From assembly GCA_018059685.1 (NCBI GenBank), contig JAGOXN010000003.1:1-38727 (forward strand): a stretch of 38,727 nucleotides of DNA. The letters are read 5' to 3'. Under the pieces are notes generated by a model. The model did not search any database. It had not been told where the DNA came from and saw only the letters and a program-made list of their open reading frames with translations. How positions within the stretch are numbered: position 1 is the first letter of the stretch; the number at the start of each line of letters is the position of its first letter. Positions 1 through 38,727 of the stretch are shown here, one piece after another. Both the position numbers and the translations under genes were made by a program. Source of the stretch: Steroidobacteraceae bacterium (GTDB taxonomy: Bacteria > Pseudomonadota > Gammaproteobacteria > Steroidobacterales > Steroidobacteraceae).

Positions 1-2
1 CG

Positions 3-476
3 CCGCTTGCACCGGTGTTCATGAGCTACGTGCTCAGCTTCATCTACGTGGGAATTTACTGGAACAATCATCACCACATGCTCCACACCGTCACCCGGGT
101 GACGGGAGGCATTCTCTGGGCCAACCTGCACTTGCTCTTCTGGCTGTCGCTGTTTCCGTTCGTCACAGGTTGGATGGGTGAAAACCACTTCGCCCCAGCC
201 CCTTCTGCCCTCTACGGCGGCGTGCTGCTGGCGGCGGCGCTCGCCTACTGGGTTCTTCAGCGGACCATCATTGCGGCGCAGGGCGCGGGGTCGCCCCTGA
301 AGGCCGCGATCGGTGGCGACTGGAAGGGAAAGCTGTCGCCGCTGCTGTACGCTCTGGGAATGCTGTCATCCTTCCTCTGGCCCTGGGTGGCGCTGGCGCT
401 CTATGTGGCAGTCGCCATACTCTGGCTGGTTCCCGATCGACGAATTGAGAAGTCGTTGCACGGTCATGGCGCCTGA
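3..476 (+). CDS. TMEM175-family potassium channel, C-terminal part (5' end outside window)
   Basis: The reading frame is already open at the left edge (P-L-A-P before the first possible start at 15), so the N-terminus with the family's first helix and its FSxxxD signature is missing. The visible part has the family hallmark YVGIYWNNHHHMLH at the start of a helix, followed by three or four further hydrophobic segments (FWLSLFPF, a VLLAAALAYWVL helix, and an LSSFLWPWVALALYVAVAILWLV segment at the C-terminus). Bacterial TMEM175 proteins (DUF1211) are inner-membrane potassium channels. The short basic C-terminal tail ends with TGA at 474-476. Family assignment is firm; ion selectivity is taken from the family and not visible here. 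Confidence 0.8.
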   Translation, partial: PLAPVFMSYVLSFIYVGIYWNNHHHMLHTVTRVTGGILWANLHLLFWLSLFPFVTGWMGENHFAPAPSALYGGVLLAAALAYWVLQRTIIAAQGAGSPLKAAIGGDWKGKLSPLLYALGMLSSFLWPWVALALYVAVAILWLVPDRRIEKSLHGHGA

Positions 477-611
477 CAGTCGGTTGCAGCGGACGGTCCG
501 CTGCGCTGGTCGCCGCTGAGCCGGAGCGTCAGACAAACTGAGCGGCGATGTCGTGACGATGTATCGTCGACTCACCAGACTTTGTGCTGATGAGCACACC
601 TGGAGTTGAAG

Positions 612-1448
612 ATGGATAGGTTGGCGCAGATTCAGCGGGCCGAGCACTTTCGGGCACTGCACGACCGACGCCAGGTGTTGCTCTTGCCCAACGCCTGGGA
701 TGCTGGCAGCGCGCGGGCGTTTGCCCACCTTGGGTTCGGCGCCATCGCCACCACGAGCGCCGGTGTGGCCTGGTCGCTGGGCTACCCCGACGGCGAGCAG
801 GCGCCGCTGCACGAGGTCATCGCGGCGATCGGGCGCATGGTGCGCGTTACCTCGGTCCCGGTCAGCGTGGATTTCGAAGCGGGTCATGGCGATTCCCCCG
901 AGGCGGTAGCCACCAACGTCAGGGCGGTGATCGATGCCGGAGCCGCAGGTATCAATCTCGAAGACGGTATCCATCACCAGAGTCTGCGCGAGATTGACGA
1001 CGCGGTACGACGGATCGCAGCGGCACGCCAGGCCGCGCGCGAGGTCGGGGTGCCGATCGTGATCAATGCGCGCGTCGATACCTGGATAGTCGGGTCCGAG
1101 GCCACCACGAGCGAGCGCATCCGGGAGACGTTGCGCCGGGCCAGTGCATATCTCGAGGCTGGTGCTGATTGCATTTACCCCATCGCCCTGGCAGACCCCG
1201 AGGTAATCGCCAGGCTGTGCGCGGGGATCCGGGGCCCGGTCAATATCGGCGCCCACGCCGGGCTGCCGAACCTGGCGGAACTCGGGCGCCTCGGCGTCGC
1301 ACGCGTCAGCACCGCCACCCGGCTCGCAACCGTAGCCCTCTCGAACGCCTGTGCGGCAGCGGAGAAGCTGCTGCGCACCGGCGACTTCGATGGTCTCGAC
1401 GCTGCCCTGGGCTATGAGAGCATCCAGCGGTTGTTCGTCGCCCCATGA
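612..1448 (+). CDS. Isocitrate lyase/PEP mutase superfamily protein
   Basis: A 278-residue TIM-barrel enzyme. ATG at 612 is chosen over the in-frame TTG at 606 because GGAG at 602-605 lies six bases before it. Superfamily motifs are clear: LLPNAWDAGSAR near residue 25, SVDFEAGHGD around residue 90 (metal and phosphate site), INLEDG near 118 and INARVDTW near 150. The KKCGH cysteine loop of true isocitrate lyases is absent, so this is not a glyoxylate-shunt lyase. The nearest functional types are the PEP-mutase, phosphonopyruvate hydrolase or oxaloacetate decarboxylase-like branches, which cleave or rearrange C-C or C-P bonds of small 2-oxo acids. Substrate unknown. It is followed 20 bases later by an AhpD-like gene, probably co-transcribed. 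Confidence 0.85.
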   Translation: MDRLAQIQRAEHFRALHDRRQVLLLPNAWDAGSARAFAHLGFGAIATTSAGVAWSLGYPDGEQAPLHEVIAAIGRMVRVTSVPVSVDFEAGHGDSPEAVATNVRAVIDAGAAGINLEDGIHHQSLREIDDAVRRIAAARQAAREVGVPIVINARVDTWIVGSEATTSERIRETLRRASAYLEAGADCIYPIALADPEVIARLCAGIRGPVNIGAHAGLPNLAELGRLGVARVSTATRLATVALSNACAAAEKLLRTGDFDGLDAALGYESIQRLFVAP

Positions 1449-1456
1449 GCTTCTTC

Positions 1457-1464
1457 AGGAGGAG
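1457..1464 (+). promoter_or_regulatory. Strong Shine-Dalgarno deciding the AhpD-like start
   Basis: AGGAGGAG sits four bases before the ATG at 1469. An upstream in-frame ATG at 1445 overlaps the previous gene and has no comparable site, so 1469 is the likely start. Confidence 0.7.
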
Positions 1465-1468
1465 TCCG

Positions 1469-1936
1469 ATGAGTCAGCGACTCGACTACAAGCTCGCCTC
1501 ACCCGCGGCGTTCAATGCGCTGATCCATACCGAACGGCAGGTTGGCCAGAGCGGCCTCGAAGCTTCTCTGCTGGAACTGGTCAAGTCCCGTGCCTCGCAG
1601 ATCAACGGCTGCGCATGGTGCCTGGACATGCACACCAAGGACGCCCGCGCCCGTGGCGAGACCGAACAGCGCCTGTACCTGCTTCCGGCGTGGCGCGAGT
1701 CCCCGTGCTACAGCGCGCGCGAGCGTGCCGCGCTGGGCTGGACCGAGGCGGTCACCCGGATTGCCACGCATGAGGTGTCCGATGCACTGTACTCCGAAGT
1801 GCGCGAGCACTTCGACGAGAAGGCCCTGGTTGACCTGACCCTGGCGATCATCGCGATCAACGGCTGGAACCGGATGAACGTTGCCTTCCGCACGCGGGTG
1901 GGCGAGTACATCAGCCCACACGGACCGGGCCGCTGA
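1469..1936 (+). CDS. Carboxymuconolactone decarboxylase family protein (AhpD-like)
   Basis: A 155-residue helical protein of the CMD/AhpD family. The redox motif is INGCAWCLDMH, with C48, C51 and H55, as in AhpD-type alkylhydroperoxidases that use a CxxC pair and a following histidine to reduce peroxides. The second half (EALVDLTLAI-like helix, then INGWNRMNVAFR near residue 135) is typical of single-domain family members. Start chosen from the strong ribosome site at 1457-1464. It follows the PEP-mutase-like gene in the same direction and converges with the STAS-like gene. Peroxidase activity and the reductant partner are inferred from the family. Confidence 0.88.
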   Translation: MSQRLDYKLASPAAFNALIHTERQVGQSGLEASLLELVKSRASQINGCAWCLDMHTKDARARGETEQRLYLLPAWRESPCYSARERAALGWTEAVTRIATHEVSDALYSEVREHFDEKALVDLTLAIIAINGWNRMNVAFRTRVGEYISPHGPGR

Positions 1937-1987
1937 AGCGCGGGCCCAACGGCCACGACGCTGAGCCGGTGGCAGTGACCGGGCTGG

Positions 1988-2353
1988 CTACCTGAGCAGC
2001 CAGCGCTCGGCTTCGTCGACGGACCGGAACACCTTGACCGGCATCGCGCGATTGACCGCCACGTCCTCGGCGAACTGCATCGTGTCACCGACGGCGTTGA
2101 CGTCGACATAGGCGATTGCCGTCGCCAGCCCGACGTACCGGGCACTGCCGCGCGACACGATTGCGAAGATCTCCAGGGCTCCGAGCCGGGGGCCCTCGAG
2201 CCGCTCCTCGATCAACACCTTCCAGCACCCGCGCGCGCGGCACTCCCGGAACACGTCCGCGACGTACTGCTCGACGTTCTCCGGGTTGTTGCGCCCGGTG
2301 ATGACGACGTGCAGGTAGCTGGGCTTCTGCTCGATCGTCAGCGCGTAGGTCAT
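1988..2353 (-). CDS. STAS/SpoIIAA-like domain protein
   Basis: A 121-residue cytosolic protein starting MTYALTIEQ. ATG at 2353 is chosen because AGGAG lies about nine bases upstream; a longer in-frame extension to 2428 is Arg/Ser-rich and looks non-coding. The fold pattern is an N-terminal strand (YLHVVITG), a helix over ENVEQYVADVFRECRARG, a central strand KVLIEERL, then helix AEDVAVNRAMPVKVFRSVDEAERWL, as in SpoIIAA-like/STAS regulatory proteins. I see no catalytic motif. It stands alone, converging with the AhpD-like gene. A 7-bp inverted repeat (1983-1989/1998-2004) overlaps its stop codon. The specific role is unknown. Confidence 0.65.
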   Translation of the reverse strand: MTYALTIEQKPSYLHVVITGRNNPENVEQYVADVFRECRARGCWKVLIEERLEGPRLGALEIFAIVSRGSARYVGLATAIAYVDVNAVGDTMQFAEDVAVNRAMPVKVFRSVDEAERWLLR

Positions 2354-2485
2354 GCGTCGTACTCCTGCGTCCTCGTCACAGCTGGCTGAAGCACTCCGGG
2401 TTGTCCTGCCGCCCCTCGGCGCACGCATCGCGCACGCGCCGACGCCGTATCCGTGATACTAATGCAGCTCGTTCAGGTTCGGCGA

Positions 2486-3712
2486 TCAGCTGAGCGCGTC
2501 GGCCACGATCTCGATCCAGTGCCGCACTGGAACCGGGCTCGCCGTCCGCAGGTGTTCGAGGCAGCCGACGTTCGCAGTCGCGATCACGTCGGGCCGGTCC
2601 CGGAGCAGGGCTGCGAGCTTCCGCTCGCGCAACTCACGCGCGAGCCGTGGCTGCAGGATCGAAAAGGTACCCGCCGAACCGCAGCACATCGTCGATTCAG
2701 CGGTTGGCACGAGCCGGCATCCCGCGGCGACGAGCAGCGCCTCGACGCGTCCGCCGAGCCGTTGCCCGTGCTGCAGCGTGCAGGGTGCCTGCCAGGCGAC
2801 GCGCAGGCCGGTGCCGCGGCCGGTGCCGGCCCGTTCCAGGTCGGACGGCAGGATGACCTCGGCCAGGTCCCGCACTGCGTCGCTCAGCCGCTGCGCTCGC
2901 GCGGCGCATGTTCCGTCCCGGGCGAGCAGCCGACCGTAGTCCTTCAACATCAGACCGCAGGCGCTGGCTGAGCTCACGACGCACCCGGCACCGGCCTCGA
3001 GTGCCGCACCGCAGGCGTCCGCGTTGCTGCGTGCAAGGTCGAGGGCGCGGGTCGTCTGGCCGAGGTGGTATGCGAGCGCGCCGCAACAGCGCTCGCCGGG
3101 CAGGCGCTCGACCGCGATGCCGATTGCGTCGAGCACGCGAACCGCTGCCGCATTGATTCCGGGAGCCAGCCCTGGCTGTACGCAGCCTTCGAGCAGCACG
3201 ACATGCCGCTCGTGTCGCGTCGCCTCCGGGACGGGCGCTCGCCGCGGTGCTCGTGGCGGGATCCGGGCCCGCAATGCCGCGGGCAGCCATGCGCGCGCGG
3301 CCTGCCCGAGTCGCAGTGCCGCGCCGAACAGGCGCGGCCGGGAAAGCACCGCGTGGAGCAGCCGGCGCAGCGTCCGCTGCGGGAACCCGCGAGGGGCGTG
3401 TTCCTCCACGAGTTCGCGGCCGAGGTCGATCAACCGGCCATACTCGACGCCCGAAGGGCAGGCGCGCTCGCACGCGCGGCAGGTGAGGCAGCGGTCGAGG
3501 TGCTCGCGCGTCGTCGCGGAAACCGGCACGCCTTCGACCATTTGCTTGATCAGGTAGATGCGGCCGCGCGGGCTGTCGAGCTCGTTGCCCGTGACGCGGT
3601 AGGTGGGGCACGCAGGCAGGCAGAACCCGCAGTGCACACAGCTCCTGAGCAGCGACTGGGCCTCGCATCCGCGCTCGGTGCCTGCCAGTCGTCCGGCCGG
3701 GAGCGAGTACAT
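2486..3712 (-). CDS. glcF: Glycolate oxidase iron-sulfur subunit GlcF
   Basis: A 408-residue protein, the size of E. coli GlcF. Two 4Fe-4S motifs lie in the N-terminal quarter: CVHCGFCLPACP near residue 26 and CLTCRACERACPSGV near residue 75. The C-terminal half has two cysteine-rich CCG-type modules (GERCCGALAYHLG and TMCCGSAGTFS), as in GlcF and heterodisulfide-reductase-like electron carriers. It passes electrons from the flavin subunits towards the quinone pool at the membrane. It is last of glcD-glcE-glcF, four bases after glcE. A succinate-dehydrogenase-like lactate oxidase is the main alternative, but the DEF order favours glycolate. Confidence 0.93.
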   Translation of the reverse strand: MYSLPAGRLAGTERGCEAQSLLRSCVHCGFCLPACPTYRVTGNELDSPRGRIYLIKQMVEGVPVSATTREHLDRCLTCRACERACPSGVEYGRLIDLGRELVEEHAPRGFPQRTLRRLLHAVLSRPRLFGAALRLGQAARAWLPAALRARIPPRAPRRAPVPEATRHERHVVLLEGCVQPGLAPGINAAAVRVLDAIGIAVERLPGERCCGALAYHLGQTTRALDLARSNADACGAALEAGAGCVVSSASACGLMLKDYGRLLARDGTCAARAQRLSDAVRDLAEVILPSDLERAGTGRGTGLRVAWQAPCTLQHGQRLGGRVEALLVAAGCRLVPTAESTMCCGSAGTFSILQPRLARELRERKLAALLRDRPDVIATANVGCLEHLRTASPVPVRHWIEIVADALS

Positions 3713-3716
3713 GGCC

Positions 3717-4775
3717 CTACAGGTCCGAATACATGCGACCGGGGTTCAGGATGCCGGCCGGATCGAACACGCGCTTCAGCTGCCGGTGCAGGTGCATGAC
3801 CGGGCCGGCCAGCGGCGCGAACGATTCCGCCCCTGCAGGCCCGTGACGGAACCGGGTCGCGTGGCCGCCCGCTGCAGCGAGTGTGTCGAAAACCTCGATC
3901 CCCGGATCGAGGTGGTACCAGCGCTGCATTCCGTCCCATTCGATGAGCGGCTCGGCCCCGAGCGGCAGCGGCGGCGCGACCGGCGGCAACACGCACTGCC
4001 AGAGCGGCTTCTCACCCGCGAAATGCGGGTGCCGATGTTCGCGCAGTCCTCGCCAGAAATCCGGGGCGTCGGACAGGGGTTCGCCTCCGACGCGCCGCTG
4101 CACGGCATCGAGCGTCGCGTCCGATCCCTCGAATCGCAGGTACAGCCGGCCATCGGTCCACGCACTGGCGGTCATCGGCAGCCCACTGCGAGCGAGATCC
4201 GCCAGTACCTGCAATGCGCCTGGCTCGTCGATCTCGTGCAACAGGGTGCGTTCGCCGGCTGACTGCGGCAGCACCTTGAGCGACACGTCGAGCACGATGC
4301 CGAGGATTCCGAGCGAGCCGGCCATGAGTCGCGCGAGGTCGTAGCCCGCGACGTTCTTCATCACCTCGCCGCCGAAACGCAGTACGCGGCCGTCACCGGC
4401 CAGCATACGCACACCGAGTACGTAGTCCCGGACCGGGCCTGCAGAGGTGCGTGCCGGGCCGGCGAGGCCACACGCGACCGTCCCACCGATCGTCGCGGCC
4501 GTGCCGAAATGCGGTGGCTCGAACGGCAGGCGCTGTCCGTGCGTCGCGAGCTGCGACTCGAGTTCCGCCAGCGGCGTGCCGCCACGGGCGGTGATCACGA
4601 GTTCAGCGGGGTCGTGCCGCAGGATGCCGCGGTGGGCCGTCGTCGGCAGGATCGCGCCGTCGATGGCGCGTCCGTAGAACCGCTTTGAATCGCCGCCGAC
4701 GATCCGCAGCGGTATGCCGCGTGCCGAGGCCTCGCGCACCCGGGCCACGAGTTCCGTCGTGTCGTCGTGGTCCAT
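3717..4775 (-). CDS. glcE: Glycolate oxidase FAD-binding subunit GlcE
   Basis: A 352-residue FAD-binding protein of the PCMH/FAD_binding_4 type, shorter than GlcD as expected for GlcE. Visible motifs are IVGGDSKRFYGR near residue 25, PPHFGTAATIGGTVACGLAGP near residue 85 (the pyrophosphate-binding PCMH loop) and MKNVAGYDLARLMAGSLGILG near residue 140. The C-terminus carries HLHRQLKRVFDPAGILNPGRMY, the usual FAD-linked oxidase ending. It acts with GlcD and GlcF to oxidise glycolate to glyoxylate. It begins six bases after glcD, consistent with one transcript. Confidence 0.93.
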   Translation of the reverse strand: MDHDDTTELVARVREASARGIPLRIVGGDSKRFYGRAIDGAILPTTAHRGILRHDPAELVITARGGTPLAELESQLATHGQRLPFEPPHFGTAATIGGTVACGLAGPARTSAGPVRDYVLGVRMLAGDGRVLRFGGEVMKNVAGYDLARLMAGSLGILGIVLDVSLKVLPQSAGERTLLHEIDEPGALQVLADLARSGLPMTASAWTDGRLYLRFEGSDATLDAVQRRVGGEPLSDAPDFWRGLREHRHPHFAGEKPLWQCVLPPVAPPLPLGAEPLIEWDGMQRWYHLDPGIEVFDTLAAAGGHATRFRHGPAGAESFAPLAGPVMHLHRQLKRVFDPAGILNPGRMYSDL

Positions 4776-4781
4776 CGCGGC

Positions 4782-6239
4782 TCAGAATCGCGGCAGGTGT
4801 GCAAACGGCAGCCTGCCTCCGTGGACCCGCATCGCTCCGTAATCCGCGCAGCGGGCGTGCGTCGGCACGGCCTTGCCCGGATTCAGCAGGCCGTCGGGGT
4901 CGAACGCACGCTTCACGTCGTGAAAGACCGCGAGTTCCTCCGGGCTGAACTGCGTGCACATCGGTCCGAGCTTCTCCACGCCGACCCCGTGCTCGCCCGT
5001 GACCGTCCCTCCCACCGCGACGCACAGCTCGAGGATCTCCGCACCGAGCTGCTCGGCGCGCTCGACCTCGCCGGGTCGGCCCGCGTCGAACAGGATGAGC
5101 GGGTGCAGATTGCCGTCGCCGGCGTGGAACACGTTCGCGACCGGCAGCCCGGCGCCGCGCGCCAGCGCATCGATGCGTTCGAGCACGTCCGCCAGGTGTC
5201 GGCGCGGAATCGTCCCGTCCATGCAGAAGTAGTCGGGCGCGAGGCGGCCCACCGCCGGGAAAGCCGACTTGCGTCCGGACCACATTCGCAGTCGCGCGGC
5301 CTCATCGGTTGCGACCTGCAGGCCAGTCGCCCCGCATCCGCCGAGCAGGCCCACGACAGCCTCGAGTTCCCGCTGCACCTCGTGGTCGGGACCGTCGAGC
5401 TCGCAGAGCAGCAGCGCCGCGGCATCGCCGGGGTAACCGCAGTTCGCGAAAGCCTCGGCCGCGCGGATCGCCGGCGCGTCCATCATCTCGAGCCCGGCCG
5501 GCACGACGCCGGAGGCGATGATGCGGCCGACGGCCTCTGCGCAGCTGCGCACGTCGCCGAACGCGGCCATCAGCAGCTCCACCCGCTCCGGCAGCGGCTC
5601 GAGGCGCACCGTCGCTTCGAGCACGACCCCGAGCATGCCTTCCGATCCCGTGAGCAGTGCGAGCAGCGGCAGGCCCGGCGCCTCGCCCGAGGTCGCTCCG
5701 AACTCGAGCAGCTCGCCGTCGATGGTGGCCACGCGCAGCGCGAGCAGGTTGTGAACGGTGAGTCCGTGCTTGAGACAGTGAACCCCGCCGGAATTCTCCG
5801 CCACGTTGCCGCCGATCGTGCAGGCCACCTGGGAGGAAGGGTCCGGGGCGTAGTAGAGCCCGTGCGGCATCGCGGCGTTCGAGATCGCGAGGTTCGTGAC
5901 GCCGGGCTCGACCCGCGCGAACCGCCGCGCCGGATCGAGTTCGAGGATACGGTCGAGCCGGGTCAGCACGAGCAGCACTCCACCGGGGACCGGCAGCGCC
6001 CCGCCCGACAGGCCGGTGCCCGCGCCGCGCGCGACGACCGGCGTCGCATGGCGGCGGCAGGCACGCAGCACCCGGATCACCTGTTCGCGCGTGCGGGGCA
6101 GGACGACGATGTCTGGCCGCCGCCGCTGGGTGTTGAGTGCGTCGCATTCAAACGGGGTGCAGGCCTCCGCTGCCACCAGCACGGCGTCGCTGCCGAGTGC
6201 GGCACGCAGGCGGCGCACCAGTGTCGGGTCAGGTGCCAC
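4782..6239 (-). CDS. glcD: Glycolate oxidase catalytic flavoprotein subunit GlcD
   Basis: A 485-residue FAD-linked oxidase. The N-terminal FAD_binding_4 domain contains [18 protein letters not shown] near residue 65, [18 protein letters not shown] near residue 135 and [12 protein letters not shown] near residue 190. The C-terminal oxidase domain has [14 protein letters not shown] near residue 375 and [14 protein letters not shown] near residue 420, the histidine-bearing active-site loops of the D-2-hydroxyacid dehydrogenase family. It oxidises glycolate (and often D-lactate). Start is GTG at 6239, overlapping the 3' end of rpiA by 11 bases, so translation is probably coupled to rpiA. Order glcD-glcE-glcF supports glycolate over D-lactate. 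Confidence 0.93.
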
Positions 6240-6894
6240 GCGTCATCGTCACGATGCCCGTGTCCGTCCCGACGAGCAGCACGTCTGCGGGACGCCGTGC
6301 GAACAGGCCCACCGTGACGACCCCCGCGACCTGATTGATCTCGCCCTCGAGGGCGACCGGGTCGCCGATCACCAGGCCGCGTACGTCCAGGATGTGGTTG
6401 CCATTATCGGTCACGACGCCCTCGCGCCATGCCGGATCGCCGCCGAGCCGCACGATCTGTCGCGCGACGTGCCCCCGGGCCATCGGGATCACCTCGACGG
6501 GCAGGGGAAAACGGCCGAGGCGGGCCACGACTTTCTGCTCGTCCACGATGCACACGAAGCGGCGCGAGGCGGCCGCGACGACCTTCTCGCGGGTGAGGGC
6601 GCCGCCGCCGCCCTTGATGAGGTGCAGATCCCGGGTCGCCTCGTCGGCACCGTCGACGTACACCTCGAGTTCCCCGGTCGCGTTCAGGTCGAGCACCGCG
6701 ATGCCGTGGGCCGTCAGGCGCTGGGTGCTGGCGGTGGAGCTCGAGACCGCGCCGGCGATGCGGTGACGCAGGGCGGCGAGCCCCTCGATGAAGAAATTCA
6801 CGGTGGAACCGGTGCCGACGCCGACTATGGCGCCGTCGCGGACGAACTCGAGCGCTGCTTCTGCGGCACGCTGCTTCTTCAGGTCCTGGTTCAT
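6229..6894 (-). CDS. rpiA: Ribose-5-phosphate isomerase A
   Basis: A 221-residue cytosolic enzyme (E. coli RpiA is 219) interconverting ribose 5-phosphate and ribulose 5-phosphate in the pentose phosphate pathway. Motifs are [16 protein letters not shown] near residue 24 (phosphate loop), VDGADE near residue 81 (catalytic acid region) and [19 protein letters not shown] near residue 93 (catalytic Glu and Lys). The start at 6894 is preceded by a G-rich stretch (GGGGGGCGC) that may serve as ribosome site. Its 3' end overlaps glcD by 11 bases. A hairpin at 6916-6941 lies just upstream and may insulate it from the small lysine-rich gene. Confidence 0.95.
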
Positions 6895-6915
6895 GGGTTG
6901 CGCCCCCCGGAAACA

Positions 6916-6941
6916 ACTGTGCCCGCTTTCGCGGGCACAGT
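6916..6941 (-). terminator. Intrinsic-terminator-like hairpin between the lysine-rich gene and rpiA
   Basis: An 11-bp perfect stem (ACTGTGCCCGC/GCGGGCACAGT) with a GAAA loop on the minus strand, followed by TGTTT. The U-tract is short, so it may leak into rpiA. A second hairpin (arms 6946-6952 and 6958-6964) overlaps the stop codon of the lysine-rich gene just before it. Confidence 0.6.
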
Positions 6942-6962
6942 CGTCAAGCTTCGTCGTGAAGC

Positions 6963-7037
6963 TTACTTCTTCTTGGCGGCCTTCTTCGGCTTCGCCTTCG
7001 CCTTAGCCTTCTTCGCTGCCTTCTTCTTCGCTGCCAT
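6963..7037 (-). CDS. 24-residue lysine/alanine-rich basic protein
   Basis: A very small gene: ATG at 7037, TAA at 6965-6963. The product is built almost only from Lys and Ala: 13 lysines, 9 alanines, one proline (P17) and the initiator Met; it begins [10 protein letters not shown]. All lysine codons are AAG. The sequence resembles the tails of bacterial histone H1-like and AlgP-type proteins, so nucleic-acid binding is likely but unproven. ATG at 7037 has GGAG nine bases upstream; an in-frame ATG at 7052 would add MEIET but has no ribosome site. Support for a real gene: a candidate promoter at 7074-7102, an AT-rich leader unlike the GC-rich surroundings, and a terminator-like hairpin downstream. 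Confidence 0.65.
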
Positions 7038-7073
7038 TGTCTCAATCTCCATGTCGGGTTAGTCCGGGCGCAG

Positions 7074-7102
7074 TATTTACAGAAATCAAAACCCGATTGC
7101 AA
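7074..7102 (-). promoter_or_regulatory. Candidate promoter of the lysine-rich small gene
   Basis: On the minus strand TTGCAA (7102-7097) and TAAATA (7079-7074) are separated by 17 bases. The predicted start near 7067 gives a leader of about 30 bases to the ATG at 7037. The segment 7071-7102 is clearly AT-rich against its surroundings. Confidence 0.45.
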
Positions 7103-7109
7103 GAGGCAC

Positions 7110-7130
7110 GTCACGAAATCTTGTCGTGAC
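7110..7130. repeat. 7-bp inverted repeat upstream of the candidate promoter
   Basis: GTCACGA (7110-7116) and TCGTGAC (7124-7130) are separated by seven bases. The element lies just upstream of the -35 of the lysine-rich gene, where an operator could sit. It could equally be a weak 3' hairpin of the EVE-domain gene. Confidence 0.4.
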
Positions 7131-7151
7131 TCCTGATGTCGCGATCGACCG

Positions 7152-7182
7152 ACGATGCGACGCATCGTTCCGCGACGATGCG
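7152..7182. repeat. Three-copy ACGATGCG element (direct plus inverted)
   Basis: ACGATGCG occurs at 7152-7159 and 7175-7182, with its inverted copy CGCATCGT at 7161-7168 between them. The middle copy can pair with either neighbour, giving two mutually exclusive 8-bp stems. It lies 27 bases past the EVE gene stop in the 171-base gap 7038-7208, so it may be a transcript-end structure. Confidence 0.5.
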
Positions 7183-7208
7183 TTCGCACTGCGATTCAAG
7201 GCATTCGC

Positions 7209-7673
7209 TCACTCGATCGAAAGGACGAAGCGCCACTCTTCGCGCGTCACCGGAGTCACCGACAATCGGTTGCCTCGTCGCAGGATCAGCATCCCGGCGA
7301 GCGCTCCATGCGCATGTTTGCGCAAGTCCTCGAGCGTGATCGGCGGGTCGACGCGTCGCTCGAGTCGCACGTCGACGCAGTACCAGCGCGGCGCGCGCGC
7401 GTCGCTGCCCGGGTCGAAGTAACGGTGCTTCGGATCGAGCGCTGCCGGCTCCGGGTATGCCGCGCGCACGATGCGCACGATGCCGACGATGCCAGGTACC
7501 GCGCAGCTCGAGTGATAGAAGAATCCCCGGTCGCCGACGCGCATGCCGTCGCGGATCATGTTGCGCGCCTGGTAGTTGCGCACGCCGTCCCAGGCCGCCG
7601 TGGAGTCAGGCGCCCGGGCGAGGTCGTCGATGCTGAACGCATCGGGTTCCGACTTGAACAGCCAGTACTTCAC
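7209..7673 (-). CDS. EVE domain-containing protein
   Basis: A 154-residue single-domain protein of the EVE/PUA-like family (thymocyte nuclear protein 1 type). The signature is at the N-terminus: YWLFKSEPDAFSIDDL, then WDGVRNYQARN near residue 29, MRVGDRGFFYHSS near residue 44 and GIVGIVRIVRAAYPE. The domain ends with RLSVTPVTREEWRFVL. EVE proteins bind modified bases in RNA or DNA. Its ATG overlaps the stop of fau (ATGA, 7670-7673), implying translational coupling. The ligand is not deducible here. Confidence 0.92.
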   Translation of the reverse strand: MKYWLFKSEPDAFSIDDLARAPDSTAAWDGVRNYQARNMIRDGMRVGDRGFFYHSSCAVPGIVGIVRIVRAAYPEPAALDPKHRYFDPGSDARAPRWYCVDVRLERRVDPPITLEDLRKHAHGALAGMLILRRGNRLSVTPVTREEWRFVLSIE

Positions 7674-8311
7674 GACTCGCCACCCGGGCAGGGCGCGGCC
7701 GTGGATCGTCGCGGCGCCACGACGCCCGCGTCGGTGACGATCAGGTCGAGCGGCACGTCCCAGGGCGACGGGTCGATGCGTGGCAGCTCCTGGAACGAAA
7801 ATGCGACGCCGATCAGCTTCGGCCTGCGCCAGCTGCCCGAGGCATTGAGACGATGACGCAGGGCCCGGTCGTAGAATCCCGCGCCCATGCCGAGGCGATG
7901 GCCGTGCCGGTCGAATCCGACCACGGGCACGAGCACGACGTCGAATCCGCCGCTCCGCAGTCGCCCGCCCTTTGCCGACGCGGGCTCGAGGATGCCGTAG
8001 TGGTTGGCTCGCAGGTCGTCCCGCTCCCCGAGGGGCACGAAAGCCATTTCGCGCCGACGGCGGCTCGTGATCCTCGGCAGGTAGAGCGCGACACCGCAGC
8101 GCCGCGCGTCCGCGACGAGCGGGCGCAGGTCGACCTCGCCGCGGATGGGCAGGTACATGGCGATGCGCGAGCCCCGTCGCAGGAGGCCGAGGCTGCGCAG
8201 GTTCGCCGCGATGGCCCGCTCGTACGAACGGCGCTTCAGCTGCGGCAGGGCCAGGCGCAGCTCGCGCAGCCTGCGGCGGGCATCACGAACTTCGGCGGTG
8301 GATTGCGCCAT
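7670..8311 (-). CDS. fau: 5-formyltetrahydrofolate cyclo-ligase
   Basis: A 213-residue enzyme converting 5-formyl-THF to 5,10-methenyl-THF with ATP. Family motifs include YLPIRGEVDLRPL near residue 52, DVVLVPVVGFDRHGHRLGMG near residue 125 and GAGFYDRALRH, which forms the ATP/folate site. The reading frame continues upstream to 8410, but that part is inside the 6S RNA, so MAQSTAEVRDARRRLREL at 8311 is taken as the start. No clear ribosome site precedes it. The zapA-ssrS-fau arrangement is conserved in gammaproteobacteria, where fau shares the 6S transcript. Confidence 0.93.
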   Translation of the reverse strand: MAQSTAEVRDARRRLRELRLALPQLKRRSYERAIAANLRSLGLLRRGSRIAMYLPIRGEVDLRPLVADARRCGVALYLPRITSRRRREMAFVPLGERDDLRANHYGILEPASAKGGRLRSGGFDVVLVPVVGFDRHGHRLGMGAGFYDRALRHRLNASGSWRRPKLIGVAFSFQELPRIDPSPWDVPLDLIVTDAGVVAPRRSTAAPCPGGES

Positions 8312-8338
8312 ACGGGACCAGAGCAGGGAGGAGGGGGA

Positions 8339-8528
8339 TGGCGCCACCCGCCTGTGCCGTCGTGGGCCATTGCTCTCGACAAGAGCAATAGACGGGGAAG
8401 GCCGCGGCACTTAAGGCTTCCCGCTCGAGGCGGACTTGCACAATGTTGCCGACTGGCCGGCTCCCCTGGGTGTTGGACTTAAGGTCGAGAGGTAACCCGG
8501 ACCACGTCGAACACTGCAGGCGGCGCCA
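8339..8528 (-). ncRNA. ssrS: 6S RNA (RNA polymerase regulator)
   Basis: The 190 bases between zapA and fau have the position, size and landmarks of 6S RNA. The closing stem is formed by TGGCGCC..CCTGCAGTG at the 5' end (8528-8512) and CACAGGCGG..GGCGCCA at the 3' end (8356-8339). GGGAAGCCTTAA (8422-8411) matches the conserved GAAGCCUUAA segment of E. coli 6S RNA, and a GC-rich interrupted rod lies between. 6S RNA mimics an open promoter and binds sigma-70 RNA polymerase in stationary phase. Exact ends are approximate. No convincing separate promoter is visible, so processing from the zapA transcript is possible. Confidence 0.85.
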
Positions 8529-8558
8529 AATCGTCGCGGTGCGCCGCGGGGCGCGCCG

Positions 8559-8876
8559 CTAAAGTTCCAGTTGCTGGCCCTTCTCGAGGGCCGATTCCAC
8601 CCGTTCACGCAGCGAACGCAACCTTGCGCCGAGATCGCCGTCGACCGAGGTCCCGTTGCGGCGCAGCTTGATGAGCTCGTTCGCGAGGTTGAGCGCCGAG
8701 ATCACCGCGATGCGGTCGAGACCCACGACCTTGCCCGTGTCCCGGACCTCGCGCATCTTCGCGTCGAGAAACTCGGCGGAATCGAGCAGCGCCGAGCGCT
8801 CTTCGGCCGGGCAGGCCACCTGGTACTCGCGGTCGAGCAGCCGGACGCTGACCCGGGAGATGCGCTCCTCGCTCAC
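8559..8876 (-). CDS. zapA: Cell division protein ZapA
   Basis: A 105-residue protein that bundles FtsZ filaments at the Z-ring. It starts with GTG at 8876 (SEERISRVSVRLLDREYQVACP), the typical ZapA N-terminal strand region. The middle has AEFLDAKMREVRDTGKVVGLDRIAVISALNLANEL (described by its key blocks DAKM, GLDRIAVI and ALNLANEL), followed by a C-terminal coiled coil over residues 75-105. The GTG overlaps the stop of the upstream coiled-coil gene (GTGA). It is followed on the same strand by 6S RNA and fau, the standard gammaproteobacterial order. Confidence 0.93.
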   Translation of the reverse strand: MSEERISRVSVRLLDREYQVACPAEERSALLDSAEFLDAKMREVRDTGKVVGLDRIAVISALNLANELIKLRRNGTSVDGDLGARLRSLRERVESALEKGQQLEL

Positions 8877-9106
8877 GAACCGTGCTCCATCGACTTGAGC
8901 CGGCCGATCATGGCCTCGACGCGGGCGCGGACCTGCTCGTTCTTCTGCAGGAGGTTGGCGCGCTCCGAGATGAGCAGGTCCTGGCGCTGGCGCAGCGCCC
9001 GGTTCTCTTCCTTCATCTGGCCGACCGTGGCGACGAGGTCGTCGATGCGCCGCTCGAGGCGGCGCAACTCTGCGTCCACTGCGGATTTTGCGGCGGGCTC
9101 GCTCAT
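8873..9106 (-). CDS. Small coiled-coil protein, TIGR02449 family
   Basis: A 77-residue, wholly helical protein. After MSEPAAKSAVDAE there is a continuous heptad pattern (LRRLERRIDDLVATVGQ, then ENRALRQRQDLLISERANLL) to the C-terminus, as in the TIGR02449 family encoded just before zapA in gammaproteobacteria. It resembles ZapB-like cell-division coiled coils in size and shape; that role is inference. The ATG at 9106 lies only seven bases from the -10 box at 9114-9119, so the message may be leaderless. An in-frame extension to 9142 would run across this promoter and is rejected. Overlaps zapA by four bases. Confidence 0.82.
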   Translation of the reverse strand: MSEPAAKSAVDAELRRLERRIDDLVATVGQMKEENRALRQRQDLLISERANLLQKNEQVRARVEAMIGRLKSMEHGS

Positions 9107-9113
9107 GCGCGGA

Positions 9114-9142
9114 ACTATAGAGCCGCACCCGGGGGGAATCAA
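9114..9142 (-). promoter_or_regulatory. Sigma-70-type promoter of the zapA operon
   Basis: On the minus strand TTGATT (9142-9137), a 17-base spacer, then TATAGT (9119-9114). The predicted transcription start near 9107 falls at the ATG at 9106, so the first gene would be leaderless. Confidence 0.6.
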
Positions 9143-9167
9143 TCGAAGCGGGCTCGTTCGCGCGCGA

Positions 9168-9176
9168 TGTTACGAT
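9168..9176 (+). promoter_or_regulatory. Extended -10 promoter candidate for ygfB
   Basis: TGTTACGAT is an extended -10 (TGn plus TACGAT) ending seven bases before the ygfB ATG at 9184. No good -35 is visible at the usual spacing, as often with extended -10 promoters. It is divergent from the zapA promoter within a 77-base gap. Confidence 0.45.
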
Positions 9177-9183
9177 ATGCAGG

Positions 9184-9750
9184 ATGCTTCCCTCCGTCGC
9201 CTTCGACGAAGTCGCCCACGCGCTCGCGACGCGGGGGGGCGTGGTACACGCGTCCGAGGCGCACGGCTGCCTCTGTGGAGCACTCTGCGTGCGGCAGGAG
9301 TACCTCCTGCGGGAATGGCTCGACGAGCTGCTGCCCGAAGCGCCCGCAAGCGCGGAGGCCGAAGCGGCCGGCGGACCACTCGGTGATCTCCACGAGCGCA
9401 GCAGGGCCGACCTCGCCGCGGCCGACATGGTTTTCGAGCCGCTGCTCCCGGATGACGACCAGCCGCTGCCGCTGCGCGTCGAGGCGCTCGGCGCCTGGTG
9501 CCAGGGATTCCTTTATGGCTTCGGAGCCTCCGGAGCGAGGCCACGCGAGCCGCTCCCGGCCGACGTCGCCGAGGCGCTGGCGGACCTCGCGGAGATCTCG
9601 CAGGCCGGGGCCGTGGGTTCCGCGAGCGCCGAGGTGGAGGAAGACGCGTATGCGGAACTCGTCGAGTTCCTGCGCGTCGCCGTGCAACTCATCCACGACG
9701 AGCTCGCGGGCCTGCGTCACGCGCAGCCTCCCCGGAATACGAGTCACTGA
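9184..9750 (+). CDS. ygfB: YgfB/YecA (UPF0149) family protein
   Basis: A 188-residue acidic helical protein of UPF0149. The conserved pieces are VHASEAHGCLCGALC near residue 21, LLPDDDQPLPLRVEALGAWCQGFLYGFG near residue 88 (key WCQGFLYG) and EEDAYAELVEFLRVAVQLIHDEL at the C-terminus. It sits directly before pepP-ubiH-ubiI, as in E. coli. The cellular role of the family is poorly defined; in Pseudomonas YgfB has been tied to control of ampDh3 expression and beta-lactam resistance. Translation probably begins at or very near the mRNA 5' end. Confidence 0.9.
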   Translation: MLPSVAFDEVAHALATRGGVVHASEAHGCLCGALCVRQEYLLREWLDELLPEAPASAEAEAAGGPLGDLHERSRADLAAADMVFEPLLPDDDQPLPLRVEALGAWCQGFLYGFGASGARPREPLPADVAEALADLAEISQAGAVGSASAEVEEDAYAELVEFLRVAVQLIHDELAGLRHAQPPRNTSH

Positions 9751-9757
9751 CAGGACC

Positions 9758-11068
9758 ATGGCCGTTCGCAAAGACGAGTTCGCGCGGCGTCGCCGCCAGC
9801 TGCTGCGCATGATGGGCAAGGGGGGCATCGCCATCCTGCCGGCTGCCGCCGAGAAGCAGCGCAACGGTGACGTCCATTACCACTACCGGCCCGACAGCGA
9901 TTTTCATTACCTCACCGGGTTCGACGAGCCGGAGGCGGTGGCCGTGCTGGTACCCGGACGCCCGCAGGCCGAGTACATCCTGTTCGTACGGGACCGCGAT
10001 CCCGCGCGGGAGACCTGGGACGGCAAGCGCGCCGGACCGGACGGCGCCACCCGGGACTTCGGCGCCGACGACGCCTTCCCGGTGGGCGACATCGACGACA
10101 TCCTGCCGGGGCTCATGGAGCAGTGCGGCCGGGTCTATTACACGATGGGCCTCGATGCCGAGTTCGACCAGCACGTCATCGGCTGGGTGAACACCCTGCG
10201 CGGGAAGGCCAAGCAGGGGATCCATGCGCCCCAGGAGTTCGTGGCGCTCGACCACCTGCTGCACGACATGCGCCTCTACAAGAGCCGCGGGGAGCTCGCC
10301 ACCATGCGCCGTTCCGCGCAGATCGCCGTGGGGGCGCACCTCCGCGCGATGAAAGCGACCCGCCCGGGCCGGCGCGAGTACGAGGTGATGGCGGAGATCC
10401 TGCACGAGTTCCACCGCCACAACGCCGACATCTCCTATCACCCGATCGTGGGCGGCGGCGCAAATGCCTGCACGCTGCACTATCACGCCAACGACGCCGA
10501 GTTGAACGATGGCGACCTGCTGCTCATCGACGCCGGCTGCGAGTATGGCTATTACGCATCCGACGTCACGCGGACCTTCCCGGTGAATGGACGCTTCTCG
10601 GCCGAGCAGCGCGCCGTCTACGAGGTCGTGCTCGAGGCGCAGGAGGCCGCGTTTGCGCGCATCCGGCCGGGCAATCACTGGAACGATCCGCACGACGCGG
10701 CAGTGCGGACCATCACGCAGGGACTCGTGCGTCTCGGGCTGCTGGAGGGTCGGGTGCCGGCCCTGGTCAAGGAGGAGGCGTACCGCAGGTTCTTCATGCA
10801 CCGGACCGGGCACTGGCTCGGCATGGACGTGCACGACGTCGGCGACTACAAGGTCGGTGACGAGTGGCGGGTCCTCGAGGCCGGCATGTGCCTCACGGTG
10901 GAGCCGGGGATATACATACCGGCGGGCACGAAGGGCGTAGCGCGCCGTTGGTGGAACATCGGCGTGCGCATCGAGGACGACGTCGTCGTGACCCGCGACG
11001 GCTGCGACCTGCTCACGAACGGCCTGCCGCGCACGCCGGCCGAGATCGAGCGCGCGATGAGTGGCTGA
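9758..11068 (+). CDS. pepP: Xaa-Pro aminopeptidase PepP (aminopeptidase P II)
   Basis: A 436-residue metallopeptidase that removes N-terminal residues preceding proline. It has an N-terminal creatinase-like domain (residues 1-170) and a C-terminal pita-bread domain. The dinuclear metal ligands are all present: D258 and D269 (in IDAGCEYGYYASDVTRTFP), H352 (HRTGHWLGMDVHD), E382 (TVEPGIYIP) and E406 (RIEDDVVV). ATG at 9758 is used, with AGGA just upstream. It lies seven bases after ygfB and its 3' end abuts ubiH. Cytosolic; assignment is secure. Confidence 0.95.
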   Translation: MAVRKDEFARRRRQLLRMMGKGGIAILPAAAEKQRNGDVHYHYRPDSDFHYLTGFDEPEAVAVLVPGRPQAEYILFVRDRDPARETWDGKRAGPDGATRDFGADDAFPVGDIDDILPGLMEQCGRVYYTMGLDAEFDQHVIGWVNTLRGKAKQGIHAPQEFVALDHLLHDMRLYKSRGELATMRRSAQIAVGAHLRAMKATRPGRREYEVMAEILHEFHRHNADISYHPIVGGGANACTLHYHANDAELNDGDLLLIDAGCEYGYYASDVTRTFPVNGRFSAEQRAVYEVVLEAQEAAFARIRPGNHWNDPHDAAVRTITQGLVRLGLLEGRVPALVKEEAYRRFFMHRTGHWLGMDVHDVGDYKVGDEWRVLEAGMCLTVEPGIYIPAGTKGVARRWWNIGVRIEDDVVVTRDGCDLLTNGLPRTPAEIERAMSG

Positions 11069-11078
11069 GGGCGTGGAC

Positions 11079-12332
11079 GTGAACGGGACCGAAGGCTCGC
11101 GCCAGTTCGACGTCGCCATCGCCGGTGGCGGCCTCGTGGGCGCGTCGCTCGCTCTCGCGCTGGCCCCGCTCGGCGTGCGCGTCGCGCTGATCGAGGCCGT
11201 GGCACCGGGGGTCGTCGCGCACCCGAGCTTCGATGAACGCACCACCGCCCTGGCGAACGGCAGCGTGCGCATCCTGCAGGCGCTGCGCGCGTGGCGGCAC
11301 ATGGACCGGGAGGCGACGCCGATCCGTGCGATCCACGTCTCGGACCAGGGACGTTTCGGCACCGCGCGCATCGATGCGGCCGAGCAGGGCCTCGAGGCGC
11401 TCGGATACGTCGTGCCGAACCGCGCGATCGGTGCCGGCCTGTGGGAGGAACTCCGGTCGGCGCCAGCCCTGGAGGTGATCGCGCCGGCCCGGGTGACGGG
11501 TACCGGGCTCGGCCCCGCCGCGCGATCCCTGCGCGTCGAATGCCCGGACGGGACGCTCGAGCTGTCAGCTCGCCTGGTCGTGGCGGCGGATGGCGCGCGC
11601 TCCGCGATTCGCGAGCAGGCCGGCATTGCGTCCGAGCACTGGCCGTACGCACAGACCGCGATCATCTCGACGCTGGCGACGCAGCGGTTTCACGACCACG
11701 TGGCCTACGAGCGATTCACGCCCGAGGGTCCGATCGCAGTGCTGCCGCTCGCCGACGGACGCTGCGGCCTCGTCTGGACCCACCGTCCGGAGGAAGCTGC
11801 GCGGCGGCTCGCGCTGCCGGACGACGCCTTCCTCGCGGAGCTCCAGTCCGCATTCGGGTTCCGACTCGGGCGGCTGCTGCGGGTCGGCGCGCGTCAGTCC
11901 TACGAGCTGGCGTTGTCGCGTTCCGAGCGCCACGTCGCGAGCCGCTTCGCGATCGCCGGCAATGCCGCCCAGGGCCTGCATCCGATCGCAGGCCAGGGCT
12001 TCAACCTTGGCTTGCGCGACGCCGCGAGCCTGGCCGAGGTCCTGGCCGACGCCCTGGCCGACGGGAGCACCGACGTCGGCGCCGATGATGCGCTCGACGT
12101 CTATGCCGGCTGGCGCGCCGAGGACCGCACGCGCATCGTTGCCTTCACGGACGGCCTGGTCCGGCTGTTCGGGACACCGCTCGGCGTGGTGCGCGGTCTG
12201 CGCAGCGTCGGGCTGCTCGCGTTCGACGCGTTGCCGCCGGCCAAGCGGGCGATGGCGCGCCTGAGCGTTGGCGCGGCCGGCCGGGTTCCGCGCCTCGCTC
12301 GCGGAGTGCCGCTCGAGGCGGCGCGACGATGA
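11079..12332 (+). CDS. ubiH: 2-octaprenyl-6-methoxyphenol hydroxylase UbiH
   Basis: A flavin monooxygenase of ubiquinone biosynthesis (UbiH/COQ6 family), about 417 residues. It has the FAD-binding IAGGGLVGASLALAL at the N-terminus, DGARSAIREQAGI near residue 170 and AGNAAQGLHPIAGQGFNLGL near residue 300 (second FAD motif). The HVSDQGRFG segment and position after pepP match UbiH rather than UbiI. Three in-frame GTGs (11061, 11073, 11079) are possible starts; 11079 is preferred because GAGG lies eight bases before it. Using 11061 adds six residues and an 8-base overlap with pepP. Confidence 0.92.
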   Translation: MNGTEGSRQFDVAIAGGGLVGASLALALAPLGVRVALIEAVAPGVVAHPSFDERTTALANGSVRILQALRAWRHMDREATPIRAIHVSDQGRFGTARIDAAEQGLEALGYVVPNRAIGAGLWEELRSAPALEVIAPARVTGTGLGPAARSLRVECPDGTLELSARLVVAADGARSAIREQAGIASEHWPYAQTAIISTLATQRFHDHVAYERFTPEGPIAVLPLADGRCGLVWTHRPEEAARRLALPDDAFLAELQSAFGFRLGRLLRVGARQSYELALSRSERHVASRFAIAGNAAQGLHPIAGQGFNLGLRDAASLAEVLADALADGSTDVGADDALDVYAGWRAEDRTRIVAFTDGLVRLFGTPLGVVRGLRSVGLLAFDALPPAKRAMARLSVGAAGRVPRLARGVPLEAARR

Positions 12333-13576
12333 ATGGTACGCGACGGTTCGACTTCGACGTCGTCGTGATCGGCGGCGGCATGGTCGGTGCGTGCTGCGCC
12401 GCGCTCGTCGCGCGGGAGGAGCCGCTCGCGCAATGGCGCGTGGCGATGGTCGAGCCCGTCGCGCCGAAGCCCCCGCGCGACGATTCGGTGGACCTGCGTG
12501 TCTCTGCGCTGTCGCGTGCGTCGCAACGCATCCTGCGGGCCGTAGGCGCGTGGGACGCGCTCGAAGACCGGGCGTGTCCGTACTCCGAAATGGTCGTCTG
12601 GGACGCTGCGAGCGCAGCGGATGCGCGCGATGCGCTGCATTTCTCCGCGGCGGAGACCGGTGAGCCGGATCTCGGCCACATCGTGGAGAACCTGCGCGTG
12701 CAGTGGACCCTGCACGAGTCGCGGCACGTCCGCGCGGTGACCCGGATCGGTGCCGGCCTCGAGGCGCTCGAGTTCGGGCCGGACGCAGTGCGCCTCACGC
12801 TGTCGGATGAGCGGCGCATCAGCTGCGGCCTCGTCATCGGGGCCGATGGCGGGCAGTCGCGCGTGCGTGAACTCTGCGGCATCGGCCGCGCGGGGTGGGC
12901 CTACGGACAGACGGCGGTGGTGGCGCACCTTCGCACCGAGCGGCCGCATCGACACACCGCGTGGCAGCGCTTCCTGCCGGACGGCCCGATCGCGCTGCTG
13001 CCGCTGCGCGACGGGCGGGTCTCGCTCGTCTGGACGACCACGCCTGCGCAGGCGGCCGAACTGCGCGAGGCCGACCCGCACCAGTTCTCGAGGCGCGTCG
13101 CCGAGGCGAGCGATCACGTGCTCGGTGCCATGGAGCTCGACGGTGCGCGCGAGGGATTCCCGCTCGCGCTCTGGCACGCAAGGGAGTACGTGCGGCCGCG
13201 CCTCGCGCTCGTGGGCGACGCCGCGCACACGATTCACCCGCTGGCCGGCCAGGGCGTCAATCTCGGGTTCCTGGATGCGGCCGCCCTCGTTCAGGTGCTG
13301 TCGAATGCCGAAGCGAGCGGGGGCGAGCCATTCGGCACCCGCGCCCTGCGCCGCTACGAACGCTGGCGCCGCAGCGAGAACGCGCTGATGCTCGGCACGA
13401 CCGACACCATCAACCGCCTGTTCGGCGAGCGCAGCGTACCGGTCGCCGCAGCGCGCCGCCTCGGGATGTCCCTGGTCGCGAGCCAGCCGCTGCTCCGGCG
13501 TGTCCTGGTCGAACGTGCCCTCGGCCTCGCCGGCGACCTGCCGGTCCTCGTGACCGGTCGTCCCGCCCCTGCATGA
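12329..13576 (+). CDS. ubiI: FAD-dependent 2-octaprenylphenol hydroxylase UbiI/VisC-type
   Basis: A 415-residue paralogue of UbiH, overlapping it by four bases (ATGA). It contains VVIGGGMVGACCAALV at the N-terminus (FAD Rossmann loop), LRVSALSRASQRIL near residue 57, LGHIVENLRVQW near residue 112, GADGGQSRVREL near residue 170 and GDAAHTIHPLAGQGVNLGF near residue 297. The LRVSA and HIVEN segments fit the UbiI/UbiF branch. In E. coli UbiI does the C5 hydroxylation; with only two hydroxylases here the enzyme may cover more than one ring position, which is inference. Confidence 0.9.
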   Translation: MNGTRRFDFDVVVIGGGMVGACCAALVAREEPLAQWRVAMVEPVAPKPPRDDSVDLRVSALSRASQRILRAVGAWDALEDRACPYSEMVVWDAASAADARDALHFSAAETGEPDLGHIVENLRVQWTLHESRHVRAVTRIGAGLEALEFGPDAVRLTLSDERRISCGLVIGADGGQSRVRELCGIGRAGWAYGQTAVVAHLRTERPHRHTAWQRFLPDGPIALLPLRDGRVSLVWTTTPAQAAELREADPHQFSRRVAEASDHVLGAMELDGAREGFPLALWHAREYVRPRLALVGDAAHTIHPLAGQGVNLGFLDAAALVQVLSNAEASGGEPFGTRALRRYERWRRSENALMLGTTDTINRLFGERSVPVAAARRLGMSLVASQPLLRRVLVERALGLAGDLPVLVTGRPAPA

Positions 13577-13615
13577 CCGGCGGGCAGCCGGCAGCGCAGG
13601 GACCTGTGAGTTGCG

Positions 13616-14440
13616 TCAGCCGTGCGCGTCCTGCCGCGGCCAGGCCGAGGCATCGACGGTCTCGCGATAGCCGTGCCAGCTGGCGTGCCCGATCAGGGGC
13701 AACGTGACGCCGAGCACGATCATCACGGCGGCGAAGCCCGACCCTCGATCGCGGCCGATGAGGAGCAGGGCAAAGCCCGGTGCCACCGCCAGCACGATGC
13801 AGCCCGCCCACACCGCCATCGCCGGCTTGTTGCGCAGGACCGCATTGACGCTCGTGACGACCGCCGTCACGGTGTCGACCCGGCGATCCACCAGCATCGG
13901 CAGCGCGAACGCGGCCGCCGCGAACACGATCACCGCGAAGATGGAGCCGACGGCGCTGCCGATACCGAAGAACGTCAGGTAGTCGCGCCAGCCTGCCGCG
14001 TCATTGACCGGGAAGAAGACGTGTATCGCTGATCCCGCACGTGCCCAGACCAGGAAGACGACCATCAGCATCAGTGCGAACACCATGAGGTTGCCGAACA
14101 CGCGTCGCTCCTCCTGCAGGCAGCGACGCAGGGATGGCCGTTCGCCTTGCTCGAGCTGGCTGCTGATGACGTAGGTGCCGACCGCGAGCGCCGGTGCAAC
14201 GAGGATGAAGCCCGACACCAGCGCGAGCAGTTCCCAGTAGCCGCCGAATTCGAGGGCAATGAAGGCGACGACCAGGCTCGCACCGACGACGGCGAGGCCG
14301 TAGCTGAGGCTCTGGCGGGGCGCCGACCACATGTCGCGCCAGCCGCGCCGGACCCATGCGAGCGGTGCCAGCGTCCGCAGCCGGTGGCAGGGCGCCACGA
14401 AGGGCATCGACGACTCCGGCGTGCCGGCTCCCTGCGTCAT
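13616..14440 (-). CDS. DUF2189 multi-pass membrane protein
   Basis: A 274-residue inner-membrane protein with about six hydrophobic segments: two around residues 48-95 (AVVGASLVVAFIALEF, LLALVSGFILVAPALAVGTYV), one at 115-135, one at 155-180, one at 205-222 and one at 232-250. The N-terminal APLAWVRRGWRDMWSAP and the loop GERPSLRRC are typical of DUF2189 proteins. No catalytic motif is visible and the family's function is unknown. It is the last gene of a minus-strand set after ispG and phhB, 15 bases beyond phhB, and converges with ubiI. Confidence 0.82.
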   Translation of the reverse strand: MTQGAGTPESSMPFVAPCHRLRTLAPLAWVRRGWRDMWSAPRQSLSYGLAVVGASLVVAFIALEFGGYWELLALVSGFILVAPALAVGTYVISSQLEQGERPSLRRCLQEERRVFGNLMVFALMLMVVFLVWARAGSAIHVFFPVNDAAGWRDYLTFFGIGSAVGSIFAVIVFAAAAFALPMLVDRRVDTVTAVVTSVNAVLRNKPAMAVWAGCIVLAVAPGFALLLIGRDRGSGFAAVMIVLGVTLPLIGHASWHGYRETVDASAWPRQDAHG

Positions 14441-14455
14441 CGGCGCACACCCGGC

Positions 14456-14785
14456 CTACAGCGCGTCGATCTTGGCAGCGCAGATGAAGTCGTTCTCGGA
14501 CAGGCCGCCCACCGAATGCGTCGAGTAGGTGACGCGACAGTAGTCGTAGCCGACCTCGAGGTCGGGATGGTGATCCTCGACGTGGGCGATCCAGGCGACG
14601 GCGTTGACGAACGCCATGGTGTGATGGAAATCGGCGAAGCCGAAGCTGCGTCGCAGGGAGCGGCCGTCCTCGGCAATCCGCCAGCCGACGGCGAGCTGCC
14701 CAAGGAGTCCCGCGGCCCGCGCCGCCTCGAGCGACGGCGTTCCGGGCGCGCACGCTGCGCACTTCCGCTCACGGAGTCCACTCAT
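14456..14785 (-). CDS. phhB: Pterin-4a-carbinolamine dehydratase (PCD/DCoH)
   Basis: A 109-residue protein that recycles the 4a-hydroxy-tetrahydropterin made by aromatic amino acid hydroxylases. The signature is complete: FHHTMAFVNAVAWIAHVEDHHPDLEVGYDY is recognised by its HVEDHHPDLEV core near residue 68, followed by VTYSTHSVGGLSENDFICAA near residue 85. The N-terminal KCAACAPGTPSLE is the usual short lead. It lies six bases after ispG. No phenylalanine hydroxylase gene is in the window, so its partner is either elsewhere or it serves molybdopterin-related or moonlighting roles. Confidence 0.93.
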   Translation of the reverse strand: MSGLRERKCAACAPGTPSLEAARAAGLLGQLAVGWRIAEDGRSLRRSFGFADFHHTMAFVNAVAWIAHVEDHHPDLEVGYDYCRVTYSTHSVGGLSENDFICAAKIDAL

Positions 14786-14791
14786 GGTTCG

Positions 14792-16012
14792 TCACCTCGC
14801 CGGATAGGTTCGTTCGACGTACTGCTCCACCAGCTGCTGGAATTCAGCTGCGATGTGCTCGCCCTTCAGTGTCGGTCCCTTCTCGCCGTCGACGTAGACT
14901 GGCGCGACTGGCCGCTCGCCGGTGCCGGGCAGGCTGATGCCGATGTTGGCGTGCTTGCTCTCGCCCGGCCCGTTGACGACGCAACCCATCACCGCGACGG
15001 TCATCCGCTCGACCCCCGGGTGGCGCTTGCGCCATTCGGGCATGCGCCGGCGCAGGTGCGACTGGATCGTCTGCGCGAGTTCCTGGAAGTACGTCGAGGT
15101 CGTGCGTCCGCAGCCGGGGCAGGCGACCACCATCGGTACGAACGAACGCAGGCCCATCGTCTGCAGGATCTCCTGGGCGACGATCACTTCCCTGGCGCGG
15201 TCACCGCCCGGCTCGGGCGTCAGCGACACGCGGATGGTGTCGCCGATGCCTTCCTGCAGCAGCACGCTCATTGCGGCCGTCGAGGCGACGATGCCCTTCG
15301 AGCCCATGCCGGCCTCCGTCAGGCCGAGGTGCAGCGGATAGTCGCAGCGCGCGGCGATGTTGCGATAGACGGCGATCAGGTCCTGCACGCCGCTCACCTT
15401 GCAGGAGATCACGATACGATCGTGGGCGAGACCGATCTCCTCGGCGCGGCGGGCGCTATCGAGCGCCGAGACGACGATCGCCTCGCGCATCACCTCCCGC
15501 GCGTCGAGTGGCTCCGCCCGTCGCGAGTTCTCGTCCATCAGCCGCGTCAGCAGCTCCTGGTCGAGGCTGCCCCAGTTCACCCCGATGCGCACCGGCTTCC
15601 CGTGGCGGCAGGCGATCTCGACCATCTCGGCGAACTGCGGGTCGCGCTTGCTGCCGCGGCCGACGTTGCCCGGATTGATGCGGTACTTCGCGAGGGCCGC
15701 CGCGCACGCGGGGTGCTCGCGCAGGAGCTTGTGGCCGTTGAAATGGAAGTCGCCCACCAGCGGCACGTCCACGTTGCTCCGGGCGAGTCGCTCGACGATG
15801 TGCGGCACGGCCGCTGCAGCCTGCTCGGTGTTGACCGTGACCCGCACGAGTTCCGAACCCGCCGCCGCCAGGGCCACGGCCTGCTGAACGGTTGCCTCGA
15901 CGTCCGCGGTGTCGGTATTGGTCATGGACTGCACGACTACCGGGTGGGCACTGCCCACCGGCACGCGGCCGATGCGTACCGTCACGCTGCGTCGCCTGGA
16001 GATGTCGTTCAT
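14792..16012 (-). CDS. ispG: 4-hydroxy-3-methylbut-2-enyl-diphosphate synthase IspG (GcpE)
   Basis: A 406-residue 4Fe-4S enzyme of the MEP isoprenoid pathway, converting MEcPP to HMBPP. The N-terminal TIM barrel starts [20 protein letters not shown] and [16 protein letters not shown]. The C-terminal Fe-S domain has CPGCGRTTS and [21 protein letters not shown] (key C and E residues in GCVVNGPGE). The frame stays open upstream into the DUF885 gene, but MNDISRRRS at 16012 matches the family N-terminus. No strong ribosome site is seen. It supplies precursors for the polyprenyl tail of the ubiquinone made by the nearby ubi genes. Confidence 0.95.
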
Positions 16013-16035
16013 CGCCGAGCCGGGTCCGTCACGGG

Positions 16036-17832
16036 TCACTCGGCGGCCGGGCCGATACCTGCGGCCCCGCGCGCCGTGATCCAGCGGTCGACGTTCGATT
16101 CGAGCACGTCGAGCGGCACGGCGCCGCTGCCGAGCACCACGTCGTGGAATTCGCGCAGGTCGAACCGCGGTCCCAGCGCTGCGCTCGCCCGGGCCCGGAG
16201 TTCCTTGATCTTGAGCTCGCCGATCTTGTAGGCCAGGGCCTGCCCCGGCCAGGCGATGTAGCGGTCGATCTCGTTCACGATGTCGAGTTCGCTCTTGGCG
16301 GCATTGGCCTTGAAGAACTCGATCGCCTGCTCGCGCGTCCAGCGCTTGTAGTGGATTCCCGTGTCGACCACGAGCCGCACGGCGCGCCACATCTCGTAGG
16401 TCAGCTGTCCGAACTTGTCGTAGGGGTCGGAATACAGGCCCATTTCGTCACCGAGGCTCTCGCTGTAGAGGCCCCAGCCTTCCGTGAACGCGGTCGCCTC
16501 GAGCTGGCGCCGGAACCTCGGCAGCTCGCCGAGTTCCTGTCCGAGCGCGATCTGCAGGTGATGCCCGGGGACGGCCTCGTGCACCGAGAGCACCGGGATC
16601 TCGTAGGTCGGACGCTCCTCTGGCTTGTAGAGGTTGACGTAGTAGTAGCCCGCGCGACGTCCGTCGAGCGACGGTGCCTGATAGTAGGCCGTCGTCGTAT
16701 CCGGTGCGACCTGGTCGGGAATCGGGCGCACGCCGTAGGGCATGCGCGGAAGGCGGCCGAAGTACTGCGGCAGGAGGGGATCGATGCGCTTCGACATCGC
16801 GAGGTACGCCTGCAGGAGCTGCTGCGGATCGCGATAGCGGAACCGCGGGTCGGTGCGCAGGAACCCGAGGAACTCACTGAAGGTCCCCTCGAATCCCACC
16901 TGCGCGATGACCTTTTCCATTTCAGTCCGGATGCGCGCGACTTCGGCGAGCCCGATTTCGTGCACCTGCTCCGCGCCGAGATCGGTCGTCGTGAACCACC
17001 GGACGCGGTTCCGGTACCAGTCTGCGCCGCCCGGCGTGTCCCAGACCCCTACAGTGGCGCGGCTCGCGGGCAGGTATTCCTGCTCGAAGAAAACCTGCAG
17101 GCGCCGGTAGGCCGGCACGACGGTGCTGGCGACGGCGCGCCGGGCCTCGGTCCGCAGGCGTTCCTGCTCGGCAGCCGGTATGCCCGGGGGCATCGTGCGG
17201 AACGGCGCGAAATACGGGCTCCCGTCGACGTCGGTGACCACCTGCTTCGCGATCTGGTCCGGCACGCGCTCCATGATGATGCGCGGCTGGACGAGGCCGC
17301 GACGCTTGCCCTCGCGCATCAGGGCGATGGTCTCGTCCACGTAGCGACCCACGCCTTCGAGCCGTGCGATCCAGTTCTCGAAGTCCCGGACGGTGGCGAA
17401 GGGCAGCAATTCGGCGATCTCGTGTGCGGTCTGCACGCCGCTGCGCTGCGTGACCGGCAGGTACTGCAGGCCCCATGCGTATGCGTCGACGTCGCCCTGG
17501 TACATGCGACGGAACAGCTCGCGGTCCAGCCGGTCGCCGTCCGCCAGGGAATCGGGCGAGATCGCCTCGAGTGTGCGCAGTACCTGCAGGTCCGCCGCGT
17601 GGCTTGCCGCGAGTGCGGTGCTGGACAGGTCCGGCCAGCGATCGTCGAAGCGATGATCGCCGAGGTAACTCGCGCGCAACGGGTTCTCGCGCAGGGCGCG
17701 CTCCCACTCGGCGTCGTAGAGCGCGGACAGTCGTTCGTCGCGCGCAGCCTTGTCCGCTGCCGCGTACACGGGCGACGCCGTGAAGACTGTCAGGACGACC
17801 AGGCTGAGGACTGCCGCGCGCATCGATCGCAT
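16036..17832 (-). CDS. DUF885 family, secreted metallopeptidase-like protein
   Basis: A 598-residue protein with a signal peptide ([19 protein letters not shown], cleavage likely after SPVYA), so periplasmic or outer-membrane associated. After [20 protein letters not shown] it follows the DUF885 pattern. The C-terminal half contains [15 protein letters not shown] near residue 430 and [13 protein letters not shown] near residue 470, giving an HExxxGHH..E layout that suggests a zinc carboxypeptidase-like active site. A second ATG at 17823 would trim three residues. It is first in a probable operon with ispG (23 bases downstream) and diverges from the glycine riboswitch. The substrate is unknown. 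Confidence 0.87.
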
Positions 17833-17930
17833 CCCGGTTGGCGACTGGGCCGAGGATGTTCGGGCCCCCGGCGCCAAATGACAAGGCGGATCGCGCGCCT
17901 GCTGCGCTGGCCGAACCCGAACCGGTCGGT

Positions 17931-17936
17931 TAACAT
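17931..17936 (+). promoter_or_regulatory. Candidate -10 box for the gcv transcript
   Basis: TAACAT lies about 19 bases before the first paired bases of the riboswitch, predicting a start near 17943. The -35 position (TGGCCG, 17908-17913) is weak. The rest of 17833-17930 shows no other feature; it must also hold the divergent DUF885 promoter. Confidence 0.35.
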
Positions 17937-17954
17937 CGTCGGACCCATCGCAAG

Positions 17955-18190
17955 GCCCGTCCGGAGAGAGAGAAAGGGGACATTCCGTATTTCGCTGCCT
18001 GGCGCGACCGTGGCAGCCGGCGAATCCGGAATCTCCCTTTTTTCCGCCGAAGGCGCAACCCGCCCGGAAACGCTCAGGCAAAGGAACGGCGACGCCTGAT
18101 GGGCTCTGGAGAGCGGCCCCCGCGAGGGGCCCACCGAAGGGGTGCGGCGCCGGATCATCGGCACCCGATCTCTCAGGTCACAGGACAGAG
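17955..18190 (+). promoter_or_regulatory. Tandem glycine riboswitch (two aptamers)
   Basis: Two consecutive glycine aptamers precede gcvT. Aptamer I: P1 arm CGTC (17958-17961), GGAGAG (17963-17968), CCGAAGG (18047-18053), CTCAGG (18073-18078), AAAGGAAC, and the closing P1 arm GACG (18091-18094). Aptamer II: P1 arm CTCTG (18104-18108), GGAGAG (18108-18113), a P2 hairpin of about 18 bases (CGGCCCC/GGGGCC), CCGAAGG (18134-18140), CTCAGG (18172-18177) and closing CAGAG (18186-18190). Aptamer I has an unusually long P2: AAAGGG..ATTCCG (17973-17987) pairs with CGGAAT..CCCTTT (18027-18040), then TTCGCTGCC with GGCAGC..CGAA inside. Glycine binding classically turns on gcv genes. Confidence 0.93.
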
Positions 18191-18191
18191 G

Positions 18192-18226
18192 GGCGGCAGG
18201 TCTTCAAGGGCCTGCCGCCTTTTTTT
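18192..18226 (+). terminator. Rho-independent terminator of the riboswitch expression platform
   Basis: A 9-bp GC stem GGCGGCAGG/CCTGCCGCC with a 10-base loop, followed by seven T residues (18220-18226), 32 bases before gcvT. It starts one base after the aptamer II P1 stem. This suggests transcriptional control, but the competing antiterminator pairing is not obvious by eye. Confidence 0.9.
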
Positions 18227-18258
18227 GTCGATGGTTACCGCGAAGCGGTGAAGGACAC

Positions 18259-19350
18259 ATGGGCCTGCGCACACCACTCTACGATACGCATCTGGCGGCC
18301 GGTGCCCGCATGGTGGACTTCGGGGGCTGGGACATGCCGGTCCACTACGGCTCCCAGATCGAGGAGCACCATGGCGTCCGGCGCGACGCGGGCATGTTCG
18401 ACGTATCCCACATGTGCGTCGTCGACCTGCGGGGTCCGCGCGTCACGGAATTCCTGCGCCGACTGCTCGCCAACGACGTCGCCAAGCTGACCCAGGCCGG
18501 CAAGGCGCTCTACACGTGCATGCTGCGTGAACACGGCGGCATCATCGACGACCTGATCGTCTATTACATGGACGGCCAGTGGTTCCGCGCCGTCGTAAAT
18601 GCCGGAACCCGCGAGAAAGATCTCGAATGGTTCCGCACGCATGCCGGAGGCTATGAGGTCTCGGTCGAGCCGCGCCTCGACCTGGCCATGATCGCCGTGC
18701 AGGGACCGAACGCCCGCCAGAAGGCCGCGGCGGCGCTCGACCCGGCGCTCGCATCGAGCGCACTCGACCTCGGGCCTTTCTTCGGCACCGCCGGCGACCG
18801 CTGGTTCGTCGCGCGCACCGGGTACACGGGCGAGGACGGCTGGGAAATCATGTTGCCCGCCGACGAGGCCGCCGCTTTCTGGGGCCGGCTGCAACACCAG
18901 GGTGTCATGCCCTGCGGCCTCGGGGCCCGGGACACGCTGCGCCTCGAAGCCGGCATGAATCTCTATGGCACGGACATGGACGAGAGCACTTCGCCGCTCG
19001 TCAGCGGCCTCGGCTGGACCATTGCCTGGGAGCCGCGCGACCGTGATTTCATAGGTCGCGAGGCCCTCACGGCGCAGAAGGCGCAGGGCGTCCCGTCGAA
19101 GCAGGTCGGTCTCCTGCTCGCCGACCGCGGCGTGCTGCGTTCCCACCAGAAGGTCATCGTCACCTCGGTCGGCGAAGGAGAGGTCACGAGCGGCACGTTC
19201 TCCCCGACACTCGAGCGCTCGATCGGCCTCGCACGCGTGCCCGCGCAGACCTCCGACCGGTGCGAGGTCGAGATCAGGGGCCGTTTGCTCGCGGCATCGG
19301 TCGTGCGGCCGCCGTTCGTCCGGCACGGCAAGGCCGCCATCCCACTCTAG
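18259..19350 (+). CDS. gcvT: Glycine cleavage system aminomethyltransferase (T-protein)
   Basis: A 363-residue enzyme that transfers the methylene group from aminomethyl-lipoyl H-protein to tetrahydrofolate, releasing ammonia. The N-terminus [25 protein letters not shown] is recognised by [25 protein letters not shown] follows near residue 53, [12 protein letters not shown] near residue 190 and [20 protein letters not shown] near residue 220 (folate site). The ATG at 18259 follows AAGGA at a short spacing. It is first in gcvT-gcvH-gcvPA-gcvPB under the glycine riboswitch. Confidence 0.96.
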
Positions 19351-19370
19351 GATTCATCGCGGAGGACACC

Positions 19371-19766
19371 ATGAGCAAGATTCCCGCCGACCTGCGCTTT
19401 CTCAAGTCCCACGAGTGGGCGCGCCTCGAGGCCGACGGTACGGTCACCGTGGGCATCTCCGATCACGCGCAGCAGGCGCTGGGTGACCTCGTGTTCGCCG
19501 AGGTGCCGGAGGCGGGTCGACGCGTCGCGGCCGGCGAAGCCTGCGCCGTCGTCGAGTCGGTGAAAGCGGCCTCGGACGTCTACAGTCCCGTGAGCGGCGA
19601 AGTGATCGCCAGCAACGCGGACCTGGGCGGCCAGCCGGAACTCATCAACCAGGATCCCTATGGCGCGGGCTGGCTCATGCGTGTCCGTCCCGACGACAAG
19701 GCCCAGTTTGGCGCATTGCTCGACGCCAGGACCTACGAGGCGGCGCTCGCGGCGGAAACCCACTGA
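19371..19766 (+). CDS. gcvH: Glycine cleavage system H-protein
   Basis: A 131-residue lipoyl carrier shuttling the aminomethyl group between P- and T-proteins. The lipoylation site is K65 in VVESVKAASDVYSP, equivalent to K64 of the mature E. coli protein. N-terminal LRFLKSHEWARLEADGTVTV and C-terminal GAGWLMRVRPDD are typical. ATG at 19371 is preceded by GGAGG five bases upstream; 20 bases separate it from gcvT. Confidence 0.97.
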   Translation: MSKIPADLRFLKSHEWARLEADGTVTVGISDHAQQALGDLVFAEVPEAGRRVAAGEACAVVESVKAASDVYSPVSGEVIASNADLGGQPELINQDPYGAGWLMRVRPDDKAQFGALLDARTYEAALAAETH

Positions 19767-19781
19767 CCGTCACGGTGCACC

Positions 19782-21155
19782 ATGCCCTTCATTCCTCACA
19801 CGGCCGACGATGTCCGCAACATGCTCGCCGCCGTCGGTGCGCGGGGCGTCGACGCGCTGTTCGACGAGATTCCGGCCGAGTTGCGCTCGCGTGCCCTCGA
19901 CGGCATTCCGCCGGCGCTCACCGAAATGCAGGTCGGGCGCCTGATGTCGGAACGCGCGGCCCGCGACGGCCGGCACCTGAACTTCATCGGCGCCGGCGCC
20001 TACGAGCATCACGTGCCGGCCGCGGTGTGGGCCATCGTCACGCGCGGCGAGTTCTACAGCGCCTACACGCCGTACCAGGCGGAGGCGAGCCAGGGCACGC
20101 TGCAACTGCTGTACGAATACCAGTCGATGATGGCGAGCCTGACGGGCATGGATGCGTCGAATGCGTCGCTCTACGATGGAGCGACCGCACTCGCCGAGGC
20201 CTGCCTCATGGCGGTGCGCGCGCATCGCAGGTCCAGGTCCGCGCGCATCCTGCTGCCGGCCGCGCTCAACCCGACCTACCGCGAGGTGCTGCGCGCCATC
20301 GCCGGCAACCAGAACCTCGCCTTCGATCAGCTGCCCTACGACCCGAAGGGTGGACACACGACGACCGCGAGCCTCGAGAAGTACCGCGGCGAGGACATCA
20401 CGGCGCTCGTCATCCAGCAGCCGAACTTCTTCGGCACGCTGGAGGACGTCGCGGCCCTCACCGACTGGGCCCACGCCGCCGGCATGCTCGTCATCGCGGT
20501 GGTCAATCCGGTGTCGCTCGCCGTGCTCGAGGCGCCTGGCGCCTGGGGTGCCAGGGGTGCGGACATCGTCTGCGGTGAAGGGCAGCCGCTCGGCGTGCCG
20601 CTCTCGTCCGGCGGCCCATACTTCGGCTTCATGACGACGCGCATGGAGCACATCCGCCAGATGCCGGGGCGCATCGTCGGCCGTACCGTCGACATGGACG
20701 GTCGCGTCGGGTTCACGCTCACGTTGCAGGCTCGCGAGCAGCACATCCGCCGCAGCAAGGCGACGTCGAACATCTGCACCAACCAGGGTCTGCTGGTCGC
20801 GGCGGCGACGATCTACATGTCGCTCGTCGGCCCGCACGGCCTCGCCCAGGTGGCCGCAACGTGCATGGAACGTACCGTGCAGCTCGTGGAGGCGCTCACC
20901 CGCGTGCCGGGCGTGCGGCTCGCGTTCGACCGGCCGCGATTCCACGAGGCGGTGCTGCTGCTCGACCGGCCGGTCGCCGGGGTCCTCGAGGCGCTGGCCG
21001 CACGCGGCATCGTCGGAGGCTGCGACGTGTCGGCGCGCCATCCGTCGCTCGGTCACGCGTTGCTGGTCTGCGCCACCGAGACCCGCACGCCGGACGACAT
21101 CGACGCATACGCGCGCGCCCTCGGCGAGGTCATGACCGGCGCGGCCGCGGCCTGA
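19782..21155 (+). CDS. gcvPA: Glycine dehydrogenase (decarboxylating) subunit 1
   Basis: A 457-residue alpha subunit of the split P-protein, which decarboxylates glycine with PLP. It begins [19 protein letters not shown], and has [15 protein letters not shown] near residue 66, [20 protein letters not shown] near residue 95 and [13 protein letters not shown] near residue 127, all characteristic of GcvPA. It lacks the PLP lysine, which is in gcvPB. Most enterobacteria have a single gcvP of about 950 residues, so the two-gene form is a lineage marker. Fifteen bases follow gcvH, 17 precede gcvPB. Confidence 0.95.
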
Positions 21156-21172
21156 GATCCGGGAGCACGACC

Positions 21173-22627
21173 ATGCGCGAACCGCTGATTTTCGAGCATT
21201 CCCGGCCCGGCCGCAGCGCCGAGGCCCAGTACCCGTCCGGGCAGGCATCGGCCAGCGTTCCCGAGGCGCTGCGCCGCAGGCGCGCGCCGCTGCTGCCGGA
21301 AGTCTCCGAGCTCCAGGCGGTGCGGCATTTCACCCGGCTGTCGCAGCTCAACTTCTCCATCGACACGCACTTCTACCCGCTCGGGTCGTGCACGATGAAA
21401 TACAACCCGCGGGCCTGTAACCAGTTCGCGATGCTGCCGGAGTTCCTCGGCCGGCACCCGCTCGCCCCCGACTCGACCGGGCAGGGCATCCTGCAGTGCC
21501 TGTTCGAGCTGCAGGAACTGCTGCAGGAAGTGACCGGCATGCGCGGTGTTTCGCTCACGCCGATGGCGGGTGCGCAGGGCGAGTATGCGGGCGTCGCCAT
21601 GATGCGCGCCTACCATCGCTCGCGGAACGACCACGCGCGCACGGAGATCATCGTTCCCGACGCGGCGCATGGCACGAACCCGGCCACTGCGACGATGTGC
21701 GGCTGCACGGTGCGTGAGATCGCCTCGCTGCCGGATGGCGACATCGACGTAGACGCGCTGCGCGCCGCCGTCGGGCCGCAGACCGCGGGCATCATGCTCA
21801 CCAACCCCTCGACGCTCGGCGTGTTCGAGCGGCGCATCCGCGAGGTGGCGGGCATCGTCCACGAGGCGGGCGGACTGCTCTATTACGACGGCGCGAACCT
21901 GAACGCGATCCTCGGCAAGGTGCGGCCGGGCGACATGGGTTTCGACGTCATCCACATGAACCTGCACAAGACCTTCTCCACGCCGCACGGTGGCGGCGGG
22001 CCGGGTTCCGGCGCGGTGGGCGTCAGCGAGCGGCTGCTGCCGTTCCTGCCGATCCCGGTCGTGGGCCGCGACGGCGATCGCCATCGCTGGCTCGACGAGC
22101 GCGACCTGCCACAGACGATCGGGCGCCTCTCGGCCTTCATGGGCAACACCGGCGTCCTGCTGCGCGCCTACGTCTACATGCGCATGCTCGGTCGCGAAGG
22201 CATGCACCGCGTGTCGGAGTTCGCCACCCTGAACGCGAATTACCTGATGGTGCGGCTCGCGGCCGCGGGCTTCGAACTCGCCTACCCCGGGCGGCGCGCG
22301 GGCCACGAGTTCATCGTCACGCTCAGGCGCGAGGCCCGTGACTTCGGCACCACGGCGATGGATTTCGCCAAGCGCCTGCTCGATTTCGGCTTCCACGCGC
22401 CGACGACGTACTTCCCGCTGCTCGTGCCCGAGTGCCTGCTCATCGAGCCCACCGAGACCGAGACGAAGGAGGAGCTCGATGCGTTCGTGGACGCGATGAT
22501 CGCGATCCGCGAGGAGGCACAATCGGAACCGGCACGGCTCAAGGGTGCGCCGTACTCGCTGCCGGTGCGCCGGCTCGACGACGTGCGCGCCGCGAAGCAG
22601 CTCGACATCGCCTGGAAGCCCGCGTGA
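21173..22627 (+). CDS. gcvPB: Glycine dehydrogenase (decarboxylating) subunit 2
   Basis: A 484-residue beta subunit of the split P-protein. It has [14 protein letters not shown] near residue 66, [15 protein letters not shown] near residue 164 and the PLP-binding K266 in [18 protein letters not shown]. The C-terminus ([17 protein letters not shown]) is typical. Start is ATG at 21173, preceded by GGGAG. Its stop overlaps the next gene's GTG (GTGA, 22624-22627), coupling it to the PfkB kinase. Confidence 0.96.
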
Positions 22628-23556
22628 CGGCGCTCATCTGCGGTTCCGTCGCGTTCGACACCGTCATGGTGTTCCCGGGCCGCTTCCGGGACCACATCCT
22701 CCCGGATCGCATCCACCTGCTGAACGTGTCGTTCCTGGTTCCGAGCATGCGCCGGGACTTCGGTGGCTGCGCGGGGAACATCGCCTACAACCTTGGCCTG
22801 CTCGGCGGCGCGGGCGCGCCCATGGCCACCGTCGGGCACGACATCGGGCCGTACGAGCAGTGGCTGCGCGACTGCGCCGTCGACCTCGCACACGTGCGCG
22901 TCATCGACGACGAGTACACGGCGCAGGCCTTCATCACGACGGACCTCGACGACAACCAGATCACCGCGTTCCATCCCGGCGCGATGAACCATGCGCACGT
23001 GAACCGCGTGCCCGAGCACGCGGGCATCACGCTCGGCGTCGTGGCGCCGGACGGTCGCGATGGCATGCTGCAGCATGCGGCGCAGTTCGCCGCGGCGGGC
23101 ATCCCGATGCTCTTCGACCCCGGGCAGGGTCTGCCGATGTTCGACGGCGCCGAACTGCGTGACTTCATCGGCCAGGCGACATGGGTCGCCGTGAACGACT
23201 ACGAAGGCCAGTTGCTCGCCGAGCGCACCGGCTGGTCGCACCGGGAAATTGCCGGCCGCGTCCGCGCGCTCATCATCACGAAGGGCGCGGCGGGCAGCGT
23301 GGTCCACGCGGATGGACGCGAGATCGCGATTCCTGCGGCGCGGCCCGAAGCCGTGGTCGACCCGACCGGTTGCGGCGACGCCTATCGCGCCGGCCTCATC
23401 TACGGCCTCGCGAACGGGCTCGACTGGGAGACGACCGGCCGGGTCGCCTCGCTCATGGGCGCCATCAAGATCGCCCACTCCGGCACGCAGCACCACGGCT
23501 TCACCATGGGCGAGTTCCGGGACCGGTTCCGCGCGGCGTTCGGGCACGCACTTTGA
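22624..23556 (+). CDS. PfkB-family (ribokinase/adenosine kinase-type) sugar or nucleoside kinase
   Basis: A 310-residue cytosolic kinase. PfkB signature 1 is [17 protein letters not shown] near residue 40 and signature 2 is [17 protein letters not shown], with catalytic base D252. ITKGAAGSV near residue 220 is the usual nucleotide-side strand. The early segment [30 protein letters not shown] is typical of a proteobacterial subgroup with uncertain substrate; adenosine/nucleoside or a sugar are the options. GTG start at 22624 overlaps gcvPB and its stop overlaps the next gene (TTGA), so it is tied to the riboswitch transcript. Confidence 0.88.
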
Positions 23557-26357
23557 GCCGCGGGCGCACCCTGGCGCGCGCAGGTGCGTCGGCCGCGGCA
23601 CTGCTGCTGGCGCTGCCCGCGGCGGCCGGGAACCCGGCCTGGGATCGGACCCTGTCGCGGGTCGCGCCATCCGTCGTCACGATCGAGATCGACCAGACCC
23701 GAGCCTTCGACACCGAGTGGAATCAGTCGAGCCAGGCCACCGGATTCGTCGTCGATGCGGAGCGCGGCCTGATCCTCACCAATCGCCACGTCGTGACCCC
23801 GGGACCCGTGGTCGCGACAGCGGTCTTCCAGAACCGCGAAGAGGTTGAGCTCGAGGCAGTCTACCGTGACCCGGTGCACGACTTCGGCGTCTATCGCTAC
23901 GACCCGGCGCGGCTTCGATACATCCAGCCGGCTGCGCTGCCGCTCGCACCGGAAGGCGCACGCATCGGGACGGAGATCCGGGTGGTCGGCAACGACGCGG
24001 GCGAGCAGCTCTCGATCCTTGCCGGAACGCTGGCACGCCTCGACCGCGAGGCGCCGGACTACGGCGTCGGCAAGTACAACGATTTCAACACCTTCTATAT
24101 CCAGGCGGCGTCGGGCACTTCCGGCGGATCGTCCGGGTCCCCCGTCATCGACATCGATGGCCGGGTCGTCGCGCTGAACGCAGGCGGCAGCACGGGTGCG
24201 GCCGCCAGTTTCTACCTGCCACTCGATCGCGTGGTGAGGGCGCTCGACCTGATCCGCCAAGGCCGGCCGATTGCGCGCGGGACGCTGCAGACCGTCTTCG
24301 GCTACACCCCGTACGACGAACTCGAGCGGCTCGGCCTGCGGCCGGAGACGCAGGCCCGGGCGCGTCGCGCGGCACCCGACCTCACGGGCATGCTGGTCGT
24401 ACGCGAGGTCCAGCCGGGCTCCCAGGCCGAGGGCAAGCTGCAGCCGGGGGACATTCTCGTCCGAGTGAATGGCGAGCTCGTCACGACGTTCACGCCGCTC
24501 GAGCAGGTACTCGACGACTCGGTCGGCAGGCAGGTGACCGTACAGGTCGAGCGGGGCGGGGAGCTCATCGAGCAGCGCCTCGAGGTGCAGGACCTGCACG
24601 CCATCACGCCGGCCGAGTATCTCGAGTTCGGCGATGCCGTCGTGCACGGCCTGTCCTACCAGATGGCACGGCACTTCAATGCGCCGGTGCAGGGAGTCTT
24701 CGTCGCCAATCCGGGCTATGCACTCGGCGCGGCCGGCATTCCACGCGGGGCCCTCATCACCGCGGTCGCAGGCAAGCCGGTGGCGACCCTCGAGGACTTC
24801 GCGCTCGCAGTCGCGAGCCTCCCCGACGGCGGCAAGGCGCCGCTGCGCTACACGACGCTGGACGACCCCACGGGCACGCAGACGCGCGTCATGCGCATGG
24901 ACCGGCGCTGGTTCCCGGCGCGCCGGTGCCGCCGCGACGATGCGACCGGCTACTGGCCGTGCAGGGACCTCGACGACGGCCCGGCGGCGGCGCCACCGAT
25001 TGCGGCGACCACCAGCTTCGTCGCGAGTGGCGACAGGCTCGCCGATCGTCTCGCGCCTTCGCTGGTGCTCGTGAACTTCGACATGCCGTTCTCGGTGGAG
25101 GGCGTCACCGAGCGTAACTATCACGGCACCGGCCTCATCGTCGATCGTGACGCCGGGCTCGTCGCCGTGGATCGCAACACCGTGCCCGTGGCGGTGGGCG
25201 ACGTGCGCCTCACCTTCGCCGGTTCCGTCGAAGTGCGGGGGCGCGTCGAGTACGTCCACCCCACGCACAACGTGGCGATCCTGTCGTTCGATCCGGCGCT
25301 GCTTGGCGCGACGCCGATCCGCGGCGCGGGTTTCGATACGACCGGGCTCGAGCCGGGCGAGGCCGTGACCGTGGTCGGGCTCGGCAGCGACTCGCGCGTC
25401 CGCTCGCTCGCGACCAAGGTCGCCTCGGTCGACGACGTGAGCTTCCCGCTGTCGCGCACGCTGCAGTTCCGCGAAGCGAACCTGGAGGTCGCGAGCCTCG
25501 TCAACCCGCCGACCGACTTCGACGGCGTGATCGTGGGCAGTGACGGCCGGGTACGCGCGATGTGGTCGAGTTTCGCGACGGAGAGCGGCCGGGACGTCGT
25601 GCAGATCAACCGCGGGCTGCCGATCGAGATCGTCACCGAGGCGGTCGACGCACTGCGCGCGGGTCGCCCGTTGTACTCGCTCGAGGCCGAGTTCGAAGCG
25701 GTGCCGGTCTCGGTTGCCCGCAAGCTCGGCCTGACGGACGAGTGGGTGCGCAGGATCGAGGCGCACGATGGACCGCACCGGCAGGTGCTGAGCGTCGCGC
25801 GGGTGGTGGCCGGATCGCCGGCGGCGGAATCGCTGCGGGAGGGGGACCTGCTCCTCGCCGTCGACGGCAAGGTCGTGAACCGCTTCCGCGAGGTCGAGCG
25901 CGCAATGCGCGCGGAAGCCGTCGACGTGACCATCCTGCGCGACGGGCGGGAGGAGGTGCTGCGGATCGCGACGGCCAGGCTCGGCGGCCACGACATCGAC
26001 CGGTTGCTCCTCTGGGCGGGCGCGGTCCTGCACGCGCCGCATCGCGCCATGGCGGCGCAGCGTGGCATTCCGCCCGAGGGCGTGTTCGTGGCGTACTTCG
26101 CCTATGGTTCTCCTGCGACGCGCTACGAACTGTTCGCCGGCCGCCGCATCGTCGAGGTCGACGGGCGGGCCACGCCCGACCTCGACGCGTTCATTGCCAC
26201 CGTGCGCGGGCGCGCCGATCGTTCGTCGGTACGGCTCAAGACCATCACCTGGAACGGCTCCGTCGAAGTGATCACGCTCAAGCTCGATGAGCACTACTGG
26301 CCGGCCTACGAACTCGTGCGTGGTCCGGCAGGGTGGCAGCGCCGCCCCATCGACTGA
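23553..26357 (+). CDS. Tandem HtrA/Deg protease with one active and one degenerate protease unit, plus PDZ domains (Nma111/Deg7-like)
   Basis: A 934-residue exported protein. TTG at 23553 overlaps the kinase stop (TTGA) and opens on a signal peptide (GASAAALLLALPAAAG). Protease domain 1 (residues 30-240) has the full triad: H79 in LTNRHVV, D110 in VHDFGVYR and S194 in TSGGSSGSPVI, a loop typical of Nma111. One or two PDZ domains follow (about 270-460; GSQAEGKLQPGDILVRVNGE). A second trypsin-like unit (about 490-740) lacks the triad: the His site reads DRNTVP, the Asp site THNVAIL, the Ser site VGSDGRV. C-terminal PDZ-like repeats (AGSPAAESLREGDLLLAVDG) complete it. Likely a periplasmic quality-control protease; substrates unknown. 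Confidence 0.85.
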   Translation: MSRGRTLARAGASAAALLLALPAAAGNPAWDRTLSRVAPSVVTIEIDQTRAFDTEWNQSSQATGFVVDAERGLILTNRHVVTPGPVVATAVFQNREEVELEAVYRDPVHDFGVYRYDPARLRYIQPAALPLAPEGARIGTEIRVVGNDAGEQLSILAGTLARLDREAPDYGVGKYNDFNTFYIQAASGTSGGSSGSPVIDIDGRVVALNAGGSTGAAASFYLPLDRVVRALDLIRQGRPIARGTLQTVFGYTPYDELERLGLRPETQARARRAAPDLTGMLVVREVQPGSQAEGKLQPGDILVRVNGELVTTFTPLEQVLDDSVGRQVTVQVERGGELIEQRLEVQDLHAITPAEYLEFGDAVVHGLSYQMARHFNAPVQGVFVANPGYALGAAGIPRGALITAVAGKPVATLEDFALAVASLPDGGKAPLRYTTLDDPTGTQTRVMRMDRRWFPARRCRRDDATGYWPCRDLDDGPAAAPPIAATTSFVASGDRLADRLAPSLVLVNFDMPFSVEGVTERNYHGTGLIVDRDAGLVAVDRNTVPVAVGDVRLTFAGSVEVRGRVEYVHPTHNVAILSFDPALLGATPIRGAGFDTTGLEPGEAVTVVGLGSDSRVRSLATKVASVDDVSFPLSRTLQFREANLEVASLVNPPTDFDGVIVGSDGRVRAMWSSFATESGRDVVQINRGLPIEIVTEAVDALRAGRPLYSLEAEFEAVPVSVARKLGLTDEWVRRIEAHDGPHRQVLSVARVVAGSPAAESLREGDLLLAVDGKVVNRFREVERAMRAEAVDVTILRDGREEVLRIATARLGGHDIDRLLLWAGAVLHAPHRAMAAQRGIPPEGVFVAYFAYGSPATRYELFAGRRIVEVDGRATPDLDAFIATVRGRADRSSVRLKTITWNGSVEVITLKLDEHYWPAYELVRGPAGWQRRPID

Positions 26358-26415
26358 ATCCGGCAACCGAGGAGCCGGACACAACCTCACGCGAGCGGCG
26401 CCCGTACATTGTCGC

Positions 26416-26421
26416 TATCAT
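26416..26421 (+). promoter_or_regulatory. Candidate -10 box just before sua5
   Basis: TATCAT ends six bases before the ATG at 26428, which would give a leaderless message. No good -35 is visible. The 70-base gap after the HtrA gene also holds a 6-bp hairpin (26359-26364/26374-26379) without a T-tract. Confidence 0.3.
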
Positions 26422-26427
26422 TTGCGA

Positions 26428-27465
26428 ATGGTCACGGCGCGGCTTCCACAGGCTGAGATCGATCGCGCGGTCGACGTGCTGCGCGCGGGCGGCGTCGTCG
26501 CGTTTCCGACCGAAACCGTCTATGGCCTGGGCGCGGACGCGCAGAACCCCGATGCGGTGCGCAAGGTCTTCGAGCTGAAGGGACGACCTGCCACCCACCC
26601 GCTGATCGTGCACATCGAGCACCCGCGGATGCTCGAGCGCTGGGCCCTCAGCGTTTCTCCCGCGGCGAGCGCGCTGGCGGAACGGTTCTGGCCCGGCCCG
26701 CTCACGCTGGTGCTGCGACGCGCGCCTGCCGTGGATCGTGCCATCACCGGTGGCCAGGACACTGTCGCAATCCGTGTCCCGGGGCACCCCGTCGCCCAGC
26801 AGTTGCTGCGGGCATTCGGCAGCGGCATCGCCGCGCCGTCCGCCAACCGCTACGGCCGCGTGAGCCCGACACGGGCCGAGCACGTGCGCGAGGAGTTCGG
26901 CGACGCGCTCGAAGTCATACTCGACGGAGGCGACTGCAAGTTCGGACTCGAGTCGACGATCGTCTCCTGCGTCGACGAGGTGCCGCGCGTTCTGCGGCCC
27001 GGTCTCATCACGCTGACGCAGCTGCGCGCGGTGGTTCCCGGAGTCCAGGGCGCACAGGGCACGGAGGCGCCGCGCGTCCCGGGGTCCGACGCGAAGCACT
27101 ATGCGCCTGCGACGCCGCTCAGCATCGTGAACAGCCGCACGCTGGAGGAGGTCGTGTCGCAGCTCACGGTCGAGCACGAGCGCGTGGCGGTGCTGGCCAC
27201 CCGCCCACCGCGTCACGCAAACAAGTTCATGACGTGGATCAACGCCGGGCGCCGCGCGGACCATTACGCGCGCGAACTGTACGTGAACCTGCGCACGCTC
27301 GACCGGTCCGGCGCACGGGAGATCCTGGTCGAGGAGGTTCCGCCGGGGGAATCCTGGGACGCCGTGCGTGACAGGCTCAGGCGGGCGGCGTCCGCGGAGA
27401 ACGTGGTCACGGTGGATCCCGACATCGCGGCACTGCGCGCCGATTTCGGCGAGGACCTCGGCTAG
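26428..27465 (+). CDS. sua5: Threonylcarbamoyl-AMP synthase, long Sua5 form
   Basis: A 345-residue enzyme making threonylcarbamoyl-AMP for the t6A37 modification of ANN-decoding tRNAs. The YrdC domain (1-200) has GGVVAFPTETVYGLGADA near residue 20, KGRPATHPLIVHI near residue 50, RFWPGPLTLVLRRAP near residue 87 and APSANRYGRVSPTRAEHV near residue 135. A linker with GSDAKHYAPATPL (the Sua5 HYAP motif) leads to the Rossmann-like Sua5 domain at 230-345. E. coli has the short TsaC instead. ATG at 26428 chosen from the domain start; the next gene begins three bases after the stop. Confidence 0.93.
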   Translation: MVTARLPQAEIDRAVDVLRAGGVVAFPTETVYGLGADAQNPDAVRKVFELKGRPATHPLIVHIEHPRMLERWALSVSPAASALAERFWPGPLTLVLRRAPAVDRAITGGQDTVAIRVPGHPVAQQLLRAFGSGIAAPSANRYGRVSPTRAEHVREEFGDALEVILDGGDCKFGLESTIVSCVDEVPRVLRPGLITLTQLRAVVPGVQGAQGTEAPRVPGSDAKHYAPATPLSIVNSRTLEEVVSQLTVEHERVAVLATRPPRHANKFMTWINAGRRADHYARELYVNLRTLDRSGAREILVEEVPPGESWDAVRDRLRRAASAENVVTVDPDIAALRADFGEDLG

Positions 27466-27467
27466 CC

Positions 27468-28613
27468 GTGGCGGCGCGGCTGAGTGATGCCCTCCTGCGC
27501 CGGCTCGCGGCACGGCACGGGACGCCGCTCCTCGTGGTCGATTGCGCGGTGGTGCGCCGGCAGTACCGCGCGCTGGCGGCGGCGCTGCCGGGTGTCGAGC
27601 TCTTCTATGCCTTGAAGCCGTTGCCCTGCGCCGAGGTCGTGGCGACCCTGCGCGATCTCGGGGCCGGTTTCGACGTGGCGACCAGCGGCGAGATCGCCCT
27701 CGTGGCCTCGCAGGGCGTTGCGGCGCAGCGTTGCATCCATACGCATCCGGTGAAGCGCGACGCGGACATCGGGCGGGCGCTGCGCTTCGGCATACGCAGG
27801 TTCGTGGTGGACAACCCGGACGAGCTGCGCAAGTTCGCGAAGTACCGGCGACGGGCCGAAGTCCTGATCCGGGTCTCATTCCGCAATCCGGCCGCGGTGG
27901 TCGACCTGTCGCGCAAGTTCGGCTGCGAGCCGGCGGCCGTGCGCACGCTGCTCGCGCTCGCGCGGACCCTCGGCGTGACGGTACGCGGCCTGTCGTTCCA
28001 CGTCGGTTCGCAGGTCGCGGACGCGTCCAAGTACGTCGAGGCGATCGATGCCTGCCGGGAGATCCTCGGGGATGCGCGACGCGAAGGCCACCACGCGCTC
28101 GACACGCTCGACATCGGCGGCGGATTTCCGATCGCCTACGGCGGGCGCCTGCCGTCGATCCGTGAATTCTGCCGGCCCATCCGGCGCGAACTGCGCTCGC
28201 TGCCGCGCGGGACGCGCATCCTCGCCGAGCCGGGGCGCTTCATCGCGGGTCCGGCCGGGACCTGCGTTGCGGCCGTCGTGGGCCGCGCGCAGCGCGAGGG
28301 GCGCTGGTGGTATTACCTCGACGACGGGCTCTACGGATCATTCAGCGGCCAGCTGTACGACCACGCCGTGTACCCGATCGATTGCCTCGGCCGGCCGGGA
28401 GCGCGACACCCGAGCGTGCTCGCGGGCCCGACCTGCGACAGCATCGACGTGGTCCGGGAAGACATCCCGCTGCCCGGGCTCGAGGTCGGTGACCTGCTCC
28501 TGGGCCGCATGATGGGTGCATATACGTCGGCAACGGCCACGGATTTCAACTTCATTCCCAGGGCCCGGCTCGTGGCCGTGAACCAGGGCGCGCGGAGCCG
28601 GCTTGCAGATTGA
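27468..28613 (+). CDS. Ornithine decarboxylase-like PLP enzyme (alanine-racemase fold, group IV)
   Basis: A 381-residue PLP decarboxylase. The PLP lysine is K50 in FYALKPLP; SFHVGSQV near residue 180, LDIGGGFP near residue 213 and LAEPGRF near residue 255 bind the phosphate and pyridine. From the partner subunit come C323 and D324 in GPTCDSID; YDDGLYGSF-like (here LDDGLYGSF) and LYDHAVYP supply the substrate Asp. MMGAYTSATATDFNF ends the active site. These residues match ornithine decarboxylase better than diaminopimelate or carboxynorspermidine decarboxylases. GTG at 27468 is the start. It is coupled to a ComB-like phosphatase and a permease, an unusual partnership for putrescine synthesis. 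Confidence 0.87.
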   Translation: MAARLSDALLRRLAARHGTPLLVVDCAVVRRQYRALAAALPGVELFYALKPLPCAEVVATLRDLGAGFDVATSGEIALVASQGVAAQRCIHTHPVKRDADIGRALRFGIRRFVVDNPDELRKFAKYRRRAEVLIRVSFRNPAAVVDLSRKFGCEPAAVRTLLALARTLGVTVRGLSFHVGSQVADASKYVEAIDACREILGDARREGHHALDTLDIGGGFPIAYGGRLPSIREFCRPIRRELRSLPRGTRILAEPGRFIAGPAGTCVAAVVGRAQREGRWWYYLDDGLYGSFSGQLYDHAVYPIDCLGRPGARHPSVLAGPTCDSIDVVREDIPLPGLEVGDLLLGRMMGAYTSATATDFNFIPRARLVAVNQGARSRLAD

Positions 28614-29301
28614 CATCCTCGACCACGTCGCGGGCGCCCGCGACGCGCGCGGCATCGCCGTCGTCATCGATGTGTTCCGCGCCTTCACGGTGGCGCCCCA
28701 CGCTTTCGACGCGGGCGCTGCACGTGTCCTGCCAGCCGGTGAGGTGGAGGAGGCGCTCGAACTCGGCCGCCGGATCCCCGGCGCGGTCCTCGCGGGCGAA
28801 CGAAATGCGCGCCGACTCCCGGGTTTCGACGCCGGCAATTCACCGACGGAGATCCGCGCACTCGACCTGCGCGGCAAGGTACTGGTGCACACCACCCACG
28901 CCGGCACCCAGGGCCTCGTCAACGCCCGTGATGCGGACGAGGTGCTCACCGGTGCTTTCGTCAACCTCTCGGCGGTCGGTCGCTACCTCGCGGCTCGCGC
29001 ACCGCGTCGCGTGTCGCTGGTCCGCATGGGCCACGAGGCGCGGGAGCGGTGCGCCGAGGACGATCTCTACGCCGAATGCCTGCGACGCGTCCTGCAGGGC
29101 GAACCGGCGCCACTCGGCGAGGTGCGCGATCGATTGCGCGATGCCCCGGCGGCCCGCAAGTTCTTCGACCCTGCCTGCGACTGGGCACCCCTGGCCGATT
29201 TCGACTACTGCACCGAAGTCGATCGATTCGATTTCGTCCTGCGGCTGGAGCGAAAGCCCGGCGGGCCGGTCGAACTCGCGCGCATCGAGGTACCCGCGTG
29301 A
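28603..29301 (+). CDS. 2-phosphosulfolactate phosphatase (ComB) family protein
   Basis: A 232-residue protein of the ComB family. VVIDVFRAFTVAPHA near residue 20, AGERNARRLPGFDAGNSPTE near residue 65 and LVHTTHAGTQGL near residue 98 correspond to the family's DVFRAST, GE(R)xxxxxxGFDxGNSP and TTNGT blocks. The third block is altered (TTHAGT instead of TTNGT), so the natural substrate may not be phosphosulfolactate; coenzyme M synthesis is not expected here. Start TTG at 28603 overlaps the decarboxylase by 11 bases; its stop overlaps the permease (GTGA). Confidence 0.82.
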   Translation: MQIDILDHVAGARDARGIAVVIDVFRAFTVAPHAFDAGAARVLPAGEVEEALELGRRIPGAVLAGERNARRLPGFDAGNSPTEIRALDLRGKVLVHTTHAGTQGLVNARDADEVLTGAFVNLSAVGRYLAARAPRRVSLVRMGHEARERCAEDDLYAECLRRVLQGEPAPLGEVRDRLRDAPAARKFFDPACDWAPLADFDYCTEVDRFDFVLRLERKPGGPVELARIEVPA

Positions 29302-30584
29302 ACGCGCCGGCGGGCCCGGGACTCGAACCCCTCGGCATACCCCTCGAGTTCCTGCTGTTCGGCCTCACGCTCGCGGGCGTCGCGCTCTTCCACCTCCGGA
29401 CGCTCGAGGTCGCGCTCGCCGGGCTCGCAACCATCCTCGCCTACAAGCTCGCATTCACGGGTATCCACGGCGTCGCGGGCTTCGCCGGCCTCGCGCAGCA
29501 CCTGGCCGGCGAGTGGGTGGTACTCGTCAACCTGTTCGGCCTGCTGATGGGATTTGCGCTGCTGTCGCGCCATTTCGAGGAAAGCCGCATCCCGGACGTC
29601 CTGCCGCGACTCCTGCCCGACGACTGGCGCGGCGGATTCGTGCTGCTGGTGCTGGTCTTCGTTCTGTCGAGCTTCCTCGACAACATCGCCGCGGCGCTGA
29701 TCGGCGGTACCGTTGCGGCGGCCGTGTACCGCCGCCGGGTGCACATCGGCTATCTCGCGGCCCTCGTGGCCGCATCGAATGCCGGCGGTTCCGGCAGCGT
29801 CGTCGGCGACACGACGACGACCATGATGTGGATCGACGGCGTGAGTCCACTCGACGTGCTGCACGCGTACGTGGCCGCCGGTGCAGCCCTGCTCGTGTTC
29901 GGCGTGCCGGCGTCGCTGCAGCAGCAGCGGCATTCGCCCATCGTCAGTGATGCGGCGCAGGACGTGCGGATCGACTGGACGCGGGTCGCGGTCGTGGCGC
30001 TCATCCTGGCCTCCGCGATCGCGGTCAACGTGACCGTCAACGTGTCGTTTCCGGAGCGGGCCGACCGGTTTCCCTTCATTGGCGCCGCCGTCTGGCTGGC
30101 ACTGCTGCTCGCCAGCCCGGCGCGCCGGCCGGACTGGTCCGTGATGCCCGCGACACTGCGCGGCACGACGTTCCTGCTGTCGCTGGTCCTGGCCGCATCG
30201 CTGATGCCAGTGGAACGCCTGCCGCCGGCGTCGTGGGAAACCGCGCTGGGACTCGGGTTCGTTTCGGCCGTCTTCGACAACATTCCGCTGACGAAACTGG
30301 CGCTCGAACAGGGCGGATACGACTGGGGCATGCTTGCCTACGCGGTGGGCTTCGGCGGATCGATGATCTGGTTCGGGTCGTCGGCGGGCGTGGCGATCAC
30401 GAACCTGTTTCCCGAGGGTCGCTCGGTGGGCGGCTGGCTCAAGGCCGGCTGGCATGTCGCGCTCGGTTACGTCGTCGGGTTCTTCGTGATGCTCGCCGTC
30501 GTCGGGTGGCAGCCGCACGAACCGCACAAGGACCGGACCGGGTTGCCGCACGCCGCCGGTACCGTGATCGAGGAGTCGCCATGA
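29298..30584 (+). CDS. Ion transporter superfamily permease (citrate/ArsB/NhaD-like)
   Basis: A 428-residue polytopic inner-membrane protein with about ten to eleven hydrophobic segments. Two inverted halves each carry a family hairpin with a helix-breaking motif: SSFLDNIAAALIGGTVA near residue 115 and SAVFDNIPLTKLALEQGG near residue 325; the first half continues NAGGSGSVVGDTTTTMMW and the second GGSMIWFGSSAGVAITNLFP, as in NhaD/ArsB/citrate carriers. Substrate cannot be read from sequence. GTG at 29298 overlaps the ComB-like stop and its stop overlaps the HAD gene (ATGA), so the three are coupled. Confidence 0.85.
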   Translation: MNAPAGPGLEPLGIPLEFLLFGLTLAGVALFHLRTLEVALAGLATILAYKLAFTGIHGVAGFAGLAQHLAGEWVVLVNLFGLLMGFALLSRHFEESRIPDVLPRLLPDDWRGGFVLLVLVFVLSSFLDNIAAALIGGTVAAAVYRRRVHIGYLAALVAASNAGGSGSVVGDTTTTMMWIDGVSPLDVLHAYVAAGAALLVFGVPASLQQQRHSPIVSDAAQDVRIDWTRVAVVALILASAIAVNVTVNVSFPERADRFPFIGAAVWLALLLASPARRPDWSVMPATLRGTTFLLSLVLAASLMPVERLPPASWETALGLGFVSAVFDNIPLTKLALEQGGYDWGMLAYAVGFGGSMIWFGSSAGVAITNLFPEGRSVGGWLKAGWHVALGYVVGFFVMLAVVGWQPHEPHKDRTGLPHAAGTVIEESP

Positions 30585-31198
30585 TCCGCAACATCGTCTT
30601 CGACGTCGGCGGAGTGCTGCTGAGACTCCGCTACCAGGGTTTCGTCGACTACCTGAGCGAGGCGGGCGTCGACACCTCGGACCTCCCGGCGTGGATGGCC
30701 CGCACGGACCTGGAGGCGCACGAGCGCGGCGAGATCGCGGGCGCCGAGTTTCTCGAGCGCATGGCGGGAATGGCGCGCCGGCCGATTGACCTTCGCGAGC
30801 TCGAACATCACTGGCTCGATCTGTTCGAGAAGGCGGACGACATGTTCGATCTCGCCGGGGGCCTGATGGATCGCTACCGGGTCTTCCTGCTCTCGAACGT
30901 GGGAGACCTGCACTGGCGACACCTCGATGCGCAGTACGGGCTCGAGCGCCTGACGCACGGCGCCATCGCGTCGTACCAGGTCGGCAGCGCGAAACCGTCC
31001 GCCTCGATCTACCGCGAGGCCGAACGCCGCTTCGGGCTCGAACCACCGGTCACCGTGTTCATCGACGACCTGCCGCCGAACGTGGCGGGCGCCCAGGCCT
31101 GCGGCTGGCATGCAATCTGCCATCGGCGTGCGGCCGACACCTGCCGGCAGCTGCGCGAGCTGGGCGTCGCATTGCCCGCTGCGTTCGCGCAGGACTGA
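30581..31198 (+). CDS. HAD-superfamily hydrolase (YihX/class IA type)
   Basis: A 205-residue cytosolic hydrolase. Motif I is NIVFDVGGVLL (nucleophile D8; the usual second Asp is Gly, as in the YihX/epoxide-hydrolase-like branch). Motif II is LLSNVGD near residue 105, motif III the lysine in GSAKPSASIYREAE near residue 132 and motif IV FIDDLPPNVAGAQACGW near residue 162. The cap is a small helical insert (residues 15-90). Small phosphometabolites such as glucose 1-phosphate or FMN are typical substrates. It overlaps the permease by four bases. Confidence 0.9.
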   Translation: MIRNIVFDVGGVLLRLRYQGFVDYLSEAGVDTSDLPAWMARTDLEAHERGEIAGAEFLERMAGMARRPIDLRELEHHWLDLFEKADDMFDLAGGLMDRYRVFLLSNVGDLHWRHLDAQYGLERLTHGAIASYQVGSAKPSASIYREAERRFGLEPPVTVFIDDLPPNVAGAQACGWHAICHRRAADTCRQLRELGVALPAAFAQD

Positions 31199-31244
31199 CC
31201 GTGCAGGCGCCGCCCGTCAGCAGGGCCTCCAGCATGTTCGCCCG

Positions 31245-31691
31245 GTGAGCACTGCCATCCACCGTCGCGTGGCGGCCTGCCGAGATGGCGCGGACCCGAC
31301 GCTCATTGCGCGGATGACGTCGGGCTGGGCGGTCATGGGCGATCCGCAGGTGATGAGAGGCTACTGCCTGCTGCTGCCGGACCCGGTCGTGCCGCACCTC
31401 AACGCGATGCCGCGGGCCGCACAGGCCGCGTTCCTTGCGGACATGGCGCGCCTCGGGCAGGCGTTGCAGGCGGTCACCGGCGCGCTGCGGGTCAACTACG
31501 CGATGCTCGGCAATCTCGAGCCCGCGCTGCACGCCCATCTCTTTCCCCGACAGGCCAGCGAACCGGCCGGATTGCGCACGGCGCATCCGTGGGCCTGGGA
31601 CTGGTCGCGGGCACGGGCCTTCGACCCCGCGGTGGACGGCGAACTGCAGCGTGCCCTGCGGGCCTGCCTCGAGGCACCGTGCCCGGTGTGA
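31245..31691 (+). CDS. HIT-like domain protein with altered histidine triad
   Basis: A 148-residue protein starting at GTG 31245. The segment NYAMLGNLEPALHAHLFPR near residue 85 aligns with the HIT pattern LGNxxPHxHxHxxPR; the first histidine is Ala, while the middle (nucleophile) and last are kept. The N-terminal MGDPQVMRGYCLLLPDPVVPHL fits the HIT strand that binds nucleoside phosphates. HIT proteins hydrolyse dinucleoside polyphosphates or nucleotidyl adducts. It lies 46 bases after the HAD gene, probably in the same transcript. The C-terminal third (AHPWAWDW..RACLEAP) has no motif. Confidence 0.6.
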   Translation: MSTAIHRRVAACRDGADPTLIARMTSGWAVMGDPQVMRGYCLLLPDPVVPHLNAMPRAAQAAFLADMARLGQALQAVTGALRVNYAMLGNLEPALHAHLFPRQASEPAGLRTAHPWAWDWSRARAFDPAVDGELQRALRACLEAPCPV

Positions 31692-31764
31692 GCGGCGTCG
31701 AGTATCTGCACGAATCCGTTACGTCCGGACTGGCGCTGCCGCCGCGACGCGCTAGCCTAGGGTC

Positions 31765-32694
31765 ATGGACGGCCTGCGAACGCTGTGCCCGCTGCTCGTC
31801 GCGGTGACGGGCGTCGCCTGTGCCGCCGCAGCGGGCGGTGCCGCCGCACAGGCCTACCGGTACAAGGACGGGAACGGCCACTGGGTATACACCGACCGGC
31901 CGCCGCCGGCCGTGCTCGCGATGGAGTCCGTCGACCTGCCTGCCGGAGCGGCTGCGCCCCGCATGCTGGTCGTGCCACGCTCCGTGAGCGGCCGGATCGC
32001 GATGGTCGCGGTGAACGAGTGCGAATGCCCGGTCGAGTTCGGCATCAAGGTCTCCGGCGGCGATGGCCGCGCGCGGACGGCGAGGCAGGTCGTGCCGGCG
32101 CGCTCCGAAGCGGTGCTGCTCGAAGTGCCCGCGCCACCCGGGACCGGCGAGATCGCCTTCGACTACGGCTACGTCGTCGGCGAGCCCGGCGTCACGCACG
32201 CGCCGGCGCGGCCGTACCGGGCGCCATTCGGCCTCGCACAGGCCTTCACGGTGTCGCAGGCCCCGCCAGACGCGGTGACGCACCGCGATCTCGCGAACCG
32301 CAATGCCGTCGACATCGCCATGCCCGTCGGCACTGCGGTGCACGCGGCGCGCGACGGGCGCGTGATCAACGTGGCACACAAGTTCTTCCGCGGCGGGCTC
32401 GCGACCGAGAACCGCGACGAGGCGAACTTCGTGCAGGTGCTGCACGACGACGGCACGACGGCCATCTATGCCCACCTGCAGATGGACACGATCCGCGTGC
32501 GGCCGGGGCAGCGACTGCAGCGCGGGGAGTACATCGCCAACTCCGGCAACACCGGCTTCTCGAGCGGGCCACACCTGCACTTCGTGGTGCTGCGCAACGT
32601 CGGTCTGCGCAGCGAGTCGGTGCCCGTGCAGTTCGCCGGGCCGGGCGACGCGGGGGTGACGCCGCAGACGGGGCACGTGCTGACGGCTCACTGA
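31765..32694 (+). CDS. Secreted M23 peptidase with N-terminal DUF4124
   Basis: A 309-residue exported protein. A signal peptide (LLVAVTGVACAAAAGGAAAQ) is followed directly by a DUF4124 motif (AYRYKDGNGHWVYTDRPP), then a beta-rich linker, and an M23/LytM domain at 185-300. Zinc ligands are H and D in THRDLANRNAVDIAMP near residue 175 and the last H in GPHLHFVVL; AIYAHLQ supplies another catalytic His. Murein endopeptidase activity in the periplasm is likely. Its stop is four bases from that of the convergent DUF255 gene. Confidence 0.88.
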   Translation: MDGLRTLCPLLVAVTGVACAAAAGGAAAQAYRYKDGNGHWVYTDRPPPAVLAMESVDLPAGAAAPRMLVVPRSVSGRIAMVAVNECECPVEFGIKVSGGDGRARTARQVVPARSEAVLLEVPAPPGTGEIAFDYGYVVGEPGVTHAPARPYRAPFGLAQAFTVSQAPPDAVTHRDLANRNAVDIAMPVGTAVHAARDGRVINVAHKFFRGGLATENRDEANFVQVLHDDGTTAIYAHLQMDTIRVRPGQRLQRGEYIANSGNTGFSSGPHLHFVVLRNVGLRSESVPVQFAGPGDAGVTPQTGHVLTAH

Positions 32695-32698
32695 ACCG

Positions 32699-34786
32699 TC
32701 ATCGTCCGCTGCCCTTCAGGGATCTCAGCAGATCGCCCAGCGTGTCGAGCGGCGGCGAGCAGGTCGTGCCGCGGCACAGGTAGGCGACGGTGTGATCGAG
32801 CGGTGCCTTCTCCGCGAGCCCGGCGGGCAATCCGCTCGCATCCGCGGGAATCGCGAGCACGATGCGTCGCGGGTCGTACAGCTTGTCGAGTTCGAAGCGC
32901 CACGCAGCGAGGTCGTCCGAGGATCCTCGCAGGATCACGATGGCCGGTGGCTCGGTGAGGTCGTCGAGGGCCATGAGCAGGCTCGGGTGCCCGACCGGAT
33001 GCCGCTCGATCGCGGCCCAGGCGGACCGCAGGCAGCGCTCGGCGGCATCGAGGTAGCGCGTTTCGCCGAGCAGGTAACCGAGGCGCACGAGCAGGCGGGC
33101 TGCGACGCCATTGCCGGCCGGCGTGGCGTCATCGCCGAAAATCTTCGGCCGCAGGATCAGCTGCTCGTGATCGTCCGCCGTGAAGAAGAAGCCGCCGGCC
33201 TGACCGTCCTCGAAGTGCTGCAGCATCGCCTCCGCGAGCTCGATGGCCCACTGGAACCAGGGACCGTGCCAGTGCACCTGGGCGAGCTCGAGCAGGCCCC
33301 AGGCCAGGAATGCGTGGTCGTCGAGGTAGGCCGGGAATCGCGACCGACCATCCGTGTGCGCGGCGAGCAGGCGTCCCTCGAACCAGCACTGCTCGTGCAG
33401 GATCCCGGCGGCGCGCGATGCGGCCTCGACATACTCGCCGCGCCCAAGTGCGCGGGCCGCCGCAGCCAGCCCCGCAATCGAGAGCCCATTCCAGCCGGTC
33501 AGGATCTTCTGGTCGCGCAGCGGCCACACCCGGCCCGTCCGTGCATCGAGCAGCCTCGCGCGTGCCGCATCGAGGAGCGCGGTGGCCTCGTCCTCACCGA
33601 GGCCGGTCTCCTCCGCGACCTGCGTCATCGACTTGAAAGCATGCAGGTGCCAGCGGCCTTCGAAATTGGCGTCGCGCTCGAGCCCGAAGCGCCTCGAGAA
33701 CACCTCGTACTGCTGTGGGTCGAGCAGGGCACTCACCTCGTCGCGCGCCCACACGTAGAACCTCCCTTCGTGTCCCTCGGAGTCCGCGTCGAGTGCCGCA
33801 TAGAAGCCACCGGCGGGGTGTTCCATCTCGCGCAGGAGCCAGGCGGCCGTTTCCGCCGTGACGCGACGGAACAGCGGTTCGCCCGTCGCGACCGCGGCTT
33901 GCGCGACGACGCCGAGCAGCAGGCCGTTGTCGTACAGCATCTTCTCGAAGTGAGGGATCATCCAGTAGGGATCGACGGAGTAGCGGCAGTAGCCGCCGCC
34001 GAGCTGGTCGTAGAGCCCCCCTTCGGACATGCGCGTGATCGTCAGTGTCGCCATGAACAGTGCCTGGAGGTCCGGCTGCTCCGAATCGGCAGACGCGCGC
34101 CACGTCCGCAGCAGGAACTCGAGGTTCATCGGGTGCGGGAACTTGGGCGCATCGCCGAAGCCGCCGTAGCGCCCATCGAAATCGTGCTGCAGCGCCGTCC
34201 GTGCCGCCGCGATCGGCGCCCGCGACAAGGCCTGGTCGCCGGGTGCCGGCGGCGGCAGGAGCTCGCCAAATGCGGTGACGAGAGCTTCGCCCTGCCGATG
34301 GATCTCCGGCTCGTGCTGGCGGTAATAATCCGCGACCCGCTGCAGCACGTCGCGGAAGGCCGGCATTCCGTACCTCGTCTCCGCCGGAATGTACGTGCCG
34401 CCGAAGAACGGGCGCCGATCGTAGGGGGACAGGAACATGGTGAGCGGCCAGCCGCCACCACGCTGCGTCAGCAACTGGAAGGCGGTCTGGTAGATGCGGT
34501 CGAGGTCGGGACGCTCCTCGCGATCGACCTTGACGTTCACGAACAGGTCGTTCATCAGCGCGGCCGTGGCTTCGTCCTCGAAGGACTCGTGCGCCATGAC
34601 GTGGCACCAGTGACAGGCCGAGTAGCCGATCGAAAGCAGGATCGGCTTGTTCGAGCTCCGCGCGAGGCGCAGCGCCTCAGGGCCCCACGGATGCCAGTCC
34701 ACCGGGTTCGCGGCGTGCTGCAGGAGATAGGGGCTCGTCTCGTTCGCGAGCCGGTTGCGCAGTGCCCGAAGGCGGTCGGTGTCCAT
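32699..34786 (-). CDS. DUF255 thioredoxin-fold/glycosidase-like protein (YyaL/SPATA20 type)
   Basis: A 695-residue protein. The N-terminal Thioredox_DsbH domain has [20 protein letters not shown] near residue 14, a CxxC in [20 protein letters not shown] near residue 53 and [14 protein letters not shown] near residue 86. The rest is an (alpha/alpha)6 barrel: [12 protein letters not shown] near residue 200, [24 protein letters not shown] recognised by [10 protein letters not shown] and [10 protein letters not shown] near residue 265, and [16 protein letters not shown] near residue 335. The function of the family is not established. It diverges from rlmI. Confidence 0.92.
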
Positions 34787-34843
34787 GGGAGTCCGCGATA
34801 CTCGTCTAGAATGCCGGCACTATATCGGAACGAGACGCCGGCG
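34787..34843. promoter_or_regulatory. Short divergent promoter region, DUF255 gene and rlmI
   Basis: 57 bases hold both promoters. A shared AT-rich ACTATAT (34819-34825) can act as TATATC on the plus strand or TATAGT on the minus strand; -35 boxes are poor. GCCGGC occurs on both sides (34813-34818, 34836-34841), a possible operator. Confidence 0.35.
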
Positions 34844-36064
34844 ATGACCCACCCTCCCGACGCGCACGGCGACGGCCGCAGCTTGCCCGAGCTGCGCCTG
34901 AAACCCCGGGAGGACCGGCGGCTCGCTGCCGGACACCTCTGGGTGTTCAGCAACGAGGTCGATACGCTGCGGACGCCGCTCTCCACGTTCGAACCGGGTG
35001 CGCTCTGCCGCGTCATCGGCCATCGCGAACAGTTCCTCGGCTTCGCGTACGTCAACCCGCGGGCGCTCATCTGCGCGCGCATTCTGGGTCGCGACGGGCG
35101 GTTTCCGCCCGGGAAGTCCCTGTTCGTGCATCGCCTGCAGGTGGCGCTCGCCCTGCGCGAGCGCCTGCACGCGGCGCCGTACTACCGGCTCGTGTACGGG
35201 GAATCGGACGGGCTGCCCGGCCTCGTGCTCGACCGCTACGGTGACGTGGTCGTGGGGCAGATCGGAACCGCGGGCATGGAGGCGATGAGGGGCGATCTGC
35301 TGGCGGCGGTCGAGAAGGTCGTGGCACCGGCGGCGTTCGTCTGGAAGAACGACTCGGGCATCCGCGAACTCGAGGGACTTTCGACGTATGTCGAAACGGC
35401 GCTTGGCGATCCGGCCGATCATGCGATCGTCGAGGAGAACGGCGTGCGCTTCGAGGTGCCGATCGGCGCGGGGCAGAAGACGGGCTGGTTCTTCGACCAG
35501 GCGGCGAACCGGCGTGCGCTGCTCAAGTACGTCCCGGGAATGCGCGTGCTCGACGTGTTCAGCTACCTCGGCGCCTGGGGGCTCGCGGCGGCCAGGGCCG
35601 GTGCACGCGAGGTCGTGTGCGTGGATTCGTCGGCACCGGCACTCGAACTGCTGCAGCGATCCGCGGCCGCCAACGACCTCCCGGTCCGCACCGAGCGCGG
35701 TGATGCGTTCGATGTGCTCATGGCACTCCGTGAAGCGGGCCAGAAGTTCGACGTCGTGGTGGTCGACCCGCCCGCCTTCATCAAGCGACGACGCGAAATG
35801 CCGAAAGGGCGGGCGGCGTATCGCAAGCTCAACCAGCTCGCGATGCAGCTCCTGCCGCGCGATGGCATCCTCGTCTCCTGCTCGTGCTCGCACCACCTCG
35901 CGCAGGACGATCTCATCGACACGATCCAGCAGGCCGCGCGCCACCTTGGCCGCTTCGCCCAGATCGTCGAGGTGGGAGGTCATGCGCCCGATCACCCGAT
36001 CCACCCGGCGATCCCCGAGACGCGTTACCTCAAGGCTCTGTTCTGCCGCGTGGTGCAGGAGTGA
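34844..36064 (+). CDS. rlmI: 23S rRNA (cytosine-C5) methyltransferase RlmI-type
   Basis: A 406-residue class I SAM methyltransferase. N-terminal PUA domain (residues 18-95: LKPREDRRLAAGHLWVFSNEV), then a central EEHEA-like domain with YGESDGLPGLVLDRYGD near residue 125, and the Rossmann domain with VLDVFSYLGAWGLAAARAG near residue 235 (SAM loop), DVVVVDPPAFIK near residue 305 and VSCSCSHHL near residue 345, which contains the catalytic Cys. GWFFDQAANRR near residue 215 is typical of RlmI (m5C1962 in E. coli). ATG at 34844. Confidence 0.92.
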   Translation: MTHPPDAHGDGRSLPELRLKPREDRRLAAGHLWVFSNEVDTLRTPLSTFEPGALCRVIGHREQFLGFAYVNPRALICARILGRDGRFPPGKSLFVHRLQVALALRERLHAAPYYRLVYGESDGLPGLVLDRYGDVVVGQIGTAGMEAMRGDLLAAVEKVVAPAAFVWKNDSGIRELEGLSTYVETALGDPADHAIVEENGVRFEVPIGAGQKTGWFFDQAANRRALLKYVPGMRVLDVFSYLGAWGLAAARAGAREVVCVDSSAPALELLQRSAAANDLPVRTERGDAFDVLMALREAGQKFDVVVVDPPAFIKRRREMPKGRAAYRKLNQLAMQLLPRDGILVSCSCSHHLAQDDLIDTIQQAARHLGRFAQIVEVGGHAPDHPIHPAIPETRYLKALFCRVVQE

Positions 36065-36132
36065 GGTGCCGCTGTCGTCGGCGTCGATCGATGTCACCCG
36101 CGGGAAGCGGGCGGGGCGCGAGCGATCCGCGC

Positions 36133-36138
36133 TAGAAT
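36133..36138 (+). promoter_or_regulatory. Candidate -10 box before lgt
   Basis: TAGAAT (five of six to consensus) ends nine bases before the lgt ATG at 36148, giving at most a few bases of leader. No clear -35. Confidence 0.35.
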
Positions 36139-36147
36139 TCCCGGTCC

Positions 36148-36939
36148 ATGTTCGTCTACTCCCACCCCGACCCCATCGCGATCTCGCTCGGCCCCGTGCA
36201 CGTGCGCTGGTACGGCCTCATGTACCTGCTCGGATTCCTCGCCGGTTGGTGGCTCGCGCGGCGACGCGCGGCGCAGCCGTCCTCGACGTGGACGCCCGCA
36301 GAGGTCGACGACCTCATCTTCTTCTGCGCGGTGGGCGTGATCCTGGGTGGCCGGCTTGGCTGGATGCTCATCTACGGGACGGAGCGGATCCTCGCCGATC
36401 CTCTGGGGATCTTCCGCATCTGGGAAGGCGGCATGTCGTTCCACGGCGGCCTGGTCGGTGTCCTCGTCGCACTCGCGGTGTTCGCGGGCCGCCGCAACCG
36501 GAAGGTGGGCGACGTGTTCGATTTCACGGCACCGCTGCCGGCCATCGGCTTCGGCGCAGGCCGCATCGGCAACTTCATCAACGGGGAACTCTGGGGCAAG
36601 CCGACGGACGTTCCCTGGGCCGTCGTGGTCGACGGGGTCGCCCTGCATCCGTCGCAGCTCTACGAGGCGCTCCTCGAGGGGCTCGTGCTGTTCGCGATCC
36701 TGTGGTGGTTCACGGCGAAGCCCCGGCCGAGGCTCGCGCCGTCGGGCCTCTTCCTCGCGTGTTACGGCGTGTTCCGCTTCGCGGTCGAGTTCGTGCGCGT
36801 GCCGGACGAGAATCGCGGCTACCTGCTCCTCGACTGGGTGACGATGGGGCAGATCCTGTCGTTGCCGATGATCGTCGCGGGGCTCTGGATGCTGGCGCGC
36901 GCCTATCGCCGCGACGAGCCCTCGGGCAACTATCGCTGA
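36148..36939 (+). CDS. lgt: Prolipoprotein diacylglyceryl transferase
   Basis: A 263-residue polytopic inner-membrane enzyme transferring diacylglycerol from phosphatidylglycerol to the lipobox Cys of prolipoproteins. Seven hydrophobic segments are visible. Signature residues: VRWYGLMYLLGFLAGW near residue 20, ILGGRLGWMLIYG near residue 65, MSFHGGLVG near residue 97 (essential His) and GRIGNFINGELWGKPTD near residue 136 (Lgt signature with essential Arg). FRFAVEFVRVPDE near residue 210 ends the conserved part. thyA starts three bases after its stop, the common lgt-thyA pairing. Confidence 0.96.
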   Translation: MFVYSHPDPIAISLGPVHVRWYGLMYLLGFLAGWWLARRRAAQPSSTWTPAEVDDLIFFCAVGVILGGRLGWMLIYGTERILADPLGIFRIWEGGMSFHGGLVGVLVALAVFAGRRNRKVGDVFDFTAPLPAIGFGAGRIGNFINGELWGKPTDVPWAVVVDGVALHPSQLYEALLEGLVLFAILWWFTAKPRPRLAPSGLFLACYGVFRFAVEFVRVPDENRGYLLLDWVTMGQILSLPMIVAGLWMLARAYRRDEPSGNYR

Positions 36940-36942
36940 GAC

Positions 36943-37737
36943 ATGCGCCAGTACCTCGACCTGATGCGCCACCTGCTCGAGCACGGTGCGCGCAAGACCG
37001 ACCGCACCGGCACGGGCACGCTCGCCACCTTCGGCTGGCAGATGCGTTTCGATCTCGCCGCGGGCTTTCCGCTCGTGACGACCAAGAAGCTGCATCTCAG
37101 GTCCATCGTGCACGAACTGCTGTGGTTCCTGCGCGGCGAGACCAACGTGCGCTACCTGCGCGAGCACGGCGTGACGATCTGGGACGAGTGGGCGGATGCG
37201 GACGGCGAACTCGGGCCGGTGTACGGCGTGCAGTGGCGGGCATGGCGCGGCGCGGACGGTCGCACGATCGACCAGGTCGCCGCGGCCGTCGAGCTGCTGA
37301 AGCGCGACCCGCATTCGCGCCGCATCGTCGTGAACGCCTGGAACGTCGCCGAACTCGACCGGATGGCGCTCACGCCCTGCCACGCGCTCTTCCAGTTCTA
37401 CGTCGCGGAAGGCCGGCTCTCCTGCCAGCTCTACCAGCGCAGCGCCGACGTCTTCCTCGGCGTGCCATTCAATATCGCATCCTATGCGCTCCTGACCCAC
37501 ATGATGGCGCAGCAGTGCGACCTGCTGCCTGGTGAGTTCATCTGGACGGGCGGCGACTGCCACCTGTACCTGAACCACCTCGAGCAGGCGCGGCTGCAGC
37601 TCGCGCGCGATCCGCTGGTCCTGCCGCGCCTCGTCCTTCGCCGGCGGCCGCCGACGATCTTCGACTACTGCTTCGAGGACCTCGAAATCGCCGGCTACGA
37701 AGCCCATCCCGCGATCAAGGCGCCCATTGCCGTATGA
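36943..37737 (+). CDS. thyA: Thymidylate synthase
   Basis: 264 residues, exactly the E. coli length, converting dUMP to dTMP with methylene-THF and releasing dihydrofolate. The catalytic nucleophile is C146 in [10 protein letters not shown], at the E. coli position. [20 protein letters not shown] near residue 20, [10 protein letters not shown] near residue 95, [20 protein letters not shown] near residue 162 and [12 protein letters not shown] near residue 204 bind dUMP and folate. Its stop overlaps the SET-domain gene (ATGA), two genes before folA. Confidence 0.97.
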
Positions 37738-38348
37738 AAGCCACTCGCAAGTCCCGCGGCGCACGCAAGCCCGCGCATCCGCACCACGCGCACATGCGCC
37801 ACGCGGTGCGCAAGGCCGTCGTGCCCGCGGCGCCGTCGCTCTACGAGGTCCGCCGCTCGCGCATCCACGGCAGTGGCGTCTACGCGGTGCGGCCGATCAG
37901 GAAGGGCACGCGGGTCGTCGAGTATCTCGGGGACCGGATCTCGCACGAGGAGGCGGATGCCCGCTACTCCGCGAAGGGACAGGACGACGGTCACACGTTC
38001 CTGTTCGTCGTCGATGAGGATACCGTGATCGATGCGGGCGTCGGCGGCAACGACGCGCGCTTCATCAACCACTCGTGCGCGCCCAACTGCGACACGGTGA
38101 TCGAGGGCGGCCGCATCTACATCGAGGCGCTGCGCAACATCGACCCGGGCGAGGAACTGGGCTACGAGTACGGCCTCACCTGGGAGACCACGGACGACCC
38201 CGGCGAACTCGCGAATTACGCTTGCCGCTGCGGGGCACCCGGGTGCCGCGGCACGATGCTCGACCCGGTGCCACTCGACGAGAAGTGCAAGCCGCGCAGC
38301 GGCAAGCGCGGGCGCAGGGCGGGCGGGCGCCGCAAGGGTCGCGGGTGA
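37734..38348 (+). CDS. SET-domain protein-lysine methyltransferase with post-SET zinc motif
   Basis: A 204-residue protein. The SET domain spans about 35-150: [10 protein letters not shown] (SAM site, 43-51), [11 protein letters not shown] (109-119) and GEELGYEYG (139-147, catalytic Tyr). A post-SET motif [12 protein letters not shown] follows with C164, C166 and C171; with C119 these make the usual zinc site of histone-type SET enzymes. Both tails are strongly basic ([11 protein letters not shown] at the start, [14 protein letters not shown] at the end), suggesting nucleic-acid or acidic-protein binding. Start overlaps thyA (ATGA) and stop overlaps folA (GTGA). The target protein is unknown. 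Confidence 0.92.
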
Positions 38349-38727
38349 CCCGCGTTTCGATCCTCGTCGCGACGGACGATCGCGGCGGCATCGGCTGCGA
38401 AGGACGACTGCCCTGGCGCCTGCCCGAGGACCTGCGGCGTTTCAAGGCGCTCACCATGGGCAAGCCGATCGTGATGGGGAGGCGGACCTGGGATTCGCTC
38501 GGCCGCGCGTTGCCCGGCCGGCACAACATCGTGGTATCGCGCGGGACCGGGATCGCGGCCGCCGGTGCGACGTTCGTGTCCTCGCTGCCCGCGGCTTTCG
38601 GGGCGGCGGGCGACGTGGACGAGGTTTGCGTCATCGGCGGCGGGGAGATCTACCGGCTCGCGCTGCCAGTCGCGGACGTGATTCACCTGACGCGCGTGCA
38701 TGCAGTGGTCGACGCAGACACATTCTT
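38345..38727 (+). CDS. folA: Dihydrofolate reductase, N-terminal part (runs off window)
   Basis: 127 codons of FolA are present. Start GTG at 38345 overlaps the SET gene stop. Motifs: GGIGCEGRLPWRLPEDLRRF (20-Met-loop equivalent with W and catalytic D/E region; here PED), KPIVMGRRTWDSLGRALPGR near residue 38 (NADPH), and VCVIGGGEIYRLALP near residue 98. It regenerates tetrahydrofolate from the dihydrofolate made by thyA. The 3' end, including the last strands, is outside the window. Confidence 0.95.
   Translation, partial: MTRVSILVATDDRGGIGCEGRLPWRLPEDLRRFKALTMGKPIVMGRRTWDSLGRALPGRHNIVVSRGTGIAAAGATFVSSLPAAFGAAGDVDEVCVIGGGEIYRLALPVADVIHLTRVHAVVDADTF

Follow-up and report, generated by a model that had tools for sequence, protein, structure and literature searches.

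Organization of the locus

We analysed a stretch of 38,727 nucleotides of Steroidobacteraceae DNA (the window, meaning this whole stretch at its full length). On its minus strand, 6S RNA, ygfA, an EVE-domain gene, a micro-ORF rich in lysine and alanine, and rpiA follow one another in this order. The features of the locus, all on the minus strand, are:

8341-8525, minus strand: 6S RNA gene (RF00013, 63 bits), in its usual position shortly before ygfA
Between the 6S RNA and EVE genes, minus strand: ygfA, 5-formyltetrahydrofolate cyclo-ligase, assigned by position and sequence
7209-7673, minus strand: EVE-domain protein gene (Pfam PF01878, E = 2.6e-53), the upstream neighbour and synteny anchor
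7072-7102, minus strand: candidate promoter, -35-like TTGCAA (7102-7097), 17 nt, -10-like TAAATA (7079-7074)/AATACT, conserved in relatives
7046-7066, minus strand: near-invariant 5' leader CGGACTAACCCGACATGGAGA, holding the Shine-Dalgarno sequence GGAG (7050-7047), from an alignment of 38 loci
6963-7037, minus strand: Lys/Ala micro-protein ORF, 24 aa, an exact ATG-to-TAA frame conserved in the family
6915-6942 (to 6911 with GTTT), minus strand: hairpin GACTGTGCCCGC-GAAA-GCGGGCACAGTT, then GTTT, from fold and covariation
6229-6894, minus strand: rpiA, ribose 5-phosphate isomerase A (Pfam PF06026, E = 1.8e-57)

Elsewhere in the window, a glycine riboswitch (RF00504) at 18096-18198 on the plus strand lies directly upstream of apparent gcvT, gcvH and two gcvP genes.

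A 24-residue Lys/Ala frame with a conserved promoter and leader

The 24-residue Lys/Ala frame of the original prediction was confirmed as an exact, complete ATG-to-TAA frame at 7037-6963 of the minus strand, and the spaced ribosome site claimed for it was located as the GGAG at 7050-7047, 9 nt before the ATG. The product contains 13 Lys, 9 Ala and 1 Pro in its 24 residues, and is compositionally disordered without a folded domain. Its Lys fraction of 0.54 was by far the highest in the window, where the next unrelated ORF reached 0.13, and no ORF of 20 or more residues exceeded a Lys fraction of 0.14 in simulated windows with the same first-order make-up as the real one (n = 60). This indicates that the composition is not a matter of chance. 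The frame is shorter than gene finders usually handle. A second in-frame ATG lies upstream at 7052, and a start there would give a product of 29 aa. We rejected this start and regard 7037 as the likely start codon, because the ATG at 7052 is part of the conserved leader and is out of frame in most relatives.

The claimed promoter, TTGCAA and TAAATA spaced by 17 nt, is present as described and is conserved. The -10 region was kept in all 38 aligned loci and the -35-like TTGC in most of them; relatives mostly carry TTGCTTG...TGTATATACT, and the family consensus is CTTGCTTG..TGTATATACT. A generic scan for the sigma-70 consensus returned 0 promoters, the candidate being too weak for it, and the promoter call therefore rests on conservation. 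The leader that follows is conserved beyond the needs of a plain untranslated leader and has essentially a single occurrence per genome. A multi-gene regulon was rejected, as the -10/leader pattern had no convincing second copy, the one match with 2 mismatches lying before an unrelated gene. We also rejected a CsrA site formed by the two GGA motifs of the leader, the first of which is absent from several long-form leaders (see below).

Conservation within the family

The EVE gene and rpiA served as anchors to read the slot between them in relatives, alongside a strict pattern (leader, GGAG, ATGGC, Lys codon) and a relaxed one. Counting a genus as positive by any of these routes, a Lys/Ala frame encoding a peptide of 14-26 aa was kept upstream of rpiA in 24 of the 25 sampled genera of this Steroidobacteraceae-type family. 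The frame expected there by the original prediction had thus not been lost in close relatives. The lone exception was a single genome, 74% complete. The strict pattern matched 133 of the 200 genomes examined from the family, almost always at a single place in each, and the reversed control pattern gave 0 matches. The relaxed pattern added genomes missed by the strict one, including G019, in which the EVE gene is gone from this spot and the micro-ORF still lies between ygfA and rpiA. The adjacency of micro-ORF and rpiA persists at L217, a locus that EVE has left.

Across 84 loci, the product had 14-26 aa, with a Lys fraction of at least 0.52 and a combined Lys and Ala fraction of at least 0.77, and the frame ended in KKK-stop in every one. 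The shortest form among the family loci has 14 residues. The assembly to which the window belongs consists of 446 contigs. Collapse of a repeat during assembly was excluded as the origin of the short form, as two single-contig genomes (G018 and G035) carry it. Some record titles did not match gene content: L117, L098, L112 and L122 are titled as Candidatus Planktophila, Rhodospirillales or Klebsiella pneumoniae, and the names of these MAG records look wrong. L117 carries the Steroidobacteraceae-type short form.

Selection on the encoded peptide

We examined nucleotide variation by codon position within length classes of the peptide. Among 20 distinct DNA versions of the 16-aa class, 2 of 15 columns varied at the first codon position, 1 of 15 at the second and 12 of 15 at the third (Fisher p = 5.5e-6). 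The corresponding counts were 4, 3 and 16 of 20 in the 21-aa class (p = 7.8e-6) and 0, 0 and 4 of 16 in the 17-aa class (p = 0.009). The test was not significant for the more diverse 22-aa class, in which residues vary too (p = 0.10). One identical 16-residue peptide was encoded by 12 different DNA sequences. The sequences in these tests are not independent, some being close relatives, and the period-three pattern is clear nonetheless. This third-position bias strongly indicates that the micro-ORF is translated and that its product is under purifying selection.

A covarying hairpin before rpiA

The original prediction also gave the gene its own terminator-like hairpin. The hairpin itself is real: it has a stem of 12 bp with a GAAA loop, of which the end pair is G-U and the other 11 are Watson-Crick pairs, and the region folds with z = -5.0 relative to shuffles. 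Both sides had changed in 5 of the 12 pairs with 100% of cells paired, and no shuffle reached the covariation score; the 12 sequences used were hand-picked as distinct variants, so that they show compensation and not its frequency. The hairpin core was present in 82 of the 84 loci, 22 to 80 nt past the stop codon, and as a single copy in the window's genome.

The terminator part of the claim did not hold as stated, as the U-tract is degraded and rpiA follows closely. The rpiA start codon lies 20 nt past the hairpin in the window; across 70 family loci its median distance from the core is ~46 nt. In the short-form family, the T-run after the hairpin is replaced by a stem extension and GTTTC. 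We regard the element that separates the micro-ORF from rpiA as a putative attenuator or degraded terminator. Given the degraded T-run and the short distance to rpiA, rpiA is probably transcribed through the hairpin, in one transcription unit with the micro-ORF. Most loci offer rpiA hardly any space for a promoter of its own, if any at all, which makes read-through likely, or else transcription that starts further upstream. The hairpin probably lowers the level of rpiA relative to the micro-ORF. Several sister families with a long form of the gene have a GCCCGC..GCGGGC hairpin with an intact T-run after it (loci L044, L046, L048 and L103). Between the long- and short-form families, the change in gene length seems to have been accompanied by one in terminator strength.

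Long Lys-rich proteins at the same position

Lys-rich ORFs of 94-195 aa occupied the slot in families f2, f3, f4, f5, f9, f10, f11 and f14, sharing with the micro-ORF the position between EVE (or ygfA) and rpiA. We built an nhmmer profile of the promoter and leader of the short-form family without any coding sequence. At E < 0.05, 10 of 24 long-ORF loci had a match to this profile just ahead of the ORF, the best being L048 (1.7e-6), L046 (1.8e-6), L045 (9e-6), L035 (2e-5), L032 (5e-5), and L044 and L098 (3e-4 each). In 32 control loci without a long Lys-rich ORF, the profile found no match. Because synteny and homologous upstream DNA agree, the micro-ORF is best read as an orthologue of the long Lys-rich genes that was miniaturised family-wide. 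The predicted likeness to a free-standing tail of H1-like/AlgP proteins was borne out in part: synteny and the promoter/leader tie the gene to long H1-like proteins, and its resemblance to AlgP is one of composition only.

Two families were without the gene or without the synteny; in Lysobacteraceae and Rhodanobacteraceae, rpiA comes directly after EVE. Some genomes from outside the order also have long Lys-rich ORFs close to EVE, in most cases with no rpiA alongside; for this reason the long form was probably the ancestral state, from which the short form arose. In a poorly resolved RpiA tree the short form was clustered, but 3 changes were needed, and the tree does not establish that shortening happened once. 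A search of the family for other H1-like genes with a long protein as query was uninformative, as it missed known long orthologues too. A DNA pattern for KKKxxKKK, which KKKPAA-type repeats escape, matched 0 places in the window's genome, at most 4 in family genomes and as many as 28 in other genomes of the order. Several genomes (G041, G050, G051 and G040) have multiple loci with KKKxxKKK-type repeats, so that Lys-repeat proteins or tails are common elsewhere in the order.

Proposed function of the micro-protein

We consider it probable that the locus is a translated, conserved gene for a cationic micro-protein, a miniaturised orthologue of a long H1-like protein, which acts as a free polycation on polyanions and is made above the level of RpiA. 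The product would carry about 13 positive side chains and would bind DNA or RNA, possibly also polyphosphate, by electrostatic attraction independent of sequence, in the manner of the Lys/Pro/Ala tails of AlgP and H1. A hairpin that partly terminates a single transcript would leave more micro-protein than RpiA. Judged from composition, polyanion binding is the most likely mechanism. DNA binding is known for a C-terminal fragment of AlgP and for KPAA peptides, and AlgP itself is found in association with polyP granules (PMC9239181). The window's genome encodes a polyP kinase, which permits a polyP role of the micro-protein. A length of 14-26 residues may be too short for a stable complex. More tentatively, at somewhat below even chances, we propose that throughout the family the H1-like protein has shrunk to a free cationic peptide (14-26 residues) and that this peptide retains the role of the long form, neutralising or compacting polyanions in a protamine-like way.

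Attenuator leader peptides of the trpL type combine a short ORF, a hairpin and then a metabolic gene, and the micro-ORF matches them in having a hairpin between a short ORF and a metabolic gene. The gene might be a translated leader acting in cis, in which translation of the Lys-rich ORF sets read-through of the hairpin and hence rpiA expression, the peptide itself having no function. We retain this possibility for its anatomy of promoter, short ORF, covarying hairpin and rpiA only 20 nt on, and the linkage to rpiA survives the departure of EVE. Cationic nascent peptides slow ribosomes (PMC9207662). We nevertheless judge it unlikely: the sister-family orthologues, likewise arranged, are full-length proteins of 94-195 aa and not leader peptides, rpiA (PF06026) lies outside the pathway of the encoded amino acid, and no link of lysine supply to rpiA is known. 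The variable distance from stop codon to hairpin core also means that stalling at the stop would in many cases leave the hairpin uncovered by the ribosome, and a competing antiterminator was not seen in the fold predicted from a single sequence.

Conservation of the RNA itself, with a near-invariant 5' leader and a strongly conserved, covarying 3' hairpin that both exceed the stop-to-hairpin stretch, would also suit a small regulatory RNA of about 170 nt containing the ORF by chance. The codon-position pattern argues against this, as do the maintenance of the Lys/Ala frame with length changes in whole codons and the long ORF that takes its place in sister families; Rfam returned no match even at E up to 5. 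We consider such an RNA very unlikely. A decaying, functionless remnant of the long H1-like gene seems hardly credible: the micro-ORF is far shorter than its orthologues and differs in length among genera, but 24 of the 25 genera sampled keep promoter, Shine-Dalgarno sequence, frame and KKK-stop intact, most change in the 16-, 17- and 21-aa classes was synonymous, and no Lys-rich remnant follows the stop codon.

Relation to known proteins

No Pfam, NCBIfam or Rfam family matched the short form above cut-off, and four long forms tested had no Pfam or NCBIfam match; composition filters may hide matches in both cases. The gene is not described in the open-access literature searched. It resembles the long proteins of the same slot (for example L032, L035 and L045), with which it shares position, homologous promoter/leader, kind of composition and a hairpin before rpiA. 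The long proteins differ in consisting of 94-195 aa of repeats, often with more Arg, Thr and Val, and in having an intact T-run after the hairpin in several cases.

The C-terminal KPAA domain of AlgP from the gammaproteobacterium Pseudomonas aeruginosa is similarly Lys/Ala-rich, of low complexity, cationic and H1-tail-like. AlgP, however, has a separate N-terminal region and a KPAA tail of 154 residues (PMC9239181), whereas the micro-protein comprises 14-26 residues in all, has few prolines, no KPAA repeat and no N-terminal domain, and is encoded beside rpiA. We therefore ruled out filing the micro-ORF, with 24 aa in total and one Pro, as an AlgP; it is tail-like in composition only. Chlamydial Hc2 and similar bacterial H1-like proteins (PMC2848022) are also lysine-rich and vary in size by repeat number. 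Hc2 differs in its length of 165-237 aa; no sequence-family match to the micro-protein was found, and the likeness is one of kind, with no common descent implied.

H1-like cationic proteins are a known kind, here apparently reduced to 14-26 residues across a family. The locus provides a conserved gene far below standard annotation length, backed by selection on the peptide and by synteny. It also offers a natural length series at one position under a homologous promoter (14, 16, 22 and 26, then 94 to 195 residues), which lets one ask what length of Lys/Ala tail is enough for a bacterial H1-like protein, and makes it testable whether H1-like tails act alone without any folded domain. If the micro-protein is indeed a reduced H1-like protein, few conserved bacterial proteins would be shorter, and it would represent an H1 tail in a naturally minimal form.
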